Source: Aeromonas lacus (lineage in GTDB: Bacteria > Pseudomonadota > Gammaproteobacteria > Enterobacterales > Aeromonadaceae). From it: DNA of 52,617 nt. The stretch lies in assembly GCF_000764665.1 (NCBI RefSeq), contig NZ_JRGM01000141.1:1-52617 (forward strand), written 5' to 3'. The translations under genes and the position numbers were made by a program. Shown here piece after piece: positions 1 through 52,617 of this stretch (position 1 is its first letter; each line of letters opens with the position of its first letter). The notes under the pieces were generated by a model. It saw only the letters and a program-made list of their open reading frames with translations. It was not told where the DNA came from and did no database searches.

Positions 1-38
1 GAATACATCTGCCTACACATGAAAAGTCCGGAGGATGT

Positions 39-227
39 ATGACTGAAACAAACAATAGAAAATTTCCCGCGAGAGCTAAGTTCGCTGAACAGCCCCCCCT
101 TTCATATTCGACAGTACATCGACGTGTAAAACCAGGAATCCTCCCAGCCACCATCAGATTATGTCTCACCGGACATTCAATAAGATTCACGTTGCTTAGC
201 ATTCAACTACACCTGAAAAACATTTGA
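39..227 (+). CDS. Small AlpA/excisionase-like HTH protein (possibly truncated)
   Basis: A 62-residue ORF with a good ribosome site (GGAGG at 30-34, 4 nt before the ATG). Residues 21-41 (LSYSTVHRRVKPGILPATIRL) resemble the winged-helix core of AlpA-type phage regulators, in which a 'LSRSTVYRRIKxGxFPxPxxL' stretch is typical. The part that normally follows, a Trp-containing wing and helix, is absent and the tail (from about residue 42) looks unrelated, so the gene may be frameshifted or truncated. It lies 10 bp upstream of the DUF927 gene, which suits a regulator or directionality factor of an integrated element. The family assignment is inference from a short match. Confidence 0.4.
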   Translation: MTETNNRKFPARAKFAEQPPLSYSTVHRRVKPGILPATIRLCLTGHSIRFTLLSIQLHLKNI

Positions 228-237
228 GGAGGGGGAT

Positions 238-1926
238 ATGGAATTTCGATTACTGCCGGATGGATTGGAGTTCAAGGAATCGGAGCGCTGGGTCAAACTC
301 GGGGGTTATATCAACGTACTGGCTCGAACCAGCTCTTCAGATCATAGACACAGCTACGGAATTTTACTCGAGTGGAAGAACCGAGATGATGTTCAGTTGC
401 AAGATATCGCCCTCATTCGAGACCTGCAGGGTGATAAAAGCAGTCAGGTTCTGGAAATGTTGCTCGATTCTGGCTATCAACTGGAGCAGAGCCCCCTTGC
501 TTGGCCACGTATACGGCGCTATCTATTCAATGAAACCCAACGTGCAGAACCAGCAACATGCGCTGAACGAACCGGCTGGTATGCTGAAGCCTTTGTTACC
601 CCTGGCTGGAGTACCCCTAGGAGTAACGCAAAATTGTATTTTGCGTGCAGAGGATTAAATATGGGTCTGCGGCAATCTGGTACACATGAACAGTGGAAGG
701 AGGAGATTGGCAAACTTTGTATTGGTAATCCGATGTTAATTTTTTGCTGTGGCGTGGCTCTAAGTGCTCCACTGCTGAACAGCTCTGGAGTTGAGAACCT
801 AATATTCCATCTCTATAACCACTCGGAATCGGGCAAACCAATAGCTCTGAATGTTGCTGCATCGCTTTTAGGCGATGAGTCGCTAATCCGGACTTGGCAG
901 AGGGCTGCTCACAGCCTATCTGCAGCCGCAGTAATGCACCACGATATTCCACTACTCCTGAATGAACTATCTCAGGCCAAGGCAGAAGATGTAGGTACTG
1001 CCGTTAACTCGATTTGTAGCGGTAGCCCCAAGCCAAGAGTAAACGAAGAATCAGACAGTTTTGCCATAGGTGAGCATTGGCGGACCATAGCTTTATCCAG
1101 TGGAGATGTGACTTTGACTGAGCACATGGCCCAGCTAGTTACAGCTCCATTTTCTGGACAACGAAACCGAGTGGTTGAGATCCCTGTAACAGGTCCGCTC
1201 GGTATATTTGATCGACTCCATGGATTCAAACACCCAAGCCTCTTGGCTGATGAGTTGCAACGACGCTGCAAGAAATACCACGGCTCGTTATTCCAGTTAT
1301 GGGTAGATAGATTGGTCAGCTACGAAGAGCTTGAGCTGGAGCGCAAGGTATCACAACATCTTTCATATCGTTGTGACCAAATTAGAAAAGATGCAGAGCG
1401 GCTACTTGGCTACCCCGTCAGTCCGCAAGTTATGCGAGTAATTCAGCAGTTTGCCTTAGTTCAGGCAGCGCTGATCACGGCCAATCATTTCGAGCTGTTG
1501 CCCTGGCAAGAACATCACTCCGAGGATGCAGTTAACTATTGTTTCAATCTCTGGCTAAAAAACCGTGGTCATGGCCTAGATACTGAAGATTATCGGTTGT
1601 TTAGCATGTTGAAAATGGCCATACCTGACTGGGGACCATACATTAGGACACTGGATAGTCGACTGAACTCTAGTGTTGGCTACAGCAGAACATATCAGGG
1701 AGAGTTGCAATGGTTGATCAAACCTGATGTGCTGAAACAAGTATTAGATTTGCGCCCTCATTATCGCTCACAGATACAGCGCCTAATAACAAAAAACTGG
1801 TTTCAATTCAACGACTTTGAAAGGTTCACTCTCAATATTGTTCGCGAGAAAAAAACAGCTCCCTATTTTGCCATCTGGCCAGAACGAATCAAAAAAGACC
1901 TAGCTGCATTGGGGGTGATTGAATGA
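238..1926 (+). CDS. DUF927-family mobile-element protein with degenerate ATPase motifs
   Basis: A 562-residue protein with a strong ribosome site (GAGGAGGGGG). It follows the DUF927 layout found in prophages and integrative elements: a 'ERTGWY..AFVTPGW' block near residues 110-124, a P-loop-like region near 180-203, and the downstream 'ELSQA..DVG' and 'HWRTIALSSGDVTL' blocks. Family members usually have a P-loop of the form YGxSxxGKT followed by a Walker-B LDE. Here these read YNHSESGKP (183-191) and LLLNE (229-233), so the first Gly, the Thr after Lys and the Walker-B Asp are all replaced. ATP hydrolysis is therefore unlikely. DUF927 proteins are thought to act in element replication or transfer, but the exact role is unknown. 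The local GC is lower than in the chromosome to the right. Confidence 0.7.
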   Translation: MEFRLLPDGLEFKESERWVKLGGYINVLARTSSSDHRHSYGILLEWKNRDDVQLQDIALIRDLQGDKSSQVLEMLLDSGYQLEQSPLAWPRIRRYLFNETQRAEPATCAERTGWYAEAFVTPGWSTPRSNAKLYFACRGLNMGLRQSGTHEQWKEEIGKLCIGNPMLIFCCGVALSAPLLNSSGVENLIFHLYNHSESGKPIALNVAASLLGDESLIRTWQRAAHSLSAAAVMHHDIPLLLNELSQAKAEDVGTAVNSICSGSPKPRVNEESDSFAIGEHWRTIALSSGDVTLTEHMAQLVTAPFSGQRNRVVEIPVTGPLGIFDRLHGFKHPSLLADELQRRCKKYHGSLFQLWVDRLVSYEELELERKVSQHLSYRCDQIRKDAERLLGYPVSPQVMRVIQQFALVQAALITANHFELLPWQEHHSEDAVNYCFNLWLKNRGHGLDTEDYRLFSMLKMAIPDWGPYIRTLDSRLNSSVGYSRTYQGELQWLIKPDVLKQVLDLRPHYRSQIQRLITKNWFQFNDFERFTLNIVREKKTAPYFAIWPERIKKDLAALGVIE

Positions 1927-1973
1927 ATGTTCCTGTTTTCCCTGCACCACTAACCCTGTTGTGAGGTAGCAGC

Positions 1974-2237
1974 ATGCAGACTGTTTTTATGCTTTTAGCA
2001 CAATACGAGAAACCCATCGTACCGCTTAAAGAGATCTGTAGTGAGTACTTTGGTCTGTCATATCAAACAGCCAGACAGCGGGCAAATGCCGGGATGCTCC
2101 CCATTCCAACGTTCCGAACGAGCCAAAAGAGCGACTATCTTGTGCACCTGAATGACCTGGCCAGCTATATAGATCAGCAGAGAGAGAAAGAAGTTCGCAG
2201 GTTAACCGCGATCACAAAGATGGAGGCTCGAAGATAA
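1974..2237 (+). CDS. Pyocin-activator PrtN-family regulator
   Basis: An 87-residue basic protein that matches the PrtN family through its length: an N-terminal 'FMLLAQYEKPIVPLKEICSEY'-type block, the central 'SYQTARQRANAGMLPIPTF' helix-turn-helix and 'VHLNDLASYID' near the C-terminus. In Pseudomonas PrtN activates pyocin genes; relatives are common at the ends of integrated elements next to the attachment site and probably control element genes. It starts 47 bp after the DUF927 gene on the same strand and is the last intact gene of the element before the insertion sequence, whose left end begins 29 bp after its stop. The family is fairly certain; the target genes are unknown. Confidence 0.8.
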   Translation: MQTVFMLLAQYEKPIVPLKEICSEYFGLSYQTARQRANAGMLPIPTFRTSQKSDYLVHLNDLASYIDQQREKEVRRLTAITKMEARR

Positions 2238-2279
2238 TCTTCTGGATGGGAAAGCCCGCTAGTCGCCTGTCTCTTATAC

Positions 2280-2310
2280 AAAAATCCCCAAGCATCGCTT
2301 GGGGATTTTT
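2280..2310. terminator. Terminator hairpin inside the IS left end
   Basis: A perfect 14-bp stem (AAAAATCCCCAAGC / GCTTGGGGATTTTT) with a 3-nt loop and T/A tracts on both sides. It would stop transcription in either direction. Placed between the IS left end and the transposase start, it would shield the transposase from read-through out of the PrtN operon, a common arrangement in insertion sequences. Confidence 0.85.
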
Positions 2311-2370
2311 TTGAACTTCTCTCCCATTCTGTGATCTGAACCTTTCATCGCTCTCTTCCCTGGTTCTAAC

Positions 2371-3755
2371 ATGCCCTTCACTCAACCGGCTCTCTGGGCG
2401 CAGGCACAGTTTGGTCACGCCAACCTTAACGACCCAAGACGCACCAGAAGACTGGTTGCCCTCGCCACTGCCCTTGCTCACCAACCAGGAGATTGCGTGT
2501 CACACCTTCCCCTCTCACCTGCTGATATGGAAGGCGCATACCGCTTCATTCGCAGCCCACATGTCAGTGCCGAGGCCATTGCCAACGCTGGCTTTGCCGT
2601 CACCGCCGCCCATGCCAGAGACCATTCCCTCTTGTTGGCACTGGAAGACACCACCGCTCTCACCTTCCATCATACCAGCGTCAAAGACCAGCTGGGCCAC
2701 ACCAACCAGGGCAGCAGTCGCGCCCTGCTGGCTCACTCCGTACTGCTGTTCGCGCCGCACGAGCGCAAGGTGGTGGGTTTGGCCGCCCGGCAAATCTGGA
2801 CCCGGGATGTCAGCAAGCGAGGGCAGAGTCGACAACACGCCACCCGCCCCTATCAGGAGAAAGAGAGCTACAAATGGGAGCAAACCGCCAAAACACTCGC
2901 CACCCGGCTTGGCAGCACCCTGGCCAACGTTATCTCGGTCTGTGACCAGGAAGCGGATATCTACGAATATCTGCACTACAAGCAGAAAAATAATCAGCGC
3001 TTCGTGGTGCGCTCGATGCAAAGCTGCTGTATCAACGAGCACGACAACAAGCTCTACGACTATGCCAGGCAGTGCCAATCCGCGGGCTCCCGGGTGGTCA
3101 AGATACCCCAGCGGGTTGGCAGAAAAGCCAGAGAGGCCGTGCTCGACATCAAGTTTGCCAGGGTCACCCTGAAGGCCCGGCCAACAAGCGTAGCGAGCCG
3201 GATATTCCGCTCTACTACGTGGGATGCATCGAGCAGAGCGATGCAGCAGACCGGCTGGAGTGGCATCTGCTGACCAGTGAAGCGGTGACAAGCCCCGAGC
3301 AGGCCAGCGAGATTATCGGCTACTACGAGCGGCGCTGGCTCATCGAGGATTATCACAAGGTGTGGAAGAGTGCGGGCACGCGGGTCGAGGCGTTGAGGAT
3401 GCAGAGCCGGGAGAACCTGACGCGTATGAGCGTCATCCTGGCCTTTATCGCGGTACGGTTGCTGCAGTTGCGATTTATCAAAGAGGAGCCTGCTGCGCAG
3501 GGAGAGAGCTGCAAAGGACTGCTGGGCACAAAGAGCTGGCAGCTGCTGTGGTTGAAGATGGAGAAGAGAGCCCTGCCGAATGAAGCCCCCGACATGGCGT
3601 GGGCGTACAAGAGCCTGGCGATACTGGGGGGCTGGAAGGACACCAAGCGCACGGGGCGAGCCTCGATAGCGGTGTTATGGGAGGGCTGGTTTAGGTTACA
3701 GGCTCTCCTTGAAGGCTATGAGCTGGCACTGTCTCTTGAGCATCAACAGTTGTGA
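2371..3755 (+). pseudogene. IS50/Tn5-like transposase, frameshifted
   Basis: The 5' frame (2371 to about 3180) matches the Tn5 transposase N-terminal and catalytic regions: 'DPRRTRRLVALA', 'GAYRFIRSPHVSAEAI', first catalytic Asp in 'LALEDTTAL' and second in 'VCDQEADIYEYL'. The rest, with the catalytic Glu and the YREK motif 'YYERRWLIEDYHKVWK', continues in another frame up to 3755. The switch is at about 3178-3186, where GGCCCGGCC replaces an expected GGCCCCGGCC; restoring one C rejoins the frames as 'VTLKAPANKR'. Together the parts give a near full-length product of about 460 residues. IS4-family elements are not known for programmed frameshifting, so this is an inactivating deletion or a homopolymer sequencing error. 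Confidence 0.85.
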
Positions 3756-3766
3756 TCAAGAGACAG
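3729..3766. repeat. Right IS end duplicated as an inverted repeat
   Basis: The terminal 11 bp of the IS (TCAAGAGACAG, 3756-3766) are mirrored by CTGTCTCTTGA at 3729-3739, giving a perfect 11-bp stem with a 16-nt loop. The inner copy encodes the last transposase residues and the stop codon lies in the loop. Confidence 0.8.
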
Positions 3767-3926
3767 CCAAATTGGTCCCTTTTTTCATTCTGCTCTTTGT
3801 CTGTGGTCTGGGTCAGTTTATAGATGCTCCTACCTGCACAGCAAACAGCTCAAGAAAGACATATAGGCAGCACATTATGAGGATACAGCAACCCATGCTT
3901 CCTCCTCTTCACCCTTAAGGGCTGGA

Positions 3927-3940
3927 TTGAGTATACTCAA
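3927..3940. repeat. Perfect 14-bp palindrome TTGAGTATACTCAA
   Basis: TTGAGTA is followed directly by its complement TACTCAA in the non-coding end of the integrated element. Such a symmetric site could be an operator for an element-encoded dimeric regulator. No adjacent gene start is visible, so the role is unknown. Confidence 0.5.
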
Positions 3941-4084
3941 ATAGTCACCACTACCAACATAACATGTTGATAAAAGTGACTTTTGTATTTAAAGAACAAT
4001 GTTGTTGGGACATATTCGCAAAGTAGACGAGAAGAGCAGAAAGACTTGAGAACAACACCTGTTTAAAGCCATTTTGGCAACCGC

Positions 4085-4104
4085 CTGCCCCATATCTGCC
4101 CCAT
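4085..4104. repeat. Tandem 9-bp direct repeats near the attachment scar
   Basis: CTGCCCCAT occurs at 4085-4093 and again at 4096-4104, a period of 11 bp or about one helical turn, some 45 bp from the dusA crossover. Spacing and position resemble arm-type integrase or directionality-factor sites. This is inference, since the integrase is not in the window. Confidence 0.5.
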
Positions 4105-4146
4105 GGAAATTGAAGCCCACGCCTGATAAGGGCTAGAAAAAGAATC

Positions 4147-4200
4147 TCACCAATCCAGCATGGGGGCGATGGAAAAACGCTGCGCCTGCATAAAAATCAT
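4147..4200 (-). pseudogene. dusA: 5' stump of dusA, attachment site of the integrated element
   Basis: On the minus strand an ATG at 4200 (or 4191) opens a reading frame encoding MIFMQAQRFSIAPMLDW and then a stop. QRFSIAPMLDW is the N-terminus of tRNA-dihydrouridine synthase A, which normally continues TDRHCR. The similarity ends exactly where integrases that use dusA recombine. dusA is a usual neighbour of zur and would be divergent from it, as here. The rest of dusA, probably given a new start by the element, should lie at the other end of the element beyond the left edge of the window. This stump keeps the original dusA promoter side. Confidence 0.85.
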
Positions 4201-4328
4201 CCGGGTTGGCTAAAGAAAGGGGCGGATTTTATCACAACGTGAAGCAGCCCCAGAAAATGAATTTTGTCGCCGCGCCATGCGAGGCCCTGTGATAGTATCC
4301 AGCTAATAGAAAGGGCAATTGCGCGATC

Positions 4329-4787
4329 ATGAATCAAGACCAACTTTTACAACGAGCCGAGCGACTCTGTGTACAGCGAGGGATCCGCTTCACCCCGACC
4401 CGACGTCAGGTATTTCGCCTGCTGGCGGCACATGGCAACGCCATCAGCGCCTATGATTTGTTGGCCCAACTGCAGCAAACGGAAGCCAACGCCAAGCCGC
4501 CAACCGTCTACCGGGCACTCGATTTTCTGCTCGAACAGGGCTTTGCCCACAAGGTGGAATCGCTGAACGCATTTATCTTCTGCTGCCACTTCGATCACGC
4601 TCACCCGATGCAGTTGCTCATCTGCGATGACTGCGGCGAGGTGGTCGAGCTGCACGACACTGCGATCGATAGCGCGTTTTCCGAGCAGGCCCATCTGCAT
4701 GGTTTTACTATTACCAATAAGACGATAGAGGCACATGGCCAATGTGCTCGCTGTACGCCCACTGTAGGAAGTCATCATGAAGGCTGA
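4329..4787 (+). CDS. zur: Zinc uptake regulator Zur (Fur family)
   Basis: A 152-residue Fur-family repressor that binds DNA when loaded with zinc. It has the N-terminal 'FTPTRRQVFRLL' helix, a recognition helix in 'PPTVYRALDFLLEQG' (57-71), a 'HFDHAHP' metal block (87-93) and two CxxC pairs for structural zinc, CDDC (99-102) and CARC (139-142). The dusA neighbour supports Zur rather than Fur. A likely target, the znuA/znuCB promoter with two Zur boxes, is at about 34.1 kb in this window. A Shine-Dalgarno AAGGG lies at 4311-4315. The 3' end overlaps cheX by 11 bp, so the two are probably co-transcribed. Confidence 0.93.
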   Translation: MNQDQLLQRAERLCVQRGIRFTPTRRQVFRLLAAHGNAISAYDLLAQLQQTEANAKPPTVYRALDFLLEQGFAHKVESLNAFIFCCHFDHAHPMQLLICDDCGEVVELHDTAIDSAFSEQAHLHGFTITNKTIEAHGQCARCTPTVGSHHEG

Positions 4788-5238
4788 TTTTGTAAATCCG
4801 TTCCTGCTCTCTCTGCTCAATGTGCTCTCTACCATGGCACAGCTGGAACTCAAACCGGGCAAACCGAAACGCAAGATGGACGAGCTGGCTCGCGGCGATG
4901 TCTCAGGCCTGATCGGCATGGTCGGCCCGCAGACCCGTGGCTCGCTCTCCATCAGCTTCGAAAAAGGGCTGGCGCTGGAGATCATGCGCCGCATGCTGGG
5001 GGAAGCTCCTGCCACCATCAATGAAGAGGTGACCGACATGGTGGGCGAGATCACCAACATGGTGACCGGCGGCGCCAAGCGGATGCTGGGCGAGAAGGGC
5101 TATGAATTTGACATGGCCACTCCGGTCATCGTCTCCGGCCCCAACCACACCATCACTCACCGCGCCGATGGCACCAAGATCATGATGCCTTTCGAATCTG
5201 ATTTTGGTCGTGCCACCATCGAAATCTGCTTCGAGTAG
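4777..5238 (+). CDS. cheX: CheX-type chemotaxis phosphatase
   Basis: A 153-residue single-domain protein of the CheC/CheX/FliY phosphatase family, which removes phosphate from CheY-P. The signature helix is visible as 'EEVTDMVGEITNMVTGG' (83-99), with D87, E91 and N94 at the expected spacing and P116 after it; E and N are the catalytic pair in characterised members. It has no signal peptide or transmembrane segment and should be cytoplasmic. It overlaps zur by 11 bp and is followed after 5 bp by a small membrane protein gene. No chemotaxis genes are adjacent, so this is an orphan copy whose partner response regulator cannot be told from here. Confidence 0.85.
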   Translation: MKADFVNPFLLSLLNVLSTMAQLELKPGKPKRKMDELARGDVSGLIGMVGPQTRGSLSISFEKGLALEIMRRMLGEAPATINEEVTDMVGEITNMVTGGAKRMLGEKGYEFDMATPVIVSGPNHTITHRADGTKIMMPFESDFGRATIEICFE

Positions 5239-5243
5239 TCACG

Positions 5244-5474
5244 ATGTGGACTGCCTTGAAGTGGTTCTTTATCTGCTGGGCGTTGCTGCTGATCCTCTCT
5301 GATATCCATATCAGCACCTCCCTCTACAAATACGAAGACAATCGGGTGGTCATCAACTTCCCCCGCTGGCAAGCCAAAGCGCCGTGGGGCACCTTCGAAT
5401 GGCACGCCGGGCGCGTTCAGACCCACTGGTACGGTCTGGATGGCAAACCCAAGCCGGAAGGTCCGCGCATCTAG
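5244..5474 (+). CDS. Small membrane-anchored protein, unknown function
   Basis: A 76-residue protein. Residues 4-20 form a hydrophobic segment (ALKWFFICWALLLILSD) that should anchor it in the inner membrane; the remainder is polar and rich in Trp, Lys and Pro. It starts 5 bp after cheX and ends just before a strong terminator, so it is the last gene of a zur-cheX transcript. I do not recognise the family. Confidence 0.65.
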   Translation: MWTALKWFFICWALLLILSDIHISTSLYKYEDNRVVINFPRWQAKAPWGTFEWHAGRVQTHWYGLDGKPKPEGPRI

Positions 5475-5498
5475 TTCGCCTGCTCGAAGACCAATACT

Positions 5499-5526
5499 AA
5501 GAGGCCAGCATCAGCTGGCCTCTTTT
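5499..5526 (+). terminator. Terminator after the zur-cheX operon
   Basis: An 11-bp stem AAGAGGCCAGC / GCTGGCCTCTT with loop ATCA, followed by TTTTG. It also lies just after the brnQ gene that converges from the right, and may serve both strands. Confidence 0.85.
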
Positions 5527-5552
5527 GTTATGCGGACGGGTGAGTCACCTGT

Positions 5553-6887
5553 TTACGCTGCCTCGGCAGCCAGACCTCCGGCCGGCCGCACCAGCATGCC
5601 AAGCACACAGGCCAGCAGGGTTGGCATCAGCCAGGCGAGCCCCTTGTCAAACAGCGGCAGGAAGGCAAACGCCTCCATCTTCATGCCGGCAGCACCCAGC
5701 CCATCGAGACAGCCAAACAGGAAGGCCACCGCCAGCACGCAGCGAAACGTCAGGCGAGGACGACCAAAATAGCCCTTGAGGAAGGTGACCAGCACCAGCG
5801 CGATAGCGACCGGATAGATGGCCACCAGCACCGGAATGGAGAGACCGATCAACTCGCTCAAACCCACATTGGCCACCAGCGCGCAGAGCGCCCCCAGCAG
5901 CATGACCCAGTTGCGATAGGCCCAGCCCGTCAGGCCGTGGAAGTAGTCGGCACCAGCACAGAGCAGGCCAACCGCGCTGGTAAAGCAGGCCAGGGTGATG
6001 ATGGCGGCCAGAATGAACTGACCCGGCTGGCCAAACAGGCTCAACACATAGGCGTTGACGATGGTGCCGCCATTGCTGATATCACTAGCGACGCCTTCAG
6101 CACTGTTGCCCAGATGAAAGAGCGAGATATAGACAGCCGACAGCCCGACCGCCGAGATCAAACCCGCGATGGTCAGATATTTGAACTGGCTGCGGTAATC
6201 CTCAATCCCCTTCTGGCGTAGCAAACCGATGATGAGGGCACCGAACATCAGGGATGCCAGGGTATCCATGGTGTTGTACCCCTCCAGCATGCCTTTGGTC
6301 AGGGCAGCGTCTATGTACTCGCCGCTGGCATCGGGCATGGAGCCCTGCGGCGCCATAAAGACCCCGACCGCCAGAATGAGCAGCATCACCATCAGCGCCG
6401 GCGTCAGGTACTTGCCGACCGCATCGAGCAGCTTGCCGCGATCGAGCGCCACCAGGATTACCAGCGCAAAGAAGCTCAGGGTATAGAGCAGCAGCCCCGC
6501 ATGGCCGGCATCGCCGAGCCAGGGCTTGAGCCCCATCTCGTAGGCAACCAGACCGGTGCGGGGAATGGCGAACGCGGGCCCCATGATGATGTAGATGGCG
6601 ATGGCCAGCGCAGTGGCGACGCCTGCCGGCAAATAGCGGGTCAGCTCGGTCCAGCCACCGGCACCACGCCCGGAGCTGCCCTTGGCCACCGCAATCAGAG
6701 TGATCAGCGGCAGCCCCACCGCCGTCAGCAGAAAACCGCACATGGCGGCGACCAGATGCTCACCGGCCATAAAACCGGCCAGCGGCGGAAAAATGATATT
6801 GCCTGCCCCCAAGTAGAAGGCGAACGTCATAAACCCCAATCCGAATACGTCGGACAACTTCAATGATTTCGTCAAACCCAACCTCAT
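5553..6887 (-). CDS. brnQ: Branched-chain amino acid carrier BrnQ, copy 1
   Basis: A sodium-coupled leucine/isoleucine/valine symporter of the LIVCS family with about 12 membrane segments. The family start 'SDVFGLGFMTFAFYLGAGNIIFPPLAG' is clear, as are 'GLPLIT', 'YNTMDTLASLMFG' and the C-terminal 'FDKGLAWLMPT'. The chosen start is ATG at 6887 (444 residues). A GTG at 6923 would add 12 residues. Comparison with the second copy suggests an alternative TTG start at 6875 or 6881 behind the sequence TGAGG. It is a close paralogue of the next gene, including near-identical DNA stretches at the 3' ends, so the pair arose by tandem duplication. E. coli BrnQ has about 439 residues. Confidence 0.93.
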   Translation of the reverse strand: MRLGLTKSLKLSDVFGLGFMTFAFYLGAGNIIFPPLAGFMAGEHLVAAMCGFLLTAVGLPLITLIAVAKGSSGRGAGGWTELTRYLPAGVATALAIAIYIIMGPAFAIPRTGLVAYEMGLKPWLGDAGHAGLLLYTLSFFALVILVALDRGKLLDAVGKYLTPALMVMLLILAVGVFMAPQGSMPDASGEYIDAALTKGMLEGYNTMDTLASLMFGALIIGLLRQKGIEDYRSQFKYLTIAGLISAVGLSAVYISLFHLGNSAEGVASDISNGGTIVNAYVLSLFGQPGQFILAAIITLACFTSAVGLLCAGADYFHGLTGWAYRNWVMLLGALCALVANVGLSELIGLSIPVLVAIYPVAIALVLVTFLKGYFGRPRLTFRCVLAVAFLFGCLDGLGAAGMKMEAFAFLPLFDKGLAWLMPTLLACVLGMLVRPAGGLAAEAA

Positions 6888-7209
6888 CTGCCTTATCAGC
6901 TTGTTCTTGTTGATTACACCCACTGCCTGGCAGATAACCTGACAACCATATGCTCGCTTCCCGCTCTCCCCGAGAATCGGATGAGGAGCGCCATCCTGAG
7001 CATAAAGAAGAGATATTTGATCTCAATCACACATTAATATCTTGAAACAATTTACTTGGCCAGAATTAATCACTGAATGGTCATCGCAGGGAAGTCGCAA
7101 AAGAGCGGGAGAGAGAAAGGAGGCCGCAGAGCATCCGGCATAAGTGCAGGAATTAACAAACAAAAGAGCCTGCACAAGGCAGGCTCTTTGGTCAGAGAGA
7201 GGGAAACTA
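6888..7209. other. Gap between the two brnQ copies
   Basis: No gene is supported in these 322 bp. The left part is the upstream region of brnQ copy 1 on the minus strand and is AT-rich around 7015-7075 (promoter-like, no box I would defend). The right part holds the brnQ copy 2 terminator at 7163-7189. Confidence 0.5.
7163..7189 (-). terminator. Terminator after brnQ copy 2
   Basis: An 11-bp stem AAAGAGCCTGC / GCAGGCTCTTT with a 5-nt loop. On the minus strand it is followed by a T-rich run (TTTTGTTTGTT). It lies about 20 bp after the stop of brnQ copy 2. Confidence 0.85.
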
Positions 7210-8523
7210 TCAGGCAGCTTCGGCGGCCAGCTTCTCGGCCGGGCGAACCACCATCCCTACCACGCAGGCCAGCAGGGTCGGCATCAGCCAGGCAAGGCCC
7301 TTGTCAAACAGCGGCAGGAAGGCAAACGCATCCATCTTCATGCCGGCAGCACCCAGACCATCCAGGCAGCCGAACAGGAAAGCCACCACCAGCACGGCGC
7401 GGAACACCAGACGCGGGCGACCGAAGTAACCCTTCAGGAAGGTGACCAGCACCAGCGCCACGGCAACCGGATAGATGGCAACCAGCACCGGAATGGAGAG
7501 GCTGATGAGCTGGCTCAGACCCACGTTGGCCACCACGGCGCAGATAACGCCCAGCAGCACGACCAGCTTCTTGTAAGCCATGCCGGTCAGATTGTGGAAG
7601 AAGTCGGAGCAGGCAGAGATCAGACCCACGGCAGTGGTGAAGCAAGCCAGAGTAATGATGGCTGCCAGAATGAACTGACCCGGCTGACCAAACAGGCTCA
7701 GCACATAGGCGTTGACGATGGCGCCGCCATTGCTGACATCGGTCGCCACGCCTGCAGCAGTGTTGCCCAGCTCGAACAGGGAGATGTAGACCACGGAGAG
7801 ACCGATGGCCGAGATCAGGCCGGCAATGGCCAGATACTTGAACTGGCTCTGGTAGTCATTAATCCCTTTCTGGCGCAGCAGGTCGACGATCAGGGCACCG
7901 AACATCAGGGAAGCCAGGGTATCCATGGTGTTGTAGCCTTCCAGGATCCCTTTCACAAACGGGCTGTTCTGATAGTCACCGGCAGACTCCGGCATGGTGC
8001 CCTGCGGCGCCACGAATACCCCGATCGCCAGGGTCAGCAGCAGCAGCATCAGCACCGGAGTCAGGTATTTGCCGATGGCGTCCATCAGCTTGCCCTGATT
8101 CATGGAGACCAGCACGGCCACCCCGAAGAAGAGCACAGTGTAGGCAGCCAGACCCGCCTGACCCATATCGCCGATAAAGGGCTTGAGACCCATCTCGTAG
8201 GCCACCAGACCGGTACGGGGAGCCGCAAAGGCCGGGCCGATGATGATGTAGATGGCAACCGCCAGTGCAGTGGCTACGCCCGCAGGCAGCAGCTTGGTCA
8301 TGCCAGCCCAGCCGTTACCGGCCTTGGCGACAGCAATGATGGTGATGAGCGGCAGGCCCACAGCGGTAACCAGAAAACCCAGCATCGCCAGAGAGAGGTG
8401 TTCGCCAGCCATGTAACCAGCGAGCGGCGGGAAGATGATGTTACCGGCGCCCAGGTAGAAGGCGAAGGTCATGAACCCCAATCCGAGAACGTCGGACAAC
8501 GTGAGTGATTTCTTCAAGTTCAA
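7210..8523 (-). CDS. brnQ: Branched-chain amino acid carrier BrnQ, copy 2
   Basis: A 437-residue LIVCS-family symporter, nearly colinear with copy 1 downstream: 'LSDVLGLGFMTFAFYLGAGNIIFPP', 'YNTMDTLASLMFGALIVDLL', 'GQPGQFILAAIITLACFTTAVGL' type blocks and the same C-terminal 'FDKGLAWLMPT'. No ATG precedes the family start. The reading frame opens with TTG at 8523 or TTG at 8517; the second has the better-placed Shine-Dalgarno (GACGAGG, 6 nt before), giving MKKSLTLSDV. It has its own terminator before copy 1, so the copies are probably transcribed separately and may differ in expression or substrate preference. Confidence 0.92.
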   Translation of the reverse strand: MNLKKSLTLSDVLGLGFMTFAFYLGAGNIIFPPLAGYMAGEHLSLAMLGFLVTAVGLPLITIIAVAKAGNGWAGMTKLLPAGVATALAVAIYIIIGPAFAAPRTGLVAYEMGLKPFIGDMGQAGLAAYTVLFFGVAVLVSMNQGKLMDAIGKYLTPVLMLLLLTLAIGVFVAPQGTMPESAGDYQNSPFVKGILEGYNTMDTLASLMFGALIVDLLRQKGINDYQSQFKYLAIAGLISAIGLSVVYISLFELGNTAAGVATDVSNGGAIVNAYVLSLFGQPGQFILAAIITLACFTTAVGLISACSDFFHNLTGMAYKKLVVLLGVICAVVANVGLSQLISLSIPVLVAIYPVAVALVLVTFLKGYFGRPRLVFRAVLVVAFLFGCLDGLGAAGMKMDAFAFLPLFDKGLAWLMPTLLACVVGMVVRPAEKLAAEAA

Positions 8524-8601
8524 CCTCGTCTGTCTTGTAAATTATTGCTTGTTATAGTTTTTATCGGTCATTGACCAGTTTGTTCATATGGGTAAAAAAA
8601 A

Positions 8602-8660
8602 GAGCCCCGCTTGATTTTTCATCGCGACCAGTGGTTTTGGCTGGTCTGGAGCGGGTGCTC
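8602..8660 (-). terminator. Terminator (or attenuator) between trmN6 and brnQ copy 2
   Basis: On the minus strand a long hairpin pairs GAGCACCCGCT (8650-8660) with AGCGGGGCTC (8602-8611), followed at once by eight T residues. Inside the loop a second stem GACCAG / CTGGTC (8626-8631, 8641-8646) can form. It ends trmN6 transcription; because brnQ lies downstream on the same strand, a role as an attenuator is possible. Confidence 0.7.
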
Positions 8661-8707
8661 GATCTGGAACCAGCATAATGGCATGAAAAAATAGTTCAAG
8701 ACGAAAT

Positions 8708-9418
8708 TTACATCTTCAAATAGAAGGGGCTGGTCAGTTGGATATATCTGTCGGAATAGGCTCCATCAGCAGAATGGATCACAATATCCCCCCTTTCACA
8801 CCTGTTTAATCCTCTGCCAAGTCGCAATAAAACACGATTTGCCTCTTTACCCTCTCTGGTGATAACAGCTGTATAACAAATGCCATGCAGATCATAATCC
8901 GCCGAGATGCATAAAATTTCATCAGCCATTGCCGTCGGCAGCACCAGTGCCACCTCGCCATTCGGAGCCAGCAGTCGGTCGCAGGCAGCCAGCAGCGCAT
9001 GGCTGTCGAGGGCGCCGGTATGGCGAGCCATCGCCCGAGCCGGGTCGCTGAATGACTGGCCTGCCACGAAGTAAGGGGGATTGGAGACAATCAGATCGTA
9101 AGGGTCGGCCTGATACCCCTGCACCGCGCTTTCGATGATGGCCACGCGATCAGCCCAGGGGGAGGCAGCGACGTTCTCTCTGGCCTGGATCACTGCATCA
9201 CTATCCAGCTCCACCCCGTCGATCTGGCAGTCAGATCTGCTGCGCTGGGCCAGCATCAGGGCGATGAGGCCGCTGCCGGAGCCGATATCGAGCACCCGTC
9301 GCGCCTGTTCGACCGGGGCCCAGGCACCGAGCAGGATGCCGTCGGTGCCCACCTTCATGGCGCAGCGATCGTGATTGATATGGAACTGTTTGAAGGTAAA
9401 ACCGCGACTACGCCCCAT
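8708..9418 (-). CDS. trmN6: tRNA1(Val) (adenine-37-N6)-methyltransferase TrmN6
   Basis: A 236-residue Rossmann-fold methyltransferase that uses S-adenosylmethionine to methylate N6 of A37 in tRNA1(Val). The SAM-binding motif 'VLDIGSGSG' is at 42-50, the acidic end of strand 2 at 'GVELD', and the amino-methyltransferase catalytic motif NPPY at 113-116. The N-terminal 'FTFKQFHINHDRCAMKVGTDGILLGAW' block is diagnostic of the YfiC family. It is divergent from srmB with a 118-bp shared promoter region, the same pairing as in E. coli (yfiC/srmB). Confidence 0.93.
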   Translation of the reverse strand: MGRSRGFTFKQFHINHDRCAMKVGTDGILLGAWAPVEQARRVLDIGSGSGLIALMLAQRSRSDCQIDGVELDSDAVIQARENVAASPWADRVAIIESAVQGYQADPYDLIVSNPPYFVAGQSFSDPARAMARHTGALDSHALLAACDRLLAPNGEVALVLPTAMADEILCISADYDLHGICYTAVITREGKEANRVLLRLGRGLNRCERGDIVIHSADGAYSDRYIQLTSPFYLKM

Positions 9419-9536
9419 CTGGCCCCCGTCATCTGCAAAAATGGTTGGCGATTATAGCGACTAAGCCACACTCGCCATAGGAGCCGACGAGATAATCGCC
9501 TATAATCTGCCGTTTCCTTAATGACCGAGTATTGCC

Positions 9537-10760
9537 ATGAGCCAGTCCTTTGATGATTTCGACCTGCACCCTGCCCTCAACCGGGCTTTGGCCGAGATGG
9601 GATTCACCCGCCCCACTACCATCCAGCAGATGGTACTGGAGCCAGCCCTGGACGGCCGCGATATTCTGGCATCCGCTCCGACCGGTACCGGCAAGACCGC
9701 CTCTTTCCTGCTGCCGGCGCTCCAGCACCTGCTGGACTTCCCGCGCCGCAAGCCGGGCCCCTGCCGCATGCTGATCCTGACCCCGACCCGCGAGCTGGCG
9801 CTGCAGGTCACAGCCCACGCCAAGGCGCTGGCGGCCCACACCAACCTCAGCATCGAAACCATCATCGGCGGCGTCAGCCATGAAGAGCAGCTGCCTGCCC
9901 TGACCAAAACCACCGACATCGTGGTGGCCACCCCGGGCCGTCTGCTCGAGTACATCGAGAAAGAGGAGTTCGAGAGCCACGACATCGAGGTGCTGGTGCT
10001 GGATGAAGCGGACCGCATGCTGGACATGGGCTTCATCAAGGATGTGAACCGCATCGTGGCAGAGGCGCGCTACCGCAAGCACACCATGCTCTTCTCCGCC
10101 ACTCTGGAAGGGGCTGGCCTTGAGAAGTTCGCCAGCGAAATCCTCAACGATCCGGTGGAGCTGCACGCCGAGCCGCCGCGCAGCGAGCGTCGCCCCATCA
10201 CCCAGTGGATCCATCTGGCCGATGACGCCACCCACAAGCTGGCGCTGCTGACCCATATCCTGAAAAACCCGGAGACCCAGAAGGCGATCATCTTCGTCAA
10301 GACCCGCGAGCGTCTGGCGGAGCTCTCCGGCCAGCTGCAGGCGGCAGGCATCTCCTGCGCCTGGATCCGTGGCGAGATGGAGCAGAGCAAGCGTATCGAG
10401 TCGATCCGCAAGTTCCACGAAGGTGAAGTGCCCTTCCTGATCGCCACCGACGTCGCCGCCCGCGGCATCGACCTGCCGAACGTCAGCCATGTCATCAACT
10501 ACGACATGCCCTACGGCGCCGATGTCTACGTCCACCGGATCGGCCGTACCGGTCGCGCCGGCAACCGTGGCTGCGCCATCAGCCTGGTGGAAGCCCACGA
10601 CATGGCGATGGTCGCCAAGATCGAACGCTACACCGAGGAGCGCCTCAAGCGCCGGGTGATCGACGAGCTGCGCCCGAAACACAAAGAAGCGCGGGTACCG
10701 GTGAAGAAGAAAAAGCCGGTCGACAAGAAGAAGTCCGCCAAGAAGAAAAAGAAGAAGTGA
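9537..10760 (+). CDS. srmB: ATP-dependent RNA helicase SrmB
   Basis: A 407-residue DEAD-box helicase that assists early assembly of the 50S ribosomal subunit. Visible motifs: Q-motif region around F8-Q30, Walker A APTGTGKT (47-54), PTREL (83-87), TPGR (132-135), DEAD (156-159), SAT near 187, and in the C-terminal RecA domain 'RGIDLPNVSHVINYD' and 'HRIGRTGRAG'. The last about 25 residues are almost all Lys and Arg, a basic RNA-binding tail. Gene order next to trmN6 supports SrmB over other DEAD-box paralogues. A strong terminator follows. Confidence 0.93.
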   Translation: MSQSFDDFDLHPALNRALAEMGFTRPTTIQQMVLEPALDGRDILASAPTGTGKTASFLLPALQHLLDFPRRKPGPCRMLILTPTRELALQVTAHAKALAAHTNLSIETIIGGVSHEEQLPALTKTTDIVVATPGRLLEYIEKEEFESHDIEVLVLDEADRMLDMGFIKDVNRIVAEARYRKHTMLFSATLEGAGLEKFASEILNDPVELHAEPPRSERRPITQWIHLADDATHKLALLTHILKNPETQKAIIFVKTRERLAELSGQLQAAGISCAWIRGEMEQSKRIESIRKFHEGEVPFLIATDVAARGIDLPNVSHVINYDMPYGADVYVHRIGRTGRAGNRGCAISLVEAHDMAMVAKIERYTEERLKRRVIDELRPKHKEARVPVKKKKPVDKKKSAKKKKKK

Positions 10761-10776
10761 TCGCCTAGCGATAAAG

Positions 10777-10806
10777 AGAAGGGCCATCCCGCGGGATGGC
10801 CCTTCT
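10777..10806 (+). terminator. Terminator after srmB
   Basis: A 14-bp stem AGAAGGGCCATCCC / GGGATGGCCCTTCT with almost no loop, 16 bp after the srmB stop. The T-tract is short. Confidence 0.75.
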
Positions 10807-10889
10807 GCATTCTATGTATCTGGCCAATCGGAGCTGTATTGCTCCGGGCTCGCCACCGCCGTTGCAGGGCTATTTGCAGCCAGAACGAC

Positions 10890-10947
10890 TCACTATAAAT
10901 TTAATTTATGGGTTTTAGCTGAATGACCTAACCAAAACTTATAGTGA
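10890..10947. repeat. Inverted repeat in the srmB-elaA gap
   Basis: TCACTATAA at 10890-10898 is mirrored by TTATAGTGA at 10939-10947, with further possible pairing (GTTTT with AAAAC) inside the 40-nt loop. The segment is AT-rich within a 286-bp gap that otherwise shows only GC-rich sequence without a gene. It could be a structured RNA, an operator or a small degraded repeat; I cannot tell which. Confidence 0.5.
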
Positions 10948-11046
10948 ACCTCATCCGATCATCAGGGCATCAATCTGCCCGTCAGACGCCCTGTCGGGCC
11001 ATCGCCCGATCCGGGCAACGAATCCCCCCTGAATGCAGCCGGCCTG

Positions 11047-11502
11047 TCAGGCCACCGTCTTGCGCATACCGATATGGGGGATATCGTCCTCGACATATCC
11101 CTCCCCTTCAGCCACAAAACCGTGCTGGCCATAGAAGCCCTGCAGATGGGCCTGCGCCCCCAGCCAGATGCTGTGGGTCGGCCAGCGTGCCTCGCACGCC
11201 TTGACCGCCTCGCCGATCAGCTGGTGACCGAGACCACCGCCGCGCGCCTTGGGTGAAGTCACCACCCGACCGATGGCGGCACCGCTCTCATCGCCGATGC
11301 CGGGCGCCATGATCCGCGCATAGGCGGCCAGCAGCTCGCCCTGATAGCCGAGCAGGTGCCAGACCCCTTCGCGGCGATCGAGCCCGTCCAGATCCTGAAA
11401 GGGGCAGGTCTGCTCCACCACGAACACCTCGGCCCGCAGCGCCAGCAACTCATACAACTCGTCAGTGGTCAGTTCAGACCAGGGTTTCAGGATCCAGTTC
11501 AT
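11047..11502 (-). CDS. elaA: ElaA-family GNAT N-acetyltransferase
   Basis: A 151-residue acetyl-CoA-dependent acyltransferase fold. The ElaA hallmarks are 'LLALRAEVFVVEQTCPFQDLDGLD' near the N-terminus, 'GRVVTSPKARGGGLGHQLI' (the acetyl-CoA binding loop RxxGxG) and a C-terminal 'FYGQHGFVAEGEGYVEDDIPHIGM'. The start at 11502 has an AAGGAG ribosome site 6 nt upstream, and a longer frame to 11559 adds an unlikely N-terminus. The natural substrate of ElaA is not established. Confidence 0.88.
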   Translation of the reverse strand: MNWILKPWSELTTDELYELLALRAEVFVVEQTCPFQDLDGLDRREGVWHLLGYQGELLAAYARIMAPGIGDESGAAIGRVVTSPKARGGGLGHQLIGEAVKACEARWPTHSIWLGAQAHLQGFYGQHGFVAEGEGYVEDDIPHIGMRKTVA

Positions 11503-11559
11503 CGGCAACTCCTTATCAGTTCGGCCTGCCAGCATAATCGTGGCGCCAGTGCCCTGCAT

Positions 11560-11631
11560 TAACCTTTGTTAAGTTCTTTCAGCCGTTTGCGAATGCGGCT
11601 CAGGCTGACTGGCTGGCGTGATGCCGAGATG
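11560..11631 (-). pseudogene. Decayed duplicate of the 3' end of the neighbouring Crp/Fnr gene
   Basis: Read on the minus strand this segment encodes VSLSRIRKRLKELNKG and a stop, almost the same as the last residues of the regulator at 11692 (ISLSRIRKRLKALNKE). Further upstream 'GGCATCACGCC' matches GGCATTACTCC of the intact gene, but a 4-bp length difference breaks the frame. Similarity stops near 11631. It looks like the leftover of a second copy, deleted except for its 3' end, or of a replacement by homologous recombination. Confidence 0.75.
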
Positions 11632-11691
11632 GACTGTATGAAAGGTCTGAAATCTGGTGGCCACACTGCCCCTCATGGCGCATCGGCGACA

Positions 11692-12264
11692 CTACTCCTT
11701 GTTAAGCGCTTTCAACCGCTTGCGAATGCGACTAAGACTGATGGGAGTAATGCCGAGATAGGCGGCGATCTGGTGGTCGGGCACTCTGGCATCGAGTGCG
11801 GGAAAGCTGTCGAGAAAGTGCTGGTAGCGCGCCTGCGGGCTGCCGGTCAGCAGCAACTGCTCCTTCTCCTCCTTGATACGCAGCTGCACCTCCAGCAGGT
11901 GCTGGTACCAGCGCGGCCAGCCGGGCAGCTGGCGCAAGTCGGCCAGACTGAACAGCTGCAGACGGCAGGGCTCCAGCGCCTCCACGCTGTAGCGGGCAGG
12001 CTCGCCACTGAGCAGGTGGTGAAAGTCGAGAAACTCGTCCCCCTCCCAGTAGAACTCCTTGATGTACTCGCGGCCATCCTCCAGCACCAGCTTGGCCCGC
12101 AGCAGCCCCTGCTCCACCCTGACCAGCAGATCCGGGCTGTCGCCGGCGTGCCATAGGCAGCTTTTCGGGCTGAGGGTCAGCGGGCGGGCAAAAGAGAGGA
12201 GGCGCGCGGCCTCCTCTCTATCTGCAACCTGCGCCCAATCGAAGGGGGGTCTGTCAGTCAGCAT
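11692..12264 (-). CDS. Crp/Fnr-type transcriptional regulator
   Basis: A 190-residue protein with an N-terminal cyclic-nucleotide-binding-like beta-barrel (about 20-110, 'GDSPDLLVRVEQGLLRAKL', 'KEFYWEGDEFLDF') and a C-terminal helix-turn-helix 'DHQIAAYLGITPISLSRIRKRL' (about 163-184). There are no cysteines arranged for an Fnr iron-sulfur cluster, and the cAMP-contact residues of Crp are not apparent, so the ligand is unknown. It lies 2 bp downstream of rlmB on the same strand and may be the last gene of an rnr-rlmB transcript. A degraded copy of its 3' end follows. Confidence 0.85.
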   Translation of the reverse strand: MLTDRPPFDWAQVADREEAARLLSFARPLTLSPKSCLWHAGDSPDLLVRVEQGLLRAKLVLEDGREYIKEFYWEGDEFLDFHHLLSGEPARYSVEALEPCRLQLFSLADLRQLPGWPRWYQHLLEVQLRIKEEKEQLLLTGSPQARYQHFLDSFPALDARVPDHQIAAYLGITPISLSRIRKRLKALNKE

Positions 12265-12266
12265 GA

Positions 12267-13016
12267 TTAACCGCGACGCTGACGCACGGCTTCAAACAGG
12301 CAGACGCCGGTCGCTACCGAGACGTTGAGGCTGGATACCGCCCCCGCCATCGGGATGCTCACCAGCTCGTCGCAGTGCTCGCGGGTCAGACGGCGCATCC
12401 CCTTGCCCTCGGCGCCCATCACCAGCGCCATCGGGCCGGTCAGTTTGGCCTGATAGAGGTCGTGATCGGCCTCGCCAGCAGTGCCGACGATCCAGACGCC
12501 GCGTTCCTGCAGCTCGCGCAGGGTGCGAGCCAGGTTGGTAACCTGGATCAGCGGCACCACTTCAGCGGCGCCACAAGCGACCTTGCGCACGATCGGGGTC
12601 AGGCCGGTGGCCTTGTCCCGCGGCACGATCACCGCGTGCACCCCGGCGGCATCGGCGCTGCGCAGGCAGGCGCCGAGGTTGTGCGGGTCAGTCACGCCAT
12701 CCAGCACCAGCAGGAAGGGCTGGCTCTGTTGTGCCGCCAGCTCGTCCAGCAGGCTGGCCAGATCGTGCTCGGCGAGCTTCGGCGCTTCGATCACCTTGGC
12801 CATGATGCCCTGATGATTGTTGCCTTCCGCTTTGTCATCAAGGGTCTTGCGGTTCACGTTCTGCACCTTGAGGCCGAGGGATTCCAGCTCGGCCAGCAGG
12901 GGTTGCAGCCGGTCGTCATCCCGCCCCTTGAGGGCCCACACTTCGATGAAACGCTCGGGAGTGCGCTCCAGCAGCGCGGTAACAGCGTGAATGCCGTAGA
13001 TCAGTTCAGTACTCAT
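12267..13016 (-). CDS. rlmB: 23S rRNA (guanosine-2251-2'-O)-methyltransferase RlmB
   Basis: A 249-residue SpoU/TrmH-type knotted methyltransferase that modifies G2251 in the peptidyl-transferase P loop. Motif 1 '[16 protein letters not shown]', motif 2 '[10 protein letters not shown]' and motif 3 '[14 protein letters not shown]' are all present, and the N-terminal '[11 protein letters not shown]' substrate-binding domain is typical. Its start overlaps the rnr stop by 4 nt (ATGA), matching the conserved rnr-rlmB operon. Confidence 0.95.
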
Positions 13017-15412
13017 TTAGTGCTCTTGGCCTTATCGCGAGCTTTTTTGCCCGGTCGTCTGTTGCTGGGTTTGGCACGGCCACCCTTGGCGGGTTTGCCG
13101 CTATCCTTGCCATCTTTCTCTTTGCGCTTTTCGTGGCGCTCGGCGCTCTTGGCCTTCTCTTTCTTGATCTCGGCCTGCTTGCGCGCCATCTCTTTGGCGT
13201 TCTTGCCGGTGGCCTTGAGGGGCTCTTCCACCATCACGAAGTCGATCTTGCGATCGTCCAGATTGACGCCCATCACCTTGACCCGCACCTTGTCACCCAG
13301 ACGGTAACGGCGGCGGAAGTTCTCGCCAATCAGCTGCTGGTGCAGCGGGTCGAACTGGTAGTAGTCGTTGGTGAGGGTACTGACGTGCACCAGACCGTCG
13401 ATGTGGATCTCGGCCAGACGCACGAAGAAGCCAAAGCCGGTGACGCTGGCGATGACGCCGTCGAACTCGTCACCCACGTGATCCAGCATGTACTCGCACT
13501 TGAGCCAGTCGGCCACATCGCGAGTGGCATCGTCGGCACGGCGCTCGGTCATGGAGCAGTGCTCGCCCATCGGATCCACTTCTTCCAGCTGGTAGTGGTA
13601 ACCACCGCTCGGAGTCCACTTGTGGCGCAGGTTGGCCTGCTGCTCTTTGGCGGTCTGATACTTGATCGCGCGGTGCAGGATCAGGTCGGGGTAGCGACGG
13701 ATCGGCGAGGTGAAGTGAGCGTAGGACTTCAGGGCCAGACCGAAGTGACCGATGTTGTCGGCCTGATAGATGGCCTGACGCATGGAGCGCAGCAGCATGG
13801 TGGAGAGCAGCTCCGCATCGGGGCGCCCTTCAAACTTGGCAGCCAGCTCGGCGAAGTCCTTCGGCTCGGGCTCAAGACCGCCCTTGAGCTCCAGACCGAG
13901 TTCGGCCAGGAAGTCACGGAAACCGGTCAGACGCTCTTCACCCGGACGGTCGTGCACCCGGAACAGGGCGGCAGCTTCGTTCTTCTCGATGTAACGGGCG
14001 GCAGCCACGTTCGCCTGGATCATGCACTCTTCGATGATCTTGTGGGCGTCGTTGCGCACCAGCGGCACGATGCGGTCGATCTTGCGCTGGGCGTTGAAGA
14101 TGAAGCGGGTCTCCTCGCTCTCGAACTCCACCGCGCCGCGCTGATGACGGGCATGCTTGAGCGCCTTGTAGAGGTTGTTGAGCTCCTCGATATGGCCCAC
14201 CAGCGGGTCATACTGCTGACGCAGCTTGGGATCCCCGTCGAGGATCGCCGCCACCTTGGTGTAGGTCAGACGGGCGTGGGAGTTCATTACCGCTTCGTAG
14301 AACTTGTAGCCGGACATACGGCCAGAGGCGGAGATGGTCATCTCGCACACCATGCAGAGGCGGTCAACCTGCGGGTTGAGCGAGCAGAGGCCGTTGGAGA
14401 GCACCTCCGGCAGCATGGGCACCACGAACTCGGGGAAGTAGACCGAGTTGCCACGCTGATAGGCTTCGGTGTCGAGGGCTGTGCCCGGCTTCACATAGGC
14501 GGAAACGTCGGCAATGGCAACCCACAGGCGCCAGCCACCGCCACGTTTGGCTTCGCAGAAAACGGCGTCATCGAAGTCGCGGGCATCTTCCCCGTCGATG
14601 GTGACCAGCGGCAGAGCACGCAGGTCGATACGACCCTCTTTCGCCTTCTCCGGCACCTGCTCGCCGAGACCGGCAACCTCTTTGGTCACCTCTTCCGGCC
14701 AGGTGTGCGGAATGCCGTGGGTACGCAGGGCGATTTCGATCTCCATGCCGGGCGCCATGTTCTCACCCAGCACCTCCAGCACGGTACCGACCGCGTTGAA
14801 GCGGGCAGTGGCGCGCTGGTTAATGCGCACGACCACGACCTGGCTCTGGCGAGCCCCCTTGTTCTCCCCTTCCGGGATGATGATGTCCTGACCAATGCGG
14901 CTGTCATCCGGCACCACGAAACCGACGCCGTTCTCGACGAAGTAACGGCCGACGATATCCGCCTCGCGGGATTTGAGCAGACGCACCAGACGCGCTTCCT
15001 GACGCCCCTTGCGGTCGATTTCGGTCGGCTGCACCAGCGCATAGTCGCCGTGCATCAGACGCTGCATTTCACGGTTGTTCAGATACAGATCCGGGCCACC
15101 ACCCTCGGGACGCAGGAAACCGAAGCCATCCTTGTGGCCGAGTACATAGCCTTTCACCAGATTCAAGCGATCCGGCAGGGCGTAACACTGGTTGCGCGTG
15201 AAGACCAGCTGTCCATCGCGCTCCATGGCACGCAGACGGCGACGCAGGGCTTCCAGTGGCTCTTCATCGGTCAGCTTGAGAACCTGGGCCAGCTCTTCCC
15301 GTGACATGGGTTTTTCGTGGCCCTTGATGAGGTCGAGGATCATCTCGCGACTGGCGATGGGATTCTCGTATTTTTCGGCCTCGCGTTCGAGGAAAGGATC
15401 TTTTTGAGACAT
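13013..15412 (-). CDS. rnr: Ribonuclease R
   Basis: A 799-residue processive 3'-5' exoribonuclease of the RNB family that degrades structured RNA. Order of domains: N-terminal winged helix (about 15-80), two cold-shock domains, the RNB catalytic domain with '[14 protein letters not shown]' carrying the metal-binding aspartates, an S1 domain ('[20 protein letters not shown]') and a Lys/Arg-rich C-terminal tail from about 725. Length is close to the E. coli enzyme. It is the first gene of rnr-rlmB, divergent from the diguanylate cyclase gene across 134 bp. Confidence 0.96.
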
Positions 15413-15546
15413 AAGCAGGCCTTAGGGTAGGTGGTAACGGTGCCATTATATCGGAGGGGGGGGCGAATGGCATCCATCGACTGCCTTTTGGCCAATCTCT
15501 CTGTCATACTATCTTCAGTTCGCTGGCATGATGAGACACAGAACTC

Positions 15547-16569
15547 ATGAGTAAGGACACATTTGCCCAATCTGCCGCCTATCTCAAGCAGGCAGTTCCC
15601 CTGATGATCAAGTACCAGATCCCCACGACGCCGGATAACTATCACCTCTGGTACAACTACGTTGCGGCCAGCATGCCCGAGCTCAATCAGGCGATCGATC
15701 AGGCGGTCAAGCTGCAGGGCACCTGCTCCCTCACCACCTGCGAGCGCCTCTATCACCAATATCTGGCGGCTCAGGACGAGAAGCAGATGGAGGCGATGAA
15801 GCTCAACCTCGCCGCCATGGCAAACGAGCTGGGCCACTCCATGCAGGATGCCATCTCGGATACCGGCATGTTTCAGGAGATGCTCGACAAGAGCTTCGAC
15901 AAGCTGAGCCGTATCGACGACGAAGGCTTCAGTCTGGAAGACACCATGGGGATCCTGCGTGATCTGGTGCGCGAGTCGCGGGATGTGCGCATGTCGACCA
16001 TGCACTTTCGCAACCAGCTCAGCAATGCCGAGAAGGAGATCAAGGAGTTGCGGGCTGCACTCAACGAGACCCGCAAACTGGCCAACGAGGATGCCCTCAC
16101 CAGCCTGCTCAACCGACGTGCCTTTGATCTCGAACTGGAGAGCCTGATCCGCAGCCAGCAGCCCTTCTCACTGATCCTTGCCGACATCGACCGCTTCAAG
16201 AACTTCAACGACGAATATGGTCACCTGCTTGGCGATCAGGTGCTGCGCGCCTTCAGCAAGCGGCTGCGCGATGCCTGCAAGGAGGGCGTGACTGCCTATC
16301 GGCTGGGTGGCGAAGAGTTCGCCATGCTGGTGCCCCATCGCAATCTGGCGCTGACCAGACAGATGGCTGAGAGCATGCGCCGCGCCATCGAACGGATGTC
16401 GATTCTGGATCGCAAGTCAGGCCGACGCATCGATCACATCACCGCCTCGTTCGGCGTGGGCGAGTTCAACGGTCAGGAGAGTGCCGACTGTCTGGTCGAA
16501 CGAACCGACAAGCTGCTCTACAAGGCCAAAGAGCTGGGCCGTAACAGGGTCATGCCACTCCCCTCCTGA
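15547..16569 (+). CDS. GGDEF diguanylate cyclase with a helical N-terminal domain
   Basis: A 340-residue soluble protein. The N-terminal half (1-150) is largely helical without transmembrane segments or a recognised sensor fold; a coiled coil (about 150-178) leads into a complete GGDEF domain with 'ILADIDRFKNFND' (200-212) and the active-site GGEEF (254-258). The position of the allosteric inhibitory RxxD site reads KEGV, so feedback inhibition by c-di-GMP is unlikely. It should make c-di-GMP from two GTP. It stands alone between rnr and ompA, with its own terminator. A c-di-GMP-receptor-like gene is about 14 kb downstream. Confidence 0.9.
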   Translation: MSKDTFAQSAAYLKQAVPLMIKYQIPTTPDNYHLWYNYVAASMPELNQAIDQAVKLQGTCSLTTCERLYHQYLAAQDEKQMEAMKLNLAAMANELGHSMQDAISDTGMFQEMLDKSFDKLSRIDDEGFSLEDTMGILRDLVRESRDVRMSTMHFRNQLSNAEKEIKELRAALNETRKLANEDALTSLLNRRAFDLELESLIRSQQPFSLILADIDRFKNFNDEYGHLLGDQVLRAFSKRLRDACKEGVTAYRLGGEEFAMLVPHRNLALTRQMAESMRRAIERMSILDRKSGRRIDHITASFGVGEFNGQESADCLVERTDKLLYKAKELGRNRVMPLPS

Positions 16570-16600
16570 GAGCCGTCGAATTGCCGGATCTTCCCCAATA

Positions 16601-16632
16601 GAAAAGCCAGTCAGGTCACTGACTGGCTTTTC
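16601..16632. terminator. Bidirectional terminator between the cyclase gene and ompA
   Basis: A 14-bp stem GAAAAGCCAGTCAG / CTGACTGGCTTTTC with a 4-nt loop and T-runs in both orientations, placed between two convergent genes. Confidence 0.88.
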
Positions 16633-16690
16633 TTCATCCCTTCCCAGTGCCGCCAGGGTTTCCGGAACCAAGGCGGCACCAATCAGACGA

Positions 16691-17734
16691 TTACTGTTGG
16701 GCCTCTGTGACCCCTTCCACTTTCACTTCGACACGGCGATCCGGAGCCAGGCAGACGATCAGCTCGCGCTTGGACTTGCTGACGCAGCTGTCGCCGGTAA
16801 CCGGGGAAGCCTTGCCACGCCCTTCCACATTGACCTTGCTGGCCGGGATCCCTTTGCCAACCAGATAGTTGGCAACGGTCTGGGCACGCTGCTCGGAGAG
16901 CTTCTGGTTGTAGGAGTCAGAGCCAATGCGGTCGGTGTAACCGATCACGGTAGCGACGCCATCCTTCGGACGCGCAGACTCAATCTGGCTGTAGAGGTTG
17001 TCCAGAGCCTCGCTGGCTTTCGGTTTCAGCGTTGCCTTGTTGAAGTCAAACAGCACGTCGGAGCTCAGGGTGAACTGCTTCTCGACAATAACAGGCTCGG
17101 GTGCTGGTGCCGGCGCAGGAGCAGGTGCGGCAACCACAGGAGCAACCTGACCGAAGCGATAGACAGCACCCAGCGAGAGCAGGCCGTTGTCCATACGCAG
17201 ACCGGTGTCGTCACGGCTGCCATACGGAGTGGAATATTGATACTCGAGGCGAGCAGCCCAGTCGCGGTTGAAGGCATATTCAGCACCCAGAGCACCTACG
17301 ACAACAAAGCGGCTGTCATCCTTGAAGACATCGCTCTTGGCATCCGCCCAGCCATAACCACCACCAACGCGGCCATAGAGATCCAAGCTATCGGTCACCG
17401 GGAAGCCCAGTTTGAGGGTCAACTGCGCCAGCTGTGCAGTGACTTCATCACTGAATGCTGCCCCGCTTTTCACCGCATCGTATTTATATTTACCCAGGTA
17501 GTCATAGCCCAGCTCGATCCCCAAGTTCTTGTTGACCTGATAGCCACCAAACACACCGGCGCCCAGAGCATCATTGGTCTCATTGCCAAGAGTCAAAGCG
17601 TTGCTTTCATCAATGCCATAGAAGTTAGACCAGCCCAGTTTGGCACCGCCATACCAGGTGTTGTCCTGACCGGCCGCCTGTGCGTTGGCAGCGAGCAAAC
17701 CGGTAACCAGTAAGGTAATCAATGATTTTTTCAT
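16691..17734 (-). CDS. ompA: OmpA-family outer membrane porin
   Basis: A 347-residue outer membrane protein. A signal peptide (MKKSLITLLVTGLLAANAQA) is followed by an eight-stranded beta-barrel ('WYGGAKLGWSNFYG' to 'LGAVYRFG'), a proline-alanine hinge of repeated PA units near 200-212, and a C-terminal OmpA peptidoglycan-binding domain ('VLFDFNKATLKP', 'IGYTDRIGSDSYNQKLSEQRA', 'GRGKASPVTG'). Two cysteines in the C-terminal domain ('DSC' and 'IVC') probably form a disulfide, as in E. coli OmpA. It should tie the outer membrane to the cell wall. The 5' side has a long AT-rich leader of about 250 bp. Confidence 0.94.
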   Translation of the reverse strand: MKKSLITLLVTGLLAANAQAAGQDNTWYGGAKLGWSNFYGIDESNALTLGNETNDALGAGVFGGYQVNKNLGIELGYDYLGKYKYDAVKSGAAFSDEVTAQLAQLTLKLGFPVTDSLDLYGRVGGGYGWADAKSDVFKDDSRFVVVGALGAEYAFNRDWAARLEYQYSTPYGSRDDTGLRMDNGLLSLGAVYRFGQVAPVVAAPAPAPAPAPEPVIVEKQFTLSSDVLFDFNKATLKPKASEALDNLYSQIESARPKDGVATVIGYTDRIGSDSYNQKLSEQRAQTVANYLVGKGIPASKVNVEGRGKASPVTGDSCVSKSKRELIVCLAPDRRVEVKVEGVTEAQQ

Positions 17735-17956
17735 GTCTTAGCCTCTGCAACTTTATGTAGGAGGAGGTTGATTGATATCACCTCGTCTTATAGGCGCAAT
17801 CGCACAAACACGATCGCAGCATATCAACGTTAGCCTATTTTCAAGTATCTGATATCAATTAACAAATAACACTTTAACTCAATGACATCACAAAAACAGC
17901 AACAAATGTCTGTTATTTGACCAAGAAAGGGATGAATGCATCATTCTGCGGGGAAA

Positions 17957-17979
17957 CGGGCCAGCCTGTCGCTGGCCCG
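17957..17979 (-). terminator. Probable terminator after the acyltransferase gene
   Basis: A 9-bp GC-rich stem CGGGCCAGC / GCTGGCCCG with a 5-nt loop, 10 bp after the gene stop on the minus strand. The following T-run is poor (GTTTCC), so termination may be partial. Confidence 0.55.
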
Positions 17980-17988
17980 GAAGGGGTG

Positions 17989-19011
17989 TTACTGACGGAT
18001 GAACTCGTAGTTCTGCTCGATAAAATCGGCCACACGCTGACCCAGAACTTTATGCACGGTACGAGTCGGGTGCACCTGATCCCAAAACATGTTGCCCTCG
18101 CAATTGGCCGTCATTGCCGCCCGCATCAACTCGGGGCTGACAACTGCCTGCGCCAGGATCGGGTTGCTCACAATGGCAAGCTGCTCCGGCAGCGTCAGCG
18201 CCGCCGCTTTCGGCATCTTGGCAAAGGGCTTCCAGACATAGCCACCGCCGTAGCAGGCATGTTCGATATCGCTGAGCCCGAACTGCTGCGGGTCGCGCAC
18301 CATCTCGTCAAACTGCTTGTCTACTTCGAACAGCTTCACGATGCCAAGAGGGGCAAGCTCGTTGGTGAGCGCCTGCAAACGCTGGTTATGGTATTTGGCC
18401 ACATGACGCACCTTGTCGACCACCTTCATGCTGTGAGCCGACGGGGTCTGCCCCAGATCAGGAATGTTGAACAGCAGTATCTGTTTGGCCCCATTTAAAA
18501 CCAGATTATTCGCGGCGGCCTGAATGGTGGCGACCACCCGATCCGCATCCTTCTCCTTGTTCCAGCCATAGGCCAGATAGTCGTTGGCCCCTACCCAAAT
18601 CACCACCAGATCATCGGGGCGGAACTTGTCTTTTTTCAGAAACTGTTTGATCTCGTACTCAAGGTTGTTGATCACCTGATACTTGGGATCCCAGGACCAG
18701 AAGCCAAGCCAGCCATTCAGGGGGCCAAGGTGGTTATAGGCCACCGCAGTGGCACCGCCTTCAGCCTCGTTGGCCAGCTTAAGCCCCAGGAAATGCTCTT
18801 GTTGCAACACTTCCAGCCAGACTGGCCCATTACTGAAACGCCCCTTGAAATAGGGGGGACTGGAGGGTAGATACCCTTTCATCTTCTGGTACATTTTGCC
18901 GGTATCGGAGAGGCTGTCGCCAAACATCACGATACGGGAAAAGGCAGGACGCTCGACCGCCTGAACGGTCAATGCCATCAACCCCAATAAACAAACAAGC
19001 CACTTTTTCAT
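17989..19011 (-). CDS. Glycerophospholipid:cholesterol acyltransferase (GDSL lipase)
   Basis: A 340-residue secreted lipase/acyltransferase of the GDSL family, close to the Aeromonas GCAT enzyme that moves an acyl chain from phospholipid to cholesterol and acts on host membranes. The signal peptide is MKKWLVCLLGLMALTVQA. The nucleophile is Ser33 in GDSLSD (31-36), block III is 'VWVGANDYLAYGW', and the Asp-His pair is in 'DQVHPT' near the C-terminus. The start at 19011 was chosen because it gives a clean signal peptide; an upstream TTG at 19035 would add eight polar residues. The mature enzyme is activated by proteolysis in known homologues. Confidence 0.92.
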   Translation of the reverse strand: MKKWLVCLLGLMALTVQAVERPAFSRIVMFGDSLSDTGKMYQKMKGYLPSSPPYFKGRFSNGPVWLEVLQQEHFLGLKLANEAEGGATAVAYNHLGPLNGWLGFWSWDPKYQVINNLEYEIKQFLKKDKFRPDDLVVIWVGANDYLAYGWNKEKDADRVVATIQAAANNLVLNGAKQILLFNIPDLGQTPSAHSMKVVDKVRHVAKYHNQRLQALTNELAPLGIVKLFEVDKQFDEMVRDPQQFGLSDIEHACYGGGYVWKPFAKMPKAAALTLPEQLAIVSNPILAQAVVSPELMRAAMTANCEGNMFWDQVHPTRTVHKVLGQRVADFIEQNYEFIRQ

Positions 19012-19346
19012 TTTGTTATTCTCATTGTTCGGCAAGGGTTACCCCTGCTCGCTTTCCTCGAACGGAGATCTCTTTGGGAAGAGACAGATCTCCACTGACG
19101 CCTGATCAAGACGACAGATTAGCGATCTGGCTAAACCTTCACCTACCCTTTCGCGCAATAGAATCGATTGCGCTCACAAAACATGTGCTCTCTTCTCCCA
19201 TTTTTAACCCGCTTCGAGTCCGGTCGCTGTCGAAAAAAGCGCGCATTTTTTGATTTATCACCTTCTCGCAAATAAAACGGATGCTTTCACGCTTGTTTCA
19301 CGCCCCCCTCTGCACAATGCCCCCATCCCAACGACAGGAGTATGAA
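19012..19346. other. Divergent upstream region, acyltransferase and YgiW-type gene
   Basis: No gene is seen in this 335-bp gap. It serves two divergent genes. The clearest structure is an inverted repeat GCGCAAT / ATTGCGC at 19153-19173 (7-bp arms, 7-bp spacer), which could bind a dimeric regulator. The CAGGAG at 19335-19340 is the ribosome site of the right-hand gene. No promoter could be fixed with confidence. Confidence 0.45.
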
Positions 19347-19733
19347 ATGAACAAAGCAAGCGCAGCCATTATCGGAATGTTGACCCTGATGTCCGTATCC
19401 TCTTTCGCCATGGCGGCCTACACGGGCCCGATGGAGCAGAACAAGGTCTCCGTGGCGCAACTCAAGGATCTGGCCGATGACAGCTGGGCCACGCTGGAGG
19501 GCAAGCTGGTCAAGCACCTCGGCGGTGAAAACTACCTGTTCCGCGACGAGAGCGGCGAAGTAGAGGTCGAAGTGGACGAGAAGGTATGGCGCGGCACCGA
19601 GGTCGGACCGGACGACCTGATCCGCATCCGTGGCGAGGTGGACCACAGCTGGAACAAGACCGAGCTTGATGTGGAAAGCCTGGAGAAGGTGGGCGCGGCG
19701 CCCAAGGCCAAAGGTGGCTTCATCGCCAAGTAA
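19347..19733 (+). CDS. YgiW/YdeI-family periplasmic stress protein (BOF fold)
   Basis: A 128-residue protein with a signal peptide (cleavage likely after AMA, about residue 23) and one bacterial OB-fold (BOF) domain: 'VSVAQLKDLADDSWATLEGKLV', 'YLFRDESGEVEVEVDEKVW', 'DDLIRIRGEVD'. Such small periplasmic proteins are linked to stress tolerance and in some bacteria bind cationic peptides or metals; the exact role is unsettled. The start at 19347 has CAGGAG 6 nt upstream. It is monocistronic, closed by a terminator. Confidence 0.88.
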   Translation: MNKASAAIIGMLTLMSVSSFAMAAYTGPMEQNKVSVAQLKDLADDSWATLEGKLVKHLGGENYLFRDESGEVEVEVDEKVWRGTEVGPDDLIRIRGEVDHSWNKTELDVESLEKVGAAPKAKGGFIAK

Positions 19734-19764
19734 GGCCGGGATTACCCCTGACTGACCAGACGTA

Positions 19765-19794
19765 AAAAAGGGCGCTGTTGAAAGCGCCCTTTTT
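19765..19794 (+). terminator. Terminator after the YgiW-type gene
   Basis: A 12-bp stem AAAAAGGGCGCT / AGCGCCCTTTTT with a 6-nt loop; good T-runs on both strands, so it may also stop mltC transcription from the right. Confidence 0.9.
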
Positions 19795-19821
19795 CATTTT
19801 CCGTTCTACCGCTGCGACCCG

Positions 19822-20925
19822 TTAACCGGAACGGCTGGCAAATGTTCGCTTGAACCCCTTCTCGGCCTGATTGACCTTGTAGAGATAGCGACGCGCCTCC
19901 GCCTTGGGATGCTGCTCGGTCAGCACCTGATACACCGCCTCGGGTGAGAGCTGGTTGATCATGCCGGGCGCCGCCTTGCGATCGCTGGAGAAGGTGTTGA
20001 GCACCCCGCCAGCCCCGCCGTTATAGGCGGAGATCACCGCATAGCGACGAGATTGGGGATCCTGAATATCCGACAGATAGACGGTCTGCAGCAGATGCAG
20101 ATAAGCCGTCCCGACATCGATGTTGTAGGCCGGATTGAACAGGTCTTCCCGGGTCGGTTGACCGCTCTTGCCCTTGACCCGCACGTAGACATCACGCCCA
20201 GCCGTCGCCGGGATCACCTGCATCAGGCCGTAGGCATTGGCATGGCTCACCGCATAGGGGTTGAAACTGCTCTCGGTCTTGATCACCGCATAGATCAGAC
20301 TTTCAGAGACCCCGTATTTGCGGGAGGCTTCACGGATCAGGCTGGCGTACTTGTAGCCCCGTCTGTCTTCGTGGTTGGCCACCATGGGGATATCAACGAA
20401 AAAGATGGTGCGAATACCAAGGGTACGCTTCTTCATCGCCGTGTTGAGCAGGTAGTCGGCGTAACGTTCGGCACGCCAGGATGCCCGAATGGGCTGACGC
20501 TGATTGTCCACCACCTGGCCATAAAGAAAAGGCTCACCGCCGGGCATGATCTCGCGGTCGGAGTAAAGATCCACTTCGGCCGGATCGTCCGGTGTCAGCA
20601 GGGTCTCGACAATGGCGCGACGCAGGTGAGCACGGGGATCTATGCCAGATACCGTCTCGACCATGATATGGCCACTGGAGAAGTCGATGTGGGCACGGCT
20701 CTTGTACTGATCCGTGTATTTGACGTAGTCATACTTGCCCGCAAACAGCGCCTCTCGTCCCCATATTTCGTTCACGTTATGGGAGAGCGCACTGATCATG
20801 TGTTCGAAGCCGCGGATGTCCTTGCCGTTGACGAGATCGTCATCCTCATTCCCGCTGGGCTTGGGAGAAGATGAACAGGCAGAGAGAAACAGCAGGGTGC
20901 ACAGCAGCCAGAAAATTCGGCCCAT
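19822..20925 (-). CDS. mltC: Membrane-bound lytic murein transglycosylase C
   Basis: A 367-residue outer membrane lipoprotein. The lipobox LSAC follows a hydrophobic signal (MGRIFWLLCTLLFLSAC). The C-terminal half is a family-1 lysozyme-like domain with the catalytic Glu in 'VIKTESSFNPYAVS', then 'AYGLMQVIPATAG' and 'VISAYNGGAG'. It cleaves peptidoglycan glycan strands to 1,6-anhydro products. The start at 20925 has GAGG 5 nt upstream and gives a standard lipoprotein signal; a frame up to 20961 is longer but not plausible. It ends the mutY-yggX-mltC cluster. Confidence 0.94.
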   Translation of the reverse strand: MGRIFWLLCTLLFLSACSSSPKPSGNEDDDLVNGKDIRGFEHMISALSHNVNEIWGREALFAGKYDYVKYTDQYKSRAHIDFSSGHIMVETVSGIDPRAHLRRAIVETLLTPDDPAEVDLYSDREIMPGGEPFLYGQVVDNQRQPIRASWRAERYADYLLNTAMKKRTLGIRTIFFVDIPMVANHEDRRGYKYASLIREASRKYGVSESLIYAVIKTESSFNPYAVSHANAYGLMQVIPATAGRDVYVRVKGKSGQPTREDLFNPAYNIDVGTAYLHLLQTVYLSDIQDPQSRRYAVISAYNGGAGGVLNTFSSDRKAAPGMINQLSPEAVYQVLTEQHPKAEARRYLYKVNQAEKGFKRTFASRSG

Positions 20926-21040
20926 AGGATCCTCAAACAGGGCGGCAGTGCCGCCCATCATTCATATGCCGCGAGTAAACAAGGGGAGGCTGACCACCTT
21001 TGGCTCCACTCCCCGCTCACAGGTACTACAGCTCGATTGC

Positions 21041-21313
21041 TTACTGGCTGGGAGGGGTATAACCCTCGATCTGCACTTCACCCGCGTCAAACAGGTAGCT
21101 GACCATCTCTTTTTCCAGCAACTGACGATGCTCAAGATTCATCATATTGAGCTTTTTTTCGTTGATCAGCATCACCTGCTTCTTCTGCCACTCGGCCCAG
21201 GCTTCCTTGCTGATGTTGTCAAAAATCCGCTTGCCGAGTTCACCCGGGTAGAGTTGAAAATCCAGGCCCGGGCCCTCTTTTTTCAGGCGTTGGCAAAATA
21301 CAGTACGGCTCAT
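21041..21313 (-). CDS. yggX: YggX-type Fe(II) trafficking / oxidative protection protein
   Basis: A 90-residue cytoplasmic protein matching YggX over its length: '[19 protein letters not shown]' with the single conserved Cys7, '[19 protein letters not shown]' and '[10 protein letters not shown]'. YggX protects iron-sulfur clusters and limits Fenton damage, possibly by handling labile iron. It lies 8 bp after mutY, whose product contains a [4Fe-4S] cluster, in the conserved mutY-yggX-mltC order. Confidence 0.94.
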
Positions 21314-21321
21314 GTTGACCT

Positions 21322-22374
21322 CTATGGTTGTAGCTCCGGATAGGCGAGCAGACGGGCCGTGGCGGCCGCCAGCCCCACCTCGGCAGGATGGCGTAAGTTA
21401 TACCAGAGTCGGTTATCTGCTTCCATGAGGCGCAGCGCTGGCGCCGCCTCAATCTCGATCAGCAGCGGCTGGATATCGAGGTGGAAGTGACTGAATGTAT
21501 GGCGAAAACCGGCCAGTTCCCGATAACCGTGATGACTCAGGCCAAGGGACGCCAGCAGACCCTCCACTTCCGCCTGCGAGGCGACCTGCGGGAAGCAGTA
21601 GAGCCCACCCCAGATCCCCTGCGGCGGTCGCTTCTCCAACAGCAGTTCGTCGCCATGACGGATCAGCAGCATGATGCCATCTCGGGCCGGAATGCTCTTC
21701 TTCGGCTTGCTGTTGGGATAGGCAGTCGGGTTGCCTTGCGACAGCCCCTGGCAATCGGCCCGCACCGGGCAACGCTCGCAAGCAGGCTTGCTGCGGGTGC
21801 AGATCGTTGCCCCGATATCCATCATCGCCTGATTGTATTGCGCCACACCCAGCTTGGGCGTGAGCCGGATGGCGATCTCCCACAGCTCGTTCTCCACCTG
21901 TTTTTGGCCGGGCCAGCCCGGTAGCGCCAGCCAGCGGGTGAGTACCCGCTTTACGTTGCCATCAAGAATGGCGTGAGGCTGACCGAGGGAGAGCGACAGC
22001 ACAGCACCGGCGGTTGAACGACCAATGCCCGGCAGCGCCATCACCTCGTCAAAGCGCTCGGGAAAGAGGCCGTGATGGTGATCGCGGATCTGCTGGGCCG
22101 CCTTGTGCAGGTTGCGGGCACGGGCGTAGTAGCCAAGCCCGGTCCAGTGGTGCAGCACCTCATCGACGGGGGCATCGGCCAGCGCCACCACATCGGGAAA
22201 GCACGCCATAAAACGCTGGTAATAGGGGATCACGGTAGCGACCTGAGTCTGCTGCAGCATTATCTCCGAGACCCAGACCCGGTAAGGAGTCTTCGCCTGC
22301 TGCCAGGGCAGGCTCTTGCGGCCATGAAGCTCGTACCACTCCAGAACCCGGCTTGCGAAGGTTGATTGATTCAC
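21322..22374 (-). CDS. mutY: Adenine DNA glycosylase MutY
   Basis: A 350-residue glycosylase that removes adenine paired with 8-oxoguanine. It shows the helix-hairpin-helix '[15 protein letters not shown]' with the catalytic Asp further on in '[15 protein letters not shown]', '[17 protein letters not shown]' with the catalytic Glu, and a [4Fe-4S] loop with cysteine spacing C-x6-C-x2-C-x5-C in '[17 protein letters not shown]'. The C-terminal NUDIX-like domain (about 225-345) for 8-oxoG recognition is present. It is the first gene of the cluster; a 248-bp divergent region separates it from cca. Confidence 0.95.
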
Positions 22375-22622
22375 GTTGTTCTCATGTCGTTGATATAAAG
22401 GGAACTCTGCGGTTCCTTCGGCTCATTTTGGCTGTTCGGTAGTAAAGCAATTGCGCAATACAGAGCCAGCCATCTGGAGCGGCAGGGTACGGCCTCGTCA
22501 CGCCCAAGTCAAAGCTCTGCTGACACACTCGATTACCCCACATTTTCCCGGTCACGGCCGGGCAGCAATGCAGTAACAAAGACGATATACTCGGCCCCAC
22601 GATTGTTGATGGGAGAGATGGT

Positions 22623-23861
22623 TTGCAGACTTATCTGGTTGGGGGCGCAGTGCGGGATCGCCTGCTGGGATTGCCGCAGGGCGACAGGGATTATCTGGTG
22701 GTCGGCGCCACCGTGGAGCAGATGCTGGCGCTGGGCTTTACCCAGGTCGGTCGCGACTTTCCTGTCTTCCTCCACCCCAAAACCCAGCAGGAGTACGCCC
22801 TCGCCCGCACCGAACGCAAACAGGGTCAGGGCTACACCGGTTTTGTCTGCCATGCCGCCCCCGACGTGACGCTGGAGCAGGATCTGTTGCGCCGGGATCT
22901 CACCATCAACGCCATCGCCGAGGATGATCAGGGCCAGCTCCATGATCCCTACGGTGGCATCAAGGATTTGGAAAAACGGCTGCTGCGCCACGTCTCCCCC
23001 GCCTTTGCCGAAGACCCGCTGCGCATCCTGCGGGTCGCCCGCTTCGCCGCCCGCTTCCACGCCCAGGGCTTTGTCATCGCGCCAGAGACCCTCGCCCTGA
23101 TGAGCAAAATGACAGCGGCTGGCGAGCTGGCCCACCTCACGCCGGAGCGAGTCTGGAAGGAGCTGGAAAAAGTGCTGCTGGGGCCAACCCCACAGATCTT
23201 CTTCGAGGTGCTGCGCCAGTGTGGCGCCCTCAAGGCACTCTTCCCCGAGATCGATGCCCTGTTCGGCGTCCCCGCCCCGGCCAAGTGGCACCCGGAGATC
23301 GACACCGGCATCCACACCCTGATGGTACTGGAGCAGGCGTGCCGGATCTCCCCGGAATTGACCGTCCGCTTTGCCGCCCTCTGCCACGACCTTGGCAAGG
23401 GAGTAACCCCCAAGGAGTTCTGGCCCAGCCATCACGGACACGGCCAGAAGGGGCTGCCGCTTATTCGCGCCCTGTGCGAGCGGTTCAGGGTACCCAATGA
23501 GTGCCGGGATCTGGCGCTGCTGGTGAGCGATTTGCACACCCACATCCACATCGCCTTTGAGCTCAAGCCCGCTACCCTGCTCAAGGTGTTCGACAAGGCT
23601 GATGCCTGGCGCCGCCCCGAGCGCTTTGCCCAGCTGCTGGATGCCTGCCGCGCCGACTTCCATGGCCGCACCGGTTTCGAGGAGAGGGTCTACGCCGAGC
23701 CGGACTACGTGGCCGAAGCGTTGGCAGCCGCCCAGGCAGTGCCGGTAAAAGAGATAGTGGCTGCCGGTTACAAGGGGGAAGAGATCAAGGAGCAGCTCGC
23801 CAAAAAGCGGACCGATGCCATCAGCCGCATCAAGGATGAGTGGACCTTTATCGAAGAGTAA
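22623..23861 (+). CDS. cca: CCA-adding tRNA nucleotidyltransferase with HD domain
   Basis: A 412-residue class II nucleotidyltransferase that builds or repairs the 3' CCA of tRNA. The head domain begins directly with '[21 protein letters not shown]' with the catalytic Asp pair, '[12 protein letters not shown]' and '[16 protein letters not shown]' follow, and the C-terminal HD phosphohydrolase domain has 'LCHDLGKG' and '[11 protein letters not shown]'. The start is TTG at 22623 with GGGAGAG upstream; alignment with E. coli Cca, which begins [12 protein letters not shown], leaves no room for an earlier start. Confidence 0.95.
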
Positions 23862-23878
23862 CCTCGGCCCCATAACAG

Positions 23879-23933
23879 ACGGCCGCCCTGATGATGAGCT
23901 CCGCAAGGAGGGCATCGCCAGGGCGGCCGTTTT
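23879..23933 (+). terminator. Terminator after cca
   Basis: A 12-bp outer stem ACGGCCGCCCTG / CAGGGCGGCCGT then TTTT. Its loop contains a second hairpin CTCC-GCAA-GGAG with a GNRA tetraloop, giving a long structured terminator. Confidence 0.82.
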
Positions 23934-23980
23934 GCATCCAGGTTTACCTGTGACAGGGCGTTAACCCCCTGCTGATACCG

Positions 23981-25579
23981 TTATGCCGGACCAATTCGCT
24001 CCATCAGGCTCATATGGGATGAGCCATCGTGGCGCTTGAGGTTCTGGCGATACTCGAACTGGCGCTGGCTCTCCTGCTTGAGCCCCAGCATCAGCGAATA
24101 GCACATCGCCAGCATGATCACCGAGAAGGGCAGCGCGGCTATGATGCTGGCAGCCTGCAAGGCTGCCAAGCCGCCTGAGACCAGCAGGATGGCGGCAACC
24201 AGCCCCTGTCCCAGCCCCCATACGGCACGGTGCAGTACCGGCGGCTCCTGATCACCGATGGAGAGCAGGGTCGTAATCACCAGCGTGCCCGAGTCACTGG
24301 AGGTGATGAAATAGGTGCAGATAAGCAGGGTCAGCACGGCCTTGGCAATCCAGCCGAAGGTCTCCCAGTGCAGCAGCTCGACCGTCTTGTAGAGGGCCAG
24401 CGTCACATCCTGATTGACCGCCGCGACCACGCCGCCACCGCCAAACAGCTCCAGATTCATCGCCGTACCGCCAAACACGGTCAGCCAGAACATGCCGAGC
24501 AGCGAGGGAACCAACAAGACACCGAGCACGAACTCGCGGATGGTGCGCCCCTTGGAGATGCGGGCGATAAACATGCCGACAAACGGCGCCCAGGCAATCC
24601 ACCAGCCCCAGTAAAACGCCGTCCAGCTCGACTGCCAGGCCGAGGTGCCATTGGCTTCGGTGTTGGTCCAGAAGCTCAGCTTGACGATGTTCTGCAGGTA
24701 ATCACCGATGTTCTGCACGTAGGCGTTGAGGATATAGGTGGTCGGCCCCAGCACCAGAAAGAGCGCGAGCACGAACACGCTCAACCAGATATTGAGCTCG
24801 GAGAGGATCTTCACCCCGCGCCCGACCCCGGAGACCGCCGAGAGGGTGGCGATCAGGCTGATGCCACCAATCAGCCAAAGCTGGTTCGTTTGCGATACTT
24901 CCATGCCAAACATCTGGTTGAGGCCGGTGTTCATCTGGGAGACCCCTAGACCGAGGGAAGTCGCCACCCCGAACACGGTGCCGAACACCGCCAGTACATC
25001 GGCCGCATGGCCCCAAAAACCGTAGATGCGCTCGCCGAGGATGGGGTAAAGCACAGAGCGGATCGCCAGCGGCAACTTGCGGCGATAACTGAAAAAGGCC
25101 AGCGACAGGCCGACGATCACATAGATTGCCCAGGGGTGCAGACCCCAATGGAAGAAGGTAAGGCGCATGGCGATCTGGGCCGCTTCCGGGGTCATCCCTT
25201 CGGTAATAAAAGGGTTGCCCTGCAGGTGGTTCATCGGCTCGGCGATGCTCCAGAACACCAGCCCGATCCCCATGCCCGCGCTAAAGAGCATGGCGAACCA
25301 GGCAAAGTAGCCGAACTCCGGTACCTGGTCGTCGTCGCCCAGCCGGATGTTGCCGAAGCGGCTGAACATCAGGTAGACGGCGAAGAACAGGAACAGGGCG
25401 ACCACCAGAATGTAGTACCACTTGAACCCGGCAATAATCTGATCCTTGGCTCCGACAAACCAGCTGGCGGCGGTCTCGGGGACAAAGACCCCGAACAGCA
25501 GAAACAGGGTGATGACGGTCAACGCCGTCATGGCCATGGTGGGGTTGAGGCCTTTAAATAGCCCTTTGCTTGCTCTCAT
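23981..25579 (-). CDS. BCCT-family betaine/choline/carnitine transporter
   Basis: A 532-residue inner membrane transporter with about 12 membrane segments. The family core is clear: 'FSAGMGIGLVFWSIAEPMNHL' early, the conserved Trp-rich segment 'FYWGWWIAWAPFVGMFIARI' followed by 'SKGRTIREF', and 'TYFITSSDSGTLVI'. It lacks the long cytoplasmic C-terminal tail of E. coli BetT. The substrate (glycine betaine, choline, carnitine or similar) cannot be fixed from sequence. The unknown gene at 25589-26116 ends 9 bp upstream on the same strand, and a MarR regulator is divergent, so the three may form an osmolyte-responsive unit. Confidence 0.92.
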   Translation of the reverse strand: MRASKGLFKGLNPTMAMTALTVITLFLLFGVFVPETAASWFVGAKDQIIAGFKWYYILVVALFLFFAVYLMFSRFGNIRLGDDDQVPEFGYFAWFAMLFSAGMGIGLVFWSIAEPMNHLQGNPFITEGMTPEAAQIAMRLTFFHWGLHPWAIYVIVGLSLAFFSYRRKLPLAIRSVLYPILGERIYGFWGHAADVLAVFGTVFGVATSLGLGVSQMNTGLNQMFGMEVSQTNQLWLIGGISLIATLSAVSGVGRGVKILSELNIWLSVFVLALFLVLGPTTYILNAYVQNIGDYLQNIVKLSFWTNTEANGTSAWQSSWTAFYWGWWIAWAPFVGMFIARISKGRTIREFVLGVLLVPSLLGMFWLTVFGGTAMNLELFGGGGVVAAVNQDVTLALYKTVELLHWETFGWIAKAVLTLLICTYFITSSDSGTLVITTLLSIGDQEPPVLHRAVWGLGQGLVAAILLVSGGLAALQAASIIAALPFSVIMLAMCYSLMLGLKQESQRQFEYRQNLKRHDGSSHMSLMERIGPA

Positions 25580-25588
25580 CCAGCCTCC

Positions 25589-26116
25589 TTAGTCGTTGTT
25601 GAAAAACTCTTCGCCCACGTGATCACCGGCGCCACCGATGGCGCGATAGACCAGCTTGCCGGCCGCTTGTTCACGGTGATCCACCAGAGTGACCGAAGGC
25701 TGACCGTTCACTGCATGGCGCTTGCCGAGGAAGATGGCCATGGGCACCCCCAGATTGGAGACACCGCTGGTGATCCAGAGGCGATTGAAGTCGTAGGAGC
25801 CGCCGATGAACTCCAGCTGAGCCAGACCGGTATCGAGGCCGGTCAGATAGAAGTTCATGGCGCTTTCGTCAGGAAAGAGGTGCACCAGCACATAGGCGTA
25901 GCGCAATTCGTTTACCAACTCCTTTAGGTTGAAAGTACCTGTCTCGCTACAGGAGAGCGGCAGTTCGCCATCGTAGTGGTGAACCTTGAGGTTGTTCGGG
26001 TCTTCATCGTAGGCGGGCTGATAGCGGACAAAGGCTGATGTATCAGGCAGTTCATAGCGAACTCGCACGACTTTCAGGCCGCTGGCCAGGGTCTTGATAT
26101 CCAGTTCATTGGTCAT
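25589..26116 (-). CDS. Unknown protein co-transcribed with the BCCT transporter
   Basis: A 175-residue soluble, acidic protein without signal peptide or membrane segment. I do not recognise it. Features: N-terminal 'LASGLKVVRVRYELPDTSAFVRYQPAYDEDP', a central 'NEVRY'-like 'ELRYAYVLVHLFPDESAMNFYLTGLD', and a Gly-rich C-terminus ending GDHVGEEFFNND. It is upstream of and only 9 bp from the BCCT gene, so they are almost certainly co-transcribed. Its ATG at 26116 follows AGAGGAGT, a strong ribosome site. A role in transporter regulation or in handling the imported solute is speculation. Confidence 0.7.
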   Translation of the reverse strand: MTNELDIKTLASGLKVVRVRYELPDTSAFVRYQPAYDEDPNNLKVHHYDGELPLSCSETGTFNLKELVNELRYAYVLVHLFPDESAMNFYLTGLDTGLAQLEFIGGSYDFNRLWITSGVSNLGVPMAIFLGKRHAVNGQPSVTLVDHREQAAGKLVYRAIGGAGDHVGEEFFNND

Positions 26117-26274
26117 GTTTACTCCTCTCTTGTCAGGTTAAACAGCGCAAAGAGGGGCTAAACTAACACAAAATTAATTTGAACATAAACCATTTGAGCA
26201 ATAACTATATTGACCTTTTTATCTGCCGGGAGCAGAATTTCCCCCCTTTCAACCCGACTTCCTACTCCGAAACC

Positions 26275-26754
26275 ATGGAAAAACATGATGAAGTGCTGGT
26301 AGCGCTGCGCCAGATCATTCGTGCCATCGACATGCACTCCAAGCGCTTGATCAAGGAGGCGGGTCTCACCTCGCCACAACTCTTGCTGCTCAAAGGAATT
26401 GATGAGCTGGGCCAGATCTCCATGCGCCAGCTAGCCGACCACACCAACATGAGTCAGGCCACCGCCACCACCATCATGGATCGCCTCGAGAGCCGCCAGC
26501 TGGTGCAGCGCGTTCGCAGCGAGACCGACAAGCGCAAGGTACACGCGACTCTGACCGATGCCGGACGCGCCCTGCTGGCCGAGGCGCCGACGCCACTACA
26601 AGAGAGCTTTATCCAGCGTTTTCAATCTCTTGAAACCTGGGAGCAAACCCTGCTGCTCTCTTCCCTGCAGCGTATCTCCGCCATGATGAATGCCGATGGA
26701 ATCGATGCCGCCCCGGTGTTGAGCGTCCGCCCCCTGACCGCCGAGCAGGCATAA
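26275..26754 (+). CDS. MarR-family regulator, possibly of compatible-solute genes
   Basis: A 159-residue winged-helix repressor. 'ALRQIIRAIDMHSKRLIKEAGLTSPQLLLLKGI' opens the domain, the recognition region is 'SMRQLADHTNMSQATATTIMDRLESRQLVQR' and the wing 'SETDKRKVHATLTDAGR'. The opening resembles the EctR/CosR group that represses ectoine and betaine genes, which fits the divergent BCCT transporter; this is inference. ATG at 26275 was chosen although its ribosome site is weak; a TTG at 26179 would add 32 residues unlike MarR proteins. The 158-bp divergent AT-rich gap probably contains its operator. Confidence 0.87.
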   Translation: MEKHDEVLVALRQIIRAIDMHSKRLIKEAGLTSPQLLLLKGIDELGQISMRQLADHTNMSQATATTIMDRLESRQLVQRVRSETDKRKVHATLTDAGRALLAEAPTPLQESFIQRFQSLETWEQTLLLSSLQRISAMMNADGIDAAPVLSVRPLTAEQA

Positions 26755-26782
26755 AAAAAGCTCCCGAAACGGGAGCTTTTTT
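26754..26782. terminator. Bidirectional terminator between marR-type gene and yjaG
   Basis: A 13-bp stem AAAAAAGCTCCCG / CGGGAGCTTTTTT with loop AAA; it begins at the stop codon of the regulator and serves both convergent genes. Confidence 0.92.
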
Positions 26783-26800
26783 AGTGATGGGCGCCAGCGA

Positions 26801-27382
26801 TTACTCTTCCAGGCTGATCCCGATGTTGGAGACGCCATCCTGAGCGGCAAAGGCCTTGATGGCCAGAATGCGGTCGCTGTCGCGCTCATGGGCAACCCGC
26901 TTGAGCAGCTCGACCTGAAACTCCAGCTCGGCTTCCATGTATTCGTGCTCGTAGAGCTCCTCTTCGGTCAGATCCCGCTCTTCCATCATCTCGATAAAAC
27001 CGGCAACGGTACCGACGGAGGCATGACTGGCATCGTTGGCTTCTTCGCCGACCCGGCAGATCACCGAGTTGTAGGCACAGCCCAGCGCCACGCAGGCATC
27101 CAGTGCCGGATAGGCACCGTAGGATTCAAACTTGCGGGGATCCGGAATATGGGCTTCGAACTCTTCGAGAATGGCACCCAGATTGACCCGGGAACCCTTG
27201 ACGGTCAGGTAGTTCCACATCTGATCCAGCGCATGCCGGAAGGCGTCTGCATTGCCAAAGCCGGAGGCCTGACTGAACAGGGCATAGTTGGGGTACATGC
27301 GCTCTGCCAGCGCCAGGGTGTAGACGGTCTGTTGCCAAGGCTGTAGCTCGGCCAGTCGCTTATAAAACTTGTCACCAAACAC
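26801..27382 (-). CDS. yjaG: YjaG family (DUF416) protein
   Basis: A 193-residue cytoplasmic protein. 'LQPWQQTVYTLALAERMYPNYALFSQ', 'ALDQMWNYL', 'YPALDACVALGCAYNSV' and 'EEELYEHEYMEAELEFQVELL' are the family blocks. The structure is an all-helical bundle in known members and the function is unknown. The first codon is GTG at 27382; no ATG occurs nearby in frame before the conserved region and the ribosome site is weak. It is convergent with the MarR-type gene and divergent from the dehydrogenase gene. Confidence 0.88.
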   Translation of the reverse strand: MFGDKFYKRLAELQPWQQTVYTLALAERMYPNYALFSQASGFGNADAFRHALDQMWNYLTVKGSRVNLGAILEEFEAHIPDPRKFESYGAYPALDACVALGCAYNSVICRVGEEANDASHASVGTVAGFIEMMEERDLTEEELYEHEYMEAELEFQVELLKRVAHERDSDRILAIKAFAAQDGVSNIGISLEE

Positions 27383-27544
27383 TGGAGTCGGATCCTCTGC
27401 AAAATGTGGGGCAGATTGTAGCCCACGAGGGGCGCGGCGAAAACGAAAAAGCGCCCTGGTCGGCTATGTTGCGCTGGCAACTCGGGTAAGATGGGACGAG
27501 AGCGGCATCTTGTCGCGCCGCAAATTCTGATAAGGAACAAGAGT

Positions 27545-28489
27545 ATGAGCCAACGTACCCTTCTTTTGCTCAGCCAGGATAATGCTCACTACGAGCGTCT
27601 GCTCAAGGCCGCCAATCTCCCCCATCTGCGCATTCTGCGGGCCGATAACCAGAGCGATGCCGAGAAGCTGATCGGCGAAGCCCATATTCTGATGGCAGAA
27701 CCGGCCCGTGCCAAACCGCTCCTCCCCAAGGCGGGAAAACTCAAATGGTTCCAGTCTACCTATGCCGGAGTGGACGTACTGCTCGACCCGGACAGCCGGC
27801 GCGACTACCAGCTTACCAACGTGCGCGGCATCTTTGGCCCGCTGATGAGCGAATATGTCTTTGGCCATCTGCTCAGCCTGATGCGACAAATTCCTCTCTA
27901 TCGGGAACAGCAGAGGCAGCGCCTCTGGCAGAGCCACCCCTATCAGGGACTCAAGGGGAAAACCATGCTGATCCTTGGCACCGGCAGCATTGGCCAGCAT
28001 ATCGCCCAGACCGGCAAGCACTTTGGCATGAAGGTGCTTGGCATCAGCCGCAGTGGCCGGGAGCGAGCCAGCTTTGATCAGGTTTACCAGCTGCCGGCGC
28101 TCAACAAGATCCTGGCGCAGGCCGATGTCATCGTCAGCGTGCTGCCGGCGACCCGCGATACACGCCACCTCTTCAATGCCGCCCGCTTCGAGTTCTGCAA
28201 ACCGGGCGCCATCCTGTTCAACGTGGGACGCGGCAATGCCGTTCACTCCGGCGATCTGCTCACAGCACTGCGAACCGGCAAGCTGGCAATGGCGGTGCTG
28301 GATGTGTTCGAACAGGAGCCACTGCCCGCCGACAGCCCGTTGTGGGGGCAACCCAACCTCATCGTTACCCCTCACAACAGCGCCTACAGCTTCCCCGAGG
28401 ATGTGGCCCAGATCTTCGTGCGCAACTATATCCGCTTCATCGACGGCCAGCCCCTCGATGGCAAAATAGACTTCGACAAGGGCTACTAA
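27545..28489 (+). CDS. D-2-hydroxyacid dehydrogenase (GhrA/SerA-like family)
   Basis: A 314-residue NAD(P)-dependent enzyme. The nucleotide-binding loop is 'LILGTGSIGQHIAQTGKHFG' with the GxGxxG motif, and the catalytic Arg, Glu and His lie in 'SVLPATRDTRH', 'LDVFEQEPLP' and 'IVTPHNSAY'. 'LFNVGRGNAV' is the typical active-site strand. It likely reduces glyoxylate, hydroxypyruvate or another 2-ketoacid, but substrate cannot be named. The ATG at 27545 has AAGGAACAAGAG upstream and matches family length; the frame opens at 27491 without a ribosome site. Confidence 0.9.
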   Translation: MSQRTLLLLSQDNAHYERLLKAANLPHLRILRADNQSDAEKLIGEAHILMAEPARAKPLLPKAGKLKWFQSTYAGVDVLLDPDSRRDYQLTNVRGIFGPLMSEYVFGHLLSLMRQIPLYREQQRQRLWQSHPYQGLKGKTMLILGTGSIGQHIAQTGKHFGMKVLGISRSGRERASFDQVYQLPALNKILAQADVIVSVLPATRDTRHLFNAARFEFCKPGAILFNVGRGNAVHSGDLLTALRTGKLAMAVLDVFEQEPLPADSPLWGQPNLIVTPHNSAYSFPEDVAQIFVRNYIRFIDGQPLDGKIDFDKGY

Positions 28490-28506
28490 CTCCTGATTTC
28501 GCATGC

Positions 28507-28538
28507 AAAAAGGCCCCGCCAATCTGGCGGGGCCTTTT
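28507..28538. terminator. Bidirectional terminator between the dehydrogenase gene and mepM
   Basis: A 13-bp GC-rich stem with the core AAGGCCCCGCC / GGCGGGGCCTT, a 5-nt loop and T-runs on both strands, between two convergent genes. Confidence 0.92.
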
Positions 28539-28562
28539 CATTTCAGGCTGTGACTACAGGTA

Positions 28563-29900
28563 TCAACCTGCGGCCAGCTCCTTGCGGTAGCCCTTCACCT
28601 TGGCCAGGAACTGACGACGCTCCTTGCCGCTGAGCGGTTCGGCCATCGGCAGCTTGGCAGTCATGGCGTTGACCGGGCGGTTGTTGATGCGCAGCTCATA
28701 GTGGAGGTGAGCACCGGTCGAGCGACCTGTGTTGCCGGAGAGGCCGATCTTGTCGCCCATCTTGACCCGCTGACCCGGTTTGACCAGCAGCTTGCTCAGG
28801 TGCAGATAACGGGTCGACAGGGTGCGACCATGCTTGATGACGATATAGGTACCTGCCAGCGGGTGGCTGGTTGCCTTCTGGACGACACCGTCACCGGTCG
28901 CCAGCACCGGAGTACCGACCGGCACTGCAAAGTCGGTACCCTCGTGAGGACGCACCATTCCGGTTACCGGATGTTTACGCGCCGGGTTGAAGTTGGAGCT
29001 GATCCGGTAGCGGCTGTGGGTCGGATAGCGACGGAAGCCACGCTCCAGACTGTTGCCCTGACCGTCGTAATAGTTGCCGTCATCGGAGAGCCAGGCCGAT
29101 ACCGTCTGGCCCTGGCTGGTCACTTCCACACCCAGCAGCTGGCTGTTGCCGGTGCTCTTGCCCTCGACGGTCTCCTGGCGTACCAGCACCTTGAATTTGT
29201 CACCCTTTTTCAGGTCCTGGGCAAAGTTCATTCGCCACTGGAACAGGTTGGCAATCTTCTGGATATGGTTGGCCGGAATACCGGCATTGCGGGCGCTGAC
29301 ATAGAAGCTGCCATTAATCACGCCATCGTAACGCTGCGGCTGCCAATCCACCTTCTCGTTGATCATCGAGGCGGTATAGGTGTCGTCGGTACGCGCCATC
29401 ACCAGCGTCTGCTTGATGTTCAGGCGGATCTTGAGCTGTTGCAGGATGTTGTCCTGATCGATCAGCAGCTCGATGGTCTGACCCGGTTTGAGCCGCGCCA
29501 GATAGTTCTTGTTGTCCGCATCCAGCACCTTGTAGAGGGTGGTGGTCGAGAGCCCCAGATTGTTGAAGATGGCGGTCAGATTCTCACCATTGCGCACCCG
29601 GTAATCCTGCCACTGCGGCGCGGTATCGACCGGAATATCATCGTCCGGCGTGGCGGGATCAACCAGTTCGTGATCGGGGATGTCGTTAAAGTCGGTGTTG
29701 TTTTCGTTGGTTGCCGTACCAGCGGTATCAATCGGCAACTCCAAACGCAGGGGCCGCTCCAGAATGTCGCCCGGGGCCGGCAGCAATGCCACTGCTGACA
29801 GGGTCATCGCCGTCAGCATCACCATTGCGTAAAAGTGTTTGCGGGGAACCGGTGGTTCCCAATTGGCAGCCTGTGCTACCAAGGGACGGAGACGTTTCAT
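28563..29900 (-). CDS. mepM: Murein DD-endopeptidase MepM (M23 family)
   Basis: A 445-residue, membrane-anchored endopeptidase that cuts D-Ala-meso-DAP cross-links during cell wall growth. An N-terminal membrane segment (about 23-42, 'HFYAMVMLTAMTLSAVALLP') is followed by an OapA/LysM-like region ('YRVRNGENLTAIFNNLGLS') and the zinc peptidase domain: 'RPHEGTDFAVPVGTPV' gives the first His and Asp ligands and 'TGAHLHYELRIN' the second HxH. In E. coli the gene is divergent from znuCB next to znuA; here three genes of a Lap-type cluster separate it from znuA. An AGGATAG ribosome site precedes the ATG. Confidence 0.93.
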   Translation of the reverse strand: MKRLRPLVAQAANWEPPVPRKHFYAMVMLTAMTLSAVALLPAPGDILERPLRLELPIDTAGTATNENNTDFNDIPDHELVDPATPDDDIPVDTAPQWQDYRVRNGENLTAIFNNLGLSTTTLYKVLDADNKNYLARLKPGQTIELLIDQDNILQQLKIRLNIKQTLVMARTDDTYTASMINEKVDWQPQRYDGVINGSFYVSARNAGIPANHIQKIANLFQWRMNFAQDLKKGDKFKVLVRQETVEGKSTGNSQLLGVEVTSQGQTVSAWLSDDGNYYDGQGNSLERGFRRYPTHSRYRISSNFNPARKHPVTGMVRPHEGTDFAVPVGTPVLATGDGVVQKATSHPLAGTYIVIKHGRTLSTRYLHLSKLLVKPGQRVKMGDKIGLSGNTGRSTGAHLHYELRINNRPVNAMTAKLPMAEPLSGKERRQFLAKVKGYRKELAAG

Positions 29901-30159
29901 CCGCTATCCTGTCTTTATATCTGAAGAGTGTGAGTTGCGATGTGGTAGTACCAAATCCGCATAAAACTGTCTGTTTGACAAAAAACGATACAAATAGTTC
30001 ATCGCAATCTGCATGAACTTCACATTTTATGCATAACCTGCCCGGATGGGCAGAAATGATCGTCTTTTTTAACCATTTTTTCCTATTTTTAAGAACCGGC
30101 TCGCCATCGAGCCAGAATAAAAACCGCAAATGTTGCAATAACTTTTCCATGGAGTGGGG

Positions 30160-31455
30160 ATGACGTTATCAAAACTATTGAGCAGGATAATCCTCATCCT
30201 GTTTCTTATCGGTGCCATCCTGCTGTTTGTGCTGGAAATCACCACAGTCCGCCAATCCATCATCGACCAGATGTCCGCTAATCTGGAGACTGCCGTCACC
30301 GCTCTGGGTCTGGTGCTGCAAGGCACTTTACTCAACGATGACAAGGTGCTGGCCGAAACCATCGTCAATGCCATGTTCGATGGCGGCTTCGTCAGCTCGG
30401 TCAGGTTGGTCGACCCGGACGGACAACTGCTGTTCCAGAAGGTTTTCCAGGCTACCCAGCAAAACGTGCCAGGCTGGCTTCCCTCGGTTATCGGCATGCC
30501 ACCGGTCAAGATTGAGCAAGAACTGACCGACGGTTGGCGCATGCTCGGTACCCTGACACTGGAAGGTCACAGCGGCTACGCCTACCAGCACCTGTGGAAT
30601 GCCATCAGTCGTATTGGACTGGCACTGCTGGGTGGACTGGTTGTCTTTACTCTGGTGATCTCCCTGGTCAGCCAACGGCTGCTAAGGCCGCTGGAACAGA
30701 TCAACCAGCAGTTGATCCGGGTCCGCAAGCACCAGTTCAACAGCGCCCTCCCTACCCCCTGGCTGCAGGATCTCAAAGAGGTGGTGCTCTCCATCAATCA
30801 GCTGGTCTCCGAGCGCAAGCGGGATCTGCTCCAGCAACGCCTAAAAATCACTCAGATGGGCAAGCAACTGCGCTCATCCGCAGCGCAGCCCTTGCAAGGG
30901 CTGACCGACACCCGTGGCGGTTACCTGCAGACCTTCGTCTCGACACAGGGCGAGATCGCCCTCTACCAACGCTTCCTGCCATACCCGGCACTCACCGCCA
31001 ACAGCGAACTGACGACCATTCAAGCGGTTCTGGAACAGTGGTTGCAGCACCATGTTGAAGGTATCTCGCTACCACTCTCCCTGCTCCACCACCCGCAATG
31101 GCAAGCCATAGCCCTGCAGCTGACCCAGGGAAGAGGCAAGACACTCGACTGGCGCTGGGATGTCACCGCTTTCCCGGCTGAGGGTGAGTCGATATTGACC
31201 CGCTTGCAGGAGCAGGGGGTCGAGCTGGCGTTTAGCGCTATTCCGCTCAATACGGAGACCTTCAATCAACTCGATCCCCTCAATCCTGTCTTTGTCTGCT
31301 GCCAGCTGAGCGAGGAGCCGCTCTACTGGCATCTCCTCTCGCAAACCATGCATGCGGCTGGTTACACCCTGTTGGCCGAGGCGGGCACTGGCAGCGACAT
31401 CGACAAGTTGCGCACCTGGGGAGTTGATGGTTATGCCAGGGAGGCACAATCATGA
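30160..31455 (+). CDS. LapD-like membrane receptor lacking GGDEF, with degenerate EAL-like end
   Basis: A 431-residue protein. A first membrane helix (8-28), a periplasmic LapD/MoxY-type domain (about 30-148), a second helix (about 150-172) and a HAMP-like region (172-225) follow the LapD plan. The periplasmic 'VPGWLP' with Trp106, 'DGWRMLGTLTLEGHSGYAYQHLW' resemble the face by which LapD binds LapG. After HAMP there is no GGDEF domain. The last about 160 residues look like the second half of a degraded EAL domain ('AAGYTLLAEAGTGSDIDKLRTWGVDGY' resembles the EAL end), with no catalytic EAL signature. It probably senses or transmits a signal but does not make or break c-di-GMP. The 3' end overlaps the TAXI gene by 4 nt; a LapG protease gene is nearby. 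Confidence 0.8.
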   Translation: MTLSKLLSRIILILFLIGAILLFVLEITTVRQSIIDQMSANLETAVTALGLVLQGTLLNDDKVLAETIVNAMFDGGFVSSVRLVDPDGQLLFQKVFQATQQNVPGWLPSVIGMPPVKIEQELTDGWRMLGTLTLEGHSGYAYQHLWNAISRIGLALLGGLVVFTLVISLVSQRLLRPLEQINQQLIRVRKHQFNSALPTPWLQDLKEVVLSINQLVSERKRDLLQQRLKITQMGKQLRSSAAQPLQGLTDTRGGYLQTFVSTQGEIALYQRFLPYPALTANSELTTIQAVLEQWLQHHVEGISLPLSLLHHPQWQAIALQLTQGRGKTLDWRWDVTAFPAEGESILTRLQEQGVELAFSAIPLNTETFNQLDPLNPVFVCCQLSEEPLYWHLLSQTMHAAGYTLLAEAGTGSDIDKLRTWGVDGYAREAQS

Positions 31456-32393
31456 AAAAGCTGACTATCTTGCTGATGCTGTTCGGCCAAGCCGGAGCAA
31501 TGGCCGCACCAGCCACCATAGCAACAGGCAGTGAACAGGGGATCTACTATCAGGTCACCAGCGAATTCTGCCGGCTGGCACACAAGACAGACCCACAGAT
31601 CAGCTGTGCGCTGCAGGCAACCTCCGGTTCGATGGAAAACCTGCAGCGGCTGCGGAGCGGTGAAAGCCGCTACGCCATGGTGCAGTCTGACTGGCTCTAT
31701 CAGGCCCGTCAGGGCAGCAGCCCTTTCGCCAACGCCGCACAAACTGGCCTGCGCGCGCTGTTCGCGACCCACGCCGAACCCTTTACCATAGTGATCCGGG
31801 CCGACGGCGACATCACGTCACTGGAACAGCTCAAGCTCGCCCCCATCGATATGGGGCTGAAAGGCTCCGGTACCCGCCAGACCGCACTGGCCCTTTTCAA
31901 CTTGCTGGGCGCCAAGGGGCAGGATCTCGACCTGAAAAGCATGGCCAATGCAGCCGAGGCGCTCTGCAGCAAACAGATCGATGCCTATGGACTGGTAATG
32001 GGACATCCCAACAGGATCGTGCTCGATACCGCCAAGCGGTGTGCCATCCGATTTCTGCCGGTCGATGGCGCTCTGCGTGACCAGCTGATCAAGGGAGTCA
32101 GGTATTACCAGCGCAGCCAGGTGCCCGCGCGCATCTATCCGGGCAATCTGAAAGCCACCCCCACCTTTGCCATCGCAGCCACTCTGGTGACCAATGCAAC
32201 CACTCCGGAAGAAGAGGTCTATAACCTGACTCGCGCCATGCTGGCACAGCAGACCAAGTTCAACGAGCAGACTTATGGCTACGCCAACATGTTCCATCAG
32301 GCACGCAACAAAACCGGCCCGGTGCTGAGCATTGAGCAGCATCCGGGCGCAGCACGTTATTTTGCCGAGTTGAAAGCCGCCGGAAAATTATAA
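31452..32393 (+). CDS. TAXI-family periplasmic solute-binding protein
   Basis: A 313-residue exported protein (signal MKKLTILLMLFGQAGAMA). The TAXI-family blocks are 'IATGSEQGIYYQVTSEFCRLAH', 'QATSGSMENLQRLRSGESRYAMVQSDW' and 'DMGLKGSGTRQTALALFNLLG'. TAXI proteins normally deliver ligand to TRAP transporters, but no TRAP permease gene is in the window. Its start overlaps the stop of the LapD-like gene (ATGA), implying translational coupling. I infer that it may present a small ligand to the receptor encoded before it, not to a transporter. Two cysteines ('ISCAL' and 'EALCS') might pair. It converges on lapG, overlapping it by 6 bp. Confidence 0.85.
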   Translation: MKKLTILLMLFGQAGAMAAPATIATGSEQGIYYQVTSEFCRLAHKTDPQISCALQATSGSMENLQRLRSGESRYAMVQSDWLYQARQGSSPFANAAQTGLRALFATHAEPFTIVIRADGDITSLEQLKLAPIDMGLKGSGTRQTALALFNLLGAKGQDLDLKSMANAAEALCSKQIDAYGLVMGHPNRIVLDTAKRCAIRFLPVDGALRDQLIKGVRYYQRSQVPARIYPGNLKATPTFAIAATLVTNATTPEEEVYNLTRAMLAQQTKFNEQTYGYANMFHQARNKTGPVLSIEQHPGAARYFAELKAAGKL

Positions 32394-33062
32394 CTGGCGG
32401 CGGGGGGAACGCAGCTGCTCGCTGGAAAACCGGGTCTTCATCGACGTCCACTGCGCCAGCCTGTCGGCACTGCCTGCCAGTGTTCCCTCACGGCGAGACT
32501 TCATGATCCAGATGCTCTTGGCATCGAAGCTGTAGACAGGGATAAGGTCTGTACGCTGGCTGCCGGGCAGAATGCGGCTGTTGATGTTGTCGAGTACCAG
32601 CGGATCAGATTTTGGGGTAGCGAAATAGAGCGTCACCATGTGGAACTGGTTGTAACGCACCGCCTTGACGTAAGCCAGCCTCAGTTTCTTTTCCGGCACC
32701 CCCAGCTCCATCAGGGTGTAGTACTTGGAGATGCTGTAATCCTCGCAGTCGCCACCGCGTGCGCCGATAAACTCCAGCGGATTGGCCCAATAATCCTCGG
32801 CCCCCCACAGTCTGGGATCATCGCTGTAGGTCAAGTTATTGAAGTAGTGATTTACCAGCTCGATCTTCTGCTGATCCGTAGTACCAGCTCTGGGCGTCAG
32901 CAGGCGGGAAAACGCCTCGGCGCGCTGAATGGCACGCCCGCCGTAGACTTCCTGCAACTTCTCCCGCAGCTCGGGGCTGGCGATATATTCAGACAGGCGG
33001 GAAGCCTGCACGCCGGCACAACCGAGTGCTAGCATGCAGGTGGGGATTAACAGCCATTTCAT
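32388..33062 (-). CDS. lapG: LapG-type periplasmic cysteine protease
   Basis: A 224-residue bacterial transglutaminase-like cysteine protease (BTLCP family). Catalytic triad: Cys106 in 'ARGGDCEDYSISKYY', His141 in 'NQFHMVTLYF' and Asp158 in 'PLVLDNIN', with spacings like the known LapG enzymes. The acidic pair after the Cys (GGDCED) matches calcium-binding residues. LapG cleaves the N-terminal anchor of giant adhesins and so releases biofilm; LapD binds and restrains it when c-di-GMP is high. The start region holds a signal peptide ending VQA, though 'LALGC' could also act as a lipobox. No LapA-like adhesin is in the window. Confidence 0.87.
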   Translation of the reverse strand: MKWLLIPTCMLALGCAGVQASRLSEYIASPELREKLQEVYGGRAIQRAEAFSRLLTPRAGTTDQQKIELVNHYFNNLTYSDDPRLWGAEDYWANPLEFIGARGGDCEDYSISKYYTLMELGVPEKKLRLAYVKAVRYNQFHMVTLYFATPKSDPLVLDNINSRILPGSQRTDLIPVYSFDAKSIWIMKSRREGTLAGSADRLAQWTSMKTRFSSEQLRSPRRQL

Positions 33063-33138
33063 ACCGGACACTCCATGTCAGATGCTGGAGGTCAGTATAG
33101 TCCCAGCCAACAGAGAGCTGACTCTTCGAGTCCCTGCA

Positions 33139-34059
33139 TCAACGGCACTGGGCAAAGGCGCTGGCCAGCTGATCCATGAACTGGGGATAACCATCCGGAC
33201 CGAGCGGAACCTGCTCACCCACCTCATCCAGCAGCAGCACTCTGGCACCGGTATTGCGGGCAACCGACTCGATCACCGCTGGCGAGAATTGCGGCTCGGC
33301 ATAGATGCAGCTTGCCTGCTTCTCCTCCAGCGCCTTGCGGATCTCGACCAGTGTTTTTGCTCCCGGCCGGCGCTCCGGACTGACGGTAAAGTGGCCCTTG
33401 GAACTCATGCCGTAGTGGCGCTCCCAGTAGCCATACGCCTCGTGGAAGACAAAGTACCCCTTCTGGTTCACCGCCTTCATCTGGCCGGCAATCACCTTGT
33501 CCTTGGCATCTACCTTGGCATCAAATGCCGCGAGGTTGGCGTCATAGCGAGCCTGATTGGCCGGATCCAGCTTGCCCACTTCGCTTGCGATCGCCTTGGC
33601 AATCACCTTGGCCTGCGTCGGGCCAAGCCAGATATGGGGGTCGATCCCTTCATGATGATGACCTTCATGCCCTTCATCGCCATGTTCATTAGCCGCATGG
33701 TCATCGTGTTGATGGCCATCATGGCTATCCTTGGTCGCGTAGTTGAACAGCGGCATACCCGGCACCTGGGTCAGGGTTAGAGCATGGGGATGGTTGGCCA
33801 GCGGTTTGGCCATAAAACCTTCCAGCTCGGGGCCGACCCACACCACCAGACCAGCACCGTTGATGCTGCGAATATCGGAGGGACGCAGGGAAAAGTCGTG
33901 GGGAGAAGCGCCGGTCGGCAGCAATACCTTGGGCTCGCTCACCCCGTCAGTGATCGCCGCGGCAATAAAGCCGAGGGGCTTGATGGTGGTCAGCACCTCC
34001 ACGGCACGAACAGGCAAACTCACCGCCAGCAGGGCAGTGAAAAAAGCAATAATTCTCAT
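33139..34059 (-). CDS. znuA: Zinc ABC transporter periplasmic binding protein ZnuA
   Basis: A 306-residue cluster-9 metal-binding protein (signal about 1-19, MRIIAFFTALLAVSLPVRA). Metal ligands include His54 in 'GASPHDFSLRP' and His in 'DPHIWLGP', 'FVFHEAYGYWERHYG'; a His/Asp/Glu-rich loop (about 112-138) is typical for zinc rather than manganese. It delivers zinc to ZnuBC. It is divergent from znuCB, and the 96-bp gap has two Zur boxes. Confidence 0.95.
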   Translation of the reverse strand: MRIIAFFTALLAVSLPVRAVEVLTTIKPLGFIAAAITDGVSEPKVLLPTGASPHDFSLRPSDIRSINGAGLVVWVGPELEGFMAKPLANHPHALTLTQVPGMPLFNYATKDSHDGHQHDDHAANEHGDEGHEGHHHEGIDPHIWLGPTQAKVIAKAIASEVGKLDPANQARYDANLAAFDAKVDAKDKVIAGQMKAVNQKGYFVFHEAYGYWERHYGMSSKGHFTVSPERRPGAKTLVEIRKALEEKQASCIYAEPQFSPAVIESVARNTGARVLLLDEVGEQVPLGPDGYPQFMDQLASAFAQCR

Positions 34060-34086
34060 TGGTGAATCTCGTCAGCGGGTGATTTT

Positions 34087-34099
34087 GTGATAATATAAC
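34087..34099. promoter_or_regulatory. Zur box, znuA side
   Basis: GTGATAATATAAC matches the Zur consensus GTTATANTATAAC at 12 of 13 positions. It lies 28 bp from the znuA start and probably represses znuA when zinc is sufficient. Confidence 0.8.
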
Positions 34100-34113
34100 A
34101 GCTTCTATTTTTT

Positions 34114-34126
34114 GTTATATTATAAC
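34114..34126. promoter_or_regulatory. Zur box, znuC side
   Basis: GTTATATTATAAC is a perfect palindrome and a perfect match to the Zur consensus. It lies 30 bp before the znuC start. The zur gene itself is at 4.3 kb in this window. Confidence 0.9.
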
Positions 34127-34155
34127 TCTCACTGGCTGTAAACCCCGGAGCTGTC

Positions 34156-34932
34156 ATGACCCAACTGGTAGAGCTGAAAGAGGTCTGTCTTTCGTTCGAT
34201 GGACGCTCAGTGCTCGACAAGGTCTCCTTTACCCTCAATAAAGGCAAAATCACCACGCTAGTCGGCCCCAACGGGGCGGGCAAGAGCACCCTGAGCAAAC
34301 TGGTATTGGGTCTGCTCACCCCGGATTCCGGCCAGATCATCCGCAGCCACGATCTGAGAGTCGGCTATGTACCCCAGCGCCTCTATCTGGATCCCACCCT
34401 TCCGCTCACCGTGCGCCGCTTTCTGCAGCTGGGCAAGAACAGCCGCCTTTCCATCGAGGAAGCGCTGGTTCGGGTTGGTGCAGAGGGATTGCTGGAGAAC
34501 CGGATGCAAAAACTCTCCGGTGGCGAGATGCAGCGGGTACTGCTGGCGCGCGCTCTGCTGGTTAAACCCGAACTACTGGTGCTGGACGAGCCGGTGCAGG
34601 GGGTGGATATCAACGGCCAGATCGAGCTTTACGCCCTCATTGGCCAGCTCGCCGCCGAATTCAATTGCGCCGTGCTGATGGTATCCCACGACCTGCATCT
34701 GGTGATGGCCAGCACCCACGAGGTGATCTGCCTCAATCGCCATGTATGCTGCCATGGTGAACCGGAAAGCGTGGCTCGCCATCCCGAATTTGCCCGCCTG
34801 TTCGGGCGACCGGAGCAGGAGGTGCTGGCGGTCTATACCCACCATCACCACTGCGACGGCGAACACCATCATCATGAACCGCAGGCCCCCATCATCCGCC
34901 TGCCTTCTCGCAACAACGCTCACAGCAAATAG
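34156..34932 (+). CDS. znuC: Zinc ABC transporter ATPase ZnuC
   Basis: A 258-residue ABC ATPase. Walker A '[13 protein letters not shown]', the signature '[16 protein letters not shown]', Walker B '[12 protein letters not shown]' and the H-loop '[11 protein letters not shown]' are all intact. A His-rich C-terminal tail ('[12 protein letters not shown]'-like) is typical for ZnuC and may bind zinc. It provides energy for zinc import through ZnuB. GGAG lies 5 nt before the ATG. Confidence 0.95.
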
Positions 34933-34953
34933 CCCAAGCAACAGGACATTCAA

Positions 34954-35733
34954 GTGGACAGCTTTCTGTTATACGCCCTCGCGGCCGGTCTCGGCATCGC
35001 CCTGCTGGCCGGCCCTCTCGGCAGCTTCGTGGTATGGCGCAAGATGGCCTATTTTGGCGATACCCTCTCCCACGCCTGTCTGTTCGGCATCGCGCTTGGC
35101 ATCCTGCTGCAGGTGGACCTCACCCTAGCGGTAGTGGTCTGCTGCCTTGCCATGGCGATGCTGCTGGTGATCATGAGCCGCAACCAGCAGGTGGCAACCG
35201 ATACCCTGCTCGGGATTCTGGCCCACAGCGCCCTGTCCCTCGGTCTGGTTACCTTGAGTTTTATGGATAACGTGCGGGTAGATCTGATGGCCTACCTGTT
35301 TGGCGATCTGCTCTCGGTACAACCGATGGATCTGCTCTGGATCTACGGCGGTGGCGCGCTGGTACTGCTCACCCTGTGGCGGTTGTGGGATCCCCTGCTC
35401 TCCATGACCATCTCGGAAGAGCTGGCGCGGGTAGAGGGGATCCGGGTCGATGTGCTGCGCTGCGTGCTGATGCTGCTGATTGGGTTGGTGATCGCCGTAG
35501 CAATGAAGTTTGTCGGGGCGCTGATCATCACCTCCTTGCTGATCATCCCCGCCGCTACCGCCCGCCGTTTCAGCCAGACGCCGGAGCAGATGGCCGGCTT
35601 TGCCGCGCTGATCGGCTGCCTCGCCGTGCTGGGTGGATTGACCCTATCCTGGTATCAGGACACCCCGGCCGGACCCTCGGTGGTTGTCTGCGCCACCAGC
35701 CTGTTTGTCCTGAGCCAGTTCAAGAAGGCTTGA
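34954..35733 (+). CDS. znuB: Zinc ABC transporter permease ZnuB
   Basis: A 259-residue ABC-3 family permease with about eight membrane segments; '[33 protein letters not shown]' at the N-terminus and '[21 protein letters not shown]' near the C-terminus are the family marks. The start is GTG at 34954, 21 bp after znuC, with AGGA upstream. It is the second gene of znuCB and is probably Zur-repressed with it. Confidence 0.94.
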
Positions 35734-35740
35734 TGCCGCG

Positions 35741-36631
35741 CTAGAGAGGCATGCTCTGGCGTGTCTCCATCATCAGCCACTGGCGCAACCGGCTGATGGC
35801 GGGCTCATGGGCCCGCGAGCGCTTGCAGGTAAAGTAGAAGGCATCCCCCGTCTCCAGCTGGTGAACCGGCAAGGCCACCAGCTGGGGATCATCGGGCCGC
35901 AGCATGTAATCATTCACGAATGCCACCCCCTGATCCCAGGCCGCCGCCTCCATCGCCAGCAGCACATGGCTAAAGTGGTGCATCCGCGCCTCGTCAGGGA
36001 TCACCAAGCCACCCGCCTTGGCCCAGCGCTGCCAATCCTCCCCCCGCGCCTTGTAGATGGACTGTACCGAGAGCAGCGGCAGTTGCCAGATGGCGTCCGG
36101 CCACTCCCCCTCCACCTGCTGCAACAAACGGCGGCTGCAGACCGGAAAGAGCCGCTCCTGATAGATAAGGTCGTGGCAGTAGCCCCGCCCGTGGGGTGAG
36201 ACTGTGATAAAACAGTCCGCCACCCGATCGGAGAGCTCTGGATCTTCCGCCACCATCTCCAGACTCAAATCCAGCTCGGGATAGAGCTGGCGCAATCCGG
36301 CCAACCGCGGGATCAACCACTTCACCGCAAACGAGCTGTAAACCGCGAGGCGCAACCGCATCTCGCCGCCCCCGCGCAGCTGCTCGCTGCTCTGGGCAAT
36401 CTGGCCGAGCCCGGCAGCAATCCCCTCGAAATAGCTCTCGCCCTGCGTCGTCAACGAGAGCAGCCGCCCCTGACGCAGCAGCAACCGCTCCCCCAGAAAA
36501 TCCTCCAGCAGGCGGATCTGGTGGCTGACCGCACTCTGGCTGACGTTCAGTTCAAGAGCGGCGCGAGAGAAGCTGAGCAGCCGGGCCACCACCTCGAAAT
36601 ATTGCACCGCACGCAGGGGGGGAAGCTTCAT
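35741..36631 (-). CDS. LysR-type regulator, GcvA-like
   Basis: A 296-residue LysR regulator. The N-terminal winged helix 'LPPLRAVQYFEVVARLLSFSRAALELNVSQSAVSHQIRLLEDFLG' is typical of the GcvA group; the C-terminal effector domain runs from about residue 90. It is divergent from the adjacent EamA-family transporter across a 91-bp AT-rich gap, so it probably controls that gene; the effector is unknown. It is convergent with znuB, whose stop is 7 bp away. Confidence 0.9.
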   Translation of the reverse strand: MKLPPLRAVQYFEVVARLLSFSRAALELNVSQSAVSHQIRLLEDFLGERLLLRQGRLLSLTTQGESYFEGIAAGLGQIAQSSEQLRGGGEMRLRLAVYSSFAVKWLIPRLAGLRQLYPELDLSLEMVAEDPELSDRVADCFITVSPHGRGYCHDLIYQERLFPVCSRRLLQQVEGEWPDAIWQLPLLSVQSIYKARGEDWQRWAKAGGLVIPDEARMHHFSHVLLAMEAAAWDQGVAFVNDYMLRPDDPQLVALPVHQLETGDAFYFTCKRSRAHEPAISRLRQWLMMETRQSMPL

Positions 36632-36722
36632 TATCTAAATATCTCATGGATGGTCATTTTTTATCATTTTACTGGATATCAACCGGCACGCTACCCTCCC
36701 CTCATCTGAAGTGGGAGGTGGT

Positions 36723-37580
36723 ATGAATGCAGTGGGGATCGGCATCATTTATCTGGTGCTGGGCAATATGGTGGCGGTTTTTTCCGATGCGCTGGTCAAG
36801 GTACTGGAGCCGGATCAGCCCATCTTCCAGTTTGTCTTTTTCCGCCAGGTTTCTGCAGCCCTCCTGCTGATGCCCTGGCTGCTCTGGTCATGGCGCCGCA
36901 ACCCGCCGGTGGCCATCAAGTGGCACCTGCTGCGGGCCCATATCTGGGCGGTCGGTGTCTGCCTGATGGTGGTCGCCCTCACCCGCTTGCCGCTCGCCAC
37001 TGCCAACGCCCTCTTCTATGCCGCGCCCCTGATGATGGTGCCGCTGGCAGTGTGGATGGCAGGAGAGGCGATCTCGCGCCAGAAGGTGCTGACCGCAGTC
37101 ATCGGGTTTATCGGGGTACTGATCGTGCTGCGCCCGACCGAAGTGAACTGGGCCGCACTGGCGGCGCTCGGAGTGGCGCTGTCGATGGCGCTCAACAATC
37201 TGTTGATCAAGCGCATCCCGCTCAAGCAGCCCATCGCCCAGACCCTATTTTTCACCAACGTGCTGAGCATGCCCTTCATTCTCGCGCTGGCCTGGTGGGA
37301 AGGGGGCGACTGGCAGTGGCAGATGTGGTGGCCCGCCTTTGGCTCCTCGGCGCTGATCATGGTCTATGCGGGATTGTGCGTGGTGGCCTATCGCAAGGCG
37401 GAAGCGAGCAAGATCGCCTCGGCGGAATATACCGGACTACTGATGGCCGTCGCCATCGGGGTATGGCTGTTTGACGAGCAGCCGGGTCTGCCGCTGCTGC
37501 TGGGCTGTATCTGCATCGTCCTGCCGCTTATCGCCATGGCGCGCAGCAAGCCAAAGCCGCTGGCCGAGCCAGCGCTCTAA
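36723..37580 (+). CDS. EamA-family (DMT superfamily) transporter
   Basis: A 285-residue membrane protein with ten predicted helices in two EamA repeats ('GNMVAVFSDALVKVLE...FFRQVSAALLLMP' and 'MALNNLLIKRIPLKQPIAQTLFFTNVLSM'). Substrate cannot be told; DMT carriers often export metabolites or amino acids. GGGAGG lies 6 nt before the ATG at 36723. It is paired with a divergent LysR regulator. Confidence 0.88.
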   Translation: MNAVGIGIIYLVLGNMVAVFSDALVKVLEPDQPIFQFVFFRQVSAALLLMPWLLWSWRRNPPVAIKWHLLRAHIWAVGVCLMVVALTRLPLATANALFYAAPLMMVPLAVWMAGEAISRQKVLTAVIGFIGVLIVLRPTEVNWAALAALGVALSMALNNLLIKRIPLKQPIAQTLFFTNVLSMPFILALAWWEGGDWQWQMWWPAFGSSALIMVYAGLCVVAYRKAEASKIASAEYTGLLMAVAIGVWLFDEQPGLPLLLGCICIVLPLIAMARSKPKPLAEPAL

Positions 37581-37583
37581 TAC

Positions 37584-38171
37584 TTAGGGTCGTTTCAGCA
37601 AAGGGGCGACCCTTTGCTGCAGATGAGGGATGACCTCCTGCTCGAACCAGGGATTCTTCCTGAGCCAGAGGGTGTTGCGCGGGGAGGGATGCGGCAGCGG
37701 CAGCCAGCCGGGGCTATAGTCAGCCCAGCTGCGCACCGTCTCGGTCAGCGATCCCTTGGCCGCCCCCCGCAGGTAATAGGCTTGCGCATACTGGCCGATT
37801 AGCAGGGTCAACTCGATATTGGGCAGCAGCATCAGCACCTTGTCGTGCCAGGCAGGCGCGCACTCGGGTCTGGGCGGCAGGTCGCCCGACTTGCCCTTGC
37901 CGGGATAACAGAGCCCCATCGGCATAATCGCAATGCGTGATTCGTCGTAGAAGGTGGGTTTATCGACCCCGAGCCAGTGGCGCAAGCGATCGCCAGAGAG
38001 GTCATCCCACGGGATACCGCTGGCATGCACGCGAGTGCCAGGCGCCTGACCGATGATCAGCAGGCGGGCACTCTCGGCCCCGCGGATCACCGGACGCGGC
38101 CCCAGCGGTAGATGTGCCTCGCACAGACGGCAGGCACGGATCTCTTCAAACAGGCTATCCAGTCGACTCAT
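37584..38171 (-). CDS. Uracil-DNA glycosylase family protein
   Basis: A 195-residue protein of the iron-sulfur uracil-DNA glycosylase superfamily. 'CRLCEAHLPLGPRPVI' supplies an N-terminal CxxC, 'LIIGQAPGTRVHASGIPWDD' is motif 1, and 'PLPHPSPRN' contains the motif-2 His-Pro-Ser. Further cysteines ('LCYPGKGKSG..PEC') could complete a cluster. The motif-1 loop ASGIPWDDLSGDRL differs from classical family-4 enzymes, so the base specificity is unknown. ATG at 38171 was chosen; a GTG at 38198 would add nine residues. Confidence 0.82.
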   Translation of the reverse strand: MSRLDSLFEEIRACRLCEAHLPLGPRPVIRGAESARLLIIGQAPGTRVHASGIPWDDLSGDRLRHWLGVDKPTFYDESRIAIMPMGLCYPGKGKSGDLPPRPECAPAWHDKVLMLLPNIELTLLIGQYAQAYYLRGAAKGSLTETVRSWADYSPGWLPLPHPSPRNTLWLRKNPWFEQEVIPHLQQRVAPLLKRP

Positions 38172-38273
38172 GAGCGCGATAGTAACAGAGTTTTCCACCA
38201 GATCTCGCTTGTGAAAGGGGTGGCCTCTATTTATTATTCACCGATAGATGTTTAATTTAATAAACAGGTAGAG

Positions 38274-39164
38274 ATGAAAAACTGGCTAGGCACGGGCACG
38301 GCGACCCTCTCCTTCATCCTCTGGGGGATGCTGCCGCTCTATTATCAGTTCATGCCCGAGGTCAACATGTGGGAGCTCATCTCCCACCGAGTGCTCTGGT
38401 CGGTTATCCTGCTTGGCGGCCTGTTTCTGCTGCTTGGCCACAAGGTTCCCTGGGCACGGCTGCGCAGCGAGCCGCGCCAGCTGGGCCTCATTCTGCTGGC
38501 CGGCCCGGTCATGTCGATCAGCTGGTGCATGTTCACCTGGTGCCTCACTACCGGGCAAGTGCTGACCACCAGCCTCGCCTTCTTTATGACCCCGCTGTTC
38601 AATATCGTATTCGCCGTTATCTTCCTCAAAGAGCGACTCACCCCGCAAAAGCATCTGGCGGTCGCCCTGGCGCTGGCGGGTCTCGCCTACATGCTCTTCT
38701 GCTACGGCCAGCTCCCCTGGTTCTCCCTCATCATGGGGGCCAACTTCGCCTGCTATGGCCTTATCAAGAAGAAGATCCACTACGACACCGGCTCCAGCCT
38801 CTATCTGGAAGCCATGGTGCAACTGCCCGTCGCGCTGATCATCATCGGCACGCTGGCGTGGCACGGGGAAGGGGCATTCGTGAACGGAGATCTGGCCGAC
38901 AAACTGCTGCTGATGGGCAGTGCGCCCGCCACCCTGCTGCCAGTCGGGCTCTTCTGCTATGCAGTGGCGATAACTCGGATGAGCACGGTGGGGCTGCTGC
39001 AATATATCGAGCCCAGCCTCGCTTTCCTGCTCGCCATCTACTGGTTTGGTGAAACGCCGGATCCCATCAAAACGGTCGGCTTCGCCTTCGTCTGGGCGGG
39101 CTTGCTGGTAAGTCTGGTGCCGCTGCACCGCTTCAAGCGTCAGCCTCAGGGCGCACCGCGGTAG
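38274..39164 (+). CDS. rarD: RarD-family permease
   Basis: A 296-residue DMT superfamily membrane protein with about ten helices. 'GTATLSFILWGMLPLYYQF', 'ISHRVLWSVILLGG' and 'TRMSTVGLLQYIEPSLAFLLAIYWFGE' are hallmarks of RarD, annotated as chloramphenicol-sensitivity protein; its natural substrate is unclear. It ends overlapping the 3' end of the convergent binding-protein gene by 19 bp. Confidence 0.9.
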   Translation: MKNWLGTGTATLSFILWGMLPLYYQFMPEVNMWELISHRVLWSVILLGGLFLLLGHKVPWARLRSEPRQLGLILLAGPVMSISWCMFTWCLTTGQVLTTSLAFFMTPLFNIVFAVIFLKERLTPQKHLAVALALAGLAYMLFCYGQLPWFSLIMGANFACYGLIKKKIHYDTGSSLYLEAMVQLPVALIIIGTLAWHGEGAFVNGDLADKLLLMGSAPATLLPVGLFCYAVAITRMSTVGLLQYIEPSLAFLLAIYWFGETPDPIKTVGFAFVWAGLLVSLVPLHRFKRQPQGAPR

Positions 39165-39886
39165 GACTCCAGAATCCGGTGCCAGGCGGGATCCCGATCC
39201 ATCTGCTCGGCAATGTCGTTGAGCCGGGCATGAAGTTCGGCGCGGGACTTGGGCACCAGAATGTGGCGGGTATAGCTGGACTGGGCAAAGGGCGAGACAA
39301 ACAGCTTGCCCTCATAGTCCGGGACGTGGGTGAAAAATGCGAGGGCCGAACCGGGCACCAGGGTCACATCGATGCGGCCGCGTACCAGCAGATCGAGATT
39401 GGTCTTCACCTTCTTGGCATCGTGGCGCTCCAGTTCGCCCCGGGCAGCAGCATCATCGATCCCCAGATAGCGATACCCCTCCACCCCGCCAAACACCATC
39501 CCCTTGAGGGAGTCAGGGCCACGATAGGTAACCGGATGCTGGCGGCTGGAGATGAGCTCGTTGGTGTCGCGCATGATAGGGAAAGTCCAGAGGTAGAGCT
39601 CGCGCTGGGGATCCCCGACCCAGGCCGGGTTGACCCAGGCGACCAGGCCATTGAAGGCAGGATCCGACATCTCCAGCGCCAGTCTGGCGCGATTGACCAG
39701 CCAGAGCTCGATCCTGGGTTCACCTCCCAGCCTTTCATTGAGATACTTCACCAGCTCGCTGCTCAAGCCGGCATTCACCCCGGTATTGAAAGGGGGATTC
39801 TGATGGTAATCATAGAGACGGATCGTCTCCCCCAGAGCCGGAACCGACAACAGCAACCACAACCAGAACCAGAACCAGACTCTCAT
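39146..39886 (-). CDS. Periplasmic amino-acid-type substrate-binding domain protein
   Basis: A 246-residue exported protein of the bacterial extracellular solute-binding family 3 type. The signal peptide is unusual, with alternating aromatic residues (MRVWFWFWLWLLLSVPALG). 'IRLYDYHQNPPFNTGVNAGLSSELVKYLNERLGG' is the ligand-domain start. No transporter permease is adjacent, so it may act as a sensor or a stand-alone scavenger. GGAGG is 5 nt before the ATG at 39886. Confidence 0.82.
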   Translation of the reverse strand: MRVWFWFWLWLLLSVPALGETIRLYDYHQNPPFNTGVNAGLSSELVKYLNERLGGEPRIELWLVNRARLALEMSDPAFNGLVAWVNPAWVGDPQRELYLWTFPIMRDTNELISSRQHPVTYRGPDSLKGMVFGGVEGYRYLGIDDAAARGELERHDAKKVKTNLDLLVRGRIDVTLVPGSALAFFTHVPDYEGKLFVSPFAQSSYTRHILVPKSRAELHARLNDIAEQMDRDPAWHRILESYRGAP

Positions 39887-39930
39887 CGCACCTCCTTGAG
39901 CTGCCTTTGAGTTTGGCACAGAGAATTTGA

Positions 39931-40278
39931 ATGAGAGAACCCGCGACAACCACACCCGCGCCACTGCCCCCCGAATCCTCCTGCTGGTCAATCTATATGG
40001 TGCGTACCGCAGCCGGCCTGCTCTATACCGGGATCAGCACGGCGCCGGAGCGCCGCCTGCGCCAGCACCAGAGCGGCAAGGGCTCTCGCGCCCTGCGCGG
40101 CAAGGGGCCGCTGACACTGGTGTGGCAGCAGGAGGTAGGCGAGAAGGGGGCGGCCCTGCGCCTCGAATATCGCCTCAAGCAGCAGCCCAAGGCGTTCAAG
40201 GAGCAGCTCATCACCAGCCCCGCTCTCTGGTTGCCGTGGAGTCTGCGATGGCTCGCTCCCGGCAAAACCGAACTATAA
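39931..40278 (+). CDS. GIY-YIG nuclease-fold protein, YhbQ-like
   Basis: A 115-residue protein with the GIY-YIG core 'SIYMVRTAAGLLYTGIST', the Arg in 'ERRLRQHQSGKGSRALRGKG' and the catalytic Glu in 'LRLEYRLKQQPK'. This is the YhbQ/UPF0213 group of small nucleases, with reported DNA endonuclease activity in some members. An extra 18 residues precede the core. It is divergent from the binding-protein gene. Confidence 0.88.
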   Translation: MREPATTTPAPLPPESSCWSIYMVRTAAGLLYTGISTAPERRLRQHQSGKGSRALRGKGPLTLVWQQEVGEKGAALRLEYRLKQQPKAFKEQLITSPALWLPWSLRWLAPGKTEL

Positions 40279-40302
40279 AAGGCAAAGCCGGGCCATAAAA
40301 AA

Positions 40303-40327
40303 GGCCACCTCACGGGTGGCCGGGAAA
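40303..40327 (-). terminator. Terminator of the psp operon
   Basis: A 7-bp stem GGCCACC / GGTGGCC with a 5-nt loop; on the minus strand it is followed by TTTTTT. Confidence 0.75.
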
Positions 40328-40362
40328 AGGGAGTTCAGGGATAACGACACAACTTGCAACAA

Positions 40363-40581
40363 TTACAGATAGGTATTGGTACGCCTGCTGCGGTGGCTGA
40401 TAAGCCAGCAGACGGCCAGCACCAGCAGCAACCAAGGGGCCAGCTTGATGATCAGGGCAAGCATGCCGCTCAGCAGCCCCAGCAGCACAAACAGGCCACT
40501 CACCAGCAGCATGGCCACCAGGGTAAAACCGGTCAGCGCCATCACCAGCAACACTCCCAGCAATATGAAAAATTCCAGCAT
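40363..40581 (-). CDS. Small membrane protein at the end of the psp operon
   Basis: A 72-residue protein that is almost wholly hydrophobic: two long membrane helices (about 3-30 and 33-60) followed by a basic tail. It lies 45 bp after the pspC-type gene, before the operon terminator. It could be a PspG- or PspD-like accessory, but I cannot show homology. GGAG-like AAGGAGCAAGTT lies upstream of the ATG. Confidence 0.7.
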   Translation of the reverse strand: MLEFFILLGVLLVMALTGFTLVAMLLVSGLFVLLGLLSGMLALIIKLAPWLLLVLAVCWLISHRSRRTNTYL

Positions 40582-40626
40582 AACTTGCTCCTTACGGGCA
40601 CTCTGTGCCGCCGGGCTGCCTTGCGG

Positions 40627-40833
40627 TCAATCCAGCCAGCGTTTCAATTCATAACGGGGCGGCATCACCAGCACCGCCAGCAGATAGGCAGCCAGTGCCA
40701 GCGGCGGCACCAGGATCAGGGCGAGCAGGGCCACCACTCGCACCGTCACTCTGGAGATCCCCAGCCGCTTGGCAATGCCGGCGCAAACGCCGGTCAACTT
40801 GCGATGGACAAGATCCTTGGGCCAGGGAGTCAT
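40627..40833 (-). CDS. pspC: PspC-domain protein (short)
   Basis: A 68-residue protein made only of the PspC domain: 'RKLTGVCAGIAKRLGISRVTVRVVALLALILVPPLALAAYLLAVLVMP'. PspC spans the inner membrane and with PspB signals envelope damage to PspA. E. coli PspC is about 119 residues; the long C-terminal part is missing here. It begins 2 bp after pspA. No pspB gene is present. Confidence 0.86.
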   Translation of the reverse strand: MTPWPKDLVHRKLTGVCAGIAKRLGISRVTVRVVALLALILVPPLALAAYLLAVLVMPPRYELKRWLD

Positions 40834-40835
40834 GG

Positions 40836-41498
40836 TTATGCCTCCACCGTCTGACCCTTGAGACGGGCCAGCTCGCGCTCGATCTCGTCATTGAGCTCCA
40901 GCTCGCGGAACTGGGCTTCCAACGAGGGATTCTGCCCCAGCGTGGCAGCCTCCAACTGGGCTTCCAGCTGATCGACCCGGCCCTGAAAACCGTCAAAGCG
41001 GGCCATCAGCTCATGCATGCGCTGGTTGTCCACCTGAGCACGGGCACGAATGCGGCTGTGGGCGGTCTGCTCGCGCAGGGTCAGCATTTTTTGTTTCTCC
41101 CGCGCCTCGGTCAGCTTGGCAGCCAGCCGTTCGCTGTCGGCGGTGAGCTGGGCCAGCACCTCGGCAACCCGGGCCTTGTCCTGCTCCAGTTGCTCGAGTT
41201 TCCTGGCCTCGGCCAGCTTCTCGGTCAGCGCGGCGCGGGCAAGATCCTCGCGCCCCTTCTGGATGGCAAGCTCGGCCTTGGCCGACCACTCCAGGATCTG
41301 CACCTGCAACGCCTGCTGATGGCGCTCCAGCTGTTTTTGCTCGGCGATGACGCGAGCGGCCTGGGTGCGCATATCGACCTGCACCTGCTCCATCTCCTCG
41401 ATCATCAGGCGCAGCATCTTCTCGGGCTCTTCACTCTTGTCGAGCAGGCTGTGCAGGTTGGCATTGATTACGTCGGTCAGGCGGCTGAACACGCTCAT
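40836..41498 (-). CDS. pspA: Phage shock protein A
   Basis: A 220-residue coiled-coil protein of the PspA/IM30 family, which polymerises on damaged inner membranes and in E. coli inhibits PspF. 'MSVFSRLTDVINANLHSLLDKSEEPEKMLRLMIEEME' is the typical N-terminus with the amphipathic helix. The start at 41498 has AAGGAG 8 nt upstream; the longer frame is ruled out. A sigma-54 promoter lies 46-61 bp upstream. Confidence 0.94.
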   Translation of the reverse strand: MSVFSRLTDVINANLHSLLDKSEEPEKMLRLMIEEMEQVQVDMRTQAARVIAEQKQLERHQQALQVQILEWSAKAELAIQKGREDLARAALTEKLAEARKLEQLEQDKARVAEVLAQLTADSERLAAKLTEAREKQKMLTLREQTAHSRIRARAQVDNQRMHELMARFDGFQGRVDQLEAQLEAATLGQNPSLEAQFRELELNDEIERELARLKGQTVEA

Positions 41499-41543
41499 GG
41501 TCTGGCTCCTTGTGGATGGGATGGCTATCTCTTCCCATTGCAT

Positions 41544-41559
41544 TACAAGAGCCGTGCCA
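41544..41559 (-). promoter_or_regulatory. Sigma-54 promoter of the psp operon
   Basis: On the minus strand TGGCAC-GGCTC-TTGTA matches the sigma-54 consensus TGGCAC-N5-TTGCA with one mismatch, 46-61 bp before the pspA start. Such promoters need the enhancer protein PspF; a pspF gene, usually divergent from pspA, is not next to it. Confidence 0.82.
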
Positions 41560-41663
41560 AGAAAAATTATTGTTTTTTTACAGATGGATAGGGATTTAAA
41601 GAGGAAATTCAAGAAGGGTTTATTGGTGAAAATAGCCAACAATGTGGTGATTTTTACCAACAA

Positions 41664-41688
41664 AAAAGGGAGCCCGTGGCTCCCTTTT
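41664..41688 (-). terminator. Terminator after plsC
   Basis: An 11-bp stem AAAAGGGAGCC / GGCTCCCTTTT with loop CGT; on the minus strand TTTTTTG follows. It lies about 20 bp after the plsC stop. Confidence 0.88.
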
Positions 41689-41708
41689 CAATGCAGTTAT
41701 GATGGCGT

Positions 41709-42437
41709 TCAGGCTGCGTGATGGCGACCCAGCTTGCCATCCAGCTCGGCCAGCTTGGCCTCCATCCGGGCGCGGCACACCTCGGATAGCTCGCGAATGC
41801 CGGCGGCACCGTGCTCCTTGCTGCAGACCGGAGCCATCACCTCCAGCAGCACCTCGCCGTTATCCCAGCGGTTGAGATCGATCTGGCCGAAGTAGCTGGA
41901 GCAGACGATAGGCACTACCGGCACTTCAGCCTGCACGGCGGTATGGAAAGCGCCCGCCTTGAACGGCAGCAGACCACGCCCCTGCGAGCGGGTGCCTTCC
42001 GGGAACATCCAGATAGAGGTGCCGCGCGCCTTGATGCGCTCCACCACCTGACCAATGGTGCCGATAGCACGGGAGCGGTTGGAGCGGTCGATCAACACGT
42101 TGCCGGAGAGCCAGAAGATGAGGCCGAAGAAAGGCAGCCACAGCAGGCTCTTCTTGCCGACTGCGACCACGCCGGGCTGCACCGCACCGGTCACGGTGAA
42201 GATGTCGTAGTTGCTCTGGTGGTTGCAGACATAGACCGCAGGCCCGACCGATTTCACCTCGTCGGCCACCGTCACCTTGACCCGGACCCCGATCAGCGGG
42301 CAGACCGCGTGATACATGCGGGCAAAGACATAGACGTTGTTGGGGTGGCGCGGACGAACCAGACAGAGCAGCAGGCCGAACAGGAACCAGAAGATGAGCA
42401 GCAGACCAAGCAGCAGCACACGGGCAATTTTGAGCAT
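41709..42437 (-). CDS. plsC: 1-acyl-sn-glycerol-3-phosphate acyltransferase PlsC
   Basis: A 242-residue inner membrane enzyme that acylates lysophosphatidic acid to phosphatidic acid. The HX4D motif is in 'VCNHQSNYDIF', the acyl-acceptor motif in 'MFPEGTRSQGRGLLPFKAGAF', and 'VPVVPIVCSSY' is the downstream block. An N-terminal hydrophobic segment (about 4-24) anchors it. It reads towards the psp operon. Confidence 0.93.
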   Translation of the reverse strand: MLKIARVLLLGLLLIFWFLFGLLLCLVRPRHPNNVYVFARMYHAVCPLIGVRVKVTVADEVKSVGPAVYVCNHQSNYDIFTVTGAVQPGVVAVGKKSLLWLPFFGLIFWLSGNVLIDRSNRSRAIGTIGQVVERIKARGTSIWMFPEGTRSQGRGLLPFKAGAFHTAVQAEVPVVPIVCSSYFGQIDLNRWDNGEVLLEVMAPVCSKEHGAAGIRELSEVCRARMEAKLAELDGKLGRHHAA

Positions 42438-42623
42438 CGAACACCTCGAATTTTAACTCGGCGCAGTATACTGATCCCCCTTTTAGCGAACAAGCGTTCG
42501 CCAAACAGAACCGACCACACGGCGCCATGCTGTCGCCCGCCTCAGCGCTCATAAAACGGCCGGCAACTTGCCCCACCCGCCATTGGCCGTTAGGATGTGA
42601 CCATCTTGATGAACGGGGCGAGC

Positions 42624-43001
42624 ATGATTCACCAACAACGCGTGGCGAAACGACTCCTGCTGCTGGTCTGCCTGCTGGTGCTCAATTGCGCGGCCCAGCC
42701 GCTGGCCAGGCTGGCACTGCTCGATCATGCCCTCACCTGTCAGGCCCTGCCCGTTCAGAGCATCGATGATGAGCAGAACGACGGCAAGCCTGTCAGCCCG
42801 CAGCCCACCAGCTGCCAGCTCAATGGCAAATGGCTGAGCGCCGCCACCCTGCTCTGCGTCGAACAACTCTTCTTTGCCGTCGCCCTGCTGATTGCCCTGC
42901 TGGCACCGCTCTGGCGCTATACCCCTCCCTTACCACCGCCAAGGGTTATCTCACCACCCGAGCGGCGACTTCACCTCACGCTCTGTGTCTGGCGGGAATG
43001 A
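42624..43001 (+). CDS. scsA: ScsA-like small membrane protein
   Basis: A 125-residue protein with two hydrophobic segments (about 10-28 and 77-96), a cysteine-containing periplasmic stretch ('ALTCQALPVQS..TSCQLNG') and a proline-rich end. Position as the first gene before ScsB-, ScsC- and ScsD-like genes, and the short membrane layout, suggest ScsA of copper-sensitivity suppressor operons; the sequence itself is only weakly recognisable. The chosen ATG at 42624 has GGGGCGAG upstream; GTG at 42597 or ATG at 42609 are alternatives. Confidence 0.6.
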   Translation: MIHQQRVAKRLLLLVCLLVLNCAAQPLARLALLDHALTCQALPVQSIDDEQNDGKPVSPQPTSCQLNGKWLSAATLLCVEQLFFAVALLIALLAPLWRYTPPLPPPRVISPPERRLHLTLCVWRE

Positions 43002-43052
43002 TTCCGGCCTTTTTCCATTCGCCGTTACTCATTTTTTTGCGAGACCAGACAG

Positions 43053-45095
43053 ATGACAAACTTTTTCAAGGCAGCCCTGCTGATGGCCTGCCTGCTGTGG
43101 CAATCCACGGGATTGGCCAGCGATACGGGCTGGCTCACCAGCCCCCAGAACGATCACGCCAAGGTCAGGCTGCAAGCCGACCGCAGCGCCCCTGACCACA
43201 CCCGCATCCTGCTCGACGTAGCCCTCGAGTCCGGCTGGAAGACCTACTGGCACAGCCCGGGCGAAGGGGGCATTGCCCCCCAGATCCTGTGGGATGAACC
43301 GGTTGGTGACTTCCAGTGGCGCTGGCCCGCTCCGCACCACTTCGAGGTGGCTGGGCTCAGCACTCAGGGTTATCAGGGGGAAGTGCGCTTCCCCCTGAGC
43401 CTCAACTATCCCGCCGGGCAATCGCTCAAGGGCACCTTGCGCCTCTCCACCTGCAGCAACGTCTGCATCCTGACCGATTTCCCCTTCACCCTCGCGGTGG
43501 ATGGCGCCACCCCGGCCAACTTCGACTTTGCCTGGGCGAAGGCGATGAGTACCCTGCCCCAGCCGCTAACCGCAGAGACCCGGGTCGAGCTTGGTTATCA
43601 GCACAACCAGCTGCAACTGCGCGCCGAGCGGGCAGAGGGCTGGCAATCGCCTGCCCTCTTTATCGATGCGCTGGAAGGCGCCGAGTTTGGCAAACCGGCG
43701 CTTGAGGTCGAGGGCAACACCCTGATTGCCCGGGTGCCGGTGAGCGACGGCTGGCAGGGGGATGCGCCGGATCTGCGCGGCCAATCCCTCGGCCTGCTGC
43801 TCACCAGTGGCGAACAGGCGTGGCAGGGCAAGGGGACGATCGGCGCGCCGATCGCGCTGCCCAACCAAAGCCATTCGCTGTTCTGGTTGCTGGGGGCGGC
43901 GCTGCTCGGCGGCCTTATCCTCAACCTGATGCCCTGCGTGCTGCCGGTGCTGGCGCTCAAGCTGGGATCTGTGCTGCAACATCAACAGCGTGAACAGGGA
44001 ACGGTGCGCAAGCAGTTCCTTGCCGCCAGCGCCGGGATCATCGCCTCCTTCTGGGTGCTGGCGGCCATGAGCAGTCTGCTGCGCGCCACGCAAGGGGCCG
44101 TCGGCTGGGGCATCCAGTTCCAGAGCGCCGGTTTTATCGGCTTTATGGTGCTTGTCACCCTGCTGTTTTGCGCTAACCTGCTGGGGCTGTTCGAAATCCG
44201 TCTGCCGAGCAACCTCAACACCCGCCTCGCCACCAGCGGCGGCAATGGCCTCGGCGGCCACTTTCTGCAGGGAAGTTTCGCCACTCTGCTGGCGACCCCC
44301 TGCTCGGCCCCCTTCCTCGGCACTGCAGTGGCCTTTGCGCTGGCGGCGCCCCTTGGCCAGCTCTGGCTTATCTTCACAGCTTTGGGGATTGGCATGAGTC
44401 TTCCCTGGCTGCTGGTGGCGGCTCTGCCGCGGCTCGCCCTCTGGCTGCCCAAGCCGGGTCGCTGGATGGGGCGCCTGCGCATCCTGCTCGGCCTGATGAT
44501 GCTGGGCTCCAGCCTCTGGCTGGCGAGCCTGCTTGGCAACCATCTGGGCAACATGCAGGTTTATTGGCTGATGACAGCCATGCTGCTGGCACTGCTGATT
44601 GGCATCGTCTGGCGTTATGGCATGCGCGGCTTCACGCTGGCCCTCTCCCTCTCGACGCTTGTCGGCGCTGCCCTGCTGCTGGGGGGCGCCTTCACAGCGC
44701 AGGGGTCGGGCAACGTCGACCGGGTGGTCTGGCAGCCCCTCTCTGAACGCGCCATCACCGATGCACTTGCCCAGAACAAACGGGTCTTTATCGATGTCAC
44801 CGCCGACTGGTGCGTTACCTGCAAGGCCAACAAATACAACGTGTTGCTGCGCGATGAGGTGCAAACCGCCCTCTCGACCCCCGATGTGGTGGCCCTGCGC
44901 GGCGACTGGAGCAAACCAAGCGACACCATCGCCGCCTTCCTGCGTAAGCGGGGCGCGGCTGCGGTTCCCTTCAACCAGATTTACGGCCCGGAGTTGCCGC
45001 AGGGGGTCACGCTGTCACCCCTGCTCGACAAGGACGATCTGCTGACCACATTGCACAAGGCTGGCCTGCTTCAGGCTGGCACCACCCGATTTTAA
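43053..45095 (+). CDS. scsB: ScsB-type DsbD-family thiol-disulfide reductase
   Basis: A 680-residue membrane protein. A signal peptide and a periplasmic domain (about 22-270, with 'LSTCSNVCILTDFPF') precede an eight-helix DsbD-type transmembrane domain with cysteines in 'NLMPCVLPVLALK' and 'LATPCSAPFLGTAV', and a C-terminal thioredoxin domain with 'TADWCVTCKANKYN'. It passes electrons from cytoplasmic thioredoxin to periplasmic partners, here likely ScsC and ScsD. Domain order and the following genes favour ScsB over general DsbD. Confidence 0.9.
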   Translation: MTNFFKAALLMACLLWQSTGLASDTGWLTSPQNDHAKVRLQADRSAPDHTRILLDVALESGWKTYWHSPGEGGIAPQILWDEPVGDFQWRWPAPHHFEVAGLSTQGYQGEVRFPLSLNYPAGQSLKGTLRLSTCSNVCILTDFPFTLAVDGATPANFDFAWAKAMSTLPQPLTAETRVELGYQHNQLQLRAERAEGWQSPALFIDALEGAEFGKPALEVEGNTLIARVPVSDGWQGDAPDLRGQSLGLLLTSGEQAWQGKGTIGAPIALPNQSHSLFWLLGAALLGGLILNLMPCVLPVLALKLGSVLQHQQREQGTVRKQFLAASAGIIASFWVLAAMSSLLRATQGAVGWGIQFQSAGFIGFMVLVTLLFCANLLGLFEIRLPSNLNTRLATSGGNGLGGHFLQGSFATLLATPCSAPFLGTAVAFALAAPLGQLWLIFTALGIGMSLPWLLVAALPRLALWLPKPGRWMGRLRILLGLMMLGSSLWLASLLGNHLGNMQVYWLMTAMLLALLIGIVWRYGMRGFTLALSLSTLVGAALLLGGAFTAQGSGNVDRVVWQPLSERAITDALAQNKRVFIDVTADWCVTCKANKYNVLLRDEVQTALSTPDVVALRGDWSKPSDTIAAFLRKRGAAAVPFNQIYGPELPQGVTLSPLLDKDDLLTTLHKAGLLQAGTTRF

Positions 45096-45104
45096 GGAGT
45101 AACC

Positions 45105-45848
45105 ATGAAACCGACTCTGAGCGCCCTGACCCTGCTGGCCTCCCTTTCCGCAGCCCTGCTGGCTCCGGCCCTGCACGCCGCCCCCTTCACCCCTGAGCAG
45201 GAGGCCCGCATCAAAGAGCTGATCCGCGAGACCCTGATCGCCAACCCCAAGATCCTCGACGAGGCAGCTGAATCCTGGGAGAAGCAGAACGCGGCGGCCC
45301 AGCAGGCGCAGCTTGGCAACTTCATCAAGGGCAACAAGGATGTACTGTTCAACAGCCCCACCAGCCCGCGCCTCGGCGCCAGAAACCCCAAGCTGACGCT
45401 GGTACTGTTCACCGACTACAACTGCCCCTACTGCAAGCAGTTCGATCCCCAGCTGACCAAGCTGCTCAAGGCCTATCCGGACGATCTGGGGCTGGTGATC
45501 AAGCTGCTGCCGTTCAAGGGGCAGACCTCTGCCAAGGCAGCCCAATACAGCCTGACCCTGTGGCAGCAGGATCCGGCCCGCTTCCTCGCCCTGCATGACA
45601 AGCTGATGAGCAAGCAGGGGATGCTGACCGAGGCGGATATCAACAAGGCGCTGGCCGCCACCGGCAACGTGGCGCTCAAGCCCGCGCCCAAGGCGACCGA
45701 AGAGCTGCGCAACAGCCTGCGCATCGGCACCATTCTGGGGGTGCAGGGCACACCGGCGACCCTGATCGGTAACCAGCTGGTGCCGGGCGCCATCCCCTAT
45801 GAGGAGCTGGAGCAGCTGGTTAAGACAGAACTGGCCAAGCTGGGGTAA
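45105..45848 (+). CDS. scsC: ScsC-type periplasmic thiol oxidoreductase (DsbA family)
   Basis: A 247-residue exported protein (signal ending LHA). An N-terminal helical extension (about 30-80, 'EQEARIKELIRETLIANPKILDEAAESW') resembles the trimerisation stalk of some ScsC proteins. The thioredoxin domain has the CPYC active site in 'DYNCPYCKQFD' and the cis-Pro loop 'VQGTPATLIG'. It probably acts as a disulfide isomerase or reductase kept reduced by ScsB. It starts 9 bp after scsB. Confidence 0.9.
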   Translation: MKPTLSALTLLASLSAALLAPALHAAPFTPEQEARIKELIRETLIANPKILDEAAESWEKQNAAAQQAQLGNFIKGNKDVLFNSPTSPRLGARNPKLTLVLFTDYNCPYCKQFDPQLTKLLKAYPDDLGLVIKLLPFKGQTSAKAAQYSLTLWQQDPARFLALHDKLMSKQGMLTEADINKALAATGNVALKPAPKATEELRNSLRIGTILGVQGTPATLIGNQLVPGAIPYEELEQLVKTELAKLG

Positions 45849-45851
45849 GGG

Positions 45852-46367
45852 ATGACCACCAACCCTCAACCCCGCTGGCGACGCTGGAGCAAGGAGGCAC
45901 TCTGGCTGCTGTTGCTGGCGCTGGTCATCTCGACCCTGCTGGATCTGTGGCGCAGCCCGACCCTGCCAGAGGGGGCGATGAGCGCCCCCGTCACCCTGCA
46001 GGACGGCAGCAGCACGGATCTCGCTACCTTAAGTCAGAACAAGCCGCTGCTGGTCTACTACTGGGCCAGCTGGTGCGGGGTGTGCCGTTTCACTACTCCG
46101 ACCGTGCAGCAGCTCTGGCAAGAGGGTGAAAACGTGCTGACGGTGGCGCTGCGCTCCGGCAATTCGGAGCAGTTAGGCAAGGGGATGAGCAAGAAGGGGC
46201 TCACCTTCCCGACCCACAACGACGAATCGGGAGCGCTGGCCGCCAAGTGGCAGGTGGGAGTCACCCCGACTTTTCTGGTCATCAAGGATGGCAAGCTGGT
46301 GAGCAGCACCACTGGCTGGAGCTCGAAGTGGGGCTTGCAGCTGCGGCTCTGGTGGGCGTCGCTCTAG
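45852..46367 (+). CDS. scsD: ScsD-type membrane-anchored thioredoxin-like protein
   Basis: A 171-residue protein with an N-terminal membrane anchor (about 14-33, 'ALWLLLLALVISTLLDLW') and a periplasmic thioredoxin fold with CGVC in 'YYWASWCGVCRFTTPTV' and a cis-Pro at 'GVTPTFLVI'. It follows scsC by 3 bp and closes the operon. Confidence 0.88.
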   Translation: MTTNPQPRWRRWSKEALWLLLLALVISTLLDLWRSPTLPEGAMSAPVTLQDGSSTDLATLSQNKPLLVYYWASWCGVCRFTTPTVQQLWQEGENVLTVALRSGNSEQLGKGMSKKGLTFPTHNDESGALAAKWQVGVTPTFLVIKDGKLVSSTTGWSSKWGLQLRLWWASL

Positions 46368-46391
46368 CCACGCAACATCGTTGCCTTCAAC

Positions 46392-46420
46392 AGGGCCATC
46401 CCACCGGATGGCCCTTTTTT
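46392..46420 (+). terminator. Terminator after the scs operon
   Basis: A 10-bp stem AGGGCCATCC / GGATGGCCCT with loop CACC then TTTTTT. Confidence 0.88.
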
Positions 46421-46429
46421 ATGCCGATA

Positions 46430-47254
46430 TCAGGCGGGGAGCTGCATCCCGCGCACCTGATCCAGCAAGGCGCTCACCGCCGCCGAGCGCAACGCATCGG
46501 GGGCGTAGCAGAGCCCTACCCGCCGCTTGAAGGAAGAGGCCGCCAGCTCGGCGACGGTACAGCCGGGCGGACAAAGCAAACGGGGCAGCCAAGCGATCCC
46601 CGCCCCGGCGGCCACCATAGTCGCCGCCAATCGCAGCGACCCTGCCCGCCGTGGATAGAGGGGTGCCTGATTTCCAAGGATGGCGATCAGCCGCAGGTGG
46701 GAGTCGTGACGCGGGCAGGTAACCCAGGGCTGGTCCGCCAACGCCACCGGGGCGAGCGCCCCCTTGCCTGCCAGTGGGTGATCCGGCGGCAGCACCAGTA
46801 CGAACTCCTCCTCCAGCAGGGGGATAAAGAGCTCGTCGCCACAGCGCAGGGATTCGCACCCCAGCCGCACATCGCCACAACAGCCCTCCTCCAGGGTCAG
46901 CAGGATCTCCTCGTGGGCAAGTGCCCCGTTGACCAGCGCCCCCACCACGCCATCCCCCAAATCCGCCTCAATTCCCACCGTCACCTCCAGACAGGGAGAG
47001 GTTTCACGAAACTCGCGGGCGAGGGAGTCGGTGTCGGCGATCAGCCGCTTGGCGCGGGGATAGAGCCGGTGCGCCGCTTCGGTCCCCTCCACCCCGCGCG
47101 CCTGCCGCACAAACAGGGTCACCCCCAGCTCATCCTCCAGCGTCTTGATAGTGGTGGAGAGGGTGGGCTGGGTAATGAAGAGGCGGGTGGCCGCCGCCGT
47201 GATGTTGCGCTCCTCGAAGACAGCCACAAACGCACGCAGGGTTCGCACATCCAT
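46430..47254 (-). CDS. LysR-type regulator of the imine-reductase/SDR pair
   Basis: A 274-residue LysR regulator: winged helix 'DVRTLRAFVAVFEERNITAAATRLFITQPTLSTTIKTLEDELG' and an effector domain with 'GDELFIPLLEEEFVLVLPPDHPLA'. It is divergent from the oxidoreductase pair across 130 bp, so it probably controls them. ATG at 47254 has AGGTG upstream; a GTG at 47263 is an alternative. Confidence 0.88.
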   Translation of the reverse strand: MDVRTLRAFVAVFEERNITAAATRLFITQPTLSTTIKTLEDELGVTLFVRQARGVEGTEAAHRLYPRAKRLIADTDSLAREFRETSPCLEVTVGIEADLGDGVVGALVNGALAHEEILLTLEEGCCGDVRLGCESLRCGDELFIPLLEEEFVLVLPPDHPLAGKGALAPVALADQPWVTCPRHDSHLRLIAILGNQAPLYPRRAGSLRLAATMVAAGAGIAWLPRLLCPPGCTVAELAASSFKRRVGLCYAPDALRSAAVSALLDQVRGMQLPA

Positions 47255-47384
47255 AGAATTCACCTATATCAGACAGTCATAAAAGCCATTTTTCACGGCG
47301 ACACTAGGCAAATATAATGGCTTACCTGCCACAAGGCATCCCAATTTTCTATATCAACGACTATCAACACAGTCAGGAGCCATC

Positions 47385-48263
47385 ATGCGCCATCTCTCTG
47401 TCATCGGCCTCGGAGCCATGGGCTCCGCCCTCGCCACCACTCTGATCAAGGCGGGCCATCCGGTCACCGTCTGGAATCGCAGCGCCGCCAAGGCCGCACC
47501 GCTGCAAGCGCTGGGTGCGACACTCGCCCCCTCGGTTGGCGAAGCCATCGCTGCAAGCGATATCACCCTTGTCTGCGTCGATAACTACGCCGTCAGCCAG
47601 CAGTTGCTGGATGAGGCAAGCGATGCGGTGGCGGGCAAGCTGCTGGTGCAGCTCTCCACCGGCAGCCCGCAGGGGGCCAGAGCGCTGGAGAGCTGGAGCC
47701 ACGCCCGCGGCGCCCGCTATCTCGATGGCGCCATCCTCTGCTTCCCGGATCAGATCGGCACTACCGATTCCAGCATCATCTGCTCGGGGGCCAGCGCCGC
47801 CTTTAGCGAGGCCGAACCGCTGCTGCGCCTGCTCGCCCCTACCCTAGACCATGTGGCCGAGGCGGTGGGCGCCGCTGCGGCGCAAGATTGCGCCGTCGCC
47901 GCCTACTTTGCCGGTGGTCTGCTCGGTGCCCTGCACGGTGCGCTGATCTGCGAGGCGGAAGGGCTGCCGGTAGCCAAGGTGTGCGCCCAGTTCAGCGAGC
48001 TGTCGCCGATCTTGGGGGGCGATGTGGCCCACCTTGGCAAGACGCTGGCGAGCGGCGATTTCGATCACCCCTACGCCAGCCTGAAAACCTGGAGCGCCGC
48101 AATCAGCCGCCTCGCCGGTCATGCCACCGACGCCGGGATCGACAGCCGTTTCCCGCGCTTTGCCGCCGATCTGTTTGAGGAAGGTGTGGCACAAGGATTT
48201 GGCCAGCAAGAGGTCTCGGCCCTCATCAAGGTGCTGCGGGCGCGCAATGGAGCGGCGCAATGA
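47385..48263 (+). CDS. Imine-reductase-like NADP-dependent oxidoreductase
   Basis: A 292-residue beta-hydroxyacid dehydrogenase-type protein. The Rossmann loop is 'VIGLGAMGSAL' (6-16) and 'VWNRS' follows strand 2, which suggests NADPH. 'GARYLDGAILCFPDQIG' (109-125) with 'SSIICSG' is the marker of imine reductases and reductive aminases, where hydroxyacid dehydrogenases have a catalytic Lys. Asp168 in 'AAQDCAVAAYF' occupies the position of the catalytic Asp of known members, with Tyr174 near. The natural imine or amine substrate is unknown. GGAG lies before the ATG and the stop overlaps the next gene by 4 nt. Confidence 0.82.
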   Translation: MRHLSVIGLGAMGSALATTLIKAGHPVTVWNRSAAKAAPLQALGATLAPSVGEAIAASDITLVCVDNYAVSQQLLDEASDAVAGKLLVQLSTGSPQGARALESWSHARGARYLDGAILCFPDQIGTTDSSIICSGASAAFSEAEPLLRLLAPTLDHVAEAVGAAAAQDCAVAAYFAGGLLGALHGALICEAEGLPVAKVCAQFSELSPILGGDVAHLGKTLASGDFDHPYASLKTWSAAISRLAGHATDAGIDSRFPRFAADLFEEGVAQGFGQQEVSALIKVLRARNGAAQ

Positions 48264-49012
48264 ACGAGCTGACCAACCAACCCCAAATTGCACTGGTCAC
48301 CGGCGCCGCTGGCGGGATTGGCCGCCAGCTCTGCATCGGGCTGGCCGAGGCGGGCTATCGGGTGATTGCCACCGATCTGGCTCCTCACGCTTTCGACCAT
48401 CCCGAGATCCACTTTCATTCCCTCGACTTGCGCGATGAGCAGGGGATTGAGCGGCTCTTTACCGAGGTTCGCGCACAACATGGCGGCATCCACTTGCTGA
48501 TCAACAACGGCGCCATCAGCAAGTTCCACACCCGCTTCGAGGATCTGAGCGCAGCCCAGTTCGATCAGGTGATGACGGTCAATGTGCGCGGCGCCATGCT
48601 CTGCGCCCGCGCCTTTGTGCAAGCCAACCGCGGTTTGCCCTATGGCCGCATCATCAATATCGCCTCCACCCGCTGGCAGCAGAACGAGCCGGGTTGGGAT
48701 GCCTATGGCGCCTCCAAGGGGGCGCTGGTCGCCCTCACCCAGTCCCTCGCCAACTCGCTGGCCGACTACCCCATCACAGTCAATGCCATCAGTCCGGGCT
48801 GGATCCAGGCGGAGGATTACCACACCCTGACCGAGGCGGATCACCGCCAGCACCCGAGTGGCCGGGTCGGTCGCCCCGACGACATCACCCGCGCCTGCCT
48901 CTTTCTGGCGGATCCTCGCAACGACTTTATCAACGGTGCCAATCTGGTGGTCGATGGCGGGATGAGCAAGAAGATGATCTACCACACCTCCGCCTCCTTC
49001 TGGGAGGAGTAA
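48260..49012 (+). CDS. Short-chain dehydrogenase/reductase
   Basis: A 250-residue classical SDR. Cofactor loop TGAAGGIG (14-21), NNG (82-84), catalytic Ser136 in 'IINIASTRW', Tyr149 and Lys153 in 'YGASKG', and 'NAISPGWI' downstream are all present. 'ATDLA' after the second strand favours NAD(H). The ATGA overlap with the imine-reductase-like gene indicates a two-enzyme pathway acting on the same compound, for example alcohol/ketone then imine/amine conversion; this is inference. Confidence 0.9.
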   Translation: MNELTNQPQIALVTGAAGGIGRQLCIGLAEAGYRVIATDLAPHAFDHPEIHFHSLDLRDEQGIERLFTEVRAQHGGIHLLINNGAISKFHTRFEDLSAAQFDQVMTVNVRGAMLCARAFVQANRGLPYGRIINIASTRWQQNEPGWDAYGASKGALVALTQSLANSLADYPITVNAISPGWIQAEDYHTLTEADHRQHPSGRVGRPDDITRACLFLADPRNDFINGANLVVDGGMSKKMIYHTSASFWEE

Positions 49013-49292
49013 CCCCTGCGGCGGCAGCCTCTCTTCGGCATGCCGCCCACTCCTTTCCTGCCCGTTTTTTCATCGCTTTTGCCCCGCCGCCCTTGCACTG
49101 ACCTGACCGACTGGCAACAATAGGCTCTCAACTGACCCCTCTTCATTTCGCCCGTTAATTGATCGCCCAACTCATCGCGTTGGCGGGCTGTTTCCGTTAA
49201 AATGACGGGTTTTTGCCGTGCCTGGTTTGCCAATCCCCACCATCAGGCACTCGCAGCGTGAATCCTATGATGCCAGTGATGCAGGATCTGCC

Positions 49293-49577
49293 ATGAACAA
49301 CTACTTTCGGGTGCTGGGCGTCAAGTCCAACGCCAGCGAAAACGACATCAAGAAAGCCTATCGTCGGCTGTCGAACCAGTACCACCCCGACAAGCTGCAC
49401 GGGGCCAGTGAAGAAGAGAAAGAGCAGGCAGCCATCAAGCTGCACCAGGTAAAGCAGGCCTATGAAGTGCTGTCCGATCCGAAACAGCGGGCCGCCTTTA
49501 TCAAGGATTTCAACAACGTCATCGTGACCGACCCCGCCTCCGCCATGCAGGAGATGTGGGATCAGTTCTACCCCTGA
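49293..49577 (+). CDS. Minimal J-domain co-chaperone
   Basis: A 94-residue protein that is little more than a J-domain: '[34 protein letters not shown]' with the HPD motif at 31-33, and '[16 protein letters not shown]'. There is no Gly/Phe region or zinc finger, so it is a class C J-protein that should stimulate a DnaK-type Hsp70 for one specific client. ATG at 49293 has AGGA upstream; the frame from 49218 is not supported. The next gene begins 23 bp later, and four genes run together to 51837. Confidence 0.9.
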
Positions 49578-49600
49578 AACAGCAGGCAGAAAGAGCAACT

Positions 49601-50143
49601 ATGCAAAAGAGATGGGACCAGGCGCGGCTCAAGTCGCTGCAAAGCGATGCCAGCGAAAACATCGAATCCTACCGGGATCAGGACGACCCCAAGGGGCTGG
49701 AACAGTTCACCGATCAGATGAAGAGCCTGCTGCTGGCCGATATGAGCATGCTGGAGTTTATGCCCGAGTATCTGCCGCTGGCCCTCTATGGCCGGGTGCA
49801 GTTCCCGGCCAAGGCCAAGTCGCAGTGGAACAAGTGGCTCACCAGCGGCGAGCAGCCGAGCTGGGATGAGTTCAAGGTGAGCGTCGGCTTCAACAACGCC
49901 GCCCTGCCGCTGGTCAAGGCGGTGCGGGCCCAGAGCGAAGATCAGCTGATGGAAGCCTGCGCCGTGCTGTTCCTGCTCGACAACCCGCTGCCACGCGGCA
50001 GCCACCGCGGTGGTGACGACTATGAGCTGCGCGACGAAGAAGATGAAGACGGGGAAGATGCCGACGCCGACTACCATGGTGGCAGTGACCGCTATGGTGA
50101 TGACGACGGCGATCAGGATATGTACGACGAAGTCCGTTTCTAA
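49601..50143 (+). CDS. Unknown acidic protein, J-domain operon gene 2
   Basis: A 180-residue soluble protein. The first about 135 residues are helical ('[36 protein letters not shown]', '[31 protein letters not shown]'); the last 45 are strongly acidic, with Asp/Glu and Gly runs and no membrane segment. I do not recognise a family. It sits between the J-domain gene and another acidic protein, so it is a candidate client or adaptor for that chaperone. Confidence 0.75.
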
Positions 50144-50155
50144 TTGGGGCAAGGC

Positions 50156-50923
50156 ATGAGCAACAGTCTGATAGAAATTACCGCCATCGAGATCAAAGAG
50201 CTGGCCGTTATCGAGCCGAAGCAGGCCAGCGAGAAGTTCGAGCTGATCGCCAAGACCATGTCTGACGACCAACTGGCAGAAGTGATTGAAAACATAGATA
50301 TCGTTACCCTGACCCAGATCAACGGCCAGCACGACATCTCCTTCCCCTCCATCATCTCCGAGCTGATGACCCCGGAGCGGATCCGCGACATCGTCTGCCA
50401 GCAGCCGCTCTACTGGGAAGAGGCGATCAAGAACAACGCCGACGAGCTGCAACAGCACACCTTCGACTTCCTCAACTACCTGATCCGCACCCAGGATAGC
50501 GAAGCCAAGCAGCGCGAGATCCTCGAGTGCGTGGCCGAAGATCCGGCCGGTCTCTTCTACCTCGCCATCCCCTTTATCGAGTTCTATCGCGGCGATCGCT
50601 ATGAAGAGGACGAAGGCTATCGCGACGTGCTGCACGCCGAAGAGGAAGATCTCGAAGAGTCCCTGCGCTACAGCGAGCGCCAGCAGAGCGAGGATGTCCA
50701 CGACTACGCGCTGGATGACCCGAGAAGCCTGTTGATGCTCATTCGCGAGCTGGCCCCCGAGGTGGAGAAAGCCATCAAGGCGCTGCTGCGCAACGAGCAC
50801 TCCACCTGGGACGGCATCATCAACAAGTTTGCCGCCGAGCTGGTGATGCAGGCCAAAGAGAAGAACAAGGTCGAGGAAGACGAGTACGGCGACGTCGACG
50901 ACATGTTCAGCTTTCTGGATTAA
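50156..50923 (+). CDS. Unknown acidic helical protein, J-domain operon gene 3
   Basis: A 255-residue, strongly acidic and helical soluble protein: 'LAEVIENIDIVTLTQINGQHDISFPSIISELMTPERIRDIV' early, a Glu/Asp-rich centre ('HAEEEDLEESLRYSERQQSEDVHDY') and an end 'VEEDEYGDVDDMFSFLD'. The repeating leucines suggest HEAT-like helices, but no family is clear. The ATG at 50156 follows GGGGCAAGG; it begins 12 bp after gene 2. Confidence 0.72.
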   Translation: MSNSLIEITAIEIKELAVIEPKQASEKFELIAKTMSDDQLAEVIENIDIVTLTQINGQHDISFPSIISELMTPERIRDIVCQQPLYWEEAIKNNADELQQHTFDFLNYLIRTQDSEAKQREILECVAEDPAGLFYLAIPFIEFYRGDRYEEDEGYRDVLHAEEEDLEESLRYSERQQSEDVHDYALDDPRSLLMLIRELAPEVEKAIKALLRNEHSTWDGIINKFAAELVMQAKEKNKVEEDEYGDVDDMFSFLD

Positions 50924-50934
50924 GGAGCCCATTC

Positions 50935-51837
50935 ATGCAGTTAGTCATTCGCGATGCCAACCAGGGCCCCTTTCTGACCCAGGTGCTGCGCTTTGGCCGC
51001 GACAATGAACGTTTGAGCGAACAACAGCTGGCCGCCATCAAGGGCAAGGCGGTGCTGATGAGCCTCAAATTCGCCGACAAGTACTACAACAAGTACAAGA
51101 TGCACCTGCTGGAGCAGGCCGCCCACGACGTCATCGGCGTGGTGAGCCTCGGCCTGCAGGAGCTCTCGGCGCGGGATCCGGCCAAGGCGCTGGCGCTGCT
51201 GCAGGCGCCGGAAGGCCCCATCAAGCCGTTCCAGAAGGGCTGGTCGATGCTCATCACCGTCAGCCCCAAGCAGGCTGGCAACAGCCTCTACGGTGATGTG
51301 GATGCCCGCCTGCTGGACAAGATCTCGAGCCCGCCCGATGTGGAGGAGTGGCAAGGGTGGCAGGAGTACGAGAAGGCGCTGACCGAGCACAACAAGAGCC
51401 GCCTGATGGCACTCATCGACCAGCACTTCTTCGCCTGCGAGAGCGACCACCCCACCATGGAGGACAAGCTGGCCGAAGCGCTGCTCTACCGCATCCTCTG
51501 CGGCAAGGGCAGTGGCGCCGCTCCGCTCAAGGTGAAGCAGGATCTCAAGCGCAAACTGGCGCGGGAGATTGAGCTCGACGAGGGCTGGTATGACACCGAC
51601 TACCTCGCCGCCCAGCTCGCCCTGATGCTGAGCGCGCTGCCCGCCGACATGGCCGCCGCCCTGCGTCAGGAGCTGAGCCCGGGCTTTGTGCCCAACCTGC
51701 TGCACACCCTCGGCTTTGTGCGCCAGTACCAGCTGCTGCAAAAAGAGAACGCCTCGCCGGAGAAGCTCGACAACATCGAGATGCGCGCCGGTCTCAAGCA
51801 CCCGCTGCTCGGCTGGCCGCTCTACCACAACTTCTAG
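50935..51837 (+). CDS. Unknown protein, J-domain operon gene 4
   Basis: A 300-residue helical soluble protein that begins 11 bp after gene 3 with AAGGAG upstream. 'KFADKYYNKYKMHLLEQAAHDVIGVVSLGLQEL' and 'WQGWQEYEKALTEHNKSRLMALIDQHFFACESDHPTMEDKLAEALLYRI' are marked features; it ends 'GWPLYHNF'. No signal peptide and no known domain recognised. It closes the operon before a terminator. Confidence 0.75.
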   Translation: MQLVIRDANQGPFLTQVLRFGRDNERLSEQQLAAIKGKAVLMSLKFADKYYNKYKMHLLEQAAHDVIGVVSLGLQELSARDPAKALALLQAPEGPIKPFQKGWSMLITVSPKQAGNSLYGDVDARLLDKISSPPDVEEWQGWQEYEKALTEHNKSRLMALIDQHFFACESDHPTMEDKLAEALLYRILCGKGSGAAPLKVKQDLKRKLAREIELDEGWYDTDYLAAQLALMLSALPADMAAALRQELSPGFVPNLLHTLGFVRQYQLLQKENASPEKLDNIEMRAGLKHPLLGWPLYHNF

Positions 51838-51882
51838 GCCGCCCTTCGCCGCCTCTTTTGTTGCCCCCAATGTGGGATAACC

Positions 51883-51906
51883 CAACGCCCGGCCCGCCGG
51901 GCGTTG
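51883..51906 (+). terminator. Terminator after the J-domain operon
   Basis: An 11-bp GC-rich stem CAACGCCCGGC / GCCGGGCGTTG with a 2-nt loop and a short T-rich tail. Confidence 0.75.
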
Positions 51907-52052
51907 TTCTATCTACGTCATCAGCCCCCACGATTGACGTAACAAATTGGGATGCAACCAGTTTAGATGGCTTCATTCAAACCTTGTTCGCAGCTATACT
52001 GCGCCCCTGATTCAGGGCTGAATAAACCGGTCATAATACAGGTCAGATTTTT

Positions 52053-52436
52053 ATGCTGCTGCCACTTTTAATGCTTATCAGCGCCAATACTCCGCTACTG
52101 TCAGATACCCGCCTTTATCGAGAAGTTGCCAATAATTGTAAAAATGTAGATTTGGAAAATTGGCAACATCCGACCAGAAAGGTATTACTGGAACGAGGCG
52201 TTATATTAAAAAAAGTCGAGTTATGTAACGATGGTAAATATCCAATCTATCATGTTCGACTCCCGTATGACCCGGCTGGGCAGACTCAAGATTATTTCAA
52301 CCCACTCTATGTGGCCATGTACGGAGCCAACGGAAAATGGCCATATGCCATGGTCGATGAGGAAGGAACCATTGTCTATATGACCTATCGGAAAGGTTCT
52401 ATTATCACACCGGACTACGAGCTGTTCTCACCATAA
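52053..52436 (+). CDS. AT-rich small exported protein, unknown function
   Basis: A 127-residue protein with a short hydrophobic start (MLLPLLMLISANTPLL) that may be a signal peptide, two cysteines ('NNCKN' and 'ELCND') that could form a disulfide, and an aromatic-rich C-terminal half ('DYFNPLYVAMYGANGKWPY'). I do not recognise it. The gene and the 180 bp after it are clearly richer in A and T than the neighbouring operon, which suggests recent acquisition. AGGT lies 11 nt before the ATG. Confidence 0.65.
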   Translation: MLLPLLMLISANTPLLSDTRLYREVANNCKNVDLENWQHPTRKVLLERGVILKKVELCNDGKYPIYHVRLPYDPAGQTQDYFNPLYVAMYGANGKWPYAMVDEEGTIVYMTYRKGSIITPDYELFSP

Positions 52437-52617
52437 TCAGACTTTATCTCTGATGAAAATAATCAAAGTATGCAAAGGCAATATATTTTCATAAAAGATA
52501 CCATCACGATCCCCAGCCACAAAATGCTCTGATTAGTATATTATCTGGCTATTTTAAGTCACCTATCTGTCGAAACTAATCTGTATCTCGTTATTACAAC
52601 AAGAATATATATTAGCC
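52437..52617. other. AT-rich non-coding right edge
   Basis: These 181 bp are very AT-rich and contain no ORF or repeat that I would call. It continues the low-GC character of the gene to its left, so the accessory segment probably extends beyond the window. Confidence 0.5.

Follow-up and report, generated by a model that had tools for sequence, protein, structure and literature searches.

LapD is the model for the control by intracellular c-di-GMP of a protease that lies beyond the inner membrane. The locus described here shares with the LapD-LapG pair of Pseudomonas fluorescens and the CdgS9-LapG pair of Legionella the LapD/MoxY domain, the anchoring Trp, the equivalent of Asp72, the S-helix, the EAL fold and the LapG catalytic triad. 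However, its receptor, which we call LapDs, has no GGDEF domain, its EAL-like domain of about 180 residues has altered motif positions, and the Gln of the GWxQ loop is lost. Additionally, the LapDs stop codon shares bases with the start codon of a TAXI gene, and no adhesin gene adjoins. The canonical Aeromonas locus consists of the same families, but there LapD is a GGDEF-EAL protein with an intact GWLQ motif, an adhesin gene adjoins, and there is no TAXI gene on its 5.9-kb contig.

Several other systems share part of this logic. LapD itself is described as signaling in both directions across the membrane in the available part of the report (PMC5231407). The DvhD-DvhG pair of Desulfovibrio vulgaris likewise builds LapD-like control logic from other domains; DvhD consists of dCache and HD-GYP domains and binds c-di-GMP, whereas this input appears lost in LapDs, and the available portion of the report makes no mention of TAXI for the pair (PMC13090378). 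In NspS-MbaA (polyamines) and YfiR-YfiN a membrane receptor is likewise switched by a separate protein of the periplasm. However, their outputs are c-di-GMP enzymes, while the candidate output of LapDs is a periplasmic protease. On the TAXI side, VcGluP (8s4j) and TAXI-GltS have in common with the protein at this locus the TAXI family and the ligand residues Y45/Q93, and TAXI-GltS is likewise without a TRAP permease, with a 3-bp overlap between its genes, according to the accessible text (PMC12344293). Both are transport systems, whereas the TAXI gene described here overlaps a receptor gene instead. The original prediction knew of no account of this arrangement, and full-text literature searches likewise returned no description of LapDs-TAXI-LapG2.

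The three genes lie in a 52,617-nucleotide stretch of Aeromonas lacus DNA that was analyzed as a whole (the window). LapDs is a predicted inner-membrane receptor composed of a LapD/MoxY periplasmic domain, a HAMP-like segment, an S-helix and an EAL-like domain. The features are as follows.

30160..31455, + strand: LapDs gene, open reading frame of 431 aa (LapD_MoxY_N profile, 8.6e-34; structure model)
30250..30603, + strand: LapDs periplasmic output domain, residues 31-148
30379..30381, + strand: LapDs Asp74, aligned with LapD Asp72
30535..30537, + strand: LapDs Trp126, aligned with LapD Trp125 in the GWxQ loop (LapG anchor)
30604..30867, + strand: LapDs TM2, HAMP-like segment and S-helix, residues 149-236 (model helices 138-189 and 203-236)
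30901..31452, + strand: LapDs EAL-like domain, residues 248-431, immediately after the S-helix (fold in models; hhalign)
31452..31455, + strand: ATGA tetranucleotide in which LapDs stops and TAXI starts
31452..32393, + strand: gene for a TAXI-type solute-binding protein (TAXI profile match), no TRAP permease adjoining
32388..33062, - strand: LapG2 gene, encoding a LapG-type cysteine protease paralogue with the triad C106-H141-D158 (profile)

The LapG2 gene is convergent to the LapDs-TAXI pair. The overlap of the LapDs stop with the TAXI start, originally noted in this one sequence, recurs as a -4 overlap (ATGA) in all 31 loci read. A promoter scan across the region found none. A plasmid search returned a single near-full-length copy, which lies within a 4.9-Mb A. 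caviae record.

Co-occurrence of the LapDs and TAXI genes across genomes, proposed in the original prediction as a check, is found in 35 of 37 Aeromonas genomes, and LapG2 is also present in 35; the same two genomes (G010 and G021) lack all three genes. In these two the gap between the flanking genes mepM and znuA is only about 0.38 and 0.34 kb, compared with about 3.2 kb in the window, and because they group together (support 0.845) the joint absence is probably one event. The trio is split in one genome (G028), where LapDs and TAXI are paired and LapG2 is found elsewhere. Among the 77 gammaproteobacterial genomes outside of Aeromonas that contain the LapD/MoxY domain (370 searched, each at least 90% complete), none has the domain adjoining TAXI. 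Seventeen of the 77 have an over-cut-off TAXI; coordinates were compared by eye, and fragmented assemblies may hide cases. In G162, a TAXI match under the cut-off and a frame with the LapD/MoxY domain are some 4.6 kb apart. Three short LapD/MoxY frames from the scan of this class were set aside: the translation in G352 reads as a LapD/MoxY-GGDEF protein, the frame in G269 is truncated, and in G285 LapD is split over two overlapping frames.

The periplasmic domain of LapDs is identified by Pfam and retains two positions through which LapD contacts LapG. The Trp originally taken as the LapG anchor was W106 (VPGWLP); the alignment instead places W126, within GWRM, on LapD Trp125, and this residue is Trp in all 34 alignment rows and all 32 genome rows. 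D74 is equally invariant (Asp in 34/34 and 32/32), and the available text of PMC4359373 reports that the D72K substitution in LapD abolishes LapG binding. The Gln of GWxQ has been replaced by Ile (18 rows), Met (14), Leu (1) or Val (1), while it is kept in 23/23 canonical Aeromonas LapD proteins. Across 18 genomes, with G022 and G028 set aside, conservation of this domain is 91% in LapDs versus 90% in canonical LapD, and including these two genomes gives the same pattern (0.869 versus 0.877). Given the conservation of the LapG-contact residues, LapDs is predicted to hold LapG2.

The cytoplasmic portion of LapDs is far more altered. The HAMP profile gives 13.7 bits where 25 are required, with model helices in the right place. 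As originally described from the sequence, the protein lacks GGDEF and ends in a degraded EAL-like region: neither domain is recognized by Pfam, and in two structure models the S-helix continues directly into a shrunken EAL-like fold of about 180 residues. An hhalign comparison of this region with the canonical LapD EAL domain gives E values of 1.9e-6 (local) and 5.2e-5 (global). The C-terminal half of this region aligns better than the rest; there, the KVD motif has its Lys aligned with Cys380, a position that is mostly Ser or Ile in relatives, and DHYG is aligned with SAIP. Residues of the N-terminal half are mapped by the weak global alignment only. Within LapDs, drift has been fastest in the EAL-like domain (identity 0.645 versus 0.856 for canonical LapD in 18 genomes; 0.577 versus 0.813 including G022 and G028), and TM1, TM2 and the HAMP/S-helix have drifted as well. 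The dN/dS is well below 1 in every part, and the value of 0.199 for the EAL-like domain indicates purifying selection. LapDs misses the NCBIfam LapD equivalog cut-off (98.9 of 1020 bits), which says little since full-length Aeromonas LapD misses it too (359.6), and it matches the DgcN/YfiN profile with an E value of 6.8e-15, under the cut-off of that profile. The original prediction had c-di-GMP input weakened or lost; with the sites missing or altered, the sequence suggests that it is probably lost, and the EAL-like domain has probably been retained as a dimerization scaffold.

LapG2, originally predicted as a LapG protease facing the receptor gene, passes the PF06035 (Peptidase_C93) cut-off of 27 with 53.8 bits, and its Cys-His-Asp triad is invariant in 44/44 rows. 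It reaches 194.5 of 320 bits for the NCBIfam LapG equivalog, which the canonical Aeromonas LapG also misses (229.5). We asked whether Cys15, within LALGC, makes LapG2 a lipoprotein; however, this position is Cys in 11 of 15 readable rows, Gly in three and Ala in one, and is thus not a trait of the genus. A full-length GGDEF-EAL LapD (641 aa) with its own LapG and an adjoining adhesin gene is found on a 5.9-kb contig of the same genome (C156), which contains no TAXI gene. The LapDs-TAXI-LapG2 genes are therefore a second system, whose LapG is 48% identical to the canonical one and whose LapD N-terminal part is 33% identical. A complete LapD near an adhesin elsewhere, interacting with this LapG, had been named as counter-evidence to the original prediction; such a LapD is thus present, and it may also control LapG2. 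Of the 37 Aeromonas genomes, 36 have a full-length LapD; the one without it, G025, is 80% complete.

No adhesin gene lies beside the three genes. The genome does encode three retention-module adhesins with PAAG or TAAG sites (contigs C156, C91 and C35), of the kind the original prediction proposed to look for, and these are candidate LapG2 substrates. Each retention module was assigned by its highest BLAST score to one of the three adhesin types of this genome. In 34 of the 35 trio-bearing genomes, one or more modules clearly scored highest for the type on contig C35; G022 was unclear. The association is suggestive only, as weak C35-like modules also occur in the trio-less G010 and G021. The sorting comprised 93 loci (L064 and L132 are the same place) and left out the canonical-locus modules of G001, G003, G009, G014, G022, G032 and G034, as well as additional modules of G001 (C5), G007 (C30), G012 (C97), G019 (two) and G022 (C69). 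An identical score was obtained for the C44 module of G025 and that of G003. The likeliest LapG2 substrate would be the C35-type adhesin, away from the canonical LapD locus.

The TAXI gene product passes the TIGR02122 cut-off of 84.35 with 205.6 bits. Its Y32 and Q78 correspond to Y45 and Q93 of VcGluP, the two dominant glutamate-binding residues, and are invariant in 32/32 genomes, as are H107, E109, G140 and G184 (VcGluP H123, E125, G156 and G203). Substitutions occur at several further VcGluP ligand residues: S40 is replaced mostly by Gly (27/32), Y46 by His in 15/32, D157 by Thr, Y200 mostly by Leu and M201 by Val. There is no TRAP permease beside the gene, as originally noted; the genome gives one TRAP_fused match in all, which lies next to another TAXI gene on contig C186. 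A further TAXI gene with no adjoining permease occurs on contig C53. The available text of PMC12344293 describes TAXI proteins that pair with non-TRAP transporters, e.g. TAXI-GltS. Co-divergence of TAXI with the LapDs periplasmic domain (mirror-tree partial r 0.837, 29 genomes) was dropped as evidence, as it is not specific without the outlier genome G022. Excluding G022 the values are 0.621 for the periplasmic and 0.587 for the EAL-like domain, and excluding G031 as well they are 0.611 and 0.705, so that there is no specific signal. Given the gene overlap and joint presence, TAXI may be the input of LapDs.

We tentatively propose that the three genes, a conserved cassette in Aeromonas, act as a ligand-gated LapD/LapG switch whose old c-di-GMP input is predicted to be lost. 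On binding a glutamate-like nutrient, TAXI would attach to LapDs at its periplasmic domain, and docked TAXI would set how tightly LapDs holds LapG2. The sign is a guess: with ligand present, TAXI would be docked, LapG2 held and the adhesin kept, and when ligand is scarce LapG2 would be free, the adhesin cut and the cell released.

LapDs might instead answer c-di-GMP indirectly, if its EAL-like domain pairs with the EAL domain of canonical LapD in mixed oligomers that put LapG2 under the messenger, with TAXI only tuning the response. The presence of full-length LapD in this genome and nearly all other Aeromonas genomes, the purifying selection on the EAL-like domain, and the dimers of dimers that LapD forms via its EAL domains (PMC5231407, available part) are consistent with such pairing. 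However, the rapid drift of this domain is unexpected for an interface with a conserved partner, and we consider indirect control unlikely. It is quite improbable that signaling runs from the outside in, with TAXI (and LapG2) reporting the periplasmic state via LapDs to a cytoplasmic partner of the EAL-like domain and adhesin release not the main output. The lack of a GGDEF domain and of a Pfam-recognized EAL, the intact LapG2 triad, and the absence of LapG2 from the two genomes that have neither LapDs nor TAXI (G010 and G021) all argue against it, despite the precedents of YfiR-YfiN and NspS-MbaA (PMC4359373 and PMC8967002, as far as the available text of each goes), the sub-threshold DgcN/YfiN match and the EAL-like fold of both models.

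LapDs could also serve LapG2 as an anchor or a decoy without any gating, with TAXI the binding protein of an unlinked carrier that merely shares the transcript. TAXI proteins do have partners other than TRAP permeases (TAXI-GltS, in the accessible part of PMC12344293), and the permease-less TAXI on C53 is a second such case in this genome. Yet the ATGA overlap is universal among the loci read, G028 keeps LapDs paired with TAXI even with LapG2 at another place, and both are absent from G010 and G021, which makes an ungated anchor very doubtful.

Returning to the ligand-gated switch, we suggest with somewhat more reserve that a LapD-type receptor cut off from c-di-GMP and handed to TAXI could be the first nutrient-gated, second-messenger-free control of LapG and adhesin release, with TAXI as a signaling co-receptor that senses an amino acid, for instance glutamate. 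If this is true, the output half of LapD would be drivable from the periplasm, in a relative that has kept that half and lost the half that reads the messenger, and direct nutrient control of biofilm release would be testable with three small proteins. TAXI, treated in the cited literature as a family of transport proteins, would gain a signaling role. Most Aeromonas genomes examined hold the LapDs system in addition to a normal LapD, so the two may be compared within one cell.

The LapD-like receptor (LapDs), the TAXI-type solute-binding protein and the second LapG-type cysteine protease (LapG2) are encoded in the following arrangement:

28563-29900, minus strand: mepM, one flank of the trio
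30160-31455, plus strand: LapDs, between mepM and znuA
31452-32393, plus strand: TAXI, between LapDs and LapG2
32388-33062, minus strand: LapG2, convergent with TAXI (6-base overlap)
33139-34059, minus strand: znuA, other flank of the trio

LapDs and TAXI overlap by ATGA in all 31 loci read. The window belongs to an Aeromonas genome, and its LapD-like protein shares 95-97% identity with proteins labelled A. jandaei. Elsewhere in the window, positions 43053-45848 encode a DsbD-like protein and then a ScsC-like protein with a thioredoxin fold, a pair that we take to resemble a suppressor-of-copper-sensitivity type locus.

Orthologues of LapDs, TAXI and LapG2 were each identified in 35 of the 37 Aeromonas genomes compared, a count that takes in G018, where LapDs is split over two contigs, and G008, where LapDs contains one stop codon. 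The G018 split (C27/C44) falls near residue 274-285, and LapDs of A. piscicola (locus L022) breaks off near residue 274, where its contig ends; both may reflect an insertion or an assembly break. All three genes are missing from G010 and G021, in which the spacing between mepM and znuA is ~0.38 kb and ~0.34 kb, respectively. Because these two genomes group together (support 0.845) in a tree of canonical LapD, the full-length GGDEF-EAL receptor, from 23 genomes, with trio-bearing G022 outside, the absence is best explained by a single loss of all three genes and should not count as independent evidence. In G028 the LapDs-TAXI pair occupies one contig without LapG, LapG2 is still beside znuA on a second, and mepM is on a third. 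Since the pair is kept while LapG2 and mepM separate, LapDs and TAXI form a tighter unit than either does with LapG2. A second, divergent TAXI gene lies beside the G028 pair on the opposite strand (C74, L089 452-3643).

The LapD/MoxY domain occurs in 78 of 370 gammaproteobacterial genomes, the window's own included; among the other 77, no TAXI gene over the cut-off was seen adjoining it. LapDs and TAXI homologues (P0105, P0212) on a 69449-base contig of the Gekko kuhli assembly are most simply Aeromonas contamination. One A. caviae record in the plasmid collection (NZ_AP026896.1, 4.9 Mb) is chromosome-sized.

LapD is reported to anchor LapG through the Trp of a GWxQ loop, and the mutants W125E and D72K to abolish LapG binding (PMC4359373). 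When LapDs is aligned to the periplasmic chain from P. fluorescens, whose offset from the published numbering was reckoned from W125, these residues correspond to LapDs W126 and D74, both invariant in 34/34 aligned homologues and 32/32 genome rows. Where GWxQ has Gln, LapDs proteins have Ile, Met, Leu or Val. The original prediction had taken W106 for the key Trp; W106 is also conserved, but the reported anchor aligns with W126.

GGDEF is absent from LapDs, as originally predicted. One half of the EAL-like domain aligns better; there, the KVD Lys is matched by a residue that is Ser or Ile in most sequences and Cys in the window's protein, and DHYG lines up with SAIP. Conservation was compared across 18 genomes for which both receptors were available. 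The periplasmic domains are equally conserved (LapDs 0.910, canonical LapD 0.902); LapDs has drifted in the EAL-like domain (0.645 versus 0.856), TM1 (0.769 versus 0.976), TM2 (0.792 versus 0.865) and the HAMP and S-helix segment (0.777 versus 0.892). A Nei-Gojobori script, applied to 199 gene pairs whose dS over the whole gene lay between 0.05 and 1, gave a dN/dS of 0.199 for the EAL-like domain of LapDs, so purifying selection persists there; the corresponding values for HAMP and S-helix, the periplasmic domain and TAXI were 0.148, 0.052 and 0.099, respectively. Because GGDEF is absent, motif positions in the better-aligned EAL half are altered and the EAL-like domain has drifted, LapDs has probably lost the ability to read c-di-GMP.

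TAXI exceeds the TIGR02122 cut-off in a profile search, and its nearest solved chain is VcGluP (8s4j, E 1.3e-51), described as a glutamate-specific TAXI protein that binds its ligand mainly through Y45 and Q93 (PMC11574862). Read off the printed alignment, VcGluP Y45, S75, Q93, H123, E125, G156 and G203 correspond to TAXI Y32, S60, Q78, H107, E109, G140 and G184. All are invariant in 32/32 genomes except S60, which is Thr once. Other VcGluP positions differ: S40 is replaced by Gly in most genomes and Y46 by His in 15/32, D157 is Thr and M201 Val in all 32, and Y200 is Leu in 29. Setting the kept Y45/Q93-type residues against these differences, we predict only a glutamate-like ligand. The expected lack of a nearby TRAP transporter was borne out: the genome gives a single match to a TAXI-type TRAP permease, which lies on contig C186 and adjoins its own TAXI gene. 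A further TAXI gene of this genome without an adjacent permease (C53, L007 1096-2457) encodes a long Ala/Pro/Ser-rich C-terminal tail and, judged by eye, is flanked by a LysR-type regulator and an aminotransferase-like gene.

The canonical locus of the same genome, on a 5.9-kb contig (C156), encodes a LapG, a LapD of 641 residues and a retention-module adhesin of which only the start is present before the contig ends; upstream is the end of a gene resembling, by eye, a type I secretion outer-membrane gene. Retention modules of this genome are found on C156, C91 and C35, and carry PAAG or TAAG sites, the kind that the original prediction proposed to look for, fitting the reported [T/A/P]AAG consensus (PMC13090378). 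Because such modules occur on C91 and C35, candidate LapG2 substrates exist outside the canonical locus. The single module found in G028 is of the C35 type and on a different contig from canonical LapD; the LapD contig (C283, L118) has no retention-module match, and its next long downstream frames are on the opposite strand. For this reason the C35-type adhesin is the best candidate target of LapG2, and no more than that.

LapG2 of the window has a lipobox-like LALGC in its signal sequence, with the Cys at residue 15. Of the 15 rows readable at this site, 11 have the Cys and the other four Gly or Ala, so membrane anchoring, if any, is not general. A third LapG paralogue, ~63% identical to LapG2, lies directly downstream of a gene for a CSS-motif EAL protein in G035 (C26, L096 7114-9679), possibly another receptor-type pairing for a LapG.

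Full-text searches of open-licence papers, screened on titles and the opening lines of abstracts, listed no account of a TAXI protein coupled to a LapD-like receptor. NspS-MbaA (PMC8967002) and YfiR-YfiN (PMC4359373) offer precedents in which a periplasmic protein sets a membrane receptor; however, their output is c-di-GMP enzymes. We tentatively propose, at somewhat below even chances for the full chain, that a TAXI-bound glutamate-like ligand gates LapG2 capture by LapDs, with the c-di-GMP input lost. Capture of LapG2 is the firmest step, TAXI as the input is less firm, and glutamate as the ligand and the direction in which the system responds are least firm. The input of LapDs would thereby have switched from the cytoplasm to the periplasm, which fits a receptor that keeps its LapG face, loses its messenger side and overlaps a binding-protein gene.
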